This document shows, piece after piece, positions 1 through 64,000 of a stretch of 64,000 nucleotides of DNA. Below the pieces are notes generated by a model that searched no databases, was not told the origin of the DNA, and saw only the letters and a program-made list of their open reading frames with translations. The stretch covers positions 496,001-560,000 of the forward strand of contig NC_013222.1 in NCBI RefSeq assembly GCF_000024125.1, read 5' to 3'. Within the stretch, counting starts at the first letter, position 1; each line of letters starts with the position of its first letter. Both the position numbers and the translations under genes were made by a program. Source of the DNA: Robiginitalea biformata HTCC2501 (GTDB lineage Bacteria; Bacteroidota; Bacteroidia; Flavobacteriales; Flavobacteriaceae).

Positions 1-254
1 TGAATATGGAGGCCATTGAAGGCAAAGACAACATCATCGAAACCTACAAGAAGTCTTCCGCATTCATCAATGAAAAGCTGCAAATGGTAGACCCGGGCAG
101 TTTTGGGGAAGAAGTCGATTTTGGCTTTGCCAAGATGAACAAGCTCTCGGGCCTGTTGGTGGTTTTGGAGCACAACGGGGAACACAAAGGGCAGCTGATT
201 GCCTACGCCCGTTCCAACGGGGTGGTACCCCCCTGGAGCGAAGGCGGGCAATAG
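1..254 (+). CDS. DinB-like protein, C-terminal part only
   Basis: The reading frame is open to the left edge, so the start of the gene lies outside the window; about 84 codons remain. The visible tail contains a histidine-containing helix (LEHNGEHKGQLIAYARSNG, then VPPWS) that matches the last metal-binding helix and C-terminal loop of the DinB/YfiT-like four-helix-bundle family. Members bind a divalent metal through three histidines; many are of unknown substrate, some are thiol transferases. Only the last histidine region can be seen here, so the family call rests on one motif. A strong hairpin terminator follows 25 nt after the stop codon. Confidence 0.7.
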   Translation, partial: NMEAIEGKDNIIETYKKSSAFINEKLQMVDPGSFGEEVDFGFAKMNKLSGLLVVLEHNGEHKGQLIAYARSNGVVPPWSEGGQ

Positions 255-279
255 CCTGGCAGACTACAGATAAAAGGAA

Positions 280-304
280 CCGGCCGCGAAGGCCGGTTTT
301 TTTT
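280..304 (+). terminator. Rho-independent terminator
   Basis: Perfect 6-bp stem CCGGCC / GGCCGG with a GCGAA loop followed by eight T residues. It ends the DinB-like gene and also separates it from the convergent metal-transporter gene. Confidence 0.9.
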
Positions 305-319
305 ATCCCAGGGCCGCGT

Positions 320-1141
320 TTATCCCAAGCCCACGTCCAGGGCCATCATAATGATAAACCCGCCGATAAAGCCCATGGTGGCGATATCCGTGTATTTGTC
401 CAATTGGGTTTCCGGGATAACCTCCTCAACCACCACAAAGATCATTGCCCCGGCTGCAAAGGACAGCGCATAAGGCAGGATTGGCTGAAAGGTGAGGACC
501 GCCCAGGCGCCGAGAACGGCTGCGACGGGTTCCACCATGGCAGAGGCCTGCCCGTACAGCCAGCTCTTCTTTCGACTCAGGCCGTAGCGTCTAAGCGGCA
601 TGGCCACGGCAAAGCCTTCCGGGAAATTCTGCAGGCCGATGCCCAGGGCGAGAGCCACGGCACCCCCTATGGAAGCGCCTTCAAACCCGGCGGCCACCCC
701 GCCGAACAAAACCCCCACGGCCAAACCTTCCGGGATATTGTGGAGCGTAATGGCCAGGGTCAGCAGCGTGGTGCGCCGCCAACCCGTATCGATCCCCTCC
801 GCTTCGCTTTCCTTGAAGTTGATATGGAGGTGGGGCAGGATTTTATCGAGACCGAAAATAAACACAGCCCCGAGCAAGAACCCGACGGCGGCGGGCATGA
901 CTTTTTCAAAGCCTTCGCCCGGGCTCATTTCAATACCGGGTGCCAGGAGGCTCCAGAAACTCGCAGCCACCATCACCCCGCCTGTAAACCCGAGCATCCC
1001 GTCCAGGACGGCCCGGTTCATCGTCTTGAAGAAAAAAACCAGGGCCGCTCCCAATGCGGTAAGCCCCCAGGTAAACAGGGTGGCATAGAAGGCCGCCAGG
1101 ATCGGGTCGATGGATTGCATGTAGTCTACTACTGCTTTCAT
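320..1141 (-). CDS. ZIP family divalent metal transporter (GufA/ZupT-like)
   Basis: 273-residue integral membrane protein with about eight hydrophobic segments. The two metal-binding signature helices of ZIP carriers are present: HNIPEG at residues 134-139 and QNFPEG at 171-176. ZIP carriers bring Zn, Fe or Mn into the cytoplasm. The start codon overlaps the stop of the upstream DtxR/MntR-type regulator by 4 nt, so the two are co-transcribed and translationally coupled. This pairing suggests uptake of the metal sensed by the regulator, probably Mn or Fe; the exact ion cannot be read from sequence. The length is normal for the GufA branch. Confidence 0.93.
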   Translation of the reverse strand: MKAVVDYMQSIDPILAAFYATLFTWGLTALGAALVFFFKTMNRAVLDGMLGFTGGVMVAASFWSLLAPGIEMSPGEGFEKVMPAAVGFLLGAVFIFGLDKILPHLHINFKESEAEGIDTGWRRTTLLTLAITLHNIPEGLAVGVLFGGVAAGFEGASIGGAVALALGIGLQNFPEGFAVAMPLRRYGLSRKKSWLYGQASAMVEPVAAVLGAWAVLTFQPILPYALSFAAGAMIFVVVEEVIPETQLDKYTDIATMGFIGGFIIMMALDVGLG

Positions 1142-1800
1142 GAGGCATTGTTTGGTTTGATATACAGGTTGGACGCAATCTGGTGGGAGATGCGGAACGC
1201 CTCCCCATCCAGCCGGATGCGCATACTCTTGTCGAATTCTTCTTTTTCCAGGATGGATACCTTTTTCCCCAGTGCAATGCGATGCCGGTCAAGGAACCTC
1301 AGGAAGGTCGCCGAGGAATCCTTCACCCCCACAAATTGCCCTTCCGAAGGCACGGGCATGGCCGAGAGGAGTTTCTTCTCCCGGGTTTTGAACACCCCGT
1401 TCTTATCGGGGATCGGGTCGCCATGGGGGTCGTAGTCCGGGTATTCGAGCAGGGCATCCAGCCGGTCGATCAGCACCTCGCTCTCAATGTGCTCCAGCTG
1501 TTCGGCTATTTCGTGGACCTGATCCCATTTGAAGTCGAGCTTTTCTACCAGGAACAACTCCCACAACCGGTGTTTTCGGATAATCTTCAATGCCTGCCGG
1601 TTCCCCGATTCGGTCAGGGAAACCCCCTGGTACTTCCGGTAGTCTACCAGGCCCTTTTCAGATAACCGCTTAACCATATCGGTTACCGAGGAGGGCTTGG
1701 TGTCCATCTGGGCGGCGATCGCATTGGTGGCCACCGCCACGGAGCCCCCCTTGCAGAGGTGGTAGATGCCTTTCAGGTAATTCTCTTCGGAATGGGTCAT
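1138..1800 (-). CDS. DtxR/MntR-family metal-dependent repressor
   Basis: 220 residues in the DtxR order: N-terminal winged helix (about 1-65), metal-binding dimerisation domain (about 70-140, with HEIAEQLEHIES and the PDYDPHGDPIP segment typical of the family) and a C-terminal FeoA/SH3-like domain (about 150-220). Such regulators bind DNA when loaded with Mn2+ or Fe2+ and repress metal uptake genes. It heads an operon with the ZIP transporter and is divergent from a TonB receptor; the 94-nt spacer contains promoters both ways and a palindrome, so it probably controls itself, the transporter and perhaps the receptor. Confidence 0.93.
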   Translation of the reverse strand: MTHSEENYLKGIYHLCKGGSVAVATNAIAAQMDTKPSSVTDMVKRLSEKGLVDYRKYQGVSLTESGNRQALKIIRKHRLWELFLVEKLDFKWDQVHEIAEQLEHIESEVLIDRLDALLEYPDYDPHGDPIPDKNGVFKTREKKLLSAMPVPSEGQFVGVKDSSATFLRFLDRHRIALGKKVSILEKEEFDKSMRIRLDGEAFRISHQIASNLYIKPNNAS

Positions 1801-1830
1801 CCGGGGTAAACGTTGAAATTTTAGTTAAAG

Positions 1831-1860
1831 CAAAAATACATTTTTAATTGTAAAAACAAA
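1831..1860 (-). promoter_or_regulatory. Promoter of the metal regulator-transporter operon
   Basis: On the minus strand TTTG (1860-1857) is followed after 18 nt by TATTTTTG (1838-1831), a full match to the Bacteroidota -33/-7 promoter pattern TTTG-N17-19-TAnnTTTG. The start codon lies 30 nt downstream. Confidence 0.75.
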
Positions 1861-1862
1861 TT

Positions 1863-1878
1863 TTTAGCTTTGTCTAAA
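1863..1878. promoter_or_regulatory. Palindrome overlapping TonB-receptor promoter; candidate metal-repressor operator
   Basis: TTTAG-N6-CTAAA is an inverted repeat (1863-1867 and 1874-1878). It overlaps TAGCTTTG at 1865-1872, which fits the -7 element TAnnTTTG for the receptor gene starting at 1895. AT-rich palindromes of this size are typical of DtxR/MntR operators. That the neighbouring regulator binds here is an inference. Confidence 0.55.
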
Positions 1879-1894
1879 TTTTATTTTAGTAAGC

Positions 1895-4171
1895 ATGAAT
1901 ATCCGCTGTATCCTCCCGATTATCAGCCTGCTCCTTGGCCTGGCACCCGCCCTGGCCCAGGATCGGGAATTGAGGGGAATGGTAACGGATTCCGAAGGCC
2001 CCGTTCCCCTGGCGAATGTCTACCTGCGGAATCTGGAAACGGGAACTGCCACGGATGTGGACGGGCAGTTCCGCCTGGAGGGCCTCCCCGATGGCACGCA
2101 TACCCTGGTGGTATCCGCCGTAGGATATCGGACCCACCGCCAATCGGTCCGCGTGGGGCCGGCAGGCTCCCGCCTCGAGATTCGGTTGCAGCCCCGGGCG
2201 GAACAATTGAACGTGACAGTGGTTACCGGGACCCTCAAGGCAGTCCGCCGTTTTGAGAGCCCGGTACCTGTTGAAGTCTATTCCCCCGCTTTTATCCGGA
2301 AGAACCCAACTGCCAACGTTTTTGAGGCACTTCAGGCCGTAAACGGGGTGCGCCCGCAGATCAATTGCAACGTGTGCAACACCGGCGATATCCACATAAA
2401 CGGCCTTGAGGGGCCGTATACCCTGGTACTGATAGACGGCATGCCGATTGTCAGCGGCCTGGGAACCGTATACGGGTTGTCGGGTATCCCGAATGCGCTG
2501 ATCGAACAGATCGAGATTGTCAAAGGGCCAGCCTCTTCGCTATACGGCAGCGAGGCGGTGGGCGGTCTGATTAACATCATCACAAAAAATGCGCTGACGG
2601 CCCCGGAATTCTTTGCCGACGGCTTTGCCACGGGCTGGGGCGAATACAACCTGGATGCCGGGGGTTCCCTGCGGATCGGGGAGAACACCCGGGTGCTCAC
2701 CGGTATAAACTACTTTAACTACGATGTGCCGACAGACAACAACGGGGACAACTTTACAGACGTCACGTTGCAGGATCGGATCTCCGTCTTCCAGAAATGG
2801 AATTTCACCCGGGATTCTTCCCGGGAATTCTCGTTGGCAGGGCGATTTTTTTACGAAGACCGCTGGGGGGGCGAAATGCAGTGGACCCCGGAATTCCGGG
2901 GAACCGATTCCATTTACGGGGAGAGCATCTACACGCGACGCTGGGAACTTCTCGGCCGGTACCAGTTGCCCCTGCCCGAAAAACTCCTCCTGTCCGTATC
3001 CTATAACGACCACCGCCAGGATTCCTGGTACGGCGACCTCCCCTACCTGGCCGACCAGCGGATCGGCTTTGGGCAGCTGAGCTGGGACAAGACAGCCGGG
3101 AACCACGACCTGCTGATAGGGGCTGCACTGAGGTACAACTACTACGACGACAATACCCCGGCTACGGATTCCCCTCGGGGCAATGACCCGGACCGGGTCT
3201 GGATCCCGAGCCTCTTTGCCCAGGACGAATACCGGTTCTCCGGCAAACACACGCTGCTGGCCGGCCTGCGATACGACCAGGATCCCCGGCACGGGAGTAT
3301 CTGGACCCCCCGGGGGGCCGTAAAGCTCCAGCTCGGGGAACACGAACTCCTCCGGCTGAACTTCGGGACCGGCTTCCGGGTAGTCAACCTGTTCACCGAA
3401 GACCACGCGGCCCTTACCGGCGCCCGGGACGTGGTGATTGCCGAGGACCTGCTCCCGGAACAATCCTGGAACCTCAACCTGAATTACCTCAGGAAATTCT
3501 ACACGCCCGACGGGCACTTTTTTAGTGTGGACGCCTCGGCTTTCTACACGGATTTCTCGAACCAGATCCTGCCCGATTACGATTCGGACCCCAACCGGAT
3601 CTTCTACCGGAACCTGGATGGCCGGTCCGTTTCCCGGGGGTTCAGCCTCAACCTGGATGCGGCCTTCGCCAATGGCCTGCGGGTGGCTGCCGGGACCACG
3701 TTGCAGGACGTCCGCGTCGACGCTGAAGGGACCAACAGCCGACCTGTGCTCACCGAGCGCTATTCGGCCACCTGGAGCGTCTCCTTCCCCATCCGCCCGC
3801 TGCAGCTGACGGCTGATTATACGGGCAACCTCTATGGCCCCATGCGCCTGCCCCTGGCAGGGGACCTGGACCCGCGTCCGGAATATTCCCCTGCCTGGAG
3901 CATCCAGAACATCCAGTTCACCTTCAAGGGGCTCGAGCATATGGAAATCTATGCGGGGGTCAAGAACCTGCTGAACTGGACGCCGAACCGGGGTACGCCC
4001 TTCCTGATTGCCCGGGCCGGGGACCCCTTTGACAAACAGGTGCAATTCGACGCGTCCGGGGACCCGGTACCCTCGGAAGGCAACCCCTATGGCCTCACTT
4101 TTGACCCCGCCTATGTCTATGGGCCCAACCAGGGGATCCGCGGATTTGCCGGGTTGCGTTACCAGCTCTGA
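1895..4171 (+). CDS. TonB-dependent outer-membrane receptor
   Basis: 758 residues: signal peptide (1-21, ending ALAQ), carboxypeptidase-regulatory-like beta domain (about 24-105), TonB plug (about 110-230, with VLIDGMP and IEIVKGPASSLYGSEAVGG) and a beta-barrel ending in the aromatic-rich strand GFAGLRYQL. It imports a scarce ligand across the outer membrane using TonB energy. The plug carries an unusual cysteine pair, C158 and C161 (NCNVCNTGD). Placement opposite a DtxR/MntR regulator and ZIP carrier suggests a metal chelate as the ligand, but the substrate is not shown by sequence. It stands alone, without a SusD partner. Confidence 0.92.
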   Translation: MNIRCILPIISLLLGLAPALAQDRELRGMVTDSEGPVPLANVYLRNLETGTATDVDGQFRLEGLPDGTHTLVVSAVGYRTHRQSVRVGPAGSRLEIRLQPRAEQLNVTVVTGTLKAVRRFESPVPVEVYSPAFIRKNPTANVFEALQAVNGVRPQINCNVCNTGDIHINGLEGPYTLVLIDGMPIVSGLGTVYGLSGIPNALIEQIEIVKGPASSLYGSEAVGGLINIITKNALTAPEFFADGFATGWGEYNLDAGGSLRIGENTRVLTGINYFNYDVPTDNNGDNFTDVTLQDRISVFQKWNFTRDSSREFSLAGRFFYEDRWGGEMQWTPEFRGTDSIYGESIYTRRWELLGRYQLPLPEKLLLSVSYNDHRQDSWYGDLPYLADQRIGFGQLSWDKTAGNHDLLIGAALRYNYYDDNTPATDSPRGNDPDRVWIPSLFAQDEYRFSGKHTLLAGLRYDQDPRHGSIWTPRGAVKLQLGEHELLRLNFGTGFRVVNLFTEDHAALTGARDVVIAEDLLPEQSWNLNLNYLRKFYTPDGHFFSVDASAFYTDFSNQILPDYDSDPNRIFYRNLDGRSVSRGFSLNLDAAFANGLRVAAGTTLQDVRVDAEGTNSRPVLTERYSATWSVSFPIRPLQLTADYTGNLYGPMRLPLAGDLDPRPEYSPAWSIQNIQFTFKGLEHMEIYAGVKNLLNWTPNRGTPFLIARAGDPFDKQVQFDASGDPVPSEGNPYGLTFDPAYVYGPNQGIRGFAGLRYQL

Positions 4172-4271
4172 AGGCCGCCTGCAATAGCCGGCTATCCCGC
4201 TTGCCCGGGCATTCCGCCTGCCGGGGATATTCCGCCCTCTCGCAGCGGCAAGCGTTTCACGGCCGAATTCG

Positions 4272-4279
4272 TACTTTTG
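4272..4279 (+). promoter_or_regulatory. -7 promoter element of the lycopene cyclase gene
   Basis: TACTTTTG matches TAnnTTTG and lies 22 nt before the ATG at 4301. It rules out an upstream in-frame TTG at 4277, which would sit inside the promoter. No convincing -33 TTTG was found. Confidence 0.55.
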
Positions 4280-4300
4280 GAACCGGGCCTTTCTGCCGCT

Positions 4301-5506
4301 ATGGAACATTTTGACTTTATCATCATCGGGGGCGGGGCCTCCGGCCTCCTGCTCGCCGAAGCCATGGGGCGCGACACCTGGTTTGACGGGAAGCGGATTG
4401 CCCTGTTCGAGAAACAGGAGCAAAAAGGCAATGACCGGACCTGGTGCTTTTGGGAGTCCGGCGAGGGCGCTTTCGACGAATTGATCGAAACCCGCTGGGA
4501 CCGGATGCGTTTTCGGGGAACCGGGATCGACCGGGTGCTCCCCCTGCTTCCGCTGACCTACAAAATGCTCCGCGGGGAAGATTTTTACGCGTCCTACTAC
4601 CAAAAGATCGCCACCTGCCCGAATATCCATGTCATACGCGAAGCGGTAAACCATGTTGAGGAGCGCCCCGATGGCGCCTTTCTGAAGACGTCCCGGGCCT
4701 CCTATACAACCTCCCGGGTTTTCAGCAGCGTCCCGTTTTCCCAGCCGCCCCTCCCCGGGCGCCCCTATCCGCTGATTCGCCAGCATTTTATCGGGTGGCG
4801 CGTCCGGGTCCCCCGGCCGGTCTTTGATCCGGACACCCCGACCTTTATGGATTTTGGCATCCCGCAGCGCGGAAACACGCGCTTTATGTATGTGCTCCCG
4901 GACTCCCCGACGGAGGCCCTGTTGGAATACACGCTCTTTTCAAAAGACCTGCTGGAACCCGGGGAATACGAGGCAGCCATTGAAGCGTACCTCCGGGAGG
5001 AATACGGGGTCGGGGAATATGAAATCCTGGAAAAAGAACGCGGGAGCATCCCGATGACCTGCAACGATTTTACGGCCCGGGACAGCAAACATATCACCCA
5101 TATCGGGATTGCCGGGGGCTGGGCCCGTCCAAGCACGGGCTACACCTTCTGGAACAGTACGCAGCTGGTTCCCCGGTTGGTAAAGGCCCTCAAATCCGGG
5201 AAGCGCCTGCAAATGGCGCGGCGGGACCGCTTCTGGTTCTACGATTTGGTGTTGCTGGAGGTGCTGGCGGGCAACAATGCCCGCGGGGGTGAGGTGTTTT
5301 CCGCCCTCTTCAGGCGCGTCCCCCCCACCCGGATATTGCGTTTCCTGCACCAGCAGACTTCCCTGGGCGAAGACCTCCGGATTATTGCGGCCTGTCCGAA
5401 ACGCTTGTTTATCCGCGCCTTGTGGCGTTCCTTCCTTAAAAGTCTCGGCGGAGCAGCCACTCCCCAAAATCGCGCAGCGCCGCCTTGGCCCGGGGGTTTC
5501 CGGTAA
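4301..5506 (+). CDS. crtY: Lycopene beta-cyclase (FAD-dependent)
   Basis: 401 residues from the ATG at 4301. The N-terminus has the dinucleotide-binding pattern IIIGGGASGLLLAEAM, followed by the cyclase hallmark NDRTWCFWE, QHFIGWRV and GIAGGWARPSTGYTF. CrtY-type enzymes close both ends of lycopene to form beta-carotene, the precursor of flavobacterial zeaxanthin. The next gene on the opposite strand makes the prenyl diphosphate precursors, so the two serve one pathway. The last 71 nt overlap the end of that convergent gene, and the final ~20 residues (from about SLGGAATP) are proline/glycine-rich and look like read-through of antisense sequence rather than conserved fold. Confidence 0.93.
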   Translation: MEHFDFIIIGGGASGLLLAEAMGRDTWFDGKRIALFEKQEQKGNDRTWCFWESGEGAFDELIETRWDRMRFRGTGIDRVLPLLPLTYKMLRGEDFYASYYQKIATCPNIHVIREAVNHVEERPDGAFLKTSRASYTTSRVFSSVPFSQPPLPGRPYPLIRQHFIGWRVRVPRPVFDPDTPTFMDFGIPQRGNTRFMYVLPDSPTEALLEYTLFSKDLLEPGEYEAAIEAYLREEYGVGEYEILEKERGSIPMTCNDFTARDSKHITHIGIAGGWARPSTGYTFWNSTQLVPRLVKALKSGKRLQMARRDRFWFYDLVLLEVLAGNNARGGEVFSALFRRVPPTRILRFLHQQTSLGEDLRIIAACPKRLFIRALWRSFLKSLGGAATPQNRAAPPWPGGFR

Positions 5507-6413
5507 GCGTATCGAGCCTGGCAAATGCCTCGCGGGTGTAACCGCCAATCTGATTGCGGGTCTGCCGGTCGGCCCCGCAGGTCTCAAAAATCTGGCGTAC
5601 CCGGTCTACCTTGGACTGCGGGTTGGTGGGTCGGACCGAATAGAGGTCCCGAAGCTCCCGGGCATCGTCTGCCCCGCAACGCTCCAGGGCCTGCAGGTAG
5701 AGATAGGTTTTTTTGTTTTCAATGATATCGCCCCCCACCTGTTTGCCAAACGTCTCCGGGTTTCCAAAAACGTCCAGGTAATCGTCCTGCAACTGGAAAG
5801 CCAGGCCGAGCCGGATCCCGAAATCGTAAACGGCCTCCTGTTCCGCTACCTCCGCACCGCCGATGATGGCCCCCATTTGCAGGGCACAGCCCAGGAGCAC
5901 AGCCGTCTTGAACTCAATCATCCGCAGGTATTCCGGAATGCCCACGTCATCCCGGGACTCAAAATCCATATCGTATTGCTGTCCCTCGCAAACTTCCAGG
6001 GCCGTCCGGGAAAACAGCCGGGTGAGCGGCTGGAACAGTTCCGGGGGATAGCCGTCTAACTGCTGGTAGGCGCGAATGAGCATCGCATCGCCGGAGAGGA
6101 TGGCGGTATTCGGGTCCCATTTTCGGTGGACCGTGGGCCGGCCGCGCCTGAGCGGGGCCGCATCCATTATGTCGTCGTGTACCAGGGAAAAATTGTGGAA
6201 GATCTCCACCGCGGCCGCAGCGGGCAACGCATTCTCCGCGGGGGCCCCGAATAGTTCCGCGCTCAATAAGACCAGGACCGGCCGCATCCTTTTTCCCCCC
6301 AGGTCCATGATGTACCCGATGGGTTCATAGAGCCCGGCCGGCTCCCCGAATTGTAATATTTTCTGCAGATAATCGTCAAATGACTGGCGGTACTGCTCGA
6401 TGGATTCAATCAT
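5436..6413 (-). CDS. Polyprenyl diphosphate synthase (FPP/GGPP synthase type)
   Basis: 325 residues starting MIESIEQYRQ. Both aspartate-rich motifs of trans-isoprenyl synthases are present: LVHDDIMD with the following arginines (LRRGRPTVHRKW) and FQLQDDYLDVFG, plus GGKRMRP for IPP binding. The enzyme condenses IPP with allylic diphosphates in the cytoplasm to make farnesyl- or geranylgeranyl-diphosphate; the chain length cannot be fixed here. It supplies carotenoid and quinone synthesis and overlaps the lycopene cyclase gene tail to tail. A longer reading frame runs upstream to 6983 but covers the divergent sigma-factor gene and is not used. Confidence 0.94.
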   Translation of the reverse strand: MIESIEQYRQSFDDYLQKILQFGEPAGLYEPIGYIMDLGGKRMRPVLVLLSAELFGAPAENALPAAAAVEIFHNFSLVHDDIMDAAPLRRGRPTVHRKWDPNTAILSGDAMLIRAYQQLDGYPPELFQPLTRLFSRTALEVCEGQQYDMDFESRDDVGIPEYLRMIEFKTAVLLGCALQMGAIIGGAEVAEQEAVYDFGIRLGLAFQLQDDYLDVFGNPETFGKQVGGDIIENKKTYLYLQALERCGADDARELRDLYSVRPTNPQSKVDRVRQIFETCGADRQTRNQIGGYTREAFARLDTLTGNPRAKAALRDFGEWLLRRDF

Positions 6414-6497
6414 AGCCTTCGAATTTTTCCGAAAAATATGCAATAGAATCGGAAGTCTTCGTCTATACAGGTGCAAGCCGGCAACTAAATCAACCCG

Positions 6498-7070
6498 ATG
6501 GCCCCAGCCAAGGACAATTACAACAACCTGAACCGATTCTTCCGGGACGAATACGAATCCCTGAGCGGCTATGTGCGTTCCCGCATCGACGACACGGCCG
6601 AACGGGATGCCGAGGATATCATCCAGGACGTGGCGCTGCGGCTTTTCTCCAGGGCAGACGACCTCTCGCAAATTAACAATATTGCCGGGTTTGTCTACCG
6701 CGCGGTCCGGAACAGGATCATCGACGTGATGCGGACGCGAAAAGGGAAACAGAGCGATAATGAGCGGCTGGAGGAGCGATGGTCGGAATTTGCCGAACGA
6801 TTTTACGGGGAGTCGGCCGAAAGGTACCCGGAATCCACGATGCGGCAACTGAAAGTGGGGATCGAAAACCTGAAGCCCAACTACCGGGAGGTGATCCTGG
6901 CTGTGGATTTTGAGGGCTACTCCTACCGGGAGTATTCCGAAATGACCGGGATCTCCCCGGGGACACTTATGTCCCGGAGGCACCGGGCGCTGTCGATCCT
7001 GCAGAAAAATTTTATGTCTGAAAAGGCAGTGAAAATCATTACGAGAGATATCAAAACGGTTTACAAATAA
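6498..7070 (+). CDS. ECF-type RNA polymerase sigma factor
   Basis: 190 residues with region 2 (about 10-80; DAEDIIQDVALRLFSR and RAVRNRIIDVMRTRK) and region 4 (about 120-180; LKPNYREVILAVDFEGYSYREYSEMTGISPGTLMSRRHRAL, a helix-turn-helix). It redirects RNA polymerase to a small set of promoters. No anti-sigma factor of the FecR/RseA kind is adjacent; the following membrane protein 12 nt downstream may be its partner or its target. Divergent from the prenyl synthase with an 84-nt spacer. Confidence 0.9.
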   Translation: MAPAKDNYNNLNRFFRDEYESLSGYVRSRIDDTAERDAEDIIQDVALRLFSRADDLSQINNIAGFVYRAVRNRIIDVMRTRKGKQSDNERLEERWSEFAERFYGESAERYPESTMRQLKVGIENLKPNYREVILAVDFEGYSYREYSEMTGISPGTLMSRRHRALSILQKNFMSEKAVKIITRDIKTVYK

Positions 7071-7082
7071 AAATCAAAAGTC

Positions 7083-7532
7083 ATGGATTACGGAAAACAT
7101 ATGGAAAAGCGGATGGAGGCCCGCGTCAAACGGGGGGTGGCTAAAGGCGTTAAAATATTCTTTTTCATCCTGTTGGGCATTGGAATCTTCCTGCTGGTGG
7201 GCTATGCCTTTATGCTGCTTTGGAACTGGCTGATGCCCGAGCTGTTCGGACTCCCCACGGTGGGTTACTGGAAAGCCTTCGGCATCCTGGTCCTGGCCAA
7301 ATTGCTGTTCGGGTTTGGCGGCCACGGTTCGGGGGGCGGCAAAAAGAAATCCGGAAAAGGCGGGGAACGGCCCGTTTGCCGGAACCGGGTTTTCGAAACA
7401 AAGGACAAATGGGCCTACTACGACCGATTCTGGAACGAGGAGGGGGAAACTGCCTTTAACAACTACATCCAAAGATTGAACAATGAAACAGGAAATGCCC
7501 CGGCCGAGGAGCATCCGGGAACGGATCGATAG
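7083..7532 (+). CDS. Small membrane protein next to sigma factor, unknown function
   Basis: 149 residues. A basic N-terminus is followed by two hydrophobic segments (about 23-46 and 62-77), then a glycine/lysine-rich linker (GGHGSGGGKKKSGKGG) and a charged cytoplasmic tail. I know no named family with confidence. It lies 12 nt after the sigma factor stop, so it is co-transcribed with it; position suggests a membrane partner that restrains the sigma factor, but no zinc-finger or known anti-sigma fold is visible. Function is left open. Confidence 0.8.
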   Translation: MDYGKHMEKRMEARVKRGVAKGVKIFFFILLGIGIFLLVGYAFMLLWNWLMPELFGLPTVGYWKAFGILVLAKLLFGFGGHGSGGGKKKSGKGGERPVCRNRVFETKDKWAYYDRFWNEEGETAFNNYIQRLNNETGNAPAEEHPGTDR

Positions 7533-7620
7533 GGCCTTTGGCCTGGCGCTGCTATCGCTCCCTGCCGGGCCGGATACATCCGAGCTGCAAGTCACGCCCT
7601 CCGAAGAAACAGCTCCCTGA
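7483..7620 (+). CDS. Possible 45-residue protein overlapping the previous gene
   Basis: ATG at 7483 opens a 45-codon frame (MKQEMPRPRSIRERIDRAFG then LALLSLPAG) that shares its first 50 nt with the end of the preceding gene in another frame and ends at a TGA at 7620. The first half is basic and helical, the second hydrophobic then acidic. Short coupled proteins of this kind can accompany sigma-factor operons, but there is no independent proof that this one is made. Confidence 0.35.
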   Translation: MKQEMPRPRSIRERIDRAFGLALLSLPAGPDTSELQVTPSEETAP

Positions 7621-7676
7621 ATGTGTCCCGTGTACCCGGATTGGGTAAGGTGATTGTTAAATAATCGTAAAACCTT

Positions 7677-7716
7677 GGAAACTTTTTTTGTTTTTAAAGT
7701 TTCCACCCTACATTTG
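7677..7716 (+). promoter_or_regulatory. Efflux operon promoter with TetR-type palindromic operator
   Basis: A perfect 9-bp inverted repeat, GGAAACTTT (7677-7685) and AAAGTTTCC (7696-7704) with a 10-nt centre, embraces the -33 TTTG (7687-7690). After 18 nt comes the -7 TACATTTG (7709-7716). The TetR gene starts at 7725. The overlap of operator and promoter is what autorepression by the TetR protein would need. Confidence 0.8.
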
Positions 7717-7724
7717 CCCCCCCT

Positions 7725-8330
7725 ATGAAAGAACAAATCATCGATACCGCCTGCGAGATGTTCCTGCAACTCGGCTTTAAGAGCGTCACCATGGACGATC
7801 TGGCCGAACGATTGGGGATTTCCAAAAAGACAATCTATCTGCATTTCAAGAATAAGACGGAACTCATCCACGAATGCACCTGCAATCTGTTCGAGAAGAT
7901 CTCCCTGGGCATCACCTGTATTACCGATCAAGGGCTGAACCCCATCGAGGAGCTATACGAAATCAAGAAATTTGCGCTGACCCACCTGAAGGACGAGAAA
8001 TCCTCCCCCCAGTACCAGCTCCGCAAATACTATCCCCGAATTTTTGAATCCCTCAACGAACAGAAGTTCGCCATGATGAAGGAGTGTGTGTTAAAGAACA
8101 TCAACCGGGGGATGGCGATGGGGATCTACCGGGCCAACCTGGATCCCGGCTTTGTTGCCCGCATCTATTTTGCAGGGGTAACCAGCCTGAATGACGAAGA
8201 CCTTTTTCCGAAATCCGACTTTCCGATGCCGGGCCTGATGGACCACTATCTGGAATACCACCTGCGGGGCATCGTTACACCCGACGGCCGGAAAGTCCTC
8301 AATAAAATCATCAACTCAAATCTGGAATAA
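7725..8330 (+). CDS. TetR/AcrR-family repressor of the efflux operon
   Basis: 201 residues. The N-terminal helix-turn-helix (about 5-50) has the family pattern VTMDDLAERLGISKKTIYLHFKNKTELI in two stretches; the rest is a helical ligand-binding domain. The stop codon abuts the ATG of the TolC-type gene, so it heads a four-gene operon TetR-TolC-MFP-RND. The large inverted repeat just upstream is its likely binding site, giving autoregulation released by a toxic ligand. Confidence 0.93.
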   Translation: MKEQIIDTACEMFLQLGFKSVTMDDLAERLGISKKTIYLHFKNKTELIHECTCNLFEKISLGITCITDQGLNPIEELYEIKKFALTHLKDEKSSPQYQLRKYYPRIFESLNEQKFAMMKECVLKNINRGMAMGIYRANLDPGFVARIYFAGVTSLNDEDLFPKSDFPMPGLMDHYLEYHLRGIVTPDGRKVLNKIINSNLE

Positions 8331-9734
8331 ATGCGATTGATTCGTATCGGAATCCTTGCCCTGCTGATTGCCCGGGCGGGATATGCCCAAGAAATGACAC
8401 CCCCTGCCACCCAATCAGGCACACCCCCCCTGACCGCACAATCCGCGGATCAGGAGGCCGAGGCCCCCGTGGCCTTTAGCCTGGAGGAAGCGGTGGCCTT
8501 TGCCCTGGAGCACAATTACAGCGCCATCAATGCGAACCGCGATATCGCGGATGCCGAAAAGCAGAAATGGGAGACCATTGCATCGGGCCTGCCGCAGATC
8601 AGCGGGGCGGTAAGCTATCAGGACCAGCTCAAGCAACCCATTTCCCTGATCCCGGCCGAGTTCTTCGGGGGAGAACCCGGCACCTTCGAGGAAATTGTAT
8701 TCGGGCCGCCCCGGACCATGAGTGCCACGGCCACCCTGCGCCAACAGATCTTCGACGGTTCCTATATCGTCGGAATCCAGGCTACCCGGGCATTTTTGAG
8801 CTACAGCCAAAACAACCGGGAAAAAACCGAACAGGAAGTGCGCCGGGCCGTGGTGGAATCCTACGGGAATGTTCTGCTGGCCCGCGAAAGTGTGGAATTG
8901 CTGGAAAAAGACATTGCCGCCGTAGACAAAAACCTGTTTGAAACCGAGAAGCTCTACGAGAACGGCCTGGCAGAAGAGGAAGACGTGGAACAACTCCAGA
9001 TTACATCGGCTACCCTGCACAACAACCTGAGCAGCAACCAGCGCCTGGCGGAAATTACCCTGCAGATGCTTAACGTCACCATGGGCCTTCCCCTGGACCA
9101 CCCCACGCGCCTTACCCAGGACCTGGATGAACTCGTGGAGCAGGAAACGCGGCCCGAACTGCTGGAATCCGGTTTTATCCTGGAAAACAACGTCGATTAT
9201 AAACTCGCCCAGAACCTCAACGAGCAACGGTTCTACGAACTCAAACTCGCCCGGAGCCGGGCGTTGCCAACCCTGAATGCTTTTATCAACTACGGCCGGA
9301 CGGGCTTTGGCGATCCGCTGGCCTATTTTGACGGGGACACCCAGAGCTTTCAGTCTTCCATCCTGGGGTTTGACTTATCGATCCCGATTTTCAGTTCCCT
9401 GGGCCGGAGCGCCTCCACCCAGCGGGCCAAAATTGCGCTTGAAAAGGCCAAAACCCAGCTGGAGGAAACCGAACAACAACTCGAACTCCAGCTGAAACAG
9501 GCCCGGAGCGATTACACCCTGGCCATCGAAACCTTCCAGACGAGCAAGGCAAACCTGGCCCTGGCCGAACGCATTGAGCGCAAAAACACGATCAAGTACT
9601 CCGAAGGCCTGGCATCCAGTTTTGAATTGCGCCAGGCACAAACCCAGCTCTATTCGGCTCAGCGGGAGTACCTGCAGTCTATGGTGGACGTGATCAACCG
9701 GAAAACAGCCCTTGAAAATATCCTCAACCCGTGA
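8331..9734 (+). CDS. TolC-family outer-membrane efflux channel
   Basis: 467 residues: signal peptide (1-19, ARAGYAQ), then the two helical-repeat halves of the outer-membrane efflux protein fold (about 50-250 and 260-465). The helices are alanine/glutamate/glutamine-rich and the strand segments contain ISGAVSYQDQL and LNAFINYGRTGFG. It forms the exit duct of a tripartite pump. It starts directly at the stop of the TetR gene. Confidence 0.92.
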   Translation: MRLIRIGILALLIARAGYAQEMTPPATQSGTPPLTAQSADQEAEAPVAFSLEEAVAFALEHNYSAINANRDIADAEKQKWETIASGLPQISGAVSYQDQLKQPISLIPAEFFGGEPGTFEEIVFGPPRTMSATATLRQQIFDGSYIVGIQATRAFLSYSQNNREKTEQEVRRAVVESYGNVLLARESVELLEKDIAAVDKNLFETEKLYENGLAEEEDVEQLQITSATLHNNLSSNQRLAEITLQMLNVTMGLPLDHPTRLTQDLDELVEQETRPELLESGFILENNVDYKLAQNLNEQRFYELKLARSRALPTLNAFINYGRTGFGDPLAYFDGDTQSFQSSILGFDLSIPIFSSLGRSASTQRAKIALEKAKTQLEETEQQLELQLKQARSDYTLAIETFQTSKANLALAERIERKNTIKYSEGLASSFELRQAQTQLYSAQREYLQSMVDVINRKTALENILNP

Positions 9735-9750
9735 TGAACCGAATGCTACC

Positions 9751-9786
9751 GATACAAACCAAAATCCCGATACAGACCAAAATCCT
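9751..9786 (+). repeat. 18-bp tandem repeat, two copies
   Basis: GATACAAACCAAAATCCC (9751-9768) is followed at once by GATACAGACCAAAATCCT (9769-9786), two differences. It lies in the 80-nt leader between the TolC and adaptor genes. Role unknown. Confidence 0.8.
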
Positions 9787-9814
9787 GATTTCAACAACCA
9801 TCAATCATACACCC

Positions 9815-10990
9815 ATGAAAAATATTCTCCTTCTGACCTTTGCCCTGCTGGCCCTTTCGGGTTGCGGAAGCAGCCCGGACAGCGACCTGGACACCCTCCT
9901 CGCCAACGGGGACCTGGAAGCCATCAAAGCCCGGCGGCAGGAATTGTCCGAGACGGAAAAAAACCTGAAAGCCTCCCTGCGGCAAATCGATTCGGTTATC
10001 GCCTCCCTGGAGGGAAACGCCAACCGGCCCCTGGTATCCACCATGCAGCTGCAGCCCGCCCGGTTTGACCATTACCTGGAACTCCAGGGCGATGTGCAGA
10101 CCAAACAGAACGTCCTGCTCTACCCGGAAATGGCGGGCACCCTGGAACGCGTTCTGGTCGAAGACGGGGACCAGGTCCGCAAAGGACAGGTCCTGGCCCG
10201 CATCGACGACGGCGGCCTGTCGAGCGGCCTGGAGCAACTCCGCACCCAGGCGGCCCTGGCAGAAACCACCTATGAGCGCCAAAAACGCCTCTGGGATCAG
10301 AATATCGGCTCGGAGATCCAGTACCTCCAGGCCAAAACCGAGTTTGAATCCCTGACCAACCAGATCCGTCAGGCCGAGGCCCAATTGGCCAAGTCGGCCA
10401 TCCGGGCTCCTTTCAGCGGCATTGTGGACGACGTGCTTCTGGAAGCGGGAACCACCGTCAACCCGGCGGCCGGCATGCCTGTGATCCGGCTGGTAAACCT
10501 CTCGGATATGTACGTGGAAGTAGATGTACCGGAAAGCTACCTCCCGAGCGTCCGCCCGGGTAAGGACGTGATGATTTTCCTGCCGGTCCTGGGCGACAGC
10601 ATCCGGACGAAAGTCCGGCAAACCGGAAATTACATCAATCCGACCAACCGGTCCTTCAGCGTGGAGATCCCCGTGCCCAACCGGGATGGGAAGATCAAGC
10701 CGAACCTGACGGCCCGCGTCAGCATCAACGACTATTCTGCCGAGGCAGCCATCCTGGTCCCGCCCTCGGTGATCTCCGAGAATGCCGAGGGCCAGCAATA
10801 CGTGTACCTGGCGGAGGACATCGATGCTGAGGGCGTGGGAACGGCGGTTAAGCGCCTGGTGGAAACCGGCCTGTCGCAGGGCGACCAGGTGGAGATCCTC
10901 AGTGGCATCGAAGCCGGCGACCAGATTATCACAGAAGGGGCCCGCCGCGTTCGCGAAGGGCAGAAAATCCAAATACTGAACAAAGCATGA
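9815..10990 (+). CDS. RND efflux periplasmic adaptor (membrane fusion) lipoprotein
   Basis: 391 residues from the ATG at 9815, chosen because MKNILLLTFALLALSGC is a full lipoprotein signal with lipobox LSGC (Cys17); the frame is open upstream to 9731 but the extra residues lack sense. An unusual coiled-coil stretch (about 20-60) precedes the biotinyl-lipoyl half (GDVQTKQNVLLYPEMAGT), the hairpin, the second lipoyl half (IRAPFSGIVDDV) and the beta-barrel. It links the RND pump to the TolC channel. It overlaps the pump gene by 4 nt (ATGA). Confidence 0.93.
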   Translation: MKNILLLTFALLALSGCGSSPDSDLDTLLANGDLEAIKARRQELSETEKNLKASLRQIDSVIASLEGNANRPLVSTMQLQPARFDHYLELQGDVQTKQNVLLYPEMAGTLERVLVEDGDQVRKGQVLARIDDGGLSSGLEQLRTQAALAETTYERQKRLWDQNIGSEIQYLQAKTEFESLTNQIRQAEAQLAKSAIRAPFSGIVDDVLLEAGTTVNPAAGMPVIRLVNLSDMYVEVDVPESYLPSVRPGKDVMIFLPVLGDSIRTKVRQTGNYINPTNRSFSVEIPVPNRDGKIKPNLTARVSINDYSAEAAILVPPSVISENAEGQQYVYLAEDIDAEGVGTAVKRLVETGLSQGDQVEILSGIEAGDQIITEGARRVREGQKIQILNKA

Positions 10991-13900
10991 GCCGACAGAA
11001 AAAGAACGCAGACAAGGAATTCTGGCTCTCGTCCTGGGCCATCGACAACCCGTCGGTGATCTATGTGATGATCGGCATCTTCCTGGTCATGGGAATTTCC
11101 GCCTACCAAAACATGCCCCGGGAGGATTTCCCGGAGGTGGAGGAAACCAAGGTGTATATCAGCACCCCCTATCCGGGCAACACGGCCGAGGATATCGAGC
11201 GGCTGATCACCGACCCGCTGGAAGACCGGCTGAAGAATGTGAGCAACCTGGTGGAACTGACCTCCACTTCCCAGGAAGACTACTCGATGATCGTTGTGGA
11301 ATTTGACGAGAACATCAGCGTCCAGGATGCAAAACTCAAGGTAGAAGACGAGGTGGATGCTGAAAAGGCCGGGGAAGACTGGCCGATATTCAACGGCGCC
11401 AAGGTGGAGCCGAACGTATTCGACCTGAACCTGGCGGAATCCTTCCCGATCATGAATGTCAACCTCACCGGCGACTACCCGGTGGAGCAGCTCAAGGAGT
11501 TTGCGGAGTACCTGCAGGACGAGATCGAGGACCTCGACGAGATTAAGGAGGTGGACATCCGCGGGGCCCAGGACAAGGAGGTGGAAGTGGCCGTGGACAT
11601 CTACAAGATGATGGCCGCCAAGGTGAGCTTCGACGACGTGCTGAACGCCATCCGCAATGGGAACATGACCATGTCTGCCGGGAACCTGCAGACCAATGGC
11701 CAGCGCCGGACGGTTCGCATCCTCGGGGAAGTGGAAGACCCGGACGAACTGCGGAACTTTGTGGTAAAATCCGAAAACGGGAATGCCGTGTATATCAAGG
11801 ACGTGGCTACGGTGACCTTCCACGAAGAAGACAAGACCACCTATGCCCGGGAGAAAGGCCGGAGCGTGGTGATGCTCGACATCAAAAAGCGGTCGGGTAA
11901 AAACACCATCGAAGCGGCCAACAAAATTCGCGACCTGGTACAGGAGGCCCGGGAGGATTATTTTCCGAGGGATCTGAACGTGACCATCGCCAACGATTCC
12001 TCGAGCCGGACCCTGAACCAGGTGGATGACCTGGTGAACAATATCATCTTCGGCATTCTGCTGGTGGTCACCGTGCTCATGTTCTTCCTCGGGTTCCGCA
12101 ACGCGCTTTTTGTGGGCTTTGCCATCCCGATGTCCATGTTTATGTCCTTTATGATCCTCTCCTGGCTCGGCTACTCCCTGAACACAATGATCCTCTTTGG
12201 TCTGATTATGGGCCTGGGGATGCTTGTGGACAACGGGGTGGTGGTTGTAGAGAACGTCTACCGTCTGATGGATGAGGAGGGCATGTCCCGACTGGAAGCC
12301 GCCAAAAAAGGGATTGGCGAAATCGCGGTGCCGATTATCATCTCCACGGCCACCACGGTGGCTGCCTTTGTCCCCCTGGGCCTCTGGCCCGGTATCATGG
12401 GGGAGTTTATGATTTTCTTCCCGATCACGCTTTCCGTCGTACTCGGCTCGTCGCTTTTTGTAGCCATCTTCATGAATTCGATGCTCGTATCGAACTTCAT
12501 GGAAACGGGCGAAAAGGAACTGACGCGGAAACAGCTCGTGAGGCTGTCGCTGATCCTGATACCCCTGGGGATTTTCATCCTGATCGTGGGGGGCGCCATG
12601 CGCGGGCTCGGCTCCCTGATGATCGTCACGGCAGGCTTGTCCTGGCTTTACCGGTACGTGATCAAAAAACGCGCAAACCGCTTCCAGCGGGTCACCCTGC
12701 GCCGGCTGGAGAATTTCTATGAGGGCCAACTCAAACGCGCCCTGCGGGGCCGGAACGTCTACTGGTATGCCGGGACAATGTTCGTCCTTTTGATCGCCGC
12801 GTTTATGGCCTTCGGCGCTTCCCTGGCGAGCCAGCGGACCAAGGTGGAGTTTTTCCCGGACAATACGCCCAACGAGATCTATGTGTATATCGAATATCCC
12901 CAGGGTACCTCCATCGAAAAGACCAACGAGATCACCAAGGCCATCGAGGAACGCGTGTACGCCGTGGTAGACAGCGACACCTATATGATGGGCGATCGGA
13001 ACGTGCTGCTCGAATCGACGGTTTCCCAGGTGGGGCGTGGGGCCGAGAACCCATTTACCGAAGGGGGGACGGCCGCAGAAATGCCGCACCGGGGAAAAAT
13101 CACGCTGTCCATGCGGGAGTACAAATACCGGGAAGGCAAGGATACGGAGGAATTGCGGCTCAGGATCCAGCAGGCCCTGGAAGGGGTGTACCCCGGGGTA
13201 GAGATCTCCGTTGAAAAAGACGCAGTGGGCCCGCCCGCCGGCTACCCGATCAACGTGGAGCTGGAAGGAAAGAATTACGACACGCTCATCAACCTGGCCG
13301 AGCGGATGCGGAATTTTATCAACAGCAAGAACATCGAGGGAATCGAGGAACTGAAGATCGACGTGAATAAGAGCAAGCCCTCCATGGAAGTGATCGTGGA
13401 CCGGGAAAAAGCCGGGGAACTCGGCGTGGCCGTCGGCCAGGTGGGCAACCAGCTGCGGCGCTCCATATTCGGGGACAAGGCGGGTATCTACAAGGAGGAC
13501 GGGGAGGATTACGACATCAATGTCCGCTTCAACGAAGACCTCCGCTACAACACGAGTGCCCTGTTCAACCAGAACATCATTTTCCGAGACCCGGCCACCG
13601 GGCAGATCAAGGAAATCCCGGTCTCGGCCGTAGCCAGCCACCGGAACACCTCCGGGTTCAGCGCCATCAAGCATATCGATGCCAAGCGCGTGGTGACTGT
13701 CTACTCGGGCCTCACCCCCGGGTTCACGGATGCCGGGGCCATCGTTTCGCAAATCCAGGACGCCATGGAGGAATTCGAAGGCGTCCCGCCGAATGTCAGC
13801 ATCGACTATACCGGCCAGCTCGAGGAGCAGAACAAACAGATGCAGTTCCTGGTGGGGGCTTTCTTCTCCGGCCTCGGGCTGATCATGCTGCTGCTGGTCT

Positions 13901-14493
13901 TTCAGTTTGGCGGGATATCGAAGCCGGCCATCATCATGACTGCCATTTTCCTGAGTTTTATCGGGGTCTTTGGCGGGCTGATCATCACGGGATGGTCCTT
14001 TGTCATCATGATGACCATGATGGGCATCATTTCCCTGGCGGGCATCGTGGTGAACAACGGGGTGGTCCTGCTGGATTACACCCAGATTCTGATCGACCGG
14101 AAAAAGGTAAAACTCGGCCTGGACGACCGGGAATTGCTGACACTGCCTCAGGTAACAGAAGCCATCGTCCGGGGCGGAAAGGCCCGTCTGCGGCCCGTAC
14201 TGCTGACGGCCATCACCACCGTGCTGGGGCTTATCCCGCTGGCTATTGGCCTGAACATCAATTTCTTTGGGCTTTTCAGCAGCTTTCAGCCGGACATCTA
14301 TATGGGCGGGGACAACGTGATCTTCTGGGGGCCCCTGGCCTGGACCGTGATCTTCGGGCTTATCGTGGCGACGTTCCTGACGCTGATCATCGTTCCGGTG
14401 CTCTTCAACATCACCTACCGGATTAAACTGGCCGTGCGCAAGCGGCGGCCGAAATCGGAAGAAGAGGCGAGGCGACTGCAGGAAGCCGCCTAG
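10987..14493 (+). CDS. RND multidrug efflux pump (AcrB/HAE1-like)
   Basis: 1168 residues with the duplicated RND plan: TM1, large periplasmic loop, TM2-6, cytoplasmic link, TM7, second loop, TM8-12. The proton-relay helix 4 reads [17 protein letters not shown] with Asp415; the position after it is Asn where AcrB has a second Asp, a variant seen in some HAE1 subgroups. The proton-driven pump exports drugs, dyes or fatty acids through the adaptor and TolC partner encoded just upstream. The insert after TM6 (about 510-560) adds two extra hydrophobic stretches. A strong terminator ends the operon. Confidence 0.94.
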
Positions 14494-14515
14494 TCCCGAA
14501 AAAAGGGATCCGGCC

Positions 14516-14556
14516 AAAGGGGGAAGTTCGCAAAAGGCTTGCGGGCTTCCCCCTTT
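14516..14556 (+). terminator. Long hairpin ending the efflux operon
   Basis: AAAGGGGGAAG (14516-14526) pairs fully with CTTCCCCCTTT (14546-14556), and inside it CGCAA (14529-14533) pairs with TTGCG (14539-14543). Located 23 nt after the pump stop codon. Confidence 0.8.
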
Positions 14557-14562
14557 CTGCTG

Positions 14563-14570
14563 TACCTTTG
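14563..14570 (+). promoter_or_regulatory. -7 promoter element of aspS
   Basis: TACCTTTG matches TAnnTTTG and sits 20 nt before the aspS ATG, right after the terminator of the previous operon. A TTG at 14539-14541 is 21 nt upstream, slightly long for a -33 element. Confidence 0.6.
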
Positions 14571-14590
14571 CCAGCACTAAATCACGACAT

Positions 14591-16342
14591 ATGTACCGAT
14601 CACATACCTGCGGGGAACTCAGGGAAGAACATATCGGCCGGGAGGTAACCCTTGCCGGCTGGGCCGGGAAAGTCCGCGACAAAGGGTTCGTAGTCTGGAT
14701 CGACCTGCGCGACCGATACGGGATCACCCAACTGGTATTCGACCAGGAGCGCACGCCGGCAGCCCTGCTGGATCAGGCCCGGGAAACCGGAAGGGAATAC
14801 GTCCTGCAGGTTAAAGGGAATGTGATTGAGCGCGCCTCCAAAAACCCGAAACTGCCCACGGGCGGCATCGAGGTGCTCGTGGAGGAAATGACCGTCCTGA
14901 ACCCGGCCGAGACACCCCCGTTTACCATCGAGGACCAGACGGACGGGGGGGACGAACTCCGGATGAAGTACCGGTACCTGGATATCCGGCGCAACCCGGT
15001 AAAGAACAAGCTGATGTTCCGGCATACGGTAACCATGGAGGTCCGCAAGTACCTGTCGGACCAGGGCTTTATTGAGGTGGAAACCCCCTACCTGATCAAA
15101 TCCACCCCGGAAGGGGCCCGGGATTTTGTAGTCCCGAGCCGGATGAATGCCGGGGAATTTTACGCCCTGCCCCAATCCCCACAGACTTTTAAGCAACTGC
15201 TGATGGTTGGCGGTCTGGACAAATACTTCCAGATTGTCAAGTGTTTCCGGGACGAAGACCTCCGCGCGGACCGGCAGCCGGAATTCACCCAGATTGACTG
15301 CGAGATGGCGTTTGTGGAACAGGAAGATATCCTCCGGGCTTTCGAGGGACTGACGCGTCACCTGCTCAAGGCCGTAAACGGAGTGGACACGGGCGAATTC
15401 CCGCGCATGACCTACGACGAGGCGATCCGGCGGTACGGCTCGGACAAACCCGATATCCGTTTCGGTATGGAATTCGGGGAACTCAATGAGGTGGCCCGAC
15501 ACAGGGATTTTAATGTTTTTAACCAGGCCGAGCTGGTGGTGGGGATTGCCGTTCCCGGCGCTGCCTCCTACACCCGGAAGGAGATCGACGCCCTGGTAGA
15601 CTGGGTAAAGCGCCCCCAGGTAGGCGCCAAGGGCATGGTCTATGTGAAATGCAACGACGACGGCAGCTTCAAATCCTCGGTGGATAAATTTTATTCCCAG
15701 GAAGACCTGGCCCGTTGGGCTGAGGCTACGGGCGCCACACCCGGCGACCTGATCTGCGTCCTCAGCGGGGATGCCGGGACAACCCGCAGCCAGCTCAGCA
15801 TGTTGCGGATGGAACTCGCCGGCCGCCTGGGCCTGCGGAACCCGAAAGAATTTGCCCCCCTGTGGGTCACGGATTTTCCCCTGCTGGAATTCGACGAAGA
15901 GTCCGGGCGCTACCACGCCATGCACCACCCGTTCACGGCCCCGAAACCCGGCCAGCTGGAATTGCTGGATTCGGACCCGGGAGCCGTGCGCGCCAATGCC
16001 TACGACCTGGTGCTGAACGGGAACGAGATTGGGGGCGGTTCCATCCGGATCCACGATAAAAAAACCCAGGCCGTCATGTTCCGGCACCTGGGCTTTACCG
16101 AAGCCGAAGCCCGGGCGCAATTCGGTTTCCTGATGGATGCCTTCCAGTACGGGGCGCCCCCCCACGGCGGTATCGCTTTTGGGCTGGACCGGCTGGTCGC
16201 CATCCTGGGCGGGCAGGAATCCATCCGGGATTATATCGCCTTCCCGAAAAACAACAGCGGCCGGGATGTAATGATCGACGCCCCTGCGCCCCTGGACGCG
16301 GAGCAGCTCCGGGAATTGCACCTGGGCCTGCTGGAATCCTGA
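14591..16342 (+). CDS. aspS: Aspartyl-tRNA synthetase
   Basis: 583 residues, normal for bacterial AspRS. N-terminal OB-fold anticodon domain (about 1-105), class II catalytic core with motif 2 ([18 protein letters not shown]), the bacterial GAD insert (about 290-400) and motif 3 ([14 protein letters not shown]). It charges tRNA-Asp in the cytoplasm. Single-gene unit with its own promoter and a hairpin at its end. Confidence 0.97.
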
Positions 16343-16385
16343 GCGGTACGCCGGTTTCCGGGCGGACCTGTTGAAAATACATCGG

Positions 16386-16412
16386 CCGGGGTCCGGGGCC
16401 CCGGTATTTTTG
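16386..16412 (+). promoter_or_regulatory. aspS terminator hairpin merged with promoter of the CLC gene
   Basis: CCGGGG (16386-16391), a 7-nt loop and CCCCGG (16399-16404) form a GC hairpin directly followed by TATTTTTG (16405-16412). The T-rich tract can serve as the terminator tail and TATTTTTG also fits the -7 pattern TAnnTTTG for the next gene, 25 nt before its ATG. Confidence 0.55.
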
Positions 16413-16437
16413 TACTTTTAGGTAGATCGATCGGTAG

Positions 16438-18222
16438 ATGGGCAACCAACCACATAGCTTACTGACCCGGTTCCTCAAGTGGCGGTACAAGCATATTTCC
16501 CATAAGACCTTTACCCACCTGATGAGCGTGGTCCTCGGTTTTCTGGCCGGCCTGGCTGCAGTTACCCTGAAGAACGCCACCTATTTCATCGAATCGGCCC
16601 TGGACCGGGGCGTATTGTTCCTGAGCGAAGAAATCTACTTCATCCTGCCCATCGTGGGGCTGACCCTGGTTTACCTGTACGTAAAATACGTGCACAAGGC
16701 GAAACTGGAACACGCCATCTCCTCCATCCTCTTTGCCCTCTCACGGAAGAAAGGGCTCATCCAGGCCAAAAAAATCGTCACCCCCCTGATCACCGCGCCG
16801 CTGACGGTTGGCTTCGGGGGGTCTGTGGGGTTGCTCGGCCCGGCCGTGGCCAGCGGAGCCGCCATCAGTTCCAACATTTCCCGCATGCTGCATATCAGTT
16901 CCCAGGAACGCTCCCTGTTAATTGCCTGCGCCTCGGCCGGGGCCATCGCCTCGGTGTTCCAGGCGCCGATCGCCGCAATCATCTTTGCCGTGGAGGTATT
17001 CAGCCTGGACCTGACCATGCTCTCAATGCTCCCCCTGCTCCTGGCCTCCATTTCCGGGGTGCTCACCTCCTATTTCTTCCTGGGGGACGAAAACCTGTTC
17101 ACCTTTGAGCTGCAGGATTCCTTCGCCGTCCGCGACAGCCTGTACTATATCCTCCTGGGGATGGGGACGGCCGTGGCTTCCGTCTATTTTACGCGGATGT
17201 ATTTCGGGATCATGAAACTCTTCCAGCCGCTGCGCAGCCCCAAGTACCGGTTGCTGGTGGGCGGCCTGGCAATCGGGACGATGCTGTATTTTATCCCGCC
17301 CCTCTACGGGGAGGGCTTCGGCTTTATCAACAGCCTGCTGGAGGGCGACCACCTGGCTGCCCTGGGCACCACGCCCTTTGACGCCTATACGCACAATATC
17401 TGGGTGGTAATCGGGTTGCTGTTCGGGATTACGCTGTTTAAGGCGGTGGCGATGACCACCACGTTTGCCGCCGGGGGGGCCGGGGGGATCTTTATCCCGA
17501 CCATGGTGATGGGCGGCGCCCTGGGGAACATGCTCGCCAAGGTGATCAACAACCTGGGTCTCGGGCTGTCGGTGAGCGAGTCCAATTTTACGCTCATCGG
17601 GATGGCGGGCCTGATTGCCGGGGTGATCCACGCCCCGCTGACCGCCATTTTCCTGATCGCGGAAATCACCGGGGGCTACGACCTGTTTGTCCCCCTGATG
17701 ATCACGGCTGCCATGTCTTTCCTCATAACGCGAAATACAATGGACCACACCATCTACACCCGGGAACTCGCCCGCATCGGCGCATTGATCACCCACAATA
17801 AGGACCAGACCGTCCTGACGCTCATGGAACTCGACGACGTAATTGAAACCGGCTTCCGGGAGGTGCGAAAGGAGATGACCCTGGGGGAAATGCTGCTGGA
17901 ATCCGTGGCGAAGTCTACCCGGAATATTTTCCCCGTGGTGGATGCCGACGGCAAGCTCGAGGGGATCGTCCTGTTGGACGACATCCGGGAATTCATGTTC
18001 GATACGGCCATGTACGACAAAATCACCGTGGCCTCCTTTCTGCAAAACCCGCCCGAAAAAATCTTTTACGAATCGGACAGCATGAAGCAGGTGATGAAGA
18101 AATTCCAGGACAGCGGGGCCTGGAACCTCCCGGTAGTCCGCAACGGGAAGTACGCCGGTTTTGTTTCAAAATCAAAACTGCTAACCGCTTACCGCCGCAA
18201 GTTGATTACCTTTGCACGGTAA
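16438..18222 (+). CDS. CLC-family chloride channel/antiporter with CBS domains, gating glutamate absent
   Basis: 594 residues. The membrane core (about 20-445) has the CLC ion-path motifs GFGGSVGLLGP (residues 125-135) and GGAGGIFIPTMVMGGALG; two CBS domains follow (about 460-585) and may bind nucleotides. In CLC H+/Cl- antiporters the G-x-E-G-P motif carries the gating glutamate; here that place is Leu133, read plainly from the codons. The internal-glutamate helix still reads FAVEVFS. Loss of the gate predicts uncoupled, channel-like anion flow; substrate not shown. It overlaps the next small gene by 1 nt. Confidence 0.9.
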   Translation: MGNQPHSLLTRFLKWRYKHISHKTFTHLMSVVLGFLAGLAAVTLKNATYFIESALDRGVLFLSEEIYFILPIVGLTLVYLYVKYVHKAKLEHAISSILFALSRKKGLIQAKKIVTPLITAPLTVGFGGSVGLLGPAVASGAAISSNISRMLHISSQERSLLIACASAGAIASVFQAPIAAIIFAVEVFSLDLTMLSMLPLLLASISGVLTSYFFLGDENLFTFELQDSFAVRDSLYYILLGMGTAVASVYFTRMYFGIMKLFQPLRSPKYRLLVGGLAIGTMLYFIPPLYGEGFGFINSLLEGDHLAALGTTPFDAYTHNIWVVIGLLFGITLFKAVAMTTTFAAGGAGGIFIPTMVMGGALGNMLAKVINNLGLGLSVSESNFTLIGMAGLIAGVIHAPLTAIFLIAEITGGYDLFVPLMITAAMSFLITRNTMDHTIYTRELARIGALITHNKDQTVLTLMELDDVIETGFREVRKEMTLGEMLLESVAKSTRNIFPVVDADGKLEGIVLLDDIREFMFDTAMYDKITVASFLQNPPEKIFYESDSMKQVMKKFQDSGAWNLPVVRNGKYAGFVSKSKLLTAYRRKLITFAR

Positions 18223-18485
18223 TGCGCACCCTGATACGATACGTGGTTTTGGCGATTGTCCTGGCCTCCCTGGCAGGCATTATCTACGGTTTTACCCGGA
18301 TGGAGGAAGCCCCCCAGCAAGCCAACAAGTTCATAGGCTTCGGGGTAGTGGGCCTGTTCCTGCTGGCCATGCCCCTGTTTTTGGTTTCGGAATCCCGCGG
18401 GAAGAATATGAAGGATTACATGCTGACGGACCAAAAAATCCGCGAAATGCGCGAGAACCGGAAGAAATCCCCTGAAAATCAGTAA
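18222..18485 (+). CDS. Small two-helix membrane protein
   Basis: 87 residues with hydrophobic segments at about 6-25 and 37-56 and a charged, lysine/arginine/glutamate-rich C-terminus. The ATG shares one base with the CLC stop codon (TAATG), so it is coupled to that gene. I do not recognise a named family; short proteins of this look are common in Flavobacteriia. A role with the CLC protein is possible from position only. Confidence 0.8.
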   Translation: MRTLIRYVVLAIVLASLAGIIYGFTRMEEAPQQANKFIGFGVVGLFLLAMPLFLVSESRGKNMKDYMLTDQKIREMRENRKKSPENQ

Positions 18486-18573
18486 TTTTTCCTAATTTCA
18501 CTTTTTACAGGTACGACAGTTGAAAGAATTTCGTTTAACTTCGTACAACTTTTATTACTTAATATTTTTTTAA

Positions 18574-18768
18574 ATGACTGGAACTGTTAAATTTTTCAAT
18601 GAGTCCAAAGGTTATGGATTCATCACTAACGACGACACCGGAAGGGACATCTTCGTTCATGCCACGGCCCTGGACGGGCTGGTGCTGAACCAGGGGGACA
18701 AAGTAGAATATCAGGAAACTGAAGGACGAAAAGGAATGGTTGCGGCCGATGTGCACGTAATCGGATAG
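18574..18768 (+). CDS. Cold-shock-domain RNA-binding protein
   Basis: 64 residues making one complete cold-shock domain: GTVKFFNESKGYGFI (RNP1) and DIFVHATAL (RNP2). Such proteins bind single-stranded RNA and act as RNA chaperones. The gene has an AT-rich leader of about 90 nt with a near-direct repeat (TCGTTTAACTT, TCGTACAACTT from 18531 and 18541), and ends in a strong terminator. Long leaders are common for csp genes, where they respond to temperature; that is inferred here. Confidence 0.95.
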   Translation: MTGTVKFFNESKGYGFITNDDTGRDIFVHATALDGLVLNQGDKVEYQETEGRKGMVAADVHVIG

Positions 18769-18795
18769 TTATATTTTATTTTGATGACAAGTACG

Positions 18796-18825
18796 CACCG
18801 CGCCCCTGGCGCGGTGTTTTTTTTT
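18796..18825 (+). terminator. Rho-independent terminator of the cold-shock gene
   Basis: CACCGCGCC (18796-18804) pairs with GGCGCGGTG (18808-18816) over a 3-nt loop, followed by nine T residues. Confidence 0.93.
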
Positions 18826-18842
18826 GCTCATATACCGGGTGG

Positions 18843-19292
18843 CTAGTTCAGGTTCCGGCGCTCGATAAAGAACCGCTTGAGCAGGGCGGCGGCCTCCGCC
18901 TCCAGGATCCCCGGGGTAACCAGGGTCCTGGGATGCAGCTTCCCCCCCATGGCGGTGAATCCCCGCTGGGGGTCCGGCGCCCCGTAGACCACCCGGGAAA
19001 CCTGGCTCCAGTACAGGGCCCCGGCACACATCTGGCAGGGTTCCAGGGTCACGTAGAGCGTACAGTCCGTCAGGTACTTCCCCCCCAGGAAATTGGCAGC
19101 GGCGGTAATGGCCTGCATTTCTGCATGGGCCGTAACATCGTTGAGTTTCTCCGTGAGGTTGTGGGCCCGGGCAATGACCCGGTCCCGGACGGTGATCACC
19201 GCCCCTACCGGCACCTCCCCCAGATCAAATGCCGCCTCGGCCTCCTGCAGGGCTTTCCGCATAAAAAACGCATCGTCGAGTATCAATTCCAT
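18843..19292 (-). CDS. tadA: tRNA-specific adenosine deaminase
   Basis: 149 residues from the ATG at 19292 (MELILDDAFFMRKALQ). It has the deaminase zinc site: His56-Ala-Glu58 (THAE context) and PCQMC with Cys86 and Cys89. TadA converts adenosine 34 to inosine in tRNA-Arg, letting one tRNA read three codons. The frame extends upstream to 19436 but would run into the divergent dxs gene; the chosen start gives the usual family length. Divergent from dxs with 98 nt between starts. Confidence 0.93.
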   Translation of the reverse strand: MELILDDAFFMRKALQEAEAAFDLGEVPVGAVITVRDRVIARAHNLTEKLNDVTAHAEMQAITAAANFLGGKYLTDCTLYVTLEPCQMCAGALYWSQVSRVVYGAPDPQRGFTAMGGKLHPRTLVTPGILEAEAAALLKRFFIERRNLN

Positions 19293-19390
19293 CGGGCTAA
19301 AAATACAATATCTCGTCCGATCCTTTCTATCTGCGGTCCTGTCCATTCCACTTCCCGGAAATCGAATTTGCAGTACCTTTACCGGCGAAG

Positions 19391-21163
19391 ATGCAAATCC
19401 TGGAGCAAATAAACGACCCGGCCGACCTGCGCGCACTTCCCGAAGACCGCCTCCCGCAGCTTGCGGCCGAACTCCGGGAATTCATCATCGACGTGGTTTC
19501 CGTCAAGGAAGGGCACCTGGGTGCCAGCCTGGGGGTGGTGGAACTGACCCTGGCCCTCCACTATGTGTTCAACACCCCGGAAGACCGGCTGATCTGGGAT
19601 GTGGGCCACCAGGCCTACGGGCACAAAATCCTCACCGGACGGCGTGAATCGTTCCATACCAACCGGCAACAGGGGGGGATCAGCGGCTTCCCGAAACGGG
19701 ACGAAAGCCCGTATGACGCCTTCGGTACGGGCCATGCTTCCACCTCCCTCTCCGCCCTGCTCGGCATGGCCCTGGCGGCCCGGCTCCAGGGAAAAATCGC
19801 CCGGAAGCACGTGGCCGTGATCGGGGATGCTTCCATTGCCGGGGGAATGGCCTTTGAAGCGCTGAACCACATGGGAGTGGCCGATACGGACGTGCTTGTC
19901 GTCCTCAACGACAACGCCATCGGGATTGACCCCAGCGTCGGGGCGCTCAAGGAATACCTAACCCGGGTCAAGGCCGGGGGGGCTGCCGGCGACAACCTGT
20001 TTGAAAACCTGAACCTTCACTACACCGGGCCCGTGGACGGCCACGACCTCCCCGGGCTGGTAGCCACGCTGAGGAAACTGGCCTCAAGGCCGGGACCCAA
20101 GCTGCTCCACGTGGTTACCACCAAGGGGAAAGGCCTCCGGCAGGCCGAGGAAAACCAGGTGGTCTACCACGCCCCGGGGCGTTTTGACAAATACACGGGC
20201 GACCTGATCCGCCGCGAAAACGATCCGGGGCGGGGGCCGAAATACCAGGATGTGTTCGGGCATACCCTGGTGGAACTGGCCCGGGAGAACCCCCGCATCG
20301 TCGGGATTACCCCGGCCATGCCCTCAGGGAGCTCCCTGAAATACCTCATGGAGGAATTCCCGGAGCGGGCCTTCGATGTGGGCATCGCCGAACAGCACGC
20401 GGTAACTTTGGCGGCCGGGATGGCGGCCGATGGGGCGGTTCCCTATTGCGCCATCTATTCCACCTTCCTGCAGCGCGCCTACGACCAGGTGATCCATGAC
20501 GTGGCCATCCAACAGCTCCCCGTGGTATTCTGCCTGGACCGGGCCGGCCTGGTGGGCCAGGACGGGGCCACCCACCACGGGATCTTCGACATCGCCTACC
20601 TGCGGTGCATCCCGGGGCTGGTGGTGATGTCGCCCATGGACAACCGGGAGCTGCGCGACATGCTCTACACCGTCCAACTGGAACCCCGGGGCCCGGTGGC
20701 CATCCGCTATCCGCGCGGCTATAGCCGGCAGGCCAGTTGGAAACACCCTTTCCGAAGAATTCCCGTGGGAAAGGCACGAAAATTGCAGCAGGGAATAGCT
20801 GTTGCGGTGCTTACCCTGGGGCCCCTGGGCCAAACCATCCGGGAGGTATTGGGGGAAACGGAGAATCCGGAAGCCTTTGGGCATTACGATTTCCGGTTCG
20901 CCAAACCCCTGGACCGGGAAGCCTTGCGGGAGATTGCCCTTGCCTATGGGCAGGTGGTGACCTTGGAAGACGGGTGCCGGGAGGGCGGGTTTGGCAGTGC
21001 CGTCCTCGAAGCCCTTGCCGAGATGGGGTATAGCGGGAAGGTGCATCGCCTGGGTATCCCGGATGCCTTCCCCGGGCACGCCACAACCCAAGAACTATAC
21101 GAAGAGCTGGGGCTCGACAAGGCCTCCCTGCTCCGGACCTTAAACAACCTGACGCATGAGTAA
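19391..21163 (+). CDS. dxs: 1-deoxy-D-xylulose-5-phosphate synthase
   Basis: 590 residues with the three transketolase-like domains. Thiamine diphosphate binding shows as GDASIAGGMAFEALNH with NDN; the pyrimidine domain has FDVGIAEQHAVTLAAGMA, with the catalytic Glu, and the C-terminal domain follows from about 450. It joins pyruvate and glyceraldehyde-3-phosphate in the first step of the MEP pathway, feeding the prenyl synthase and carotenoid genes found 14 kb away. It overlaps the DUF3078 gene by 8 nt. A near -7 element TACCTTTA lies at 19374-19381. Confidence 0.95.
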   Translation: MQILEQINDPADLRALPEDRLPQLAAELREFIIDVVSVKEGHLGASLGVVELTLALHYVFNTPEDRLIWDVGHQAYGHKILTGRRESFHTNRQQGGISGFPKRDESPYDAFGTGHASTSLSALLGMALAARLQGKIARKHVAVIGDASIAGGMAFEALNHMGVADTDVLVVLNDNAIGIDPSVGALKEYLTRVKAGGAAGDNLFENLNLHYTGPVDGHDLPGLVATLRKLASRPGPKLLHVVTTKGKGLRQAEENQVVYHAPGRFDKYTGDLIRRENDPGRGPKYQDVFGHTLVELARENPRIVGITPAMPSGSSLKYLMEEFPERAFDVGIAEQHAVTLAAGMAADGAVPYCAIYSTFLQRAYDQVIHDVAIQQLPVVFCLDRAGLVGQDGATHHGIFDIAYLRCIPGLVVMSPMDNRELRDMLYTVQLEPRGPVAIRYPRGYSRQASWKHPFRRIPVGKARKLQQGIAVAVLTLGPLGQTIREVLGETENPEAFGHYDFRFAKPLDREALREIALAYGQVVTLEDGCREGGFGSAVLEALAEMGYSGKVHRLGIPDAFPGHATTQELYEELGLDKASLLRTLNNLTHE

Positions 21164-22259
21164 CATCGGCGCGAAAACCAACCTCGTTGCAACAGCCTGC
21201 CTGTTGCTTTCAACCCTGGCCTTCGGGCAGGATACAATCCCCCGGACCATCGACAGCATCCCGACGGACACCCTGGTGATCCGCACGAACCAGTATCCGA
21301 TCCGGATCATCCCCCGGGGGGTCAACCTCACGAACCCGGTGATTACCTTCAACGAGACCAAGCCGCTGATGCGCCGCAAAAAGCGCTTCCGGGTACCGTC
21401 GTTCTGGGAAAAGAAGAACGAATTCGACCTGCAACTCAGCGAGGTGGCCTTTGTTAACTGGAATGCAGGGGGCGACAATGCCGTATCGGCTATCGGCAAG
21501 CTCTACTTTGAGCGGAACTACAAATTCCGCTATTTCCAGTGGGACAACGACCTGGAACTCCGCTTTGGCTGGAACGCCCAGGAAGGGCGAAAATGGCGGA
21601 AAACGGACGACGCCATCCGGCTGAGCAGCACGATCGGCTACCGGCGGGATACGATCAGCAATTGGTACTATTCCGTGAAGATGAACTTCAACACGCAGTT
21701 TGCCGACGGTTTTAAATACCCGGACCGCAGCAAACCCATTTCCCGCTTTATGGCTCCGGGTTACCTGTTCCTCGGGGCGGGTACCTCCTATATCCCCGAG
21801 GGGAAGGACTTCAACCTCTATATCTCACCCCTGACCTTCAAGGGTACCTTTGTACTGGACCAGACCCTGGCCAACAACGGGGCGTTCGGGGTGGAAAAAG
21901 CCGTACTGGACAACAACGGCAATGTCCTGGAGCCCGGGTCCAACCTCTTTGCGGAACTCGGGTTTTTGGTTACCCATAAATGGGAATTGCCGATAACGGA
22001 CAACGTGATTTTGAACCACAACCTCTCCCTTTATACGGACTACCTGCGGGTGTTCGGGAATGTAGACGTAGACTGGCAGGTCAAATTTAATTTCAAGGTG
22101 AATGAATTCATCCAGGCCACCCTGCTCACCCACCTGATTTATGACGACGACATCCTGTTTGACCGTGTAGAGGCCGACGACGGCACGGTGATTGACCCGG
22201 GCTCGCCCCGCACGCAGTTCCGACAACAGCTCGGCATCGGCATCAACTACAAATTCTGA
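21156..22259 (+). CDS. DUF3078 outer-membrane-type protein
   Basis: 367 residues: signal peptide (about 1-24, ending LAFGQ) and then the DUF3078 domain typical of Bacteroidota (WEKKNEFDLQLSEVAFVNWNAGGDNA near 90-115). Alternating aromatic strands and the terminal GIGINYKF suggest an outer-membrane beta-barrel. The function of the family is unknown. It is translationally coupled to dxs by an 8-nt overlap, a common flavobacterial arrangement. Its stop codon directly abuts that of the convergent dGTPase gene. Confidence 0.88.
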   Translation: MSNIGAKTNLVATACLLLSTLAFGQDTIPRTIDSIPTDTLVIRTNQYPIRIIPRGVNLTNPVITFNETKPLMRRKKRFRVPSFWEKKNEFDLQLSEVAFVNWNAGGDNAVSAIGKLYFERNYKFRYFQWDNDLELRFGWNAQEGRKWRKTDDAIRLSSTIGYRRDTISNWYYSVKMNFNTQFADGFKYPDRSKPISRFMAPGYLFLGAGTSYIPEGKDFNLYISPLTFKGTFVLDQTLANNGAFGVEKAVLDNNGNVLEPGSNLFAELGFLVTHKWELPITDNVILNHNLSLYTDYLRVFGNVDVDWQVKFNFKVNEFIQATLLTHLIYDDDILFDRVEADDGTVIDPGSPRTQFRQQLGIGINYKF

Positions 22260-23609
22260 TCAGAGCTGCTTCCCGCTGATTTTGTTGTGCAGGTGGACGG
22301 CCGCCCCGTCCGAGAGGCTGGCCACATAGGAACAGGCCTGCAGCAGCACGTCGTAAACGGAGGTTGCCCCGGGCATGCGGGTGGTTTCCGGCAGCAGCTT
22401 CAGGATGAGCCCGTCGTAGGCGGATAATTCGCCTTCGAGTTGGCAGACCAGGGCTCCGGTCACTACTTCCAGGATGTCTGAGAGGATCGCATACCCGGCC
22501 ACTTCCTTTTCCACCACCTCGGGCGACTGGTAGATGCGTTCCACGCTGATATTGAGGATGTCCGCGATCTGCGCCTTGTATCGGCTCCGATCCAGGAGGG
22601 CTACCGGGAATTCCCCGCTGAGGATCTCGGGCTCGTTTTCCATAAATACCCGGACGGCATCCCGCACCAGGGAATTGATTGCGATGGCCCGGAGGTAGCC
22701 CAACCGATCCTGCATGGCGGGGATGGCGCGGTACTTCTCCGTGTTGATGCCGTCGCTCACCAGCTTGATCAGGTATTCCAGGGCAAAGTCTTCCGGGATC
22801 AGCCCCAGGTTGATCCCATCCTCAAAGTCGATGATTGTGTAGCAGATATCGTCGGCGGCTTCCACCAGGTAGGTGAGCGGGTGCCGGCAATAGAAGCGGT
22901 CGGCCCCGGAGCCCAGCGTTTTCAGGCCGAGTTCCTCCGCCACCTCCCGGAAGCTGTCGGTGTCCGACTGGAAATACCCGAATTTTTTGGCGGCAATATG
23001 GGGGGCGGGTTTCCTGGGCAGGGATCCCTTGGGGTATTTCATAAACGCCCCCAGGGTGGCGTGGCTCAGCCGCAGGCCGCCGGGAATACCCTCCCGGGAA
23101 GCCGTGAGCAGGCGGAAGCCGTGGGCGTTGCCCTCAAAACGCACCAAATCCTCGAATTGATCTTCCGAAAGGGCATCCTGGTAGCGGCGTCCCGGGCCCC
23201 GGCTGAAAAAAGCGCCGATCGCCTTCTCGCCGCTGTGGCCAAAGGGTGGGTTCCCGATATCGTGTGCCAGGGCGGCGGCGGCCACAATGGCACCAAAATC
23301 GTTGAAACGGTACCCATGGACTTCGGACAGGTAGGGATGGGTCTTCAGGACCTCTGCCCCTGCCAGGCGACCCAGGCTGCGGCCCACCACGGAAACCTCC
23401 AGGCTGTGGGTCAGCCGGGTGTGCACAAAATCCGTCTTGGAGAGGGGGATCACCTGGGTTTTGTCCTGCAGGCTCCGGAAATACGGGGAGAATATTATAC
23501 GGTCGTAATCCACCTCAAATCCCAGGCGGGTCTCATCCTGTTCCTTCCGGAGACGTTTGTGCGTATCCCCGTGCCGTTTCAGCGACAACAGCCGCTCCCA
23601 TTGCATCAT
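22260..23609 (-). CDS. dgt: Deoxyguanosinetriphosphate triphosphohydrolase (dGTPase, HD superfamily)
   Basis: 449 residues from ATG 23609 (MMQWERLLSL; a second ATG follows at once). The HD metal site reads HTRLTHSLEV and AHDIGNPPFGHSGEKAI, and the C-terminal anion-binding region is as in Dgt. It splits dGTP into deoxyguanosine and triphosphate, lowering the dNTP pool. The frame runs upstream to 23714 without conserved residues. It is divergent from the TonB receptor gene at 23806 and ends with zero spacing against the DUF3078 gene. Confidence 0.93.
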   Translation of the reverse strand: MMQWERLLSLKRHGDTHKRLRKEQDETRLGFEVDYDRIIFSPYFRSLQDKTQVIPLSKTDFVHTRLTHSLEVSVVGRSLGRLAGAEVLKTHPYLSEVHGYRFNDFGAIVAAAALAHDIGNPPFGHSGEKAIGAFFSRGPGRRYQDALSEDQFEDLVRFEGNAHGFRLLTASREGIPGGLRLSHATLGAFMKYPKGSLPRKPAPHIAAKKFGYFQSDTDSFREVAEELGLKTLGSGADRFYCRHPLTYLVEAADDICYTIIDFEDGINLGLIPEDFALEYLIKLVSDGINTEKYRAIPAMQDRLGYLRAIAINSLVRDAVRVFMENEPEILSGEFPVALLDRSRYKAQIADILNISVERIYQSPEVVEKEVAGYAILSDILEVVTGALVCQLEGELSAYDGLILKLLPETTRMPGATSVYDVLLQACSYVASLSDGAAVHLHNKISGKQL

Positions 23610-23677
23610 ACCAGTTCGTTGTAATTGCCGCAAGATACTACATTTTCCAGGCCCTGAGGAGAGGCTTTTCCCACCTG

Positions 23678-23757
23678 TTAACACTGGGGTAACACCGTAA
23701 CATTGCGCTAACAATAAGGCAAAGAAGGTTTAATCTCAGGCTAACCCGAACCTTACA
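23678..23757 (+). promoter_or_regulatory. Array of 11-bp-spaced NTWACA hexamers (Pho-box-like) before the TonB receptor
   Basis: Hexamers on the plus strand: TTAACA 23678, GTAACA 23689, GTAACA 23697, CTAACA 23708, TTAATC 23730, CTAACC 23741, CTTACA 23752. Starts are 11 bp apart within groups, with one 8-bp step and one missing unit at 23719. Direct 6-bp repeats every 11 bp are the operator form of PhoB/PhoP (OmpR-family) regulators. The identity of the regulator is inferred from form and from the phosphate transporter downstream. Confidence 0.6.
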
Positions 23758-23805
23758 ACACCGGGCGTTCTTTGCGCCGGTACTAAGTATAGCGAAATAA
23801 ATACA

Positions 23806-26607
23806 ATGAGAATTTTACTATTCGGGCTATTTGCCCTTTCAAGTTTTATGGTGAGTGCACAAAATACAGGAAGTATTGCCGGGGTGCTCACCGACCAGGA
23901 AATGAACGGGGAACCCCTGCCGTTTGCCAATATCCTGATCAAGGGAACCACCACGGGAACCACCTCCGACTTTGACGGCCTGTATGAGATTGACGGGTTG
24001 GATCCGGGGGATTATACTGTGGTTTTCAGCTTCCTTGGCTATGAAACGGTAGAAATCCCGGCAACGGTTGAAGCGGGGAAGGTTACTCAGATTAACGTGC
24101 CCATGTCCGCCAATGAAGGCATGGCACTGGACGAAGTGGTTGTTACCACGGTCTCCCGCAAGGACTCCGAGGTGGCTCTGCTGCTCGACCAGAAATCCGC
24201 CATCCTGATCCGGGAGAGTATCGGATCCCAGCAATTGGGGCGGATCGGCGTCTCGGACGCGGCCACCGCCACCACAAAAATCTCCGGGGTTACCGCCAGC
24301 GAGGCGTCCGGGGATATTTTTATCCGCGGCCTCGGCGACCGCTACCTCTCCACCACCCTGAACGGGCTGCCGGTCCCCTCCGACGACGTGGACCGGAAAA
24401 ATATCGACCTGGGGTTGTTCCCTACGCGCGTGATCCAAAACGTCAGCATCGGGAAAACCTATTCCGTCCAGAGTTCCGCCGACCAGGCCTCCGGGACGGT
24501 CAATATCACCTCCCGGGAACTCGTCGGGTCTAACGAGCTGACCATCGGCCTGCGGGGCGGTGCAAATACGAACGTAATCCAGGACGGGGTGTTCGACAAC
24601 TTCAAGTTGTCTCCCGCAAGCGCCAAGGCGCCCCTGGGGTATTACAGCTTCAACCGGTCCGTACAGCAGCTGATCACCCAGCAGGGATGGAATACCCGCA
24701 CGGAAGAGGCGCCCATGGACTATGTCCTGAACCTGGTGGCCGGGAAAAAATTCGGCGATCGCTTATCCGTGCTGCTCACCGGGTCCCAAAGCCGGTCCTA
24801 CGACTACGGCCAGGGGCTCTTCCGGCAATTCCGCTCCAACTTCATTGACGATACGCTGACCGACGCCACGCGGTGGCGGAAGCGGGAGGTTACTTCCGGG
24901 CTCCTGGATATGGTGTATTTCATCAACGAGAACCACAAACTCAAGTCGTCCTCCATCTTCCTGAATACCTTTACCGAAGAGATCTTTGAAGGGGGTCGCA
25001 ACGGGGAGGGCTTCATCTTCGAGGAGACCGACCCGGCCGAAGGCCTCGGACAATTTGTCCGCGACCAGAACATCAAGCAAACCCAGATCCTGATTTCCCA
25101 GTTGCTGGGGACCCATCGCCTGGGCCAGAAAAATTCCCTGCAGTGGGCCCTGGGATTCAATAATGTGAATGCGGACGAGCCGAACCGGATCCGGAACGAG
25201 GTGAACTTTGACCCGGACGGTTCCTTTGTGCAACTGGGCCGGACCGGCGGTTTCCAACAGCGGAAATCCAGCCAGGAAATACAGGACAGGGAATACAACG
25301 GCTACCTGAAAGACGTGATGGACATCATCCAGGAAGAGGACAAATCCTTCCGGATTGAGGTCGGCGTCAACTACCGGAACAAGGAGCGGGATTTTGAGTC
25401 CGTATTCGTCGGGGTGGAGGAGCAATCCGTCAATACGGTAAACCCGCCTTCCATAGACAATATCGGGGCGATTTTCCAACCCGACAACTTTACGAGCGGC
25501 CGCCTCCAGTACAACCTGCTGCAGCCCGACCTGTACAATGGGAAACTGGAATCCATGGCCGGGTTTGCCGACTTTAATGTGGGCCTGAACAAATGGAATT
25601 TCAACGCCGGGCTGCGCTTCCAACGGGACGAGATCAACGTCGGCTTTGACGTGGGGAACTTCCCGGGCCGGGTGGGCGAAACCAATAAGGAGTATTCAAA
25701 CCTTTACCCGAGCCTGAACGTGCGGTACAGCATCGACGACCGGAATGCGCTCCGCCTGGCGATGAGCCGGACGATCACACTGCCGGAATTCAAGGAAATC
25801 GCGCCGTTTGAATACGTCTCCCAGGTGGGGCAGGTAACCCGGGGGAACCCGGACCTGGAAGCCTCCCGGGACCTGAACTACGACCTGAAATGGGAGTATT
25901 TCCCCTCCGCCGGGGAACTCATCTCCCTGGCAGCCTTTTACAAGGAGATTTCGGACCCGATCAACCGGGTACAGGACCGTGGATCTGCCGGTGTGTTCTC
26001 CTATTTCAACTCCGGGGAAAAAGCTGAGGTGATCGGGATTGAGGCCGAGGCCAAGGTAGACCTGATTACCGCCCCGGAAAACGAAGAGGGCCTGCGCGAG
26101 GGCTCCGGGCTGGGCCTGGTATTCAACGCCACGCGTATGTGGCACGAGCAGGACCTGAAGGAGGTCCGGGACGAAGAGGGGAACTTTATCCGCACCTTCC
26201 GCTACAAAGGCCTGACCGAAACCGGCCTGCAGGGCGCTTCCGACTGGATATTCAACGCGAGCCTGAATTACTCCCTGGAGGGGGCCAACCCCTTTAACGC
26301 AACGCTGACGGCCAACTATGCCTCAGATAAGATCTTCTCCCTCGGGGCTCCGGAAATCCAGAGCCAGAGCGATACATTCTACAACGATGCCATCGTTGAA
26401 AAAGGCTTTGTGGTCCTCGACGCCGTCCTGATCCAGGAACTCGGGGAACACTGGCGGATCCGGCTGATGGGACGGAACCTGCTGACACCGACAATTGAAA
26501 GGACCCAGCTGGTCCGCCCTAGTACCACCAATATTGAAACGGAAGAAGTTGTCCGTAGCTATACTTCTGGAGCACAGATCAGCCTGGGTCTCAATTATAC
26601 ATTTTGA
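23806..26607 (+). CDS. TonB-dependent outer-membrane receptor, possibly phosphate-regulated
   Basis: 933 residues: signal peptide (1-18, MVSAQ), carboxypeptidase-regulatory-like domain (about 20-105), plug (about 110-230; EVVVTTVSRKDSE, IFIRGLGDRYLSTTLNGLPVPS) and a large barrel ending GAQISLGLNYTF. It uses TonB energy to import a ligand. The next gene, 50 nt on, encodes a lipoprotein, so the two make a receptor-lipoprotein pair like SusCD in plan, though the lipoprotein is not SusD-like. The upstream array of 11-bp repeats and the PiT phosphate gene downstream suggest a phosphorus-containing ligand; this is inference. Confidence 0.92.
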   Translation: MRILLFGLFALSSFMVSAQNTGSIAGVLTDQEMNGEPLPFANILIKGTTTGTTSDFDGLYEIDGLDPGDYTVVFSFLGYETVEIPATVEAGKVTQINVPMSANEGMALDEVVVTTVSRKDSEVALLLDQKSAILIRESIGSQQLGRIGVSDAATATTKISGVTASEASGDIFIRGLGDRYLSTTLNGLPVPSDDVDRKNIDLGLFPTRVIQNVSIGKTYSVQSSADQASGTVNITSRELVGSNELTIGLRGGANTNVIQDGVFDNFKLSPASAKAPLGYYSFNRSVQQLITQQGWNTRTEEAPMDYVLNLVAGKKFGDRLSVLLTGSQSRSYDYGQGLFRQFRSNFIDDTLTDATRWRKREVTSGLLDMVYFINENHKLKSSSIFLNTFTEEIFEGGRNGEGFIFEETDPAEGLGQFVRDQNIKQTQILISQLLGTHRLGQKNSLQWALGFNNVNADEPNRIRNEVNFDPDGSFVQLGRTGGFQQRKSSQEIQDREYNGYLKDVMDIIQEEDKSFRIEVGVNYRNKERDFESVFVGVEEQSVNTVNPPSIDNIGAIFQPDNFTSGRLQYNLLQPDLYNGKLESMAGFADFNVGLNKWNFNAGLRFQRDEINVGFDVGNFPGRVGETNKEYSNLYPSLNVRYSIDDRNALRLAMSRTITLPEFKEIAPFEYVSQVGQVTRGNPDLEASRDLNYDLKWEYFPSAGELISLAAFYKEISDPINRVQDRGSAGVFSYFNSGEKAEVIGIEAEAKVDLITAPENEEGLREGSGLGLVFNATRMWHEQDLKEVRDEEGNFIRTFRYKGLTETGLQGASDWIFNASLNYSLEGANPFNATLTANYASDKIFSLGAPEIQSQSDTFYNDAIVEKGFVVLDAVLIQELGEHWRIRLMGRNLLTPTIERTQLVRPSTTNIETEEVVRSYTSGAQISLGLNYTF

Positions 26608-26657
26608 CCAAAAATGACCACTAACTGAAATCGATCACTAATTAAACCCCTCTCATT

Positions 26658-28688
26658 ATGAAGACAAACATTTACAGAATTCTCACCTCAATGACCATGG
26701 TCTTCGCGCTGATGCTTGCGAGCTGCAGCAGCGACGACGGTGGTACCGATCCGCCCGTACAGGCCACCTGTTCGGACGGGATCCAGAACGGGGATGAAAC
26801 CGGCATCGACTGCGGAGGTTCCTGCACAGCTTGTGTGGTGGAAGAAGACGCAAACCTTTCCGGCAGCCAGGAAGAAGACCGCACCCTCGACCCGACGGTT
26901 GCCTATACGCTAACCGGCACCTACAGCGTGGAAAGTGGTGTCACCCTGACGATCCCTGCAGGGACCGTGATTACCTCCCAAACCGGTACCGATAAATATA
27001 TCGTGGTCCAGAAAGGCGGGCAGATCGATATCCAGGGTACTGCTGCCAACCCTGTAATCATGACCTCAACCGGCCAGAACCCGGGCGACTGGGGCGGCCT
27101 GGTGATTGCCGGAAACGCCACCACCACCGAAGGGGTGGACGCCATTGCCGAAGTAGGCGGGATCGTTTACGGGGGAACTGACGACGCGGACAGCTCCGGG
27201 TCCATCTCCTACCTGATCATCAACTACGCCGGCGCCCAGATTAACTCCGAGTCCCAGTACAACGGCCTCTCCCTGTATGCCGTCGGTTCCGGGACTTCTA
27301 TCGACAACGTCGCCATCCTCAACGGTACGGACGACGGGGTAGAGTTCTTTGGCGGTACGGTAAGCGCCTCCAATTTCTACCTGGAAAACAACGAAGACGA
27401 CGCAGTTGACTGGACAGAAGGTTGGAACGGTACGCTGACCAACACCCTGGTACTCCATACGATTGCCGGATTCTCTACAGCCGTTGAGGCCGACGGGATA
27501 AACGGTAACCCGACCCTGGCCAACTTTACCGCCGTATCCACTACTGGCGGAACGGCCCTGCAATTTAAGAAGGAGTCCGGGGCCACCATTACCGGCCTTT
27601 CCCTGACAGGATACGAAGTTTCCGTTGACATGCGGGACGGCGGGCCGCTGGCCAATGTCCAGATCGACGGCGCAGCTGCGGATCCGGCCGAGACCTACCT
27701 GGCCGACCCGACGGTGGAAGCCACAGCCTTTGCCTGGGTGGATACGGATGTATCTGTTGAGACGCAGGACCTTGAAGGTTCCATGACTACGGACATGACC
27801 CTGGATGCCAGCGTCATCTACCGCCTCCGCGGCAGTTTCAGCGTGGATGCCGGCACCCTTACCATCCCTGCCGGCACGCGCATCATTGCCGACGCGGAAC
27901 AGGGAGCGGCTACTGAAACGTACATCGTGGTTAAGAAAGGTGCCATGATCGACATCCAGGGCACTGCCGAAGCCCCTGTGGTAATGACCTCTTCCAGCCA
28001 GCAGCCCGGAGACTGGGGCGGCCTGGTAATCCTGGGGGATGCCACCACGTCTGAAGGCGTGGATGCCATTGCCGAAGTAGGCGGGTTTGTTTACGGCGGA
28101 ACTAACGATACGGATAACTCCGGCTCCATCGAATACCTCGTAATCAACTACGCCGGGGCCCAGATCAATTCCGAGTCCCAGTACAATGGCCTTTCCCTGT
28201 ACGCCGTTGGTTCCGGGACCACCATCAACAACGTCGCCATCCTGAATGGTACGGACGACGGGGTTGAATTCTTTGGCGGTACGGTCAGCGCTTCGAATTT
28301 TTACCTGGCCAACAACGAAGACGACGCGGTGGACTGGACAGAAGGCTGGAACGGCACACTCACCAACACCCTGGTTGTACACGACATCGAAGGATTCTCT
28401 ACTGCGGTAGAGGCCGATGGTGTGGATGCGGGGGTTGCGGTTCCGACCCTGGAGAATTTTACGGCTGTTTCCTCCACCGGCGGCACGGCCCTGCAGTTCA
28501 AGAAAACCACCGGCGCCATTATCACCAATATCCTGCTGGACGGGTACACCGTAAATGTGGATATGCGTGACAGCGGCCCGGTAGGGAATATCGAAGTAGA
28601 CGGTACGGCCATGACCACCGTAGACGACGACGTCTTTGGCGGAACCGGAGTGGATACCTCTGTATTCGCCTGGTTTACCGGAGAATAA
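26658..28688 (+). CDS. Lipoprotein with two tandem ~308-residue repeats, partner of TonB receptor
   Basis: 676 residues. Lipoprotein signal with lipobox LASC (Cys23), then an acidic stretch and a cysteine patch (C38, C52, C56, C59). Two homologous halves follow (about 65-355 and 360-676), each rich in Thr, Gly, Asp and Asn and predicted to be a right-handed beta-helix (GTVITSQTG, GGQIDIQGTA, GDWGGLVIAG, ALQFKKESGA). The DNA copies are offset by 924 nt and share runs up to 17 nt. It is exposed at the cell surface or periplasm and co-transcribed with the receptor; function is unknown. A terminator follows. Confidence 0.85.
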   Translation: MKTNIYRILTSMTMVFALMLASCSSDDGGTDPPVQATCSDGIQNGDETGIDCGGSCTACVVEEDANLSGSQEEDRTLDPTVAYTLTGTYSVESGVTLTIPAGTVITSQTGTDKYIVVQKGGQIDIQGTAANPVIMTSTGQNPGDWGGLVIAGNATTTEGVDAIAEVGGIVYGGTDDADSSGSISYLIINYAGAQINSESQYNGLSLYAVGSGTSIDNVAILNGTDDGVEFFGGTVSASNFYLENNEDDAVDWTEGWNGTLTNTLVLHTIAGFSTAVEADGINGNPTLANFTAVSTTGGTALQFKKESGATITGLSLTGYEVSVDMRDGGPLANVQIDGAAADPAETYLADPTVEATAFAWVDTDVSVETQDLEGSMTTDMTLDASVIYRLRGSFSVDAGTLTIPAGTRIIADAEQGAATETYIVVKKGAMIDIQGTAEAPVVMTSSSQQPGDWGGLVILGDATTSEGVDAIAEVGGFVYGGTNDTDNSGSIEYLVINYAGAQINSESQYNGLSLYAVGSGTTINNVAILNGTDDGVEFFGGTVSASNFYLANNEDDAVDWTEGWNGTLTNTLVVHDIEGFSTAVEADGVDAGVAVPTLENFTAVSSTGGTALQFKKTTGAIITNILLDGYTVNVDMRDSGPVGNIEVDGTAMTTVDDDVFGGTGVDTSVFAWFTGE

Positions 28689-28726
28689 TTAGCTGAAATA
28701 CCCCTTTACACTTGTTCTCAAAGAAG

Positions 28727-28753
28727 GCCCCGCCGATTTCGGCGGGGCTTTTT
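28727..28753 (+). terminator. Rho-independent terminator after receptor-lipoprotein operon
   Basis: GCCCCGCCG (28727-28735) pairs with CGGCGGGGC (28740-28748) over a 4-nt loop, then five T residues. Confidence 0.93.
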
Positions 28754-28889
28754 ATTTGATGCATGCCAGGGCTCTATTACGACACCCGCCAACCTGAATA
28801 CCAGGAATAACACGGAATTGAAACAGTACTTCAGCCTGTAATGCAAATCCCCGGAATTCTCCGTAATATTGGGGCGCGGGAGACTTTTC

Positions 28890-28922
28890 ATAACCTTATT
28901 TTAACGTTACTCCCCATTAATA
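28890..28922 (+). promoter_or_regulatory. Short NTWACA direct-repeat cluster before the phosphate transporter
   Basis: ATAACC (28890) and TTAACG (28901) are 11 bp apart; GTTACT (28906) and TTAATA (28917) are a second, weaker 11-bp pair. A near -7 element TTTATTTG lies at 28937-28944, ahead of the ATG at 28952. The form resembles the longer arrays at 23678 and 31719, but with fewer and less exact units. Confidence 0.4.
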
Positions 28923-28951
28923 AGTTGATTTTTGTGTTTATTTGAAGCACT

Positions 28952-31210
28952 ATGGGGGACGACCTCTATCTCTACATGATCATTGCCCTGGCTATCCTGG
29001 CCATCTCCGACCTGGTGGTGGGGGTCAGCAACGATGCAGTGAACTTTCTCAATTCCGCCCTGGGGTCCAAGGCTATTTCCTTCCGTACCATTATGATCGT
29101 TGCGAGTATCGGGATTGCCTTTGGGGCCATGTCCTCGAGCGGGATGATGGAAGTAGCCCGGAAGGGAATTTTTGTGCCCGGGGAATTTATGTTTTCGGAA
29201 ATCATGATCATCTTCATGGCTGTTATGATTACCGATGTCCTGCTGCTGGACTTTTTCAACACCCTGGGGATGCCCACATCCACGACAGTTTCCATCGTTT
29301 TTGAGCTACTGGGTGCGGCCGTTATCACAAGCCTGATCAAAATGTCCGCCGCCGACGAAAGTTTCCTGAACCTGGGGAACTACATCAACAACGACAAGGC
29401 CATCGAGATAATCCTCGGTATTGTCCTGTCGGTATTGATTGCCTTTACCATCGGCGCGCTGATACAATTCCTCTCGCGATTATTCCTCACCTTCGAGTTC
29501 CAGAAAAAGGCCACCTGGAAAGCTTCTGTATTCGGCGGGCTGGCCATTGCGGGGATTGTATACTTTATCCTTATCAAGGGACTGAGCAGCACAAACCTTT
29601 TCAATGGCCTGGTGATAGATTTCGTGGAACAGAACACCTTGCTCTTCCTGGTTGGCAATGCAATCGTCTGGTCGCTGGTATGCGGCCTGTTGCAAAGCCT
29701 GGCAAAACTGAATATCTACCAGATCATCATCGTTTTCGGGACCTTTGCCCTGGCCATGGCCTTTGCCGGAAACGACCTGGTTAATTTTATCGGGGTCCCT
29801 ATCGCCGCCTACCAATCCTTCCTGGACTGGAGCGCTTCCGGGGTAGGGGCGGACAACTATGCCATGGACGGACTGGCTGCCGCTGTGCAGACGCCAACCC
29901 TGCTGTTGTTGCTGTCGGGCGTGGTGATGATCCTGACGCTCTGGTTTTCCACCAAAGCCCTTTTTGTTACGGAAACCGAGATTAACCTGGCGCGGGAAGG
30001 CGAAGGGGAAGAGCGGTTCCGCCCGAATTATCTGTCCCGGCAAATCGTCCGGCTCACTGTTGCGGCCGTTGAAACCATTTCCTCCCTGCCTCCAGAAAAG
30101 GTTCAGGCAGCTATCTCCCGAAGGTTTGAACGGGCCCCCAGCTATACGAGCCGGGTCCAGGCCAAGGAGAAGCCGGCCTTCGATATGGTCCGGGCATCGG
30201 TAAACCTGATGGTGGCCAGCGTCCTGATTTCCATTGCCACTTCTATGAAACTGCCGCTCTCCACAACTTATGTCACCTTTATGGTGGCAATGGGTACTTC
30301 CCTGGCCGACCGGGCCTGGGGCTCGGAAAGTGCGGTATATCGGGTTGCGGGCGTCCTTAACGTTATCGGGGGATGGTTCCTCACGGCCATTACGGCCTTT
30401 ACAGGAGCCGGGATCGTCGCCTACCTGATCTACCTGGGTGGGGCCTGGGCTATCGGATTGTTATTTGTACTGGCCCTGGTAATCCTGATCCGGAATTACT
30501 TAAACCATAAAAAACGCAGCCGGGAGCTCAAGGAGGAATACGTATTGAGGCGAACGGAAAGCAGCACCATCAGCGAAGTCATCGAAGACAGCGCGGACAA
30601 TGTGGCAGTAGCCATCAAACGGGTAAACAAAATCTACACCTCCAGCATGGAGGGACTCGTAAAGCACGACCTGAACTCCCTGAAAAAAAGCACGAAACAC
30701 ATCCGGAAACTGGATACAGAAGTCGAAAACCTCCGGGAAAGCATCTTCTACTTTATCAAAAACCTGGATGAGGGAAGCGTCAAGGCATCCAACCTGTACC
30801 TGCAGATTTTGCGGTACCTTCAGGATATGACCCAGTCCCTGGAACACATCTCCAAGAGTTCCTATAAACACGTCAACAACAACCACAAGAAATTGCGCTT
30901 CCAGCAATTGCGGGACCTGAAGGAAACAGATTCCTTTGTCTCCGGTTTTTTTAAGGAGGTCCAGGAAATATTTTCGGAAGGGAATTTTGAGGAACTGACC
31001 CAGACGCTGATCCGGCAGGAGGAACTCTTGCAACGGGTAGATGCAAAAATCCGCAAGCAAATTGAACGGACCCGGGGGGATGAATCGAGCCCTAAAAACA
31101 CAGCCCTCTATTTCAACCTGCTTCAGGAGACACGAGACCTTCTCGAAGCTACCTTCAAGCTCATGGAGATCTACGACGTTAACATCAACAAAATCGAATT
31201 GGAATTATAA
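28952..31210 (+). CDS. PiT-family inorganic phosphate transporter with C-terminal PhoU-like domain
   Basis: 752 residues. The membrane part (about 1-515) has both PiT signature repeats, GVSNDAVNFLNSALGSKAIS near 25 and FAGNDLVNFIGVP near 270, and takes up phosphate with H+ or Na+ (or as metal-phosphate). The last ~220 residues are soluble, helical and charged (VAVAIKRVNKIY, LDTEVENLRESIFYFIKNL), like PhoU proteins that restrain phosphate uptake. In many bacteria the PhoU-like partner is a separate gene, so transporter and governor are fused here. Preceded by an 11-bp repeat pair. Confidence 0.92.
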   Translation: MGDDLYLYMIIALAILAISDLVVGVSNDAVNFLNSALGSKAISFRTIMIVASIGIAFGAMSSSGMMEVARKGIFVPGEFMFSEIMIIFMAVMITDVLLLDFFNTLGMPTSTTVSIVFELLGAAVITSLIKMSAADESFLNLGNYINNDKAIEIILGIVLSVLIAFTIGALIQFLSRLFLTFEFQKKATWKASVFGGLAIAGIVYFILIKGLSSTNLFNGLVIDFVEQNTLLFLVGNAIVWSLVCGLLQSLAKLNIYQIIIVFGTFALAMAFAGNDLVNFIGVPIAAYQSFLDWSASGVGADNYAMDGLAAAVQTPTLLLLLSGVVMILTLWFSTKALFVTETEINLAREGEGEERFRPNYLSRQIVRLTVAAVETISSLPPEKVQAAISRRFERAPSYTSRVQAKEKPAFDMVRASVNLMVASVLISIATSMKLPLSTTYVTFMVAMGTSLADRAWGSESAVYRVAGVLNVIGGWFLTAITAFTGAGIVAYLIYLGGAWAIGLLFVLALVILIRNYLNHKKRSRELKEEYVLRRTESSTISEVIEDSADNVAVAIKRVNKIYTSSMEGLVKHDLNSLKKSTKHIRKLDTEVENLRESIFYFIKNLDEGSVKASNLYLQILRYLQDMTQSLEHISKSSYKHVNNNHKKLRFQQLRDLKETDSFVSGFFKEVQEIFSEGNFEELTQTLIRQEELLQRVDAKIRKQIERTRGDESSPKNTALYFNLLQETRDLLEATFKLMEIYDVNINKIELEL

Positions 31211-31280
31211 TCGATCTGGAATGCCTTCATTATGCAACCGGTCCGGCCATTGGTGTCCCTGGTTTCCCGGTTGCACCGGT

Positions 31281-31310
31281 CAAAAAAAAGCCCGCTGCAT
31301 GGCGGGCTTT
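31281..31310 (-). terminator. Terminator for the MORN-repeat gene (minus strand)
   Basis: AAAGCCCGC (31287-31295) pairs with GCGGGCTTT (31302-31310) around a 6-nt loop. The run of A residues from 31282 gives an eight-T tail on the minus strand; the plus-strand transcript of the phosphate transporter may also stop here. Confidence 0.85.
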
Positions 31311-31339
31311 ATCGTTGACGGAATCGTTTCGGAAGCGAG

Positions 31340-31693
31340 TTATCTGTTCACCGCTACCCGGGTGCCGTTGTTCCAATTGACTACGTTCACGATAGCATTA
31401 TCGGAGTAGTCTACTTCACGCAGGTTATCTTCTTCCCAGAAAAACCATTTTCCGGTTTTGTTACCTGCATCGTATTGTCCGATGGCGACCTTTTTCCCGG
31501 AAGTGTCAAACATGATCCATTCCCCGTGCAATTGGCCGTCCCGAAAAAACCCGGTCTGGGCAACCGCACCGTTTTCATGATAATATGTAGCCTTCACCAG
31601 GTCATCAGTCCGCTCAAACTGCGGCTCAGGTTGTTGCGCCTCGATTGAAATCACACCACAAATCAACATCAAAAGTGTCATAATTCTATACAT
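31340..31693 (-). CDS. Secreted MORN-repeat (YwqK-like) small protein
   Basis: 117 residues: signal peptide (1-19, ending SIEAQ) and three or so MORN_2-type repeats (YYHENGAVAQTGFFRDGQ, GEWIMFDTSGKKVAIGQY, GKWFFWEEDNLREVDY). The family forms flat beta-hairpin sheets; its role in Bacteroidota is not known despite an antitoxin label in some databases. The gene has a -7 element TATATTTG but no -33 TTTG, and the largest 11-bp repeat array of the window lies directly upstream, implying that it needs an activator. Confidence 0.85.
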   Translation of the reverse strand: MYRIMTLLMLICGVISIEAQQPEPQFERTDDLVKATYYHENGAVAQTGFFRDGQLHGEWIMFDTSGKKVAIGQYDAGNKTGKWFFWEEDNLREVDYSDNAIVNVVNWNNGTRVAVNR

Positions 31694-31718
31694 AATACTG
31701 TGGTTTTATGTGTTGTAC

Positions 31719-31798
31719 TTTACATTAACGTAACAAATATACAATTATTTTACGTCGATATTACTTTCAGCTAACTTTTTATTTACATTAAGTTTACA
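31719..31798. promoter_or_regulatory. Eight-unit array of NTWACA hexamers with 11-bp period
   Basis: Plus-strand hexamers start at 31719 TTTACA, 31730 GTAACA, 31738 TATACA, 31749 TTTACG, 31760 ATTACT, 31771 CTAACT, 31782 TTTACA and 31793 TTTACA. All steps are 11 bp except one of 8 bp, the same 11-8-11 start as the array at 23678. The last two units sit in an exact 10-bp repeat (TTTACATTAA). It lies between divergent genes and covers the minus-strand promoter; form fits a PhoB/PhoP-type operator. Confidence 0.65.
31734..31741 (-). promoter_or_regulatory. -7 promoter element of the MORN-repeat gene
   Basis: On the minus strand TATATTTG fits TAnnTTTG, 41 nt from the start codon. No TTG stands 17-19 nt upstream; five 11-bp repeat units occupy that place instead. 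Confidence 0.6.
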
Positions 31799-31830
31799 TT
31801 AAAGATATTGGTGCCTGTTTATCAGCATAT

Positions 31831-31887
31831 TAAACACCGCCCACTAAGCGTAGTGGTTTACCAAAAACCTGGGAAAAAGGGTGTTTA
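31831..31887 (+). ncRNA. Candidate structured RNA leader
   Basis: TAAACACC (31831-31838) pairs with GGTGTTTA (31880-31887). Inside are a perfect hairpin CCACTA-agcg-TAGTGG (31841-31856) and a second possible stem GGTTT/AAACC (31855-31869). It lies 72 nt before the start codon of the DUF6503 gene. The closed multi-stem form resembles a cis-regulatory RNA, but I cannot assign it to a known class. Confidence 0.3.
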
Positions 31888-31958
31888 TCGACTCAATTTA
31901 ATGCCAGTTGTCCCCAACGATTCGCAAAACACTATTTTTAAGAACTAATACCGATCCT

Positions 31959-32690
31959 ATGGGATACCTGCAATTCTTTTGTCTTTACGTCCTGGTTCTC
32001 CTCTCCCCGCCTGCACTTGAATCCCAGCAGATAACCGCCCCCGAACTGCTGGAAAAAAGCATCGCCTACCACGACCCGCAGGGTCAATGGGGCCGGCTCC
32101 GGGCGGATTTTGAAATCCTGGCCGAACGGCCGGGGGGATCAGACCGCCTCAGCACCATACACATGGATCAGGCTGCTTCCCTTTTTCGTGTCCGCGTGGA
32201 ACAGGAAGGGGTAACTAAGACCTATCAGGTGCACGGGGGCCACTGCCGCCTGTGGTACCAGGGCGAGGCCGGGTTCCCGGAAGAAACAGCCGCATCGGAA
32301 AATCTTACTTGCGAACGGGCCTCCCTGCTCCGCGACTACTACAGCTACCTCTACGGCCTGCCGATGAAACTCCGGGATCCGGGTACCGTGATGGAGCCGG
32401 AGGTGAACCGGGCCGATTTCCACGGGAAGGAATACCTCGTGATCGAGGTGCGGTACGAGCCGGGTACCGGATCCGATACCTGGCGCTTCTATTTCGACCC
32501 GGTAACCTCTGCCCTGGGGGCCTACCAGTTCTTCCATGACGTGGCCGCAAATGACGGGGAGTACATCCTATTGGAAGGGGAAGCCGCAATCGGGACCATG
32601 CGGGTACCCGAATTCCGCAAATGGTACCGCAACGATACGGGGGAATACCTGGGTTCCGATCGGTTGCGGCCTGCAGGTAGCCGCGAGTAG
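31959..32690 (+). CDS. DUF6503-like exported protein
   Basis: 243 residues from the ATG at 31959 (MGYLQFFCLYVLVLLSP), chosen because it begins a signal peptide ending near LESQQ; 17 in-frame codons upstream look untranslated. The mature part starts APELLEKSIAYHDPQGQW and contains a repeated-strand fold with a paired cysteine (GGHCRLWYQ, ENLTCERA). The beginning HDPQGQW and the end WRFYFDP are characteristic of the Bacteroidota DUF6503 family, function unknown. It faces the MORN gene across the 11-bp repeat array and has a possibly structured leader. Confidence 0.75.
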   Translation: MGYLQFFCLYVLVLLSPPALESQQITAPELLEKSIAYHDPQGQWGRLRADFEILAERPGGSDRLSTIHMDQAASLFRVRVEQEGVTKTYQVHGGHCRLWYQGEAGFPEETAASENLTCERASLLRDYYSYLYGLPMKLRDPGTVMEPEVNRADFHGKEYLVIEVRYEPGTGSDTWRFYFDPVTSALGAYQFFHDVAANDGEYILLEGEAAIGTMRVPEFRKWYRNDTGEYLGSDRLRPAGSRE

Positions 32691-32873
32691 CCCATTCCTG
32701 CCCATTTCTGCCAATTCATGCCCGGGCAGCCCCTCGGTAACTTTTCCCTTCCGGGTAGCCCGCCCGAATGCGCCGTGCATTTCCTCCGATATTTTGGGAG
32801 TTTGTCGATTTTCTCGCAACCTGAAATTTGCGAATCGGATTATTTGTAACTTTTAATAGCAAATAGCATACTA

Positions 32874-33299
32874 ATGACCGGAACGGAACTCGAAACTACC
32901 TTCCTGGCGGAACACCGGCTGGCAATCGGTACGTTTCGGTTCTACCACAACCTGGTCATCGGCCGGATTGACGAAGGGCAGCAGGTAACCCTGGACAGCG
33001 CCCTGCCGGTAATTGCCATCGGCATCGAATTCTACAACCGGAAGCGACCGGCTGTTTACCTCTCGGACCGGCAGCACTCCTACTCCATGGATCCGACCCT
33101 CCACCTGGAGGCCCACAAGCTCTTCCCCTTCTTACTCGGATACGGGGTGGTTGCATACAATGACATCAACCGTCGCGTGGCCGAGTTGGAGCAACAATTC
33201 GTGCCCTGCCCGAGCGGGATTTTCGATTCGATGGATGCAGGGCTCGCCTGGGCGATGCAATTGATCGGGGAACAGGAAAAATCCCGTCCGCATCGGTAA
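32874..33299 (+). CDS. Hypothetical cytoplasmic protein, ~140 residues
   Basis: 141 residues, no signal peptide and no membrane segment. A beta-rich first half (RLAIGTFRFYHNLVIGRIDEG) leads to a central conserved-looking segment YLSDRQHSYSMDPTLHLEAH and a helical end. I do not recognise the family; the fold order (strands then helices, with a short RxxY-type loop) recalls SpoIIAA/STAS-like proteins, weakly. It stands alone ahead of the convergent nadD operon. Confidence 0.7.
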   Translation: MTGTELETTFLAEHRLAIGTFRFYHNLVIGRIDEGQQVTLDSALPVIAIGIEFYNRKRPAVYLSDRQHSYSMDPTLHLEAHKLFPFLLGYGVVAYNDINRRVAELEQQFVPCPSGIFDSMDAGLAWAMQLIGEQEKSRPHR

Positions 33300-33373
33300 A
33301 AGTACCGGAGGCGCGGGCAAAATGCCCAAATACGCAATCAGAAGTCCCAGAGGCACGGGCAGCGGCCCCTGCC

Positions 33374-33958
33374 CTACCGGTAGAAATTCATTTCATCCAT
33401 GTACTTCCACACGGCTTCCGGCAACAAGGGCCGCACATTTTTCCCCGCCGCGTGTTGCTTCCGGATAAAAGTGGCCGACAATTCCATCACCGGGGCATCC
33501 ACCCGCGAAATAGCGGGGTGGTCCCGGAGCGCTTCCGGAATGTCCCCGGGCCCGAGCCGCGGATAGACGTAAATGGAATAGTAATCCAGGATGGCCTCGT
33601 AGTTCTTCCACTTATGGAGGCCCTTGAGGTTGTCCTCCCCCATGATCAGGGAAAATTGGCGGGAGTCCCCATGTTTCTCGCGCAGGTGGGTAAGCGTATC
33701 GATGGTGTAGTTGGGCTGGGGCAGTTTAAATTCCGCATCGCAGACCTCCAGCCGCGGATACTCCCTGACTGCCTCGTAGACCATCTGGAACCGGTGGTAG
33801 TCGTCCAGCAGGCTGTCCTTTTTCTTGAAGGGGCTGCGGGGGGTAACCACAAACCACACCTGGTCCAGATCTGAGAATTCCGCCAGGTGGTTGGCAATGA
33901 TCAGGTGGCCGATATGGATCGGGTTGAAGGTGCCGAAAAACAAGCCGGTTTTCTTCAT
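33374..33958 (-). CDS. nadD: Nicotinate-nucleotide adenylyltransferase
   Basis: 194 residues. The nucleotidyltransferase motif GTFNPIHIGH (9-18) and the C-terminal LSATFIRKQHAAGKNV (SxTxxR type) are intact. The enzyme joins ATP and nicotinate mononucleotide to make deamido-NAD. Last gene of the yicC-gmk-nadD operon, 18 nt after gmk; this order recurs in Bacteroidota. Confidence 0.95.
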   Translation of the reverse strand: MKKTGLFFGTFNPIHIGHLIIANHLAEFSDLDQVWFVVTPRSPFKKKDSLLDDYHRFQMVYEAVREYPRLEVCDAEFKLPQPNYTIDTLTHLREKHGDSRQFSLIMGEDNLKGLHKWKNYEAILDYYSIYVYPRLGPGDIPEALRDHPAISRVDAPVMELSATFIRKQHAAGKNVRPLLPEAVWKYMDEMNFYR

Positions 33959-33976
33959 GCTTGCGGGTACTGTGTT

Positions 33977-34627
33977 TTAGGAAGGGTTTTTTGCATCCGT
34001 CCCGTTCCCGCCGGCGTCCAAATCGCGGGTTTTCGCCCGGTTTTCTCCCGGTTCAGCCTCCCCGACATAGCCGGCCACGAGGTCCCGGGCTTCCTTCAGG
34101 GCAACCTCCAGGTCGTAGTTCTTGATGATCCGGTCGAACTGGGGGGCGGTGGCCAGCTCCACGGATGCCTTGGCAATCCGCATATTGATCTTCTCATCGC
34201 TTTCCGTGCTCCTTTTCTTGAGGCGGATCTTCAGCTCGTCCACACTGGGCGGCTTGACAAATACAGCCAGTGTCTGATCCGGGAACTTTTTCTTGATGCG
34301 CAACCCCCCGGCCACGTCGATGTCGAATATCACGTTCTTCCCCTCGGCCCATAGGCGCTCCACCTCGCTTTTTAGGGTGCCGTAGAAATTGTCCCGGTAC
34401 ACCTCCTCCCATTCCAGGAAATCGCCGTTTTTGATGTGTTGTTTAAACTCCGACACGGTCATGAAATAGTAGTGCTCCCCGTGTTTCTCCTTGGGCCGCC
34501 GTGGGCGGGAAGTGGCCGAAACCGAGAAGGCGAGGTTCAGGTTGGGCTGTTCCAGCAGGTGGCGTACAATGGTGGTCTTGCCGCTGCCGGACGGGGCTGA
34601 GAATACGATGAGTTTTCCTCCTGCCAT
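33977..34627 (-). CDS. gmk: Guanylate kinase
   Basis: 216 residues with P-loop SAPSGSGKTT (10-19) and the GMP-binding signature TSRPRRPKEKHGEHYYF. It phosphorylates GMP to GDP. The C-terminus (about 190-216) extends beyond the usual length with a charged tail. Its start overlaps the yicC stop by one base (TAATG). Confidence 0.96.
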   Translation of the reverse strand: MAGGKLIVFSAPSGSGKTTIVRHLLEQPNLNLAFSVSATSRPRRPKEKHGEHYYFMTVSEFKQHIKNGDFLEWEEVYRDNFYGTLKSEVERLWAEGKNVIFDIDVAGGLRIKKKFPDQTLAVFVKPPSVDELKIRLKKRSTESDEKINMRIAKASVELATAPQFDRIIKNYDLEVALKEARDLVAGYVGEAEPGENRAKTRDLDAGGNGTDAKNPS

Positions 34628-35484
34628 TACAGTACGTTCAGGATTTGTTCCTTGACTTTTTCCAGCTCGTCTTTCATCTGCACGACAATCCGCTGCATGG
34701 GGGCGTCGTTGGCCTTGGAACCGATGGTATTGATTTCCCTGCCGATCTCCTGGCAGATAAAACCCAGCTTTTTGCCATTGGAATCCGCGCTGTCCAGGCT
34801 CTGCCTGAAATATTCCAGGTGCTTGGCCAGGCGCACTTTTTCCTCGGTGATGTCGTACTTCTCCAGGTAGTAGATCAGTTCCTGTTCAAAGCGGTTCTCG
34901 TCCACGTTCTCCCGGATCTCCGCCACGGCTCGCTGGAGGCGCTCCCGGACAGCAGCCAGCCGGTCCGTGTCCCGCTTGTCAACGGCGTCCAGATGGGAAA
35001 GGATGGCCTCGATACGCTGGCGGAAGTCATTTTCCAGGGCTTTCCCTTCGTCACGCCGGAATTCCTTAAGGGCCGACAGCGCCTGTTGCAGGGCGGCTTC
35101 GATGGCTGCAAATTCCTCCGGGTCGATTTCCTCCCGTTCCGTGCGCAACGCATCCGGAAGGCGGAGCGCCATGGCCAGGAAACTCTGGGAATCCCCCTCG
35201 GCGAGTTCCCCTAGCTGCTCCATGTACTTTTTGACGATGGCCCCATTGATCTCCGCCGAGGGCTGGTCGCCGGTCAGTTCCACATAGAGGCTGAAATCGA
35301 CCTTCCCCCTTTCGAGTTCCCGGGCAATGCGGTTGCGGAAGACCAGTTCCTTTTCCCGGTAGGCCTGGGGCACCCGGGCATTGATATCCAGGTTTTTACT
35401 GTTGAGGGATTTGAGTTCTACGGTGATTTTCTTTCCGGGAGACTGGATGACGTGTTTCCCGAAGCCGGTCATGGAGTGGATCAT
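34627..35484 (-). CDS. yicC: YicC-family endoribonuclease
   Basis: 285 residues with the two conserved parts of YicC: N-terminal MTGFGKHVI and VELKSLNSKNLDINARVP, and C-terminal GKKLGFICQEIGREINTIGSKAND. E. coli YicC is a metal-dependent endoribonuclease that acts on small RNA RyhB. First gene of the operon, with a -7 promoter element 20-28 nt ahead of the start. Confidence 0.94.
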   Translation of the reverse strand: MIHSMTGFGKHVIQSPGKKITVELKSLNSKNLDINARVPQAYREKELVFRNRIARELERGKVDFSLYVELTGDQPSAEINGAIVKKYMEQLGELAEGDSQSFLAMALRLPDALRTEREEIDPEEFAAIEAALQQALSALKEFRRDEGKALENDFRQRIEAILSHLDAVDKRDTDRLAAVRERLQRAVAEIRENVDENRFEQELIYYLEKYDITEEKVRLAKHLEYFRQSLDSADSNGKKLGFICQEIGREINTIGSKANDAPMQRIVVQMKDELEKVKEQILNVL

Positions 35485-35504
35485 TCCTGCGTGGTCTGTT
35501 TTGC

Positions 35505-35512
35505 CAAAGGTA
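35505..35512 (-). promoter_or_regulatory. -7 promoter element of yicC-gmk-nadD
   Basis: TACCTTTG on the minus strand (TAnnTTTG), 20 nt before the yicC start codon. Confidence 0.6.
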
Positions 35513-35525
35513 GTAAATTCTGCCC

Positions 35526-35564
35526 GTGAAAAAAGGGCCGCCAGACGTGTGCTGGCGGCCCTTT
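35526..35564 (-). terminator. Strong terminator of the DUF1080 operon
   Basis: AAAGGGCCGCCAG (35532-35544) pairs over 13 bp with CTGGCGGCCCTTT (35552-35564). On the minus strand it ends in a six-T tail, ending the operon that runs from 38254 to 35598. Confidence 0.93.
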
Positions 35565-35597
35565 CATATTATAACGCATGCGTATTGCCGAAGGCGA

Positions 35598-36413
35598 TCA
35601 GAGCTCCCGAACCCAGATGTTCCGGTAACTCACCCGGCTGTTGTCGCCGTGGTCCTGGAGAATGAGGGGTCCCTTCCCGTGGGCCGGGTTGTCCGGCCAG
35701 CCGATATAGGGGGTCGTTCCCTTGAGTTCCACATGGTCCTGCACCAGCACGCCGTTGTGGATCACTGTCAGCGTCCCGGAGCGGATCTTCTCGCCGGCCT
35801 CGTTGAACTCGGGCATGTGGTAGATGATGTCGTACGTATTCCATTCCCCGGACGGCACGGAGGCCATGGCCAGGGGGATGTGCTGCTTATAGACGGAGGC
35901 CACCTGCCCGTTCACGTAGGTATCGTTGTCGTTGTTGTCCAGCACCTGCACCTCGTAGAGCCCGTTCAGAAACACCCCGCTGTTCCCGCGGTTCTGCCCG
36001 TCGCGCTGCACATCCGCCGGGGAGCGCCACTCCAGGTGAAGCTGGATATCGCCAAACTCCTGTTTCGTCCGGATGTCGCCCGTCTTGTCGGCTACAGTCA
36101 TGCTGCCGTCGTCGTTCAGGTGCCATTTCACCTCGGAACTGTCGCTGACCATCTGCCACTGGTCAAAACCGCCTCCGTCAAACAGAACAATCGCATCGCT
36201 GGGGGCCCCGTTCTGGCCGTAGGGGTCCACTTTCGGTGGCACGGGCTCATACACCTCGGTGGCCTCGGGTTCTGTAGGCTCCTCGCCCTGATATTCCTCA
36301 TGGACAATAGGCTCGGGCCCGCCGGCCGTTTCCGGTTCCGTCGATTGTTCCGGTTGCTGCTGGCATGCTCCCAGCAGGGCCATTCCAGCCAGGCCGGTAA
36401 GTAACTTCTTCAT
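35598..36413 (-). CDS. DUF1080 lipoprotein, 3-keto-glycoside hydrolase family
   Basis: 271 residues. Lipobox LGAC (Cys17), a proline/glutamate-rich linker (about 18-70), then one DUF1080 lectin-like jelly roll (IVLFDGGGFDQWQ to YRNIWVREL), with NRGNSGVFLNGLYEVQVLDN in the core. Several family members split 3-keto-glucosides, so this protein probably cleaves sugars already oxidised at C3 by the GMC dehydrogenases nearby. Last gene of a three-gene operon, 2 nt after the second DUF1080 gene. Substrate is unknown. Confidence 0.88.
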   Translation of the reverse strand: MKKLLTGLAGMALLGACQQQPEQSTEPETAGGPEPIVHEEYQGEEPTEPEATEVYEPVPPKVDPYGQNGAPSDAIVLFDGGGFDQWQMVSDSSEVKWHLNDDGSMTVADKTGDIRTKQEFGDIQLHLEWRSPADVQRDGQNRGNSGVFLNGLYEVQVLDNNDNDTYVNGQVASVYKQHIPLAMASVPSGEWNTYDIIYHMPEFNEAGEKIRSGTLTVIHNGVLVQDHVELKGTTPYIGWPDNPAHGKGPLILQDHGDNSRVSYRNIWVREL

Positions 36414-36415
36414 GA

Positions 36416-37168
36416 TTATAGCGGTTTGATTTTAATATTCCTGAAGGCCACCCGGTCGCCGTGGTCCTGCAGCCCGATCTTCCCTTCGTGGTACTGGCCA
36501 AAGCCTTCCCACCCGTCGAACTTGGAGTCCGCCACCATGGCATCCCAGGCGTCATTCCCCAGGGGGAAGGTGAGCAACTCGGTACCGTTCATCACCACTT
36601 TGCCGGTCTCCCCGGCGTAATCGATGGTAATCTCCATGGTATTCCATTCGCCCACCGGGCGCGTAACATCCTCGGACGGGGCGATCATGTCGTAGAGGGC
36701 TCCGGCCTGGTGGGTGGTACCTGCCTTGGCATCCGGGTGCTTTTCGTTGTCCAGCACCTGGATCTCCGGGCCGGTCTGGTAGGGCTGGCCAAATTGCTCG
36801 AGTTCCTCGACGCCCCAGAACACCCCGCTGTTCCCCCCTTCGCTGATCTGCCATTCCAGGGAGAGTACGAAATTCTCGAATTTGGACTCGGTGACCAGGT
36901 TGTAGCTGGCTCCCTCCGGCCGTTCGGCAGGGGGGGTAAAGACCATGGCCCCCTCTTCGATGGACCAGGTGTCCGGCACCCCTTCCTGGTTGTAGCCCTT
37001 CCAGCCGTCAAAAGATGTCCCGTCAAACAGGACGATCCAGTCCGACGCCTCATTTTCCGGGGTTGCGGTCTCTGCGGATTCCGCAACTTCTTCGGATGGT
37101 GTTTCCTTGTTTTCCTTGCAGGCGATTACTGCAAAAAAGCAGCAGGCCAGCAATGTCAGTTTTCTCAT
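36416..37168 (-). CDS. DUF1080 lipoprotein, second 3-keto-glycoside hydrolase family member
   Basis: 250 residues with lipobox VIAC (Cys17) and a DUF1080 domain (about 44-250): WIVLFDGTSFDGWKGY, SEGGNSGVFWGVEE, PEIQVLDNEKHPDAK, GKIGLQDHGDRVAFRNIKIK. The dimer-type HP..K segment EKHPDA is present here but missing from its neighbour, so the two are diverged paralogues probably with different substrates. It lies between a TIM-barrel gene and the first DUF1080 gene. Confidence 0.9.
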   Translation of the reverse strand: MRKLTLLACCFFAVIACKENKETPSEEVAESAETATPENEASDWIVLFDGTSFDGWKGYNQEGVPDTWSIEEGAMVFTPPAERPEGASYNLVTESKFENFVLSLEWQISEGGNSGVFWGVEELEQFGQPYQTGPEIQVLDNEKHPDAKAGTTHQAGALYDMIAPSEDVTRPVGEWNTMEITIDYAGETGKVVMNGTELLTFPLGNDAWDAMVADSKFDGWEGFGQYHEGKIGLQDHGDRVAFRNIKIKPL

Positions 37169-37201
37169 TTCAGTTTGAATATTTAGTGGTTCGTGAGGTT
37201 T

Positions 37202-38254
37202 TTATTGTCCCAGGATCTTCCGGAGCATCTCTTTGTCGATCTCCCCCCCGGCAAAGTCGTCGAAGGTTTTCTCCGTGGCTTCGATGATGTGGTCCTGGAT
37301 GAATTTGGCGCCTTCCCGGGCGCCCTGTTCGGGGCTCTTGATACAGCATTCCCACTCCATCACGGCCCACACGTCGCACCCGTATTGGGTCAGCTTGGAA
37401 AAAATCGTCTTAAAGTCGATCTGCCCGTCGCCCAGGGAGCGATAGCGACCGGCCCGGTCGCCCCAGTCGTTGTACCCGCCGAACGCCCCTTTCTTCCCGG
37501 TGGGGTTGAATTCGGAATCCTTCACGTGGAAGGAACGGATAAATTCGTGGTAGTGGTCGATGTATTCGATGTAGTCCAGTTGCTGGAGTACAAAATGACT
37601 CGGGTCGTAGAGGATATTCACGCGGGGGTGGTTGCCGGTGGCCTCCAAAAAGCGCTCAAAGGTATCCCCGTCGTGCAGGTCCTCCCCGGGGTGGATTTCG
37701 TAACAGACGTCTACCCCTTCCTTGTCGAAGTGGTCCAGGATGGGTTTCCAGCGCTTTGCCAGTTCCTCAAAGCCCATTTCCACCAGCCCGGGCGGACGTT
37801 GCGGCCAGGGGTGGAAGGTATGCCAGAGGAGTGCGCCGGAAAAAGTAGCGTGTGCCTTGATCCCGAGCCGGCGGCTTGCCGTAGCGGCCTTCTTTACCAC
37901 GTCTACGGCCCATTCCGTCCGGGCCTTCGGGTTGTTTTTGACGGCGTCGGGGGCGAAGTTGTCGAACATCAGGTCGTAGGCCGGGTGGACGGCTACCAAC
38001 TGCCCCTGCAGGTGCGTGGATAGCTCGGTGATCTCCAGGCCGTAGGACTGTACTTTCCCTTTCAGCTCGTCACAGTAATCCTGGCTTTCCGCCGCTTTGT
38101 CCAGGTCGATCAGGAAGTGCTCCCAGGTGGGAATCTGAATGCCTTTGTACCCCAGGTCCGAGGCCCATTTGCACATGCCGTCCAGGCTGTTGAATGGCGC
38201 TTTGTCGTCGACGAATTGGGCCAGGAAAACCGCCGGCCCCTTGATAGTTTTCAT
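37202..38254 (-). CDS. Sugar phosphate isomerase/epimerase-like TIM barrel
   Basis: 350 residues of the xylose-isomerase-like AP-endonuclease-2 superfamily. Metal ligands are suggested by CYEIHPGEDLH (Glu and His), NILYDPSHF (Asp, His), SFHVKDSE (His, Asp) and WAVMEWECC (Glu). No signal peptide, so it acts in the cytoplasm. First gene of the operon with two DUF1080 genes; likely isomerises or epimerises a keto-sugar released by them. Divergent from the first GMC dehydrogenase, 223 nt between starts. Confidence 0.9.
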   Translation of the reverse strand: MKTIKGPAVFLAQFVDDKAPFNSLDGMCKWASDLGYKGIQIPTWEHFLIDLDKAAESQDYCDELKGKVQSYGLEITELSTHLQGQLVAVHPAYDLMFDNFAPDAVKNNPKARTEWAVDVVKKAATASRRLGIKAHATFSGALLWHTFHPWPQRPPGLVEMGFEELAKRWKPILDHFDKEGVDVCYEIHPGEDLHDGDTFERFLEATGNHPRVNILYDPSHFVLQQLDYIEYIDHYHEFIRSFHVKDSEFNPTGKKGAFGGYNDWGDRAGRYRSLGDGQIDFKTIFSKLTQYGCDVWAVMEWECCIKSPEQGAREGAKFIQDHIIEATEKTFDDFAGGEIDKEMLRKILGQ

Positions 38255-38416
38255 TTCTTGTCAGTTTTTGGTAGTTGTAAAATTTTCCACCTCCCGCCGC
38301 GTTGTAAAATGGGGCAGCCGCCCGCATCCGAGGGCGCCCGGACTCCGGTTTCGCCGGAGCTTTTATCCCGCAGCAGTTTGTGAATTATACCCTATATTTA
38401 ATGAATCGAAAATATC

Positions 38417-38459
38417 CGGGTAGTCGCGGAGCGACCGTCATAAAGATAGAAAATACCCG
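38417..38459 (+). ncRNA. Nested inverted repeats in the GMC gene leader
   Basis: CGGGTA (38417-38422) pairs with TACCCG (38454-38459), and directly inside GTCGC (38423-38427) pairs with GCGAC (38431-38435) over a 3-nt loop. The unit ends 18 nt before the GTG start. It may be an RNA structure acting on translation or an operator; no known class recognised. Confidence 0.3.
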
Positions 38460-38477
38460 AGAATAAACCGTGGAAAC

Positions 38478-40184
38478 GTGAGTAAACCCTCAGGAGAATA
38501 CGACGCCATTGTCGTCGGTACCGGAATCACCGGCGGATGGGCCGCCAAAGAACTATGTGAAAAAGGCCTGAAGACCCTGGTCCTGGAGCGCGGCAAGATG
38601 GTGAAGCATATAGAGGATTACCCAACGGCGAACCTGGATGACTGGGACCTGCCTTACGGCAACCAGATGGACCGCAAACGCCAGCGGCAATACCACAAAC
38701 AACTCCGCGTAGGTTGGGCGCCCCGTCCGGACGTGGCGCATTTTTTTGTCAACGACCTGGAACACCCCTACCAGGAAACCAAGCGTTTTGACTGGATCCG
38801 CGGCTACCAGGTAGGCGGCCGTTCCCTGACCTGGGGCCGGCAGAGCTACCGTTGGAGCGACGTGGATTTTGAAGCGAACAAGAAAGACGGGATAGCCGTG
38901 GATTGGCCGGTGCGCTACAAAGACATCGCCCCCTGGTACGACAAGGTGGAATCCTATATCGGCGTCAGCGGGGAGGCCCTGGGGCTCCCTCACCTGCCGG
39001 ATGGAAAATTCCAGCCGCCCATGGGCCTGAATTGCCCGGAGGAAGACCTGAAAAAGGCTGTTTCCGGGTCCTTTTCGGACGGACGCGTCCTCACAGTGGG
39101 GCGGGCAGCCCATATTACCGATCCGAACGCCGTTCCCGAGGGACGCAACCCCTGCCAGTTCCGCGATCGCTGCTGGCGCGGATGTCCGTTTGGCGGGTAT
39201 TTCAGCAGCAACAGCAGTACGCTGCCAGCGGCCGAACGCACCGGGAACATGACCCTGATGCCCCTGGCCATTGTCCACGAAGTCATCGTCGACGAAGCCA
39301 CCGGCCGGGCCACCGGCGTCAAAGTAATCGACACGGAAACCCACGAACAGCTAACCTTCAACGCCAAAGTGATCTTCCTCTGCGCTTCGGCCATGGCCAC
39401 CGTGGGCATCCTGATGAAATCCCGGAGCTCCCGTTTCCCGGACGGAATCGGCAACAACCACGACCAGTTGGGCCGCAATATCATGGACCACCACTACCAG
39501 TTGGGGGCCCGTGCCAGCGTGGAAGGCCACCTGGACAAATACTATAAAGGCCGTCGTCCGAACGGTTTCTATATTCCCCGCTTTGTCAACCTGGGCCGGG
39601 ATTCGGAGAAAAAAGACTACCTCCGGGGCTTCGGGTACCAGGGCTCTGCCAGCCGCGGCGACTGGACGGAATCGGTAGCCGAAATGGGGTACGGGGCCGG
39701 CCTGAAGGACAGCATCATGAAACCGGGGAAATGGACTATCGGGGCTACCGGCTTTGGGGAGATGCTCCCCTACCACGACAACCGGGTGCGCCTGAGCGAA
39801 ACGGAAAAAGACCAGTGGGGGCTGCCCCAGCTGGATTTCGACGTCGAATTCAAAGAAAACGAATACCGCATGCGGGAGGATATCCTCCGGCAGATCGTCG
39901 CGATGTTTGAAGCGGCGGGCTTTAAGGATATTGAAACCTACGAACGGGAAACCGGGCCCGGGCTGGGCATCCACGAAATGGGCGGGGCCCGCATGGGCCA
40001 CGACCCGAAAACCTCCGTGGTCAACCGGCATAACCAGGTCCACGACGTGCCGAACATCTACGTCACCGACGGGGCGTTTATGACCTCGGCCAGCTGCGTA
40101 AACCCGTCCCTGACCTATATGGCCTTTACCGCCCGGGCTGCACATCACGCAGCCGAACAATTCAAGGCTGGCGCCTTTAGTTAA
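38478..40184 (+). CDS. GMC-family sugar (glucoside 3-) dehydrogenase, large subunit type
   Basis: 568 residues from a GTG start; the paralogue at 46288 supports this start. FAD motif VVGTGITGGWAAKELCE (12-28), GMC C-terminal domain with GLGIHEMGGARMG and the active-site region SCVNPSLTYMAFTARAA. Cys226, Cys232 and Cys236 (C-x5-C-x3-C-P) match the 3Fe-4S ligands of FAD-dependent glucose dehydrogenase alpha subunits. Family members oxidise sugar hydroxyls, often at C3, and pass electrons to the respiratory chain. No small subunit or cytochrome gene is next to it, unlike the second copy. Confidence 0.9.
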   Translation: MSKPSGEYDAIVVGTGITGGWAAKELCEKGLKTLVLERGKMVKHIEDYPTANLDDWDLPYGNQMDRKRQRQYHKQLRVGWAPRPDVAHFFVNDLEHPYQETKRFDWIRGYQVGGRSLTWGRQSYRWSDVDFEANKKDGIAVDWPVRYKDIAPWYDKVESYIGVSGEALGLPHLPDGKFQPPMGLNCPEEDLKKAVSGSFSDGRVLTVGRAAHITDPNAVPEGRNPCQFRDRCWRGCPFGGYFSSNSSTLPAAERTGNMTLMPLAIVHEVIVDEATGRATGVKVIDTETHEQLTFNAKVIFLCASAMATVGILMKSRSSRFPDGIGNNHDQLGRNIMDHHYQLGARASVEGHLDKYYKGRRPNGFYIPRFVNLGRDSEKKDYLRGFGYQGSASRGDWTESVAEMGYGAGLKDSIMKPGKWTIGATGFGEMLPYHDNRVRLSETEKDQWGLPQLDFDVEFKENEYRMREDILRQIVAMFEAAGFKDIETYERETGPGLGIHEMGGARMGHDPKTSVVNRHNQVHDVPNIYVTDGAFMTSASCVNPSLTYMAFTARAAHHAAEQFKAGAFS

Positions 40185-40198
40185 TCCCACACCACCCG

Positions 40199-40663
40199 AT
40201 GAAAAACACATCTGCAAAACGCCTCTGGGGCGATTACCTGGACCGTCACCTGGAATACGCCTTCACCGGCGAACCCAAAGTGCGCCCCCTGGGCCGCGAT
40301 GCCGACCAGGCCAACCGGAACCTCCAATTGGTCCTGAAGGGAAAAAAACGCTCTTACAGCCATGCCCTCCTGGGCTTGCAGCACCGGGGGGAGACCCTGC
40401 CCAGGATCGGGGACTTTACCGTCTTAACGGATTGGGAGGGTCAGGCCCGGTGCATTGTCCGGACAGTGGCCGTGCGGCTCAAGCCTTTTTTCAGCATCTC
40501 TTCCTCCTACGCCAAGCTGGAAGGGGAAGGAGACGGGTCTCTGGAGCAGTGGAAAAAATCGCACTGGGAGGCATTTGCCCGGGAACTGGAGCCCTTTGGC
40601 AGGGTTCCGAGGGAAAGTATGATCGTGGTGTGCGAGGTGTTTGAGAAAGTGTACGAGGGGTAA
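40199..40663 (+). CDS. ASCH domain protein
   Basis: 154 residues with the ASCH fold: LQLVLKGKKRSYSHAL, GDFTVLTDWEGQARCIVRT and the LEGEGDGSLEQWKKSHWEAF segment. ASCH proteins are PUA-like and bind RNA or modified nucleosides (some are N4-acetylcytidine amidohydrolases). It lies 14 nt after the GMC gene, so is probably co-transcribed, though the functional link to sugar oxidation is unclear. Confidence 0.88.
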   Translation: MKNTSAKRLWGDYLDRHLEYAFTGEPKVRPLGRDADQANRNLQLVLKGKKRSYSHALLGLQHRGETLPRIGDFTVLTDWEGQARCIVRTVAVRLKPFFSISSSYAKLEGEGDGSLEQWKKSHWEAFARELEPFGRVPRESMIVVCEVFEKVYEG

Positions 40664-40667
40664 GGCT

Positions 40668-40723
40668 GATTTGAAGATTTGCCGATTTGAAGATTTGAGG
40701 ATGTGCCGATTTGAAGATTTCAA
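40668..40723 (+). repeat. 8-bp tandem repeat, seven units
   Basis: Units GATTTGAA, GATTTGCC, GATTTGAA, GATTTGAG, GATGTGCC, GATTTGAA, GATTTCAA follow each other without gap. The array starts 5 nt after the ASCH stop codon and lies in a non-coding stretch of 266 nt. Confidence 0.9.
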
Positions 40724-40806
40724 TTTGGCAATTGGGTTTAAGGGTGAATGCTTTTGCGGTACTTCCTGCCGTCGCTCCCCTTCACCTATAAACCGGAATC
40801 CCTGGT

Positions 40807-40884
40807 TTAATCCTCGTCGTCTTCGTCGTCGTCCCGGTCATCGTCTTCCCGGGGGGTCGTCTTCTTCGGCCTCGCATAAAAAAA
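40807..40884 (-). pseudogene. Acidic C-terminal coding remnant without start
   Basis: Minus-strand frame ending at TAA (40809-40807) reads a run of Asp/Glu (REDDDRDDDEDDED) but has no ATG, GTG or TTG start before an upstream stop, and it begins inside a terminator hairpin. It could be the tail of a lost gene or chance low complexity (CGTCGTC repeats). The rest of the 266-nt gap shows nothing else. Confidence 0.25.
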
Positions 40885-40904
40885 GCCCGGACCAACCCGG
40901 GCTT
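40877..40904 (-). terminator. Terminator of the Gfo/Idh operon
   Basis: AAGCCCGG (40883-40890) pairs with CCGGGCTT (40897-40904) over a 6-nt loop; the A run at 40878-40884 gives a T tail on the minus strand. It ends the operon that runs 46081 to 40930. Confidence 0.9.
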
Positions 40905-40929
40905 ATTTATTTCTGATAAACGGGTTGCG

Positions 40930-42066
40930 TCAATCCAGATCCACCCAGGTGTTCCCGGATTTGTGGGATGCTACCGTGGCCTCAACGAAGTTCAGGCCGC
41001 GGACTCCGTCTGTCATGGTCGGGAATTCCCCGTCGTTGTACTTTTGTCCCCGGATGGCCTTGGCCACGCCCCGGTAGATGTTGCCCATCGCATCGAAAAT
41101 GCCTTCCGGGTGCCCGGCCGGGAGCTTGGTTCCATCCAGCGACAACTCGGAATTGTATGCATGCCCGGGTTTGTATACCCGCACGGGTTCCGTGTCTGAC
41201 AACAGGTAGAGGAAGTTGGGGCGTTCCTGTTCCCACCGGAAACCGGCCTTTTCGCCGTAAATCGTAATGGCCAGTCCGTTCTCCTCCCCGGTGGCTACCT
41301 GGCTGGCGCGGATTACGCCCTTCACGTGGTCGTCCATTCGGATCAGCACCGTGCCGTCCACATCCATGACGTTGTCGTCATACAGGTAGTTGAAGTCGCA
41401 AAGAAGCGATTTGATCTTCAGGCCCGTGGTGAATTCCACCATGTTGAAAGCGTGGACGCCGATATCCCCCATACAGGAGCTGATGCCCGCTTTCTTCGGA
41501 TCGAGCCGCCAGACCGAATTCCGCTTTTCCTTATCGTGGATAATCGGGTTGATCCAGCCCTGGTAATACCGGGCATCCACCTTGTGGATCTTCCCGAGGG
41601 CACCGGCCTTGATCATTTCCCGCATCTGGCGCACCATCGGATAACCCGTATAGGTGTGGGTAACGGTAAAAACCTTCCCGGATTTCTCGTGCAGGTCGCG
41701 GAGGGTTTTGGCCTCTTCGTACGTGGTGGTCATCGGTTTCTCGCAGATTACGTGGAAGCCGTTTTCCAGGAGTTTTTTGGCCATGGGGTAATGGAGGAAA
41801 TTCGGCGTTTGGATGGAACACACCTGGATCCGCTCGGATTCCGGCAGTTTGGTCTCCTCGGCAATCAGCGTATCAAAATCCGGATAGATACGGTCGGTTG
41901 AAATCCCAAGTTCCCGGGCAAATTCCAGGCTTTGTGCATGGTCCGGGTTAAAGACCGCTCCGGTAATCTCATAGCTGTCGTACATATGGGCGGCAACCCG
42001 GTGGAGGACGCCGATCAATGAATCGCCCCCGCCTCCGAGGATACCCAGTTTTATCTTTTCAGGCAT
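40930..42066 (-). CDS. Gfo/Idh/MocA-family oxidoreductase
   Basis: 378 residues. N-terminal Rossmann fold (KLGILGGGGDSLIGVLHRVA, 6-25), then the family motif ICEKPMTTTYEEAKTL near 105 (catalytic Lys of EKP) and the C-terminal beta-sheet domain with CMGDIGVHAFNMVEF (the Asp-x3-His pair). NAD(P)-linked members oxidise or reduce sugar carbons. With the DUF1080 and GMC genes it may reduce a 3-keto-sugar back to the normal sugar. Last gene of a five-gene operon. No signal peptide. Confidence 0.92.
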   Translation of the reverse strand: MPEKIKLGILGGGGDSLIGVLHRVAAHMYDSYEITGAVFNPDHAQSLEFARELGISTDRIYPDFDTLIAEETKLPESERIQVCSIQTPNFLHYPMAKKLLENGFHVICEKPMTTTYEEAKTLRDLHEKSGKVFTVTHTYTGYPMVRQMREMIKAGALGKIHKVDARYYQGWINPIIHDKEKRNSVWRLDPKKAGISSCMGDIGVHAFNMVEFTTGLKIKSLLCDFNYLYDDNVMDVDGTVLIRMDDHVKGVIRASQVATGEENGLAITIYGEKAGFRWEQERPNFLYLLSDTEPVRVYKPGHAYNSELSLDGTKLPAGHPEGIFDAMGNIYRGVAKAIRGQKYNDGEFPTMTDGVRGLNFVEATVASHKSGNTWVDLD

Positions 42067-42087
42067 AGTATTAGGTAATTTTTGATT

Positions 42088-43347
42088 TTAACTTCCTTTT
42101 GTTTGCTCCAGGACATCCGCCATGTCATGCGCCTGTGGTACGCGTCGCTCTTCCAGTTTCTTCCGGAAAAACAGGAACAGTATCCCAAAGAGTACGGCAA
42201 CGGTAAGCGGGAAGAACATCATCTTTCCGAGGGTTGCCTTCCCGGCGGCCAGTTCCGCCACTTCCTGGGCCATCCCGCTGTCCAGGGCAGTTTGCCGTGC
42301 ACTGTCCAGCCAGGACCCGATTACGGGCTGCCAGATGGCTGTGGACAACATCCCGGCTCCGCCTACCAGCGACATGCCGAGGGCCCCGGTTTTAGGCATA
42401 TACTCCGAGGTAAACCCGATCATGGTGGGCCAGAAATAGCACACCCCCAGGGCAAACAGGATCGCCGCCGCATAAATCATCCCGCCTTCTGCAATGCTCA
42501 TGCTGTAGACGGCCGCCGTCGTGACAATCGCCGACATCAACAGTACGCCAATCGGGTTCAGCCGGTGCACCAGAAAACCGCCAAAATAGCGGCCGAGCGC
42601 CATGATACCGGTAACCATTGCCAGGACCAGCATGGGGTTCGCCCCGGAATTCCCGAGGATCCGCTCCACCCATTGCTGGGGCCCGAATTCGGAAATCGCC
42701 GTCAGGGTCATACAGACAATGATAAAGAGGAAAAGCGGGCTGGCGAGCGCCTTGATATTGAGGCGCGTGTCCGTTTCCATGTGTTCGCTTTCCGGCAGGG
42801 GCTCCTTAAAGAACATGAAGCCGTAAATCAACGTGGGGATCAGCATGATGGCTATCTGGGCCTGCCAGCCCATGCCAAAATCCGTCATAAACTTGGAAAT
42901 CAGCGCCCCGATCACGATACCCCCCGGAAACCAAACGTGGAAGCGGTTGAGCATGGCGGTTCGGTTGCGCGTATACATATCGGCAATCATCGGGTTGCAG
43001 GCCGCTTCCACGGACCCGTTTGCAAAGCCGATAAAGAAGGTGGAGATCAACAGCGTCCAGAACCCTCCGGCGTATATGGTCATCACCAGGCCGATGATAT
43101 GCGAGAAAAACGCAATCATCATCAACTTTTTCGGACCGAGTAAATTGTAAAGCAGCCCGCCGACAATCGTGGCGATGGGGAAACCCAGGAAGGCCATTCC
43201 GTTGATATAGCCCAGTTGCGTATCCGAAAGGTCGAACTGGAGTCCCAGCTGGTCGAGGATCCCCGCCCGGATGGCAAAGGTCATGGACGTTACCACCAGG
43301 GAGATACAAGCGGCAAGGAACACCCGATTTCTGTTAATTGGTTTCAT
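42088..43347 (-). CDS. MFS sugar-type transporter
   Basis: 419 residues, twelve hydrophobic segments in two halves around a charged loop (about 190-215). The sequence FVWFPGGIVIGALIS-like helix 4-5 region and LGMSLVGGAGMLSTAIWQPVIG fit the MFS family. It lies between the Gfo/Idh oxidoreductase and a second MFS gene and probably brings in a sugar or keto-sugar made by the periplasmic steps of this cluster. Substrate not determined. Confidence 0.88.
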   Translation of the reverse strand: MKPINRNRVFLAACISLVVTSMTFAIRAGILDQLGLQFDLSDTQLGYINGMAFLGFPIATIVGGLLYNLLGPKKLMMIAFFSHIIGLVMTIYAGGFWTLLISTFFIGFANGSVEAACNPMIADMYTRNRTAMLNRFHVWFPGGIVIGALISKFMTDFGMGWQAQIAIMLIPTLIYGFMFFKEPLPESEHMETDTRLNIKALASPLFLFIIVCMTLTAISEFGPQQWVERILGNSGANPMLVLAMVTGIMALGRYFGGFLVHRLNPIGVLLMSAIVTTAAVYSMSIAEGGMIYAAAILFALGVCYFWPTMIGFTSEYMPKTGALGMSLVGGAGMLSTAIWQPVIGSWLDSARQTALDSGMAQEVAELAAGKATLGKMMFFPLTVAVLFGILFLFFRKKLEERRVPQAHDMADVLEQTKGS

Positions 43348-43390
43348 AATGTTTGTTTTAGTTTAGTTGCAAGCGATGAATATATTAAAA

Positions 43391-44599
43391 TTATAGTTTG
43401 TAGCTGACTTTCTCATTCCGAAAAAAGAGGATAAACACCAGCAAGACGACATATGAGAACCCGGCCGGGTACAGCCAGATTTCCCGCCATGCATGGCCGT
43501 CGGCGGTGGCAAAGGCGTCGACGATGCTCCCGCAAACCTGGTAACCGATAAGCATTCCCACCCCATAGGTTGCCAGGGTGATCAGTCCCTGGGCGGCGCT
43601 CCGGATCCGCGGCCCGGCTTTGACATCCGTGTAGATTTGCCCGGAGACGAAAAAGAAATCGTAGCAGATTCCGTGGAGCACGATGCCGGCAAACAACATC
43701 CATGCCCCCTCGTCCGCATTGCCGTAGGCAAAGAGCGTATAGCGCACCCCCCAGGCGAGCATCCCGACAATCAGCGTCCACTTGAGCCCGAACCGGTTCA
43801 GGAAAACCGGGAGGAGGAGCAGGAAGATCACCTCGGAAATCTGGCCGAACGTCATGTTCCCCGCAGCGTTATCCATCCCGATCTCGTTCAGGAAGGGGTT
43901 CGCAAAACTGTAATAGAATGCAAGCGGAATACAGATAAGAACACTCGACAGGAAAAATATCAGGTAGTTGCGGCTTTTCAGGAGGCTGAGTGCCTCCAGC
44001 CCCAGCACGTCGCTCAGGGTAATCCGGTCGCCTTTGGATTTGGGCGGGGTATCCGGGAGGGTGAAGCTGAACAGGCCCAGGGCCAGGGAAGACCCGGAGG
44101 CCAGCATAAAGGTGTAACCCAGCAGGTTTTCGGCCTCCCAATGAAATACGTAGCCGATAAGCATCCCCGCAACAATCCAGCCGATGGTCCCCCAGATCCG
44201 GATCCTGGCAAACTGCTTGGACGGGTCGGACAGCTGGTTGAAGGCCACGCTGTTGGCAAGGGCCAGGGTGGGCATGTACAGGACCATATAGACCAGCAAA
44301 AGCGGGTAGAATACGGCGAATTCCTGCGTGGACCCGATAAAATACATCAGTACGGCGCCCGCGATATGGATGACCCCGAGCATGCGCTGGGCCGCGAAAA
44401 AGCGATCGGCGATCAGCCCGACGATAAAGGGCGCAACGATGGCCCCCCAGGATTGCGTCATATAAGCGGTGCCGACTGCTGCCGCGTCCGTGTTCAGACT
44501 CCGGCCCAGATAGGTACCCATGGTTACAAACCAGCTGCCCCAGACAAAAAACTCCAGGAACATCATCAAGGATAGCTGCAATTGGATTCGACCCTTCAT
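43391..44599 (-). CDS. MFS transporter of the nucleoside:H+ symporter (NupG-like) family
   Basis: 402 residues with twelve hydrophobic segments and the NHS-family start LSLMMFLEFFVWGSWFVTMGTYL. Characterised members carry nucleosides, but Bacteroidota copies often sit in sugar clusters, and the neighbours here (GMC, DUF1080, Gfo/Idh) argue for a sugar-like cargo. 43 nt upstream of the other MFS gene on the same strand. Confidence 0.88.
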   Translation of the reverse strand: MKGRIQLQLSLMMFLEFFVWGSWFVTMGTYLGRSLNTDAAAVGTAYMTQSWGAIVAPFIVGLIADRFFAAQRMLGVIHIAGAVLMYFIGSTQEFAVFYPLLLVYMVLYMPTLALANSVAFNQLSDPSKQFARIRIWGTIGWIVAGMLIGYVFHWEAENLLGYTFMLASGSSLALGLFSFTLPDTPPKSKGDRITLSDVLGLEALSLLKSRNYLIFFLSSVLICIPLAFYYSFANPFLNEIGMDNAAGNMTFGQISEVIFLLLLPVFLNRFGLKWTLIVGMLAWGVRYTLFAYGNADEGAWMLFAGIVLHGICYDFFFVSGQIYTDVKAGPRIRSAAQGLITLATYGVGMLIGYQVCGSIVDAFATADGHAWREIWLYPAGFSYVVLLVFILFFRNEKVSYKL

Positions 44600-44608
44600 G
44601 GCGGCGGT

Positions 44609-45052
44609 TTATCGCTTGTAGAAGATGTAGTCCAGAGCGGGAGGTTCCGCGCCGCTGGCGCGGATTTCCGCCACAATCTGTGCCCGGTGGTGGGTGGAGT
44701 GGTTCAGGATATGGAACAGGATGTCCCGGAGCGTATTGCTGAAACTCCGCCCCTCGGAGTTCTCGTATCCCACGCGTTTTTCCAGGTCGTCCGCATTGGT
44801 GATCAACTCAAAGGAGGCCCGCTGGTTTTCGTAGTGGATATCCGCCCAATCGGAAAGCGCATGCACGTCCCACACCCCGTATTGGGGTTCGCTCCCGTTC
44901 AGCCGGGCATTCCAGATATGGTGTGCATTGAGTATATGACTGAAGAGCTCCGCTGTACGCGCAGACACCTCCTTCATTTCCGAGCAAGCTTCAATAAGCT
45001 TTTTGTTACAGTAATAATTGTAATCAAAAAGTTGGTGGAAATACGATTTCAT
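44609..45052 (-). CDS. DinB-family metal-binding protein
   Basis: 147 residues forming a four-helix bundle with the three-His site: one near 47 (FSHILNAHHIW) and two close to the end of helix 3 (ILFHILNHSTHHRAQIVAEI). The family includes thiol transferases and uncharacterised stress proteins. 9 nt upstream of the NHS transporter and 15 nt after the TIM-barrel gene in the same operon; a role in the sugar route is not obvious. Confidence 0.9.
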   Translation of the reverse strand: MKSYFHQLFDYNYYCNKKLIEACSEMKEVSARTAELFSHILNAHHIWNARLNGSEPQYGVWDVHALSDWADIHYENQRASFELITNADDLEKRVGYENSEGRSFSNTLRDILFHILNHSTHHRAQIVAEIRASGAEPPALDYIFYKR

Positions 45053-45067
45053 CCCATTAATTACTGC

Positions 45068-46081
45068 TTATGACAATTCCCCGGCGGCTTTGATCAACAA
45101 GTCCCGCGTGGCGATGATCCCGGCTTCTTCCCCGATTTCGCTTCCTTCGTATTCCACCCCGATATACCCGCGGTATCCGGCGTCCTTCACAATTTTCAGC
45201 ATCCGGACGTAGTCGATCTCCGACTCGTTGCCGTCCGGGCCGAAATCGTGGGATTTGGCGCTCACCGCCTTGGCAAACGGCATGAGCTCCTCGACGCCCT
45301 TGTAAATATCGTATGCCTCGGCACAGCCCGAACCGTAGTCCGAAGGGTCGTTTCGCCGGATGCAGAAATTCCCGAAATCCGGGAGTGTGCCCACATTATC
45401 CAGTTCCACCTGGCTGAAAACCCTGGCCATCATCTCCCCGTTGGAGGAGAGTCCCCCATGGTTCTCGACAAGGACATTGATGCGTTTGTCGCGGGCGTAG
45501 TTGCCCAGTTGCGTCAGGCCGTCGATGGAATTGGCGATCCACTCATCCGGGACGTCGCTGCCGGCCAGGTTGACCCGGATGGCATGGCAACCCATGGCCG
45601 CGGCGGCATCTACCCATTTGTGGTGGTTTTCAACGGCTGCAGCGCGTTCGGCTGCGTCGGACACAGCCAGATTCCCCTGGCCGTCCACCATGATCAGGAC
45701 GTTCTTCATCCCGTGTTTCTGTGCCTCCTCATTGGATTTATCGACGAATTCCTGCATGGCCTCAGCAGAAAATCCCGCCGGTTGCAGGGTGCCGTAATAC
45801 AGGGCGCTGACGTATTCCAGGCCGGTAAAGCCCCATCCCTTGGCCTTCTCCGCAAAGGTGTACGGGTCTACCCCGTCGTTGCGGATCATCCGGTTGATGG
45901 ACCACTGGCCCAGGGAGAGATCGAAAAACAAATCGGCTTCAGCGGTGGCGGCCATCGCTCCGGAATCCGGGCTGCCGTCGCTGGTTTCTTTCTTCTCATT
46001 TCCCTTACAGGCAAGGGCCCCGAACAGGGAAACTGCGGCCGAAGCCTTGGCACTCTGGTGGAGGAATTTGCGTCTTTTCAT
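45068..46081 (-). CDS. Exported sugar isomerase/epimerase-like TIM-barrel protein
   Basis: 337 residues. Starts MKRRKFLHQSAKASAAVSLFGALAC: twin-arginine motif (RRKFLH) with a lipobox at Cys25, so it is probably exported folded as a lipoprotein. The rest is an AP-endonuclease-2/xylose-isomerase-like barrel with metal residues in VLVENHGGL (Glu, His), LPDFGNF (Asp), SAKSHDFG (His) and IGVEYEG (Glu). First gene of the five-gene operon ending at 40930. An extracytoplasmic isomerase fits processing of keto-sugars outside the membrane. Confidence 0.88.
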   Translation of the reverse strand: MKRRKFLHQSAKASAAVSLFGALACKGNEKKETSDGSPDSGAMAATAEADLFFDLSLGQWSINRMIRNDGVDPYTFAEKAKGWGFTGLEYVSALYYGTLQPAGFSAEAMQEFVDKSNEEAQKHGMKNVLIMVDGQGNLAVSDAAERAAAVENHHKWVDAAAAMGCHAIRVNLAGSDVPDEWIANSIDGLTQLGNYARDKRINVLVENHGGLSSNGEMMARVFSQVELDNVGTLPDFGNFCIRRNDPSDYGSGCAEAYDIYKGVEELMPFAKAVSAKSHDFGPDGNESEIDYVRMLKIVKDAGYRGYIGVEYEGSEIGEEAGIIATRDLLIKAAGELS

Positions 46082-46287
46082 CGGTTATCGGCTATTTTAA
46101 TTGGTTGCTGGTCAGATCCGCTTTGCCGGGCGGCTATGCGGGCAGGCAGGCGCTAAGGTTTTCGCTCTCATTGCATTATCCGTATCTTTACGCCTCCTTT
46201 ACTGCAAAACCCTAGGATTTATGGGCGTTTAAATGTAGAAAATTAATTTAATATTTAATACTTTTAGGAATTAAACAAACATTCTAA

Positions 46288-48000
46288 ATGAGTAAATTCT
46301 ATTACAACCAGGAGCAGGATTCCTACGATGCGATTGTCGTCGGGAGCGGGATCAGCGGCGGTTGGGCGGCGAAAGAACTTTGCGAGGCCGGCCTGAAAAC
46401 CCTGGTGCTGGAACGCGGCCGTATGGTCAAGCACATCGAAGACTATCCAACGGCCAACATGGATGATTGGGATTTCCCTCACAACGGGCAGCTCCCGAGG
46501 GAAGAAGCGGCCAAACAGGAAAAGCAGGCCCGGACGGGTTATACCGTGCGCGCCCAGCATAATTTCTGGTTTGTCAACGACCTGGAACACCCCTATAACG
46601 AGACCCGGCGGTTCGACTGGATGCGCGGGTACCACGTGGGTGGCCGTTCCATTATGTGGGGACGCCATAGTTACCGCTGGAGCGATATCGACTTTGAAGC
46701 GAACAAAAGGGAAGGCATCGCCGTGGACTGGCCGGTCCGTTACAAGGACATCGCCCCCTGGTATGACAAGGTGGAAGCCTATATCGGGGTTACCGGCGAA
46801 AAACTCGGGCTGCCCCAGCTACCGGATGGCGTCTTCGAACCCATGATGGAGCTCAACTGCGTGGAAGACCACTTCCGCCAGAAGCTGGCCGAACAATACG
46901 AAGACCGCGTGGTTACCGCTGGCCGGGTAGCGCATATCAACAGCGACAAACAATACGAGGGCCGCAACCGCTGCCAGTTCCGGAACCGGTGTATCCGGGG
47001 CTGCCCCTTCGGCGCATACTTCAGCAGCGTCTCTTCCACGCTGCCGGCTGCGGAAAGGACCGGAAACCTGACACTCCGGCCGGATTCCATCGTTCACGAA
47101 ATCACCTACGACCCGGATACCAAAAAAGCCACGGGCGTAAAAATCATCGACCGGGTCACCAAGGAGGAATTCGAGTTCAAGGCAAAGGTGGTATTCCTGT
47201 GCGCCTCCGCCATCGCTTCCACCTCCATCCTGATGCAGTCGCGTTCCGACCGGTTCCCGAACGGGCTGGGGAACGATTCGGACCAGTTGGGCCGGAACAT
47301 CATGGACCACCACCTCAACGTGGGGGCGTCGGGCAAATTCGACGGCTTCGAGGACAAATACTATAAAGGACGCAAGCCCAACGGCATCTACCTCCCCCGT
47401 TTCCGGAACCTCGGCGGCGGTACAAACGTGGACAGCTTTAAGCGGGGTTACGGCTACCAGGGCGGCGCCAGCCGCGGAAACTGGGAAGATACCATTGGGG
47501 AGCTTTCCCACGGCAAGGACCTCAAGGAGGCGATCCTGAAACCCGGGGGCTGGACCTTCGGCATGGGCGGATTCGGCGAGGTATTGCCCTACGAGGACAA
47601 CCGGATGACCCTGGACTACAACAAGCTCGACCAGTGGGGCCTGCCCACGGTGACTTTCGACGCGGGTTATAAGGAAAACGAACTGAACATGCGGCAGGAT
47701 ATGATGGAACAGGCCGCGGATATGCTGGAAAAAGCCGGCTTCCGCGAAGTGACCCCGTTCAACGGAAACAGCGCCCTGGGCCTCGGAATCCACGAAATGG
47801 GAACGGCCCGGATGGGACGTGACCGTCGGACCTCGGTGGTTAACGGTTACAACCAGGTGCACGACTGCAAAAACGTCTATGTCACAGACGGGGCCTTCAT
47901 GACCTCGGCCTCCTGCGTAAACCCGTCGCTCACTTATATGGCCTTTACGGCCCGGGCAGCGGACCACGCCGTTAAAGAACTTAAAAAAGGAAATATCTAA
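46288..48000 (+). CDS. GMC-family sugar (glucoside 3-) dehydrogenase, large subunit
   Basis: 570 residues, close paralogue of the protein at 38478 with long identical blocks (GGWAAKELCE, MVKHIEDYPTAN, DGAFMTSASCVNPSLTYMAF). FAD motif VVGSGISGGWAAKELCE, GLGIHEMGTARMG at the active site, and the cysteine triad Cys229, Cys235, Cys239 (C-x5-C-x3-C-P). Its stop codon overlaps the start of a subunit-3-type gene by 1 nt. With that partner it should form a membrane-linked or periplasmic sugar dehydrogenase exported via the Tat signal of the small subunit. Confidence 0.92.
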   Translation: MSKFYYNQEQDSYDAIVVGSGISGGWAAKELCEAGLKTLVLERGRMVKHIEDYPTANMDDWDFPHNGQLPREEAAKQEKQARTGYTVRAQHNFWFVNDLEHPYNETRRFDWMRGYHVGGRSIMWGRHSYRWSDIDFEANKREGIAVDWPVRYKDIAPWYDKVEAYIGVTGEKLGLPQLPDGVFEPMMELNCVEDHFRQKLAEQYEDRVVTAGRVAHINSDKQYEGRNRCQFRNRCIRGCPFGAYFSSVSSTLPAAERTGNLTLRPDSIVHEITYDPDTKKATGVKIIDRVTKEEFEFKAKVVFLCASAIASTSILMQSRSDRFPNGLGNDSDQLGRNIMDHHLNVGASGKFDGFEDKYYKGRKPNGIYLPRFRNLGGGTNVDSFKRGYGYQGGASRGNWEDTIGELSHGKDLKEAILKPGGWTFGMGGFGEVLPYEDNRMTLDYNKLDQWGLPTVTFDAGYKENELNMRQDMMEQAADMLEKAGFREVTPFNGNSALGLGIHEMGTARMGRDRRTSVVNGYNQVHDCKNVYVTDGAFMTSASCVNPSLTYMAFTARAADHAVKELKKGNI

Positions 48001-48650
48001 TGGAAAGAAGAAAAGCCTTAAAAAATATGGGGATGGCTATGGGGCTCACCCTGGCCACGCCCACCGTAATGAGCATCCTGCAGAGTTGCCAGCAGGAGGC
48101 AGGCACCGACTGGACCCCGGTCTTCTTCAGCGAGGGCGAAGGAGCCGTCCTGGTGAAGCTCGTGGACATCATCCTGCCTAAAACCGATACTCCCGCTGCC
48201 TCCGAATTACAGGTTCACGCCTTTATCGACAGCTATATGGAAGCAGTCCCCCCAGCGGAGGAACAGGACTTTATGCGGATGGCATTCGGGGCGTTTATAG
48301 ACAAGGCACTGGCGGATTCCGGGAAGGAAGCTGCCGAAGACCTGACCGTCGAGGACCTGGAACCCGTCCTCGCCGAGAGCCTGGCGAAAAAGACGCCTGA
48401 GGAGGAAGCGGTGATAATGGAAGCCATCGGCTCCTACCAGGAAGCTGTGGAATCCGGGCAGGAAGCCACCCTGGACGAGGCGATCTCCCGATACAGTTTT
48501 GCCAACAACCTGCGCGGCTCCGTCATTTGGGCCTACAAGAACACGGAATACATTGGGGAAGAGGTACTGGCTTACCAGCCCGTACCGGGCGAATACATCC
48601 CTTGCGGGGACGTAGACGAACTGACCGGCGGCAAGGCCTGGTCTATTTAA
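48000..48650 (+). CDS. Gluconate 2-dehydrogenase subunit 3-like small subunit (Tat signal)
   Basis: 216 residues. N-terminus MERRKALKNMGMAMGLTLATP is a twin-arginine signal with a cysteine downstream (QSCQQ, Cys30) that may be lipidated. The remainder fits the gluconate-dehydrogenase subunit 3/LacA type: VDIILPKTDTPAASELQVHAFIDSYM and the C-terminal region after about 165. In FAD sugar dehydrogenases this subunit carries the GMC protein through the Tat system and stabilises it. One-base overlap (TAATG) with the GMC gene. Confidence 0.92.
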   Translation: MERRKALKNMGMAMGLTLATPTVMSILQSCQQEAGTDWTPVFFSEGEGAVLVKLVDIILPKTDTPAASELQVHAFIDSYMEAVPPAEEQDFMRMAFGAFIDKALADSGKEAAEDLTVEDLEPVLAESLAKKTPEEEAVIMEAIGSYQEAVESGQEATLDEAISRYSFANNLRGSVIWAYKNTEYIGEEVLAYQPVPGEYIPCGDVDELTGGKAWSI

Positions 48651-48660
48651 CAGACCCCCG

Positions 48661-49614
48661 GTGAATCGCAGGAAATTCATACGCAATACAGGGCTTGCGG
48701 CTGCTTTGGGTGCCGCAAGCCCTATTGCATTCGGACGGGGAGCCGGACCGGGTGCCGCAGTGAAACCGCAACAATACGCCAACACCTTTCCCCAACCAGC
48801 GGAAGCATTTACCCTGGACTTCGCCCCCCACCTGGGGATGTTCCGGGAAAGCGCCGGGGAGGACCCCCTGGAGCAGCTGCGCTTTATGGCGGACGCGGGT
48901 TTTCGATCTTTTGAGGACAATGGAATGGGCAACCGGCCGGTAGCCCAGCAGGAAGCCATGGCGCGCCTGATGGCGGAACGGGACATGCGGATGGGGGTCT
49001 TTGTGGCCCATACCATCTATTGGGACCGCCCGAACCTGGCTTCCGGCGATTTGGCCCTCCGGGAAGAATTCCTCGGGGAAATCCGGGCAGCCGTGGCGGT
49101 AGCCCAGAGGGTGAACGCCCGGTGGATGACCGTAGTGCCCGGACACCTGGATTTACGGCAGGATATGGGCCACCAGACGGCCCATGTGGTGGAAAGCCTC
49201 CGGCGGGCCGCCGACATCCTGGAACCTCACAACCTCACGATGGTCCTGGAGCCCCTCAACTTCAGAAACCACCCGGGAATGTTTCTCAGCGGGTCGGCAC
49301 AGGCCTATGAAATCTGCCGGGCAGTAAACTCCCCGGCATGCAAAATCCTTTTCGATATTTACCACCAGCAAATCCAGGAAGGCAACCTGATCCCGAACAT
49401 AGAGGCTTGCTGGGATGAAATTGCTTATTTCCAGATTGGGGACAACCCGGGCCGAAAGGAACCCACAACGGGCGAAATCAACTATTCAAATGTTTTTAAA
49501 TACATTGCCGGACGCGGTTATGAAGGTATCCTGGGGATGGAACACGGAAATTCCCAGGAGGGTATTTCCGGGGAAAAAGCGGTGATCGAAGCCTACCGCG
49601 CCGTGGACCCCTGA
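48661..49614 (+). CDS. Hydroxypyruvate-isomerase-like TIM-barrel protein (Tat signal)
   Basis: 317 residues from a GTG start, set by the twin-arginine signal MNRRKFIRNTGLAAALG. The mature part is a xylose-isomerase-like barrel resembling hydroxypyruvate isomerases: MVLEPLNFRNHPG (Glu), CKILFDIYHQQ (Asp, His), AYFQIGDNPGRKEPTTGEIN and LGMEHGNS (Glu). It follows the small subunit by 10 nt in the same operon. Exported location suggests action on a keto-sugar product of the dehydrogenase, not on hydroxypyruvate; inferred. Confidence 0.88.
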   Translation: MNRRKFIRNTGLAAALGAASPIAFGRGAGPGAAVKPQQYANTFPQPAEAFTLDFAPHLGMFRESAGEDPLEQLRFMADAGFRSFEDNGMGNRPVAQQEAMARLMAERDMRMGVFVAHTIYWDRPNLASGDLALREEFLGEIRAAVAVAQRVNARWMTVVPGHLDLRQDMGHQTAHVVESLRRAADILEPHNLTMVLEPLNFRNHPGMFLSGSAQAYEICRAVNSPACKILFDIYHQQIQEGNLIPNIEACWDEIAYFQIGDNPGRKEPTTGEINYSNVFKYIAGRGYEGILGMEHGNSQEGISGEKAVIEAYRAVDP

Positions 49615-49702
49615 GCATTTCATCGAATTTTTCCTACAAATTTGGGCGCGTTATCGATTTAATTGTACATTTCATCGCATATCCCCCAAAACTAAAGATG
49701 TC

Positions 49703-49834
49703 ATGTCCCAAATCGACACCTACCTGTATGTATTGCTGACCTATGTAACCCTGTATTCCCTGGCGCGTTATGCCTACCGGAAATTCAAAAACCGGTTAAC
49801 GCCTGCCGAACCCGCGGAACAGGAGATGGGTTAG
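49703..49834 (+). CDS. 43-residue single-pass membrane peptide
   Basis: MSQIDTYLYVLLTYVTLYSL is followed by a basic stretch (ARYAYRKFKNRL) and an acidic end. One hydrophobic helix (about 7-22) with positive residues inside. No family known to me; plausible because codon use and the ATG context fit and the region otherwise has no gene. A weak GC hairpin with a T tract lies at 49859-49878. Confidence 0.5.
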   Translation: MSQIDTYLYVLLTYVTLYSLARYAYRKFKNRLTPAEPAEQEMG

Positions 49835-49946
49835 TCCGCTGGCAAGCATTCCGTTGGCGCCCGGAGCCGGGCATTTTTACAATTTCTTTACCCGCCGGTA
49901 ATCCAAACGGCCATTTTGACCCGTATATATCATACGCGAGCTCGAG

Positions 49947-50033
49947 ATGGAGAATTATTATATTATTTTACTGGGCTACCTGGCCGCATTCCTGGTAATC
50001 CGGAGCATCGTCAGACCGATGCTGAAAGATTGA
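49947..50033 (+). CDS. 28-residue single-pass membrane peptide
   Basis: MENYYIILLGYLAAFLVIRS then IVRPMLKD: nearly all one hydrophobic helix with a basic inner end. It follows the 43-residue peptide on the same strand and ends before a strong terminator, so the two may form a small unit. Existence is likely but not proved. Confidence 0.45.
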   Translation: MENYYIILLGYLAAFLVIRSIVRPMLKD

Positions 50034-50103
50034 CCGGATTCCGGCTTATTTCCGTTGGGTGATCCCTGTAGGGTGATCCGGAGCCAGCGTGCCCAAAATA
50101 AAA

Positions 50104-50150
50104 ATACCCCGGCGATTGCTGCTACTGGCAGCAGGCCGGGGTATTTTTTT
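50104..50150. terminator. Bidirectional terminator between small peptides and nrdA
   Basis: ATACCCCGGC (50104-50113) pairs with GCCGGGGTAT (50135-50144), with an inner TGCTGC/GCAGCA stem. Seven T residues follow on the plus strand and an A-rich tract precedes it, so it can end nrdA transcripts on the minus strand too. Confidence 0.9.
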
Positions 50151-50218
50151 GAATAAACACTAAAACTTGCAGGGGCTTGCAACCGGCATACCCGTTACGA
50201 CCCCCTGCATGAACCGGT

Positions 50219-52696
50219 TTACGAACCGCACATCAGGCAATCGTCGTCGGTTTGGCCTGAAGCCGCTTTGGCCTGGGCTACCAGGGCCTTCATCTCCTCA
50301 GCACTGAGAGGTTCTGCATCCACCGGCTGTTCCTTCACCGGGGTGGTCGACACCTTCAGGTTCTTTGCCTTTTCCGGCGCAACGCCTTCCTCGGTCACCA
50401 CCGCTTCGGGGACTTCCACCTTTTTCTTGGTATTGTCCAGGGTGAATTTAATTGCGTCCACAGCCGCCTTGGTCCGCAGGTAATACATCCCCGTTTTCAG
50501 GCCGCTTTTCCAGGCGTAGAAGTGCATGGAGGTCAGTTTTGCATAGTTCGCGTTCTCCATGAACAGGTTCAGCGACTGGCTCTGGTCAATGAAGTACCCC
50601 CGTTGCCGGCTCATATCGATGATGTCCTTCATGCTGAGCTCCCAGACGGTTTGGTAGAGTTCCTTGATGTTGTCGGGAATCGCATCGATATGCTGGATGG
50701 ATCCGTTGGCCCGCATGAGCTCCTGCTTCATATTCTCGTTCCAAAGACCCAGGCTTACCAGGTCTTCCAGCAGGTGCTTGTTGACCACGATGAATTCCCC
50801 GGAGAGGACGCGTCGCGTATAAATGTTCGAGGTATACGGCTCAAAGCACTCGTTGTTCCCGAGGATCTGCGAAGTGGAAGCCGTGGGCATGGGCGCCACA
50901 AGCAGGGAGTTGCGCACGCCGTTCTTTTTGATGCTTTTCCGAAGTTTCTCCCAGTCCCAGCGGCCGGAGAGCTCCTTATCCTCAATCCCCCACAGGTTAT
51001 GCTGGAACTGCCCCTGGGAAATCGGGCTGCCTTCATAGGAAGAATACGGCCCTTCCTCCTTGGCCATTTCCATAGAGGCCGTTGCAGCCGCGTAATACAG
51101 CGTCTCAAATATCTCACGGTTCAACTTCTTCGCCTCGTCGCTGGTAAAAGGAAGGCGAAGCAGGATAAAGGTATCCGCCAGGCCCTGTACCCCCAGACCA
51201 ATCGGCCGGTGGCGCATATTCGAATTCTCCGCCTCCTTGATCGGGTAGTAGTTCCTGTCGATGACCCGGTTCAGGTTCTTGGTCACCCGCTTGGTCACCC
51301 GGAAGAGCTCCTTATGGTCAAATTCGCCGTTTTTGATAAACATCGGCAGGGCGATGGAGGCCAGGTTGCACACTGCCACCTCGTCTTCTGCCGTGTATTC
51401 CAGAATCTCCGTACAGAGGTTGGAAGAGCGGATGGTCCCCAGGTTCTTCTGGTTGCTCTTCCGGTTGGCAGCGTCCTTGTAGAGCATGTAAGGCGTTCCC
51501 GTCTCAATCTGGGATTCCAGGATTTTCTCCCAGAGCTCCCGGGCCTTGATCGTCTTGCGGCCCTTGCCCTCTTTTTCATATTTCAGATACAGTTCCTCGA
51601 ACTCCTCGCTGTGGGTGGTATAGAGCCCCGGGCATTCATTCGGGCACATGAGCGTCCACTCTGCATCGGCCTCCACCCGCTTCATAAACAGGTCGGAGAT
51701 CCACATGGCGTAGAACAGGTCCCGGGCCCGCATCTCTTCTTTCCCGTGGTTTTTCTTGAGTTCCAGGAAATCGAATATATCTGCGTGCCAGGGCTCCAGG
51801 TAAATGGCAAAACTGCCTTTGCGCTTGCCGCCTCCCTGGTCCACGTACCGCGCCGTATCGTTGAAAACGCGCAGCATGGGAACCAAACCGTTGGACGTGC
51901 CATTGGTGCCTGCAATATAGGAACCGGTGGCCCGGATGTTGTGGATGGACAACCCGATGCCCCCCGCCGACTGGGAGATCTTTGCCGTCTGTTTCAGCGT
52001 GTTGTAGATCCCGTCGATGCTGTCGTCCTGCATGGCCAGGAGAAAACAGGAAGACATCTGCGGCTTTGGCGTCCCGGAGTTAAACAGGGTGGGCGTGGCA
52101 TGCGTGAAATACTTTTTGGACATCAGCTCGTAGGTCTCCCGGACGGCGTCCAGGTCGTCCAGGTGAATGCCGACGGAAACGCGCATAAGCATATGCTGGG
52201 GGCGCTCTACGATCTTCCCGTTCAGCTTGAGCAGGTAGGATCGTTCCAGGGTCTTGAAGCCAAAGTAATCGTAGCCGAAATCCCGGTTGTAGATGATCAT
52301 CGAATCCAGGGTATCGGCGTGCTTCTGGATCACCTCAAAGACGTCGTCGGCAACCAGGGGGGCCTTCTTGCCGGTACGCGGGTTCACGTACTCGTAGAGG
52401 TCCTTCATGGTTTCGGAGAAAGACTTCTTGGTGTTCTTATGCAGGTTGGAGACGGAGATACGGGCAGCGAGCTTGGCGTAATCCGGGTGGGTGGTTGTCA
52501 GTGTGGCGGCAATCTCGGCCGCCAGGTTGTCGAGTTCTGAGGTAGTCACCCCGTCGTACAGGCCTTCGATAACCCGCATGGCTACCTTGACCGGGTCTAC
52601 CAGGTCGCTCAGACCGTAGCACAATTTACGCACCCGCGCGGTAATCTTGTCGAACATTACCGGCTCTTTCCTGCCATCTCTTTTTACTACAAACAT
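50219..52696 (-). CDS. nrdA: Class Ia ribonucleotide reductase, large subunit
   Basis: 825 residues. ATP-cone (1-90) for allosteric control, then the ten-stranded catalytic barrel with [23 protein letters not shown] and [27 protein letters not shown] in parts, and a flexible tail ending DDDCLMCGS with the redox pair Cys820/Cys823. It reduces ribonucleoside diphosphates to deoxy forms with NrdB. A rare clear Shine-Dalgarno AAGGAG (52708-52703, minus strand) lies 6 nt before the ATG. nrdB is upstream on the same strand. Confidence 0.97.
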
Positions 52697-52702
52697 GTGT
52701 TT

Positions 52703-52708
52703 CTCCTT
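52703..52708 (-). promoter_or_regulatory. Shine-Dalgarno site of nrdA
   Basis: AAGGAG 6 nt before the nrdA ATG. Such sites are uncommon in this phylum and in this window, suggesting strong translation of nrdA. Confidence 0.7.
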
Positions 52709-52742
52709 TTTGTGATCATTAGTATTCGGGCTCGCCCTGCCC

Positions 52743-52759
52743 TGTTAAAATTCTTAACA
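52743..52759. promoter_or_regulatory. Palindrome before nrdA
   Basis: TGTTAA-aattc-TTAACA (52743-52748 and 52754-52759) is a perfect 6-bp inverted repeat 47 nt before the nrdA start. It may be an operator for nrdA; no match to the NrdR box known to me. Confidence 0.35.
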
Positions 52760-52776
52760 TTTTCAATTTGCGGCAG

Positions 52777-52802
52777 AAAAAAGCCCGGTCGTTGAGCGGA
52801 CT
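52777..52802 (-). terminator. Terminator-like hairpin between nrdB and nrdA
   Basis: On the minus strand AGTCCG pairs with CGGGCT (one G-T pair) and is followed by six T residues. It lies 20 nt after the nrdB stop, so some nrdB transcripts may end before nrdA. Confidence 0.6.
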
Positions 52803-52821
52803 CTTTTCCGTCGGATGCTCC

Positions 52822-53808
52822 CTAGAAATCGGCGTCGAAGCTGATTTTCTGTGAGTCCGTGTCTTTTTCCTTGTTCATTACCCCGGCTTTCTGGTATTCC
52901 GAGACGCGCTTTTCGAAGAAGTTCGTCTTCCCCTGCAGGGAAATCATGTCCATAAAATCGAAGGGGTTGGTGGAATTGTAGACCTTCTCGCACTCGAGCT
53001 CCACGAGCAGGCGGTCGGTCACGAACTCCAGGTACTGGGTCATCAACTTCGCATTCATCCCGATCAGGCTCACCGGCAGGGACTCGGTAATGAATTCCCG
53101 CTCAATATCCAGCGCGTTGGTGATGATCTGGGTAATGCGCTCCTTGGGCACTTTGTTCACCAGGTGGTTGTTGTGCAGGTGGACGGCGTAATCGCAGTGC
53201 ATCCCCTCGTCCCGGGAAATCAGCTCATTCGAAAAGGTGAGCCCGGGCATGAGGCCCCGCTTCTTGAGCCAGAAGATGGAGCAGAAGGCCCCGGAGAAGA
53301 AGATCCCCTCCACGGCGGCAAACGCGATGAGCCGCTCGGCAAAGCTCGGGGACTCGATCCACTTCAGCGCCCAGTCGGCTTTCTTCTTGATCGCCGGGAA
53401 ATTTTCGATGGCCTGGAACAGCACGTTCTTTTCCTTTTCGTCCTTTACATAGGTATCGATCAGCAGCGAATAGGTCTCCGAGTGGATGTTTTCCATCATG
53501 ATCTGAAACCCGTAAAAGAATTTGGCCTCCGAGTACTGTACCTCGTTGACGAAATTTTCTGCCAGGTTCTCGTTCACGATCCCGTCCGAGGCAGCGAAGA
53601 AAGCGAGGATGTGCTTGATAAAGTATTTCTCGTCGTCTGAAAGCTTATTGTTCCAATCGCTCAGGTCCTGGTGCAGGTCGATCTCCTCCGCGGTCCAGAA
53701 ACAGGCTTCACACTTCTTGTACCACTCCCAAAGATCGTGGTGTTGTATCGGGAATATTACAAATCTGTCCTTATTTTCCTTCAGGATTGGCTCTTCAGCT
53801 GCTGACAT
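52822..53808 (-). CDS. nrdB: Class Ia ribonucleotide reductase, small subunit
   Basis: 328 residues from the ATG at 53808 ([16 protein letters not shown]); the frame continues upstream to 53868 without conserved residues. Di-iron and radical site intact: Asp44, Glu106, His109 and Tyr113 (in ENIHSETYS), with later [13 protein letters not shown]. The motif set is of the eukaryote-like class Ia type with the radical tyrosine. Upstream of nrdA in the same direction with 125 nt between, containing a hairpin and a palindrome. Confidence 0.96.
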
Positions 53809-53868
53809 AATGCGGGATTTAAATTGAGTTAAAAAAGTGTGAAATTTCCTTGCAATAGGGACCAACAA

Positions 53869-54298
53869 AGATTGGAAAATACCGCCAAAGAGGAAAGGGG
53901 GTTAGTCCCCATCTGCCCCAAAGTTTTTAACACAACCTGTTGAAATCTAGCCTCGCAAGCCTCGATACGGCAGGTTCGGGGTTTATAAAAAAAATAAGGG
54001 CATTCCCGGGGATGTATATCAAAAAAATAAACCGAACAGTCGCTTATTCAAGCATACTATTCGGTCTATTAATTCGGATAGGTTTTGTCAAACGGTACGG
54101 CTCCCGGCGACGTGGTTGGCGGTTGCGGTTGTTGATCTAGGTAGTTCCCCCGAAACCTAAAAATCTAACAGGTACCAGTTCCAAAATTTGGCTTGGTTGC
54201 AAACGCCCGACGCCTGAACGCAGCTGTTAAAACATAACGAACATATAAGAGCCGTACTTCCTGTTTGACTAAAAATCTATCGGTTATTGTTAAAACTT
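53869..54298. other. 430-nt stretch with no gene recognised
   Basis: AT-richer than its surroundings. Contains a 6-bp inverted repeat ACCGAA/TTCGGT (about 54031-54056) and a GGGG/CCCC hairpin near 53897. No tRNA, no convincing reading frame; the only one, a TTG-start frame of 66 codons on the plus strand, is basic with no family look. It should include the nrdB promoter, which I could not place with confidence. Confidence 0.5.
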
Positions 54299-54874
54299 TC
54301 AATTCAATTGCTGCGTGTACAGCGGTCGGGCATTAAACCGCCCCTTCAGGCGCATGCTCCGGCCGTTCTCGTCCATCAACAGCATATTCATGTTCCCGGC
54401 AACCTCTTCAAAACTCGACGCCGAGATTGAAATACTGCCGGATTCCGTAAAATACAGGGTGTTTTTTTCCTTAACGAGGTCCGCATAGCCGAACACCGTC
54501 CCCAGGCTGCTCAGGAATTCGTCCTTGGTGGATTCCACGCTGTACTGCTCGGCCCGGATAAACGCAGAGTCCTGGGACAGCGGGATAATGAATCCAAAGC
54601 CTTTGCCCTTTTGGGCGTTCGGGTTGATAAAATGCAATTTGAATACCGGGATCTGCCGGAATCCGGAATGCTGTTTGGCCAGTTCAAAATAAACCGGCCC
54701 CTCAAAGTATTCCACCTGGCCGTCCTGCAGGGAAGACAGCTGGTATTTGCCAGTGACCATCGGGCTTTCCGGCAACATATTTCCAGGGGTCATATAGGAG
54801 ATAATTCCCAGCACTACCAGGGACGTCAAAGCGACCCCCGCAATCCGGGTAATCCATTTTGTCCTCTGATTCAC
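54299..54874 (-). CDS. Membrane-anchored hypothetical protein, second gene of LytTR-site operon
   Basis: 191 residues from a GTG start that shares GTGA with the stop of the upstream gene. One N-terminal membrane anchor (about 10-28), then an extracytoplasmic beta-rich domain (VTGKYQLSSLQDGQVEYFEG, PVFKLHFINPNAQKGKGFGF) with a C-terminal strand region. No family recognised. Operon partner of the 74-residue protein; its promoter region holds LytTR-type repeats. Confidence 0.75.
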   Translation of the reverse strand: MNQRTKWITRIAGVALTSLVVLGIISYMTPGNMLPESPMVTGKYQLSSLQDGQVEYFEGPVYFELAKQHSGFRQIPVFKLHFINPNAQKGKGFGFIIPLSQDSAFIRAEQYSVESTKDEFLSSLGTVFGYADLVKEKNTLYFTESGSISISASSFEEVAGNMNMLLMDENGRSMRLKGRFNARPLYTQQLN

Positions 54875-55095
54875 GGATTCTCTTGGTTAGGTTCAATTCC
54901 CCGGACTTTTTCCAGCGGTGCCCCGGAAACCAGCGCGTCCGAACCCTCGTCGGAAACGGCAGCCGTCTCGGTTCCGTCCAGGACGCTGCCTTCCCCGTAG
55001 GTGGCCTTCCCGGACAGCACGGCCAGAACCAGCGCGGCAACCAACCCCAGGAAGTAATACAGACAGCGTTTCATCATCTTTTCCTTTATCTTCAT
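54871..55095 (-). CDS. Small single-pass membrane protein, first gene of LytTR-site operon
   Basis: 74 residues from the ATG at 55095 (MKIKEKMMKRCLYYFLGL); ATGs at 55077 and 55074 are alternatives. One membrane helix (about 9-28), then an acidic, disordered extracytoplasmic tail. Translationally coupled to the following 191-residue gene by a 4-nt overlap. The frame runs further upstream to 55284 but through the promoter region, so the short form is preferred. Confidence 0.6.
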   Translation of the reverse strand: MKIKEKMMKRCLYYFLGLVAALVLAVLSGKATYGEGSVLDGTETAAVSDEGSDALVSGAPLEKVRGIEPNQENP

Positions 55096-55142
55096 AATCT
55101 GCCGGCAATGTAATGCGTACATGCACCGGGCGGGGTCCAAAA

Positions 55143-55172
55143 TGTATAATCGGGCTGAAATCCTGTATAATC
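55143..55172 (-). promoter_or_regulatory. Paired 9-bp direct repeats, candidate LytTR binding site
   Basis: TGTATAATC occurs at 55143-55151 and again at 55164-55172, exactly 21 bp apart (12-nt spacer). LytTR-domain regulators bind two 9-bp direct repeats with 12-13 nt between. The site lies 48 nt before the minus-strand small-protein operon, and the LytTR gene itself starts at 55380 in the other direction. Target assignment is inferred. Confidence 0.55.
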
Positions 55173-55379
55173 CGCAACACCCCGTGCAGGCGATGCGCCC
55201 TCCCGGCCCTTTTGGGCGGACGCAACCCGCAATTTCAGGGGCCTGCCAGACCTTGCGGACCGGATTCATCCGATTTGCAACCATTCATAAACTGAAACCT
55301 GCAATCAACACAAGTTAACGCCCGGCCTGCCCCCCCGATCTTTAATTTTGTTTAAATTAGGACGTACGAAGTCAAAGTT

Positions 55380-56114
55380 ATGTTAGAGGCAGTCATTGTC
55401 GACGATGAAGAGAAAGCGCTCCAGAGCCTCCAGTGGGAACTGACCAATTTTTCGAATGAAATTTCGGTGGTTGCCTCCTTTACGGATGCCTACAAAGCGC
55501 TGAGTTACCTGGACAGCAACCAGCCGGATTGCCTGTTCCTGGATATTGAAATGCCGTCCATGGACGGCTTCCAGTTTATCCAGAAGATGCAGAACAGCGA
55601 TGTGGCCGTGGTTATCACCACAGCGTACAACCAATACGCCATCAAAGCCCTTAAAAACGAGGCCATCGACTACTTGTTGAAGCCCATCGATTCGGACGAC
55701 CTGGCGGATACCATCACCAAAATCCGGAAGCACCACGCCCGGGGCATGTCCGCCGAGCGCCTGGAACGGATCCTCCTGAACCACAACGCCACTTCTTCTC
55801 ACAAAAAGATTACTCTGAGTACGGACGGGAAATTGGTTTTCCTGGAAAACGACGATATCATCTATGCGGAATCCGACGGCAACTACAGCACCATCTACCT
55901 TTCCGACGGACATAAAATCGTCCTGACCAAAAAATTAAAGGAAGTGGGGGAATTGCTGCCTTCCGACACCTTTTTCCGGATACACAATTCCTTTATCATC
56001 AACTTAAACAAAATCAAGGAATTTCTTAAAACGGACGGGTACGTCATCCTCAAACCGAATCATAAAATCCCGGTTAGCCGACAAAAAAAGTCGGACTTCC
56101 TGGATATGATTTAA
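55380..56114 (+). CDS. LytTR-family response regulator
   Basis: 244 residues. Receiver domain (1-120) with acidic pocket VDDEEK, phosphoacceptor Asp55 in FLDIEMPSMDGF and Lys in LLKPI; LytTR DNA-binding domain (about 140-244) with IIYAESDGNYSTIYL and RIHNSFIINLNKI. It pairs with the LytS-like kinase gene 13 nt downstream. Direct repeats of LytTR geometry upstream of the divergent operon are a likely target. Confidence 0.95.
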   Translation: MLEAVIVDDEEKALQSLQWELTNFSNEISVVASFTDAYKALSYLDSNQPDCLFLDIEMPSMDGFQFIQKMQNSDVAVVITTAYNQYAIKALKNEAIDYLLKPIDSDDLADTITKIRKHHARGMSAERLERILLNHNATSSHKKITLSTDGKLVFLENDDIIYAESDGNYSTIYLSDGHKIVLTKKLKEVGELLPSDTFFRIHNSFIINLNKIKEFLKTDGYVILKPNHKIPVSRQKKSDFLDMI

Positions 56115-56127
56115 GCCGGCCCCCTCC

Positions 56128-58062
56128 ATGCGGAAACACCTTTTTAAAACCCTGCTCCATATTTGCATTGCCGCCATCTCTATGCAGGCGGCCGCCCAGG
56201 GTATCCCGAAAGATTTCCGCCAGCTTGCCGACAGCCTCATCCGTGCCCGGCCGGCAAACTACAGCGCCTATAAAACCGCCCTTGGGCCGTATTCCCAGGA
56301 TACGCTCCTTATGCAGTATTTTGTGCGGGAGGCCGAAATTGCGGCCTTTACCCCCGGGGCCATATACGGATATACCCAACTCGGGCTGCACTTTCAGAAC
56401 CTCTCCCAAAACGACCGGGCCCTGGACTACCTGGCCGTAGCGCTGGAAAAGGCCACCGAATCCAATAACCGCGAATTGCGGATTGTCGCCCTGAACCGGC
56501 TGGGAATGGCGTACCGGAAAATGGAAGCCATCAAATCCGCCCTGGATTATCACCAGGAAGCCCTGAGCCTAAGCGAATCGATTGCGGATCCCGGGGACTT
56601 TGTACTGCGGGAACGCAACACCGCCATCAACGGCATCGGGAATATTTACCGGATGCTGGAGCAGTACGGCCTGGCCATTGAGTATTTCCAGCGTTCCCTG
56701 GAGAACGACCAGGCGCTGGGAAACCTGGAGGGGCAGGTAGCCAATTACCAGAACATCGCGGAGTGCCTGGAAGCCCTCGGCGACCTCACGGGGGCCATGT
56801 CCTATTACGAGGACGCCCTCCGGGTGAACAAAAGCCTGGGCTCGGACCGGAGCGACGTCATTACCAGATACGGCATGGCCCACGTCCTTGCCCATGAGGA
56901 AAAAGCCGCGGAAGCCCTGGAAATTCTGGAGGCCATCCTGCCCAAAGCGCGGTCTTTTCGCGATCCCGAATTACTGGCCAACGTCTATGTGCAGCTCGGG
57001 TGGGTATTGTCCCGCCTGAAGCGTTACGACGAGGCCCGGGGCTACCTGCTCAACGGACTCAGGATTTCCGAAGAGCTGAATCTGCCGAGCAATATGGATT
57101 CCGCCAACCGCTACCTGCACGACATCGAAATGGCCCTGGGAAATTACCAGGCGGCCATTGAATTCTACAAGGCTTCCGTGGCTGCGCGGCGGATGATCTC
57201 GAACGACCTGAACCGCCGGTACGTTTACGAGATGATTTCCAAGTCCGAGGTAGATAAGCGAAAGGACCAGATAGAAATCCTCTCCAAGGAAAACGAGATC
57301 GTGAAGCTCCGGCTCCGGCGGAACCGGACCACGCTGCTGGTTGGCGCCCTGATGCTCGTGCTGATTACCCTGATCCTCTACATCCTGTACCGGCAGTACC
57401 AGTTGAACAGCGAAAAAAAAGTGCTCACCCTGGAACAGGCTATGCTCCGGAGCCAGATGAACCCGCATTTCCTCTTTAATTCGCTGAATTCCATTAAGCT
57501 CTACATCATCAACAACGAGCAGAAAAATGCCGTGCACTACCTGAACAAGTTCTCCAAACTCGTCCGGAAAATCCTGGAGGCATCCTCCCTGAAGGAAATC
57601 CCGCTGGCGGAGGAACTGGAAACGGTTGAACTGTATATGAATATCGAAAACATCCGGTTCAACAACGAGATTGACTTTGCCGTGGAGATGGATCCGGAGA
57701 TCAACCCGAGCCTGGTGAAAATTCCGTCGCTCATCCTGCAGCCATTCCTCGAAAATGCAATTTGGCACGGGCTTTCGTCAAAGGAGGGGGAGAAACGCAT
57801 CCGGATCCTGATCCGGCAGGAAGATTCCGGATATATCACCCTGGTGATCCGGGACAACGGCATCGGGCGGGCGGAAGCCGACAAGTTAAAACAGCGGCGG
57901 GTGCTCAAGCGGAAGTCTGTCGGGATCGACATAACGCGGGAGCGTCTTGCCAATTTTTCCAGGGATTACCAGTACAATTACACCATCGAAATCCGGGACC
58001 TTTTCGATGCGGACGGGAAATCTGCCGGGACCGAGGTGATCCTGAAAATCCCGACTATTTGA
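56128..58062 (+). CDS. LytS/YehU-type histidine kinase with TPR sensor domain
   Basis: 644 residues: signal peptide (1-24), extracytoplasmic tetratricopeptide repeats (about 60-380), one membrane helix (about 402-424), His_kinase domain with phosphoacceptor His447 in QMNPHFLFNSLNSI, and an ATPase domain (N box LQPFLENAIWHGL, DNGIG). The TPR array probably senses protein or peptide ligands in the periplasm. Partner of the LytTR regulator upstream. Its end overlaps the convergent DUF3109 gene by 8 nt. Confidence 0.95.
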   Translation: MRKHLFKTLLHICIAAISMQAAAQGIPKDFRQLADSLIRARPANYSAYKTALGPYSQDTLLMQYFVREAEIAAFTPGAIYGYTQLGLHFQNLSQNDRALDYLAVALEKATESNNRELRIVALNRLGMAYRKMEAIKSALDYHQEALSLSESIADPGDFVLRERNTAINGIGNIYRMLEQYGLAIEYFQRSLENDQALGNLEGQVANYQNIAECLEALGDLTGAMSYYEDALRVNKSLGSDRSDVITRYGMAHVLAHEEKAAEALEILEAILPKARSFRDPELLANVYVQLGWVLSRLKRYDEARGYLLNGLRISEELNLPSNMDSANRYLHDIEMALGNYQAAIEFYKASVAARRMISNDLNRRYVYEMISKSEVDKRKDQIEILSKENEIVKLRLRRNRTTLLVGALMLVLITLILYILYRQYQLNSEKKVLTLEQAMLRSQMNPHFLFNSLNSIKLYIINNEQKNAVHYLNKFSKLVRKILEASSLKEIPLAEELETVELYMNIENIRFNNEIDFAVEMDPEINPSLVKIPSLILQPFLENAIWHGLSSKEGEKRIRILIRQEDSGYITLVIRDNGIGRAEADKLKQRRVLKRKSVGIDITRERLANFSRDYQYNYTIEIRDLFDADGKSAGTEVILKIPTI

Positions 58063-58621
58063 GGTGTTTCTCCGCCACGGATTCCAGCTCTTCGTACCAC
58101 GCCTCCCCAAATTTTCGAACCAAGGCCTCCCGGACAAATTTGTAAATCGGCACCCGGGTGGCTTCCCCCAGGGAACAGGCCGGGTCGCAGATGTGCCACT
58201 GATGGTAATTCACAGCGGTCAGGGCCGTGTACTCCCGGATACGCACCGGGTAGAGGTGGCAGGACAGGGGTTTCTTCCAATCGATAGCCCCCTCCCGGTG
58301 GGCCGCCTCGATACCGCATAGCGCGGTCTCCCCGGAATACACGACATAGGCGCATTCGTTCCCGTCTACCAGCGGGGTCTCCCACTCCCCGTCGGATCCG
58401 CGGACATAGGGCCCCTGGGCCTCAATCGCCTTCCGGCCCTCGTCCCGAAGAAACGGCCGCACGCGGGTGTAGATTTTCTCCAGGATACCGCGCTCCTCCT
58501 CTGCAACCGGGGCGCCGGCACTCCCGTCCACGCAACAGGCGCCCTTGCACGCCTGCAGGTCGCAAACAAAATGCTTCTCAAAAAGCTCCTCCGAGACTAC
58601 CGTTTTACCCAGTTCAAACAT
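58055..58621 (-). CDS. DUF3109 cysteine-rich protein
   Basis: 188 residues with the family cysteines: FVCDLQACKGACC at 19-30, NECAYVVYSGETALCGIE in the middle, LSCHLYPVRI and ICDPACSLG. Conserved cysteines of this YkgJ-like family probably bind an iron-sulphur cluster or zinc. Function unknown. Convergent with the kinase gene. Confidence 0.9.
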   Translation of the reverse strand: MFELGKTVVSEELFEKHFVCDLQACKGACCVDGSAGAPVAEEERGILEKIYTRVRPFLRDEGRKAIEAQGPYVRGSDGEWETPLVDGNECAYVVYSGETALCGIEAAHREGAIDWKKPLSCHLYPVRIREYTALTAVNYHQWHICDPACSLGEATRVPIYKFVREALVRKFGEAWYEELESVAEKHLK

Positions 58622-58694
58622 CGGTTGGAAATTTGGACAAAGATATTCTTTTCAACCTGAAATCCGGGAGTGGAAAATTCCCGTATAACCACTA

Positions 58695-58723
58695 TTGGAA
58701 TCTCCGGATTCCCATTACATTTG
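58695..58723 (+). promoter_or_regulatory. Promoter of the MarC gene
   Basis: TTG (58695-58697), 18 nt, TACATTTG (58716-58723): full Bacteroidota -33/-7 pattern, 21 nt before the ATG at 58745. Confidence 0.75.
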
Positions 58724-58744
58724 CGCCGCAAAAAATCGAGCACT

Positions 58745-59317
58745 ATGAACTTTAATTTCCGCGAAATCGCCACCGCCACCATGATCCTCTTTGCCGTAAT
58801 CGATATTGTCGGCAGCGTCCCGATCATCATCGACCTGCGGAAGAAGGCCGGGCATATCCAGTCCGGCAAGGCCACGCTGGTTGCCGCAATTATCATGGTT
58901 GCCTTCCTGTTTGTCGGGGAGGAAATCCTCAAGCTGATCGGTATCGACGTAAATTCCTTTGCCGTGGCCGGTTCGTTTGTGCTCTTTTTCCTGGCCATCG
59001 AGATGATCCTCGGCATCACCCTGTACCGGGACGAGGCCCCGGAGGCTGCATCCATCGTTCCCCTGGCCTTCCCGCTGATTGCCGGGGCGGGCACCATGAC
59101 GTCGCTGTTGTCCCTGCGGGCCGAATTCGATGTGGTAAATATCATTGTGGCTATTGTCGCGAACTGTATCTTTGTATACGGGGTGTTAAAAGCCTCCTCC
59201 CGGATCGAGCGGGTCCTCGGCCAAAACGGCCTGAGCGTTATCCGCAAGGTTTTCGGGGTGATCCTGCTGGCCATCTCGGTGAAGCTGTTCGCGACAAACA
59301 TCAACGGGCTGTTTTAA
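58745..59317 (+). CDS. MarC-family membrane protein
   Basis: 190 residues from the ATG at 58745 (MNFNFREIATATMILFAVID), set by the promoter, with six hydrophobic segments. MarC motif region: FAVIDIVGSVPIIIDL, AGSFVLFFLAIEMILGI and PLAFPLIAGAGTMTSLLSL. The family's transport substrate is not established; an early link to antibiotic resistance was not confirmed. Single gene followed by a small membrane protein gene 49 nt on. Confidence 0.92.
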   Translation: MNFNFREIATATMILFAVIDIVGSVPIIIDLRKKAGHIQSGKATLVAAIIMVAFLFVGEEILKLIGIDVNSFAVAGSFVLFFLAIEMILGITLYRDEAPEAASIVPLAFPLIAGAGTMTSLLSLRAEFDVVNIIVAIVANCIFVYGVLKASSRIERVLGQNGLSVIRKVFGVILLAISVKLFATNINGLF

Positions 59318-59366
59318 AGCAGCCCGCTGCCTGCCGGGACCTGCGGGTCAATAAAACCGTATTCCG

Positions 59367-59570
59367 ATGAATAGAATCTTATTGATAGTCCTGATTGTAC
59401 TGGCCCTGGCGCTGATCGTCTTTAACATCACCATGGTGGATATGCAAGACCCGCTGGAAGGGGATAGTCTTGTGGCACTCATCGGCATTGCAGCCGCCTT
59501 ATGCGCCATTGTGCTGTTGCTGATCTACCAAACCTCCCGGCGTATCCAGAAAAAACTGGACGGGGAATAA
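59367..59570 (+). CDS. Small two-helix membrane protein
   Basis: 67 residues: hydrophobic segments at about 3-23 and 35-54 with a short acidic loop (DMQDPLEGD) and a basic end. Proteins of this look are widely seen in Flavobacteriia but I know no function. Confidence 0.75.
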   Translation: MNRILLIVLIVLALALIVFNITMVDMQDPLEGDSLVALIGIAAALCAIVLLLIYQTSRRIQKKLDGE

Positions 59571-59625
59571 ACGCAGCCCGGGCTGGCCCCTTATGGACGG
59601 CAGGGCTGGCTTATAACGGGAAACT

Positions 59626-61260
59626 TCAGCTATCCGGCCGGGACTCCGGCCCCTCCTCCGGGTTGAGCCTGGGCCGGTCCAGGTCGCGCACCTTTAACAG
59701 CATCGCGTCCGTAGGCGCCAGGATTCGCGCCTTCATGTCCGGCGAAAAGAGCTGCTCGGCGATCCCCGCCTTGATGTAGGTCTTCAGCAAATCCTCGTGC
59801 TCGTAGTAGTCGATGCGCAAATTGAAGGCCGAGAGGAAATCCACCATGTGCTCAAAGAGGATATCGTCGGTGCGGAACTCCCGGTAGAAACGCATCTCGT
59901 CGTAATCCGCGTAGCGGTTGCGGTCTTCTTCCAGGTGGTCAAAGACAAAGCGGGAAAAATAGCCGCGGGAATCCAGGGCTGCCAGCGCCTCTTCCTCATT
60001 GCTGCCAATGGCCACAAAAACATCCGGGACGATGCCGCCGCCCCCGTAAACCACCTTCCCGCCGGGCGTGGTGAATTTCAGGGAGTCGGCCACCCGGATA
60101 CTGTCTACCGAGGTGAGTTCCCCGTTGTGGTAACGCTCGGTGAACCGGTCGTAGTAGTCCTGGCTCCCGTTCTGGTAATCGCGCTGGATGGAGCGGCCTG
60201 TGGGCGTGTAGTACCGGGATACCGTGAGCCGTACGGCCGAGCCGTCGCCCAGGTCCATTTCGCGTTGCACGAGCCCCTTGCCAAAGGATCGCCGCCCGAC
60301 GATCGTGCCTACGTCGTTGTCCTGCAGGGCCCCGGCGATGATCTCGGAAGCCGAGGCAGACCGCTCGTTGATCAGTACATAGACCGGTTTGTTTTCAAAC
60401 CGGCCCCGGGAAGTGGCGTAGATGGAATCCGTCTGGCCTTTCTTGTTCCGGGTAAAGAGGATCAGTTTGCCCTCCGGCAGGAAGGCGTCGGCAATGCGTT
60501 CGGCCACGTTCAGATACCCCCCCGGGTTGTCCCGGAGGTCCAGGGTGAGTTTCTTGGCGCCGAGCTGTTGCAACTTCCGTAAGGCAGCGTCAAACTCGTC
60601 GAAAGTGGTCTCGGCAAAACGGTTCATCCGGATATAGCCCATGTCCGAAGTCAGCATGTAACTCGCATCGATGCTGCGGATCGGGATCCGGTCGCGACGC
60701 AGGTTGACGCTAAAGAGCCGGTCCTCGGTTTTGCGGTATACCTGCAGTTTGACGGAACTGCCTTCCTGCCCCTTGAGCCGGGAGACGATCTGCCCGTCGG
60801 GTATCCGGCGCCCGTAGAGCGTATCCCCGTCGGCCAGCAAAATTTTATCTCCGGGCTGAAGGCCTGCGCGCTGGCTGGGCCCCCCGGGAATCGTCCGGGT
60901 AACGGTAATGGTATCCCGGAAAGTGTAGAAGTTGATCCCGATCCCGACAAAGTCGCCCTTCATGTTCTCGGAAACCCGCTTCATCTCGGATTTCGGGATG
61001 TAGACGGAATGCGGGTCGAGTTTGTCCAGGATGTTGTTCACCGTCACATCGACGATACTGTCGGTATCCACCTCATCGACGTACTCGTAATCGATATAGT
61101 CGATGAGCCTGTTGAGTTTGTCCTTTTTGGAATTGGTCGTAAAGAGTTTCTCCGGGGTATCGTTGAAGTGCAGTTTCCCGCCCACAAAAATCCCCAGAGC
61201 CAGGGCAAAGGCCACGACTGCCGGTCCGATGTAATAGCTTTTCTTCAAATCATTCTTCAT
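59626..61260 (-). CDS. C-terminal processing protease (S41 family)
   Basis: 544 residues: N-terminal membrane anchor (about 9-28), PDZ domain (about 95-185), then the S41 core with catalytic Ser303 (SASASEI) and Lys328 (SFGKG), as in CtpA/Tsp. It trims or degrades envelope proteins from their C-terminus. The 3' part (about 400-544) is long for the family and helical. Overlaps the dCMP deaminase gene upstream by 11 nt. Confidence 0.94.
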   Translation of the reverse strand: MKNDLKKSYYIGPAVVAFALALGIFVGGKLHFNDTPEKLFTTNSKKDKLNRLIDYIDYEYVDEVDTDSIVDVTVNNILDKLDPHSVYIPKSEMKRVSENMKGDFVGIGINFYTFRDTITVTRTIPGGPSQRAGLQPGDKILLADGDTLYGRRIPDGQIVSRLKGQEGSSVKLQVYRKTEDRLFSVNLRRDRIPIRSIDASYMLTSDMGYIRMNRFAETTFDEFDAALRKLQQLGAKKLTLDLRDNPGGYLNVAERIADAFLPEGKLILFTRNKKGQTDSIYATSRGRFENKPVYVLINERSASASEIIAGALQDNDVGTIVGRRSFGKGLVQREMDLGDGSAVRLTVSRYYTPTGRSIQRDYQNGSQDYYDRFTERYHNGELTSVDSIRVADSLKFTTPGGKVVYGGGGIVPDVFVAIGSNEEEALAALDSRGYFSRFVFDHLEEDRNRYADYDEMRFYREFRTDDILFEHMVDFLSAFNLRIDYYEHEDLLKTYIKAGIAEQLFSPDMKARILAPTDAMLLKVRDLDRPRLNPEEGPESRPDS

Positions 61261-61702
61261 TTACGGCCACCCCGATGTCGATAACCGGCAAATGGACGAG
61301 TTCCACCCCGGCCCGCGCCAAAAACTGCAACCCGGAATCGTCCTTGTAGGCCTTCTGGTATACCACCCGTCGGATTCCGCACTGGTGGATCAGCTTGCTG
61401 CACTCCCTGCAGGGGGACAGGGTAATATAGAGGGTTGCCCCTTCGCAGGACTGCGTGGAGGAGGCCACCTTGGAAATCGCATTGGCCTCGGCGTGCAGCA
61501 CGTACCACTTGGTATAGCCCTCCTCGTCTTCGCAGAAATTCTCAAATCCGGAGGGGGTGCCGTTGTACCCGTCGGAGATGATCATCCGTTCCCGGACGAT
61601 GATGGCCCCCACCTGTTTGCGCCGGCAGTAGGAAAGCTTGCCCCATTCGTTCGCCATGCGCAGGTATGCCTTGTCGTATTTCTCCTGTTTTTTCTCCTTC
61701 AC
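61250..61702 (-). CDS. dCMP deaminase
   Basis: 150 residues with the zinc site His70-Ala-Glu72 (VLHAEANAI) and SPCRECS (Cys98, Cys101), and the substrate motif YNGTPSGFENFCED typical of dCMP deaminases. It makes dUMP from dCMP for dTMP synthesis. First gene of a two-gene operon with the protease. Confidence 0.93.
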   Translation of the reverse strand: MKEKKQEKYDKAYLRMANEWGKLSYCRRKQVGAIIVRERMIISDGYNGTPSGFENFCEDEEGYTKWYVLHAEANAISKVASSTQSCEGATLYITLSPCRECSKLIHQCGIRRVVYQKAYKDDSGLQFLARAGVELVHLPVIDIGVAVNEE

Positions 61703-61806
61703 TCTATTGGTATAACGCGGCCAGAAAAAATTTCGTGCGGGAAAGCACTAATATACCCGCTTTTGGGATGGCTTACAACCTCGCCCGGGTTAATATTAAG
61801 TGAAAA

Positions 61807-62394
61807 TCACAAGGGCCATGCCCCGATCAGCAGCGCGGTGGAAATCCCCACAATGGCCAGGCTGGCCAAACGGATATACCAGGCAGTAGGGGCGCGCAGC
61901 CGCTCCACCACCAGATAGGTAACCCCCAGCACCACTACCAGGACCAGCAACTGGGCCGCTTCGATCCCGAGGGCAAACCCCAGCAACGGGCCGGTTTTCT
62001 CGGACTCCCCGGACATCAGCATCCGGAAGTAATTGGAAAAACCCAGGCCGTGGATGAGCCCGAACAACCCGGTGGAAACCAGGTGCACCCGGAAAGCCGC
62101 CTGCCGGTCCGGGCCGGCGCCCGTCAACAGCAGGTTGAACAGGGCGGTCAGCAGAATGGTCAGCGGGATCAGAAACTCCACCCATCCGGCATCCGCATCC
62201 ACCACCCCGTATGCGGCCAGGGCCAGGGACAAACAATGGGACACCGTAAAGAGCGTCGCCAGCCAGAACACCCGCTTCCAGTAGCGATAGGTAAACGGCA
62301 GGGCCAGGGCCGTCAGAAAAAGCACGTGGTCGTAGCCCTGCGGGTCCAGCACATGCAGGAACCCCAATTCCCCGTACATCCAGAAATTCTCCAT
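61807..62394 (-). CDS. HupE/UreJ-family membrane protein
   Basis: 195 residues, six or seven hydrophobic segments. Family motif at the start: GFLHVLDPQGYDHVLFLTALA, and GLFGLIHGLGFSNYF with conserved histidines that may bind a metal. HupE and UreJ carry nickel or cobalt in some bacteria, but the Bacteroidota group is not characterised and no hydrogenase or urease genes are near. Confidence 0.9.
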   Translation of the reverse strand: MENFWMYGELGFLHVLDPQGYDHVLFLTALALPFTYRYWKRVFWLATLFTVSHCLSLALAAYGVVDADAGWVEFLIPLTILLTALFNLLLTGAGPDRQAAFRVHLVSTGLFGLIHGLGFSNYFRMLMSGESEKTGPLLGFALGIEAAQLLVLVVVLGVTYLVVERLRAPTAWYIRLASLAIVGISTALLIGAWPL

Positions 62395-62479
62395 CCTGTT
62401 GTTATTTCAAAAATTCTTGTGCGCCCCGATATGCGAAAGGTGCATTGGCCAGAAACGGCCCGGTATCCGGGGCCGCCGC

Positions 62480-63205
62480 TTAAATTCCCCGTTCCTGCTG
62501 GATGGCCTCATAGGCCTTCTGCACCTCCTTGAATTTTTCTTCGGCCCCGCGCTTGATGGCCTCGTCCTGGGTGTTGACCCGATCCGGATGGTACTTTTTG
62601 GCCATATTCCGGTAGGCCTTTTTCACCTCTTCGTCCGTGGCAGTGCGTTCAATCTCCAGGATTTTATAGGCGTTGTCCGCAGATTCGACAAACATCGCCA
62701 TGATGCTTTCAAAATCCGTGGCCCCTATTTGCAGGTATCCCGCCAACTCCCTGAGTTTGCGGATTTCCGCCTCGCTCACGTGCCCGTCCGCCTGCGCGAT
62801 CCCGAACAGGAAGTGGACCAGTTGCAACCGCACCTCATAGCGCGTCCGCTGGTTCAGGTAGGCGCAGATCCGCTGGCCGGAAATTTCCCGTTTTTTGATG
62901 ACCTCGTTAAACGTCCTGAAAATGGCATTGGCCTTCTCCTTCCCGTAGGTGGCGAGGAAATACTGGCGCACGTAGTCGAGTTCCTGCTGGCTCACGCGCC
63001 CATCCGCCTTGATAACGATGGAGCAGAGCGACAACAGGTTCAGCTCAAAGTCGGCCGGGGATACCTTTTGCCGGGTAAAATCGGTAAACACCGTCCCGCC
63101 GCTGCGACTGGCCCCGTCTATCAGGCTCCCGATCAGGAACCCGATAATGGCCCCCGGCAGCCGGAGGAAGAGGTACCCGACGAAAGCGCCAAACCATTTG
63201 ATCAT
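62480..63205 (-). CDS. TerB-like and DnaJ-domain protein (DjlA-like)
   Basis: 241 residues from the ATG at 63205 ([14 protein letters not shown]), chosen because the promoter -7 element lies just upstream. N-terminal membrane helix with glycines ([18 protein letters not shown]), TerB-type helical domain (about 45-160), then a C-terminal J domain (about 175-240) with the HPD tripeptide (YHPDRVN). DjlA-type proteins recruit DnaK at the membrane. Confidence 0.92.
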
Positions 63206-63221
63206 CCGGAAAAATTTTTGG

Positions 63222-63229
63222 CAAAGATA
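63222..63229 (-). promoter_or_regulatory. -7 promoter element of the DjlA-like gene
   Basis: TATCTTTG on the minus strand fits TAnnTTTG, 16 nt before the ATG at 63205; an earlier in-frame ATG at 63235 lies upstream of it and so cannot be the start. Confidence 0.65.
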
Positions 63230-63322
63230 GCGCATTGCCCCGGAATGCCGCAGCGGGCGGATAAGCGGTTCCCGGGTCCTGTAATTACCTGTGCCCCTTA
63301 TGGTAAAGTGACGTCCTTTTCG

Positions 63323-63330
63323 TACCTTTG
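63323..63330 (+). promoter_or_regulatory. -7 promoter element of the bacilliredoxin gene
   Basis: TACCTTTG (TAnnTTTG), 28 nt before the ATG. No -33 TTTG seen. Confidence 0.6.
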
Positions 63331-63358
63331 CACTTTAGAAATTCCATAAAAAAATACT

Positions 63359-63769
63359 ATGTACCCTACAGAACTCGTAAAACCCATGCGGGAAGACCTC
63401 TCCACCGCCGGCTTTGAAGAACTTTTCACGGCCGAGGAAGTAGAGGCAGCTATAAAACAACCCGGTACCGTACTGGTAGTCGTCAATTCGGTTTGCGGCT
63501 GTGCCGCCGCCAACGCGCGCCCTGCCGCCAAGCTGAGCCTGCAGAACGGCAAGACCCCGGACCGCCTGGTCACTGTATTCGCAGGAGTGGACCGGGAAGC
63601 CGTAGATGCCGCCCGCAGCCTGATGGTGCCATTCCCGCCTTCTTCGCCCAGCATGGGCCTCTTCAAGGACGGGGAACTCGTACATATGATCGAACGCCAC
63701 CATATCGAAGGCCGCCCGGCGGAGATGATCGCCGAGAACCTGACCCAGGCGTACGACGAATTCTGCTGA
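63359..63769 (+). CDS. Bacilliredoxin (BrxA/BrxB family)
   Basis: 136 residues, thioredoxin-like fold with the CGC active site (Cys46-Gly-Cys48 in VNSVCGCAAANARP), plus a C-terminal Cys136. In Bacillus these proteins remove bacillithiol from mixed disulphides; Bacteroidota members are assigned to the same family, many of these bacteria also making bacillithiol. Single gene with its own promoter and terminator. Confidence 0.93.
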   Translation: MYPTELVKPMREDLSTAGFEELFTAEEVEAAIKQPGTVLVVVNSVCGCAAANARPAAKLSLQNGKTPDRLVTVFAGVDREAVDAARSLMVPFPPSSPSMGLFKDGELVHMIERHHIEGRPAEMIAENLTQAYDEFC

Positions 63770-63832
63770 TAAGCTGCTGTCGCTGTATTCAGCTCCAAAC
63801 GCAACGGGGCCCCGACAGATTTGAAACAAGAG

Positions 63833-63863
63833 CCCCGCCTCAAATGGCGGGGTTTCTTATTTT
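63833..63863 (+). terminator. Rho-independent terminator of the bacilliredoxin gene
   Basis: CCCCGCC (63833-63839) pairs with GGCGGGG (63846-63852) over a 6-nt loop, followed by a T-rich tract. Confidence 0.85.
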
Positions 63864-63869
63864 TACACC

Positions 63870-64000
63870 ATGGCCAAAATCCTCGCATATCCGCTTTCCG
63901 CAATCTACCTGCTGGTTTTCGGGATTGTCCTGGTGGTATTCCACCCGGTGCAGTGGGTCTGCCTGAACCTCTTCGGCTACCAGGCCCACAAGGCGAGCGT
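63870..64000 (+). CDS. Acyltransferase-like gene (PlsC type), 5' part only
   Basis: Only 43 codons from the ATG at 63870 are in the window (MAKILAYPLSAIYLLVFGIV, then FHPVQWVCLNLFGYQAHKAS). The hydrophobic helix and the W-x3-NLFGYQAHK segment resemble the N-terminus of flavobacterial 1-acyl-glycerol-3-phosphate acyltransferases; the catalytic HxxxxD motif lies beyond the edge, so the call is tentative. Confidence 0.6.
   Translation, partial: MAKILAYPLSAIYLLVFGIVLVVFHPVQWVCLNLFGYQAHKAS

Follow-up and report, generated by a model that had tools for sequence, protein, structure and literature searches.

The window analysed here is a stretch of 64,000 nucleotides from Robiginitalea biformata HTCC2501 (NC_013222.1, positions 496,001 to 560,000), and coordinates refer to it unless stated otherwise. 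The five genes that a preliminary description had grouped into one block are all present. A TonB-dependent receptor of 933 aa (23806..26607, + strand) with CarbopepD_reg_2, Plug and barrel domains is followed on the same strand by an ElpS/FII-like lipoprotein of 676 aa (26658..28688) with a lipobox at Cys23 and two predicted beta-helix domains, and by a PiT transporter of 752 aa with a C-terminal PhoU-fold domain (28952..31210). An exported MORN_2-like protein of 117 aa, which has homologues at relatives' loci, lies on the − strand (31340..31693), and its neighbour in the block is a DUF6503 protein (31908..32690, + strand, likely start ATG 31959), which in relatives is found without the boxes described next. 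Two operator-like boxes of 22 bp, built from TAACA repeats at 11 bp, stand before the receptor gene (23677-23698 and 23696-23717, span 23677..23717, + strand), in the same intergenic stretch that is bordered by a divergent dGTPase-like gene (22260..23609, − strand). A further box precedes the transporter gene (28889..28910, + strand, score 13.3), and two boxes are located 5' of the MORN gene, on the + strand and hence reversed relative to MORN (31718-31739 and 31781-31802, scores 11.2 and 9.2).

The dedicated phosphate transporter claimed for the block has been borne out by a PHO4 domain in the PiT protein (94.6 bits against a cut-off of 33.7). Its C-terminal part (about residues 535-752) is predicted to have a PhoU-like fold by fold comparison, and at the sequence level neither Pfam nor hhalign against five PhoU proteins has detected PhoU there. 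Besides the PiT gene, the genome search has turned up no further PHO4 gene and no member of the PstS or Na_Pi_cotrans (Na/Pi symporter) families, so that the block may be the main phosphate route of this genome.

Of 120 genomes of the host's family, 107 have given matches to the lipoprotein at E ≤ 0.001, some of them partial. From the best matches of these 107 genomes a first set of 40 loci has been drawn, while a second set holds the best 80 of at least 575 confirmed lipoprotein loci (the best-80 set); L134 has been left out of its promoter, count and tree sets, since its genome also supplied a training locus, so that counts refer to 79 loci, and other loci of this set can share genera with training loci. 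ORFs have been called mechanically, which leaves start positions and small ORFs unsure, and locus counts are lowered where contig ends cut the loci. The receptor adjoins the lipoprotein in 39 of the 40 loci of the first set and lies within two ORFs of it in 76/80 loci of the best-80 set, and the pair occurs at several genomic addresses in a quick tree of 118 receptors, in which long branches have been flagged. The dGTPase-like gene is found within three ORFs of 53 of these 118 receptors. Cys23 of the lipobox is invariant among homologues of the lipoprotein, which shares 80% identity with a protein of Robiginitalea myxolifaciens. Fold prediction assigns a pectin-lyase-like fold to both beta-helix domains, and no solved structure has been related to the lipoprotein by sequence at E up to 1. 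PF28492 is assigned to it in the protein database and is absent from our Pfam matches, among which HP_OMP was the sole hit (24 bits against a cut-off of 21, with no single stretch passing) and has been taken as spurious. Membership in the SusC/SusD families has been rejected, as the receptor reaches 68.6 bits against 368.25 for SusC/RagA (TIGR04056) and the lipoprotein contains no SusD family.

The preliminary description had seen in receptor and lipoprotein a new kind of system; this part is not supported, as such pairs are already published as PUSIV and as CC0171 with ElpS (available sections of PMC8115612 and PMC2996285). PUSIV consists of the TBDT Fjoh_0545 and the lipoprotein FII Fjoh_0546 in a PhoBR cluster, and shares with the window a receptor (Plug, CarbopepD_reg_2 and OMP_b-brl_3, as in Table 1) followed by a pectin-lyase-like lipoprotein, with phoBR adjoining in Flavobacterium and GT28 and Porin_O_P near (PMC8115612). 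At Flavobacterium loci, for example L163 and L195, GT28, a porin of 431-442 aa (Pfam-checked in L163), phoR, phoB, receptor and lipoprotein follow one another as Fjoh_0541-0546 do in Table 1 of PMC8115612. The window pair differs from PUSIV in standing beside the dGTPase gene instead of phoBR, together with PiT, MORN and DUF6503, and in the two beta-helix domains and 676 aa of its lipoprotein, compared to 393-394 aa in F. hibernum and F. pectinovorum. ElpS with CC0171 of Caulobacter crescentus, a surface lipoprotein induced at low phosphate and adjoining a TonB receptor, is the proteobacterial counterpart of the pair as far as the available text of PMC2996285 goes; the same text describes the Caulobacter receptor as constitutive, and the window block differs further in having no recognised type II secretion genes and a reversed order with the receptor first. 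A homologous locus of Indioceanicola shows the order lipoprotein, receptor, T2SS genes. SusCD/PusCD systems likewise combine a TonB receptor with a surface lipoprotein, and the Pus versions respond to low phosphate (available part of PMC8115612), but the window lipoprotein is a predicted beta-helix protein without a SusD match (Pfam, E 0.001). From family, synteny (in other Flavobacterium species and in Indioceanicola) and locus-tag order we infer that the window pair corresponds to Fjoh_0545/0546 and ElpS/CC0171.

PiT, Porin_O_P, a Pst permease or a PhoB-type regulator is encoded at 35/40 pair loci of the first set and at 57/79 of the best-80 set, with the PhoB-type regulator contributing at 11/40 and 32/79, respectively. 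This recurrence, together with boxes common to the pair, PiT, Porin_O_P and MORN, sustains the phosphate link that had been proposed for the block. One might instead regard the pair as a system for glycans or carbon whose place next to Pho genes is incidental, as many TonB receptors of Bacteroidota are dedicated to glycans, enzymes acting on glycans commonly have beta-helix folds, and 22/79 loci of the best-80 set are without any counted Pho gene, some of them since their contig ends; the shared boxes and the recurrent association with PiT, Pst, Porin_O_P and phoB make this very improbable. Expression tied to carbon or iron, which the preliminary description had named as evidence against a phosphate role, is further opposed by the published F. 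johnsoniae data, where Fjoh_0545 and Fjoh_0546 are listed as increased upon Pi depletion (Table 1) and the available text counts Fjoh_0546 with the loci that are under tight repression when N and Fe are limiting (PMC8115612).

The 11-bp repeats noticed earlier are real: a matrix trained only on the relatives' receptor promoters ranks 23696, 23677, 28889 and 31718 at the top of the 64 kb, and when the intergenic stretch was shuffled 1000 times, a score as high as that at 28889 came up twice. The putative operator unit reads TAACATT-N4-TAAC and repeats at 11, 22, 33 or 44 bp, and the period has been visible without any matrix in the receptor promoters of the first set of relatives (peaks at 11, 33 and 44 bp) and of the second (11, 22, 33 and 44 bp). 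With a box defined by a score of at least 10, PiT is preceded by boxes in 20/22 relatives of the first set and 24/27 of the best-80 set, and Porin_O_P in 17/17 and 13/14, while control ORFs of the best-80 set carry a box in 10/534 cases on the same strand and in 6/534 on the opposite one. The receptor promoters of the best-80 set reach this score in 60/82 cases; the 22/82 scoring below 10 include 5/12 Flavobacterium loci and seven Bacteroidales or gut loci (L180, L182, L188, L189, L190, L193, L197), around which none of the Pho reference proteins has been matched. The lipoprotein gene has an upstream box of its own in just 12/40 and 19/80 relatives (the latter from the best 80 of at least 575). 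Across the R. biformata genome the box pattern is not enriched (33 against 36, and 90 against 143, for reversed controls). Of its 33 sites, 17 have been inspected for ORFs, and seven nearby proteins checked by Pfam, one of them from an earlier locus, comprise one phosphoesterase, two DUF4331 proteins, one PhoX-like protein, two TonB receptors and one integrase; the PhoX-like gene has a forward box of score 13.0, and its PhoX match of 21.2 bits is below the cut-off of 24. Among nine exact TAACA-N6-TAACA sites of this genome, one lies between the phoB orthologue and sorting-domain neighbours, which it faces (score 9.4).

A spacing of 11 bp is typical of PhoB/OmpR-type sites, and Riemerella is a relative in the same order. 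Apart from the Riemerella PhoP motif, we have found no Pho operator of Flavobacteriia in a literature coverage that mostly leaves out subscription papers, which makes the absence weak. The core of that motif is TTTAACA, and the available part of its report compares it with ArcA and ties it to oxygen tolerance (PMC9603813), which, together with 18 matches to the PhoB-type protein in the R. biformata genome, several over most of its length, would allow another OmpR-family regulator instead of PhoB to bind the repeats. We consider this unlikely, as the box targets are phosphate genes, a PhoB-type gene stands beside 43 of the 118 receptors of the tree, and the F. hibernum regulator has PhoB as its best curated match (217 bits, under the cut-off of 296). 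The candidate PhoB-type regulator of R. biformata itself is encoded at genome positions 1116655-1117335 and is 81% identical to the regulator beside the pair in the relative L063.

That the small exported proteins take part in the same response is supported by boxes for MORN and not supported for DUF6503. Homologues of MORN are found around the pair in 25/40 loci of the first set and 32/79 of the best-80 set, and in 56 of 57 relatives (the second set again from the best 80 of at least 575) boxes scoring at least 10 stand in the 300 bp before the gene in reversed orientation, which does not fit simple activation. DUF6503 is present in 12 of the 119 loci (40 and 79, the latter from the best-80 set), with no box scoring at least 10 upstream in 6/6 relatives of the first set and 6/6 of the best-80 set; because boxes are missing in all 12, it has been rejected as a regulon member.

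Flavobacteriia of the sea play a major part in polymer degradation, and marine bacteria are often limited by phosphate. The phosphate reading of the block is strongly supported in silico; gene content, the predicted folds of two parts, boxes and synteny have been observed in this genome and its relatives. Most probably, the block is a phosphate-starvation (Pho) block of known kind, with a PhoB-run operon of receptor and lipoprotein and a PiT-PhoU transporter. When phosphate is scarce, the PhoB-type regulator would bind the tandem TAACATT-N4-TAAC boxes and switch on both the operon and PiT-PhoU. Low-phosphate induction is published for the corresponding Flavobacterium pair and for ElpS, and would be shared by the window pair. 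The lipoprotein, anchored through Cys23, would be exposed on the cell surface, where it would bind either a phosphatase or a ligand that contains phosphorus (an organophosphate or a phosphorylated polymer). The TonB receptor would take the phosphorus compound through the outer membrane, and PiT, the one phosphate carrier recognisable in this genome in a search for three families, would deliver phosphate to the cytoplasm, an uptake that PhoU would brake. MORN, with the same operator reversed, may be oppositely controlled. Weighing against this reading are Caulobacter results, in which cc0171 was constitutive and its deletion did not stop ElpS production, and in which alkaline phosphatase activity was unchanged after loss of ElpS (PMC2996285), as well as the receptor promoters scoring below 10, the missing genome-wide enrichment of the box pattern, the few boxes before lipoprotein genes and the reversed boxes of MORN.

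It is possible, if somewhat doubtful, that the lipoprotein is instead a surface enzyme or the partner of a phosphatase and no lid of the receptor, with organophosphate being cleaved outside, phosphate entering via porins and the receptor importing something else. The resemblance of the beta-helix domains to polysaccharide lyases, epimerases and polygalacturonases, the occurrence of Porin_O_P with the pair in 17/40 and 14/79 loci (the latter from the best 80 of at least 575), and the increase of alkaline phosphatase activity in the supernatant upon ElpS overexpression (PMC2996285) point in this direction. The close pairing of receptor and lipoprotein at several addresses argues against it, as does the finding, within the available sections of PMC2996285, that purified ElpS had no phosphatase activity. 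A search of the R. biformata genome, run without a positive control, has also given no match to the one porin tried.

Returning to the Pho block, the operator, its reversal before MORN and the combination of a tandem beta-helix lipoprotein with a TonB receptor appear to be its less explored parts. Tentatively, and with less than even confidence, the pair may represent a second class of outer-membrane pairs, in which a TonB receptor and a non-SusD beta-helix lipoprotein of one to three domains serve phosphorus across Bacteroidota and Proteobacteria, while in Flavobacteriia an uncharted PhoB operator (the same unit at 11, 22, 33 and 44 bp) would activate in forward orientation and repress, or act through another geometry, when reversed at MORN. 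With a shared operator that is readable next to known phosphate genes, the phosphate regulon of many genomes would become easier to map. In the published low-phosphate response of Flavobacterium, the pair is one of the cases in which strong induction is combined with little understanding of the proteins, and in Caulobacter PhoB controls various TonB receptors (available part of PMC11208175). Relatives of the lipoprotein also occur in mobile-element collections, with 21 plasmid and 3 phage records.

The exact repeat TAACA-N6-TAACA occurs twice in the 64-kb window, in adjacent positions 5' of the TonB receptor gene (23806..26607, + strand). Receptor promoters from 39 relatives have been taken so that the window is not judged by itself, and identical 5-mers have been counted at each distance from 6 to 45 against 50 letter shuffles; in these promoters together with that of the window, spacings of 11 bp (z 15), 33 bp (z 18) and 44 bp (z 17) stand out, followed by 19 bp with a z of 4.2. 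A 22-bp matrix has been trained on the 39 relatives' promoters only, excluding the window. Of 60 random starts, the top eight converged on one core, which a seeded start gave as well, and the best random start has been used. Its best places over the window, operator-like boxes (TAACATT-N4-TAAC) at 23677/23696, 28889 and 31718, are the repeat positions of the preliminary description, and the next match (7640, minus strand, score 10.3) lies outside the block. At scores of at least 11, five matches at four places have been observed vs 0.27 expected from 60 dinucleotide shuffles; the third window site, within a stretch of 32% GC, is equalled in 19 of 1000 local shuffles.

In relatives, a box has been called at a matrix score of at least 10 on the same strand, both in 40 loci picked among the best lipoprotein matches of 107 genomes (first set; only promoters outside the training counted) and in the best 80 of at least 575 confirmed loci (second set; 79 without a locus from the genome of a training locus). 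Boxes precede PiT (window PiT-PhoU fusion, 28952..31210, +) in 20/22 cases in the first set and 24/27 among the best 79 of at least 575, Porin_O_P in 17/17 and 13/14, PstS in 1/2 and 2/4, and dGTPase in 3/24 and 3/28, respectively; among the same 79, they precede 60 of 82 receptors, paralogues counted in, including 7 of 12 in Flavobacterium. For the lipoprotein gene (26658..28688, +) the counts are 12/40 and, among the same best 79 of at least 575, 19/80. Unclustered ORFs of the first set carry a box in 4/93 cases, and the best 79 of at least 575 give 10/534 (same strand) and 6/534 (opposite strand) for other ORFs and 1/14 for dxs; in the first set, no box is found before dxs, LysE, methyltransferase or PhoR. 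A matrix-free 11-bp peak is seen in receptor, PiT, porin and MORN promoters of the best 79 of at least 575 loci and is absent there from dxs and other-ORF promoters. As boxes are common to PiT, porin and receptor promoters in relatives, the block proposed earlier is likely a phosphate block. The DUF6503 gene (31908..32690, +), previously counted as a member, is a neighbour only, with a box in 0/6 cases among the best 79 of at least 575 and in none of the first set. Judged from sequence, PhoB would likely be the regulator acting on the boxes; phoB itself has no same-strand box (0/11 in the first set, 0/33 in the best 79 of at least 575), and boxes between phoB and receptor point toward the receptor. 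The Bacteroidales relatives examined have neither boxes nor Pho neighbours. A small CarbopepD-domain protein (~133 aa), of which no gene has been seen in the window block, adjoins the pair in loci such as L076, L070 and L125; it has a box in 8/10 and 6/7 cases (first set; best 79 of at least 575), among the strongest at up to 25.6.

At the MORN gene (window 31340..31693, minus strand) the box orientation is opposite to that at receptor, PiT and porin. Of 57 loci of relatives, 56 have a reversed box no more than 300 bp upstream, and in 44 it stands 50-90 bp ahead of the start; the window boxes (31718-31802) are likewise reversed. The reversal is also found in seven loci whose next upstream ORF runs in the same direction, two of which (L166, L175) depend on a doubtful ORF of 70-81 aa. 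Among the components of the block, it is the operator, with its inverted arrangement at MORN, that most deserves testing.

The receptor-lipoprotein pair had been proposed as a new kind of phosphate-linked outer-membrane system; it belongs to an already known kind, because probable counterparts exist in F. johnsoniae and Caulobacter and similar loci in relatives. Table 1 of PMC8115612 lists Fjoh_0541 as a glycosyltransferase (pf04101), Fjoh_0542 as OprP (pf07396; without induction in that table), and Fjoh_0545 (TBDT) and Fjoh_0546 (lipoprotein FII, IPR011050) with transcriptome fold changes of 8.02 and 9.91. F. hibernum and F. pectinovorum show the order GT28, porin-sized gene (a porin by Pfam in F. 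hibernum), phoR, phoB, receptor, lipoprotein, and other Flavobacterium loci are similar. PMC2996285 describes ElpS of Caulobacter as a low-phosphate lipoprotein of the cell surface whose gene adjoins receptor CC0171 and T2SS genes; in Indioceanicola the lipoprotein gene comes first, followed by receptor and T2SS genes, and in Pseudoalteromonas, a large lipoprotein relative and receptor adjoin ExbB, ExbD and TonB genes. Against a simple story, however, the same paper describes cc0171 as constitutive and ElpS itself as devoid of phosphatase activity; the box-free Bacteroidales relatives noted above also count against it. That the lipoprotein captures a ligand for the receptor is a plausible putative role, with chances about evenly balanced.

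Receptor and lipoprotein are kept together in 39/40 loci of the first set and 76/80 of the second (best 80 of at least 575). The 118 receptors of both sets lie beside dGTPase (53), a PhoB-type regulator (43), other genes (21) or Pst (1), and on a quick receptor tree (L061-L100, L118-L197) these addresses are interleaved; for the first of them, dGTPase, well-supported branches require 19 or more changes. Both repeated moves and ancient twin copies with exchange may account for this pattern. The genes phoU and pst adjoin the pair in five loci (L069, L098, L123, L127, L196), Pfam confirming PhoU and PstS in L196 and a permease in L098. In the window, the receptor and the dGTPase-like gene (22260-23805 with the intergenic stretch) have the box-bearing interval in common, an arrangement seen in many relatives.

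The genome's own phoB locus retains a LuxE-like gene, two sorting-domain genes, phoB, phoR, methyltransferase and LysE; the pair is missing there, and the locus still holds a box (score 9.4) pointing away from phoB. Family searches of the genome have found no PstS (controls positive 13/14), no Na_Pi_cotrans (5/14) and a single PHO4 gene, the window's PiT (10/14); single-protein searches, run without a positive control, gave no match for PstS or porin. A PhoX-like lipoprotein gene (locus L230, 1565-3224; genome 2637064-2638723, minus strand; PF05787 at 21.2 bits, below the cut-off of 24) is preceded, at about 110 bp from its start, by a forward box with a score of 13.0. Elsewhere, two strong boxes (16.9, 13.5; L113 6042-6080, genome 236041-236079) adjoin a gene for a calcineurin-like phosphoesterase and are oriented opposite to that gene. 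Two DUF4331 genes stand in tandem after a box scoring 13.1 (L110 16543-18100), the second encoding a lipoprotein whose N-terminal part resembles the window lipoprotein (38%, query residues 4-112). Two more TonB receptor genes (L212, 1514 onward; L223, up to 1483) begin near one-mismatch sites of the box pattern.
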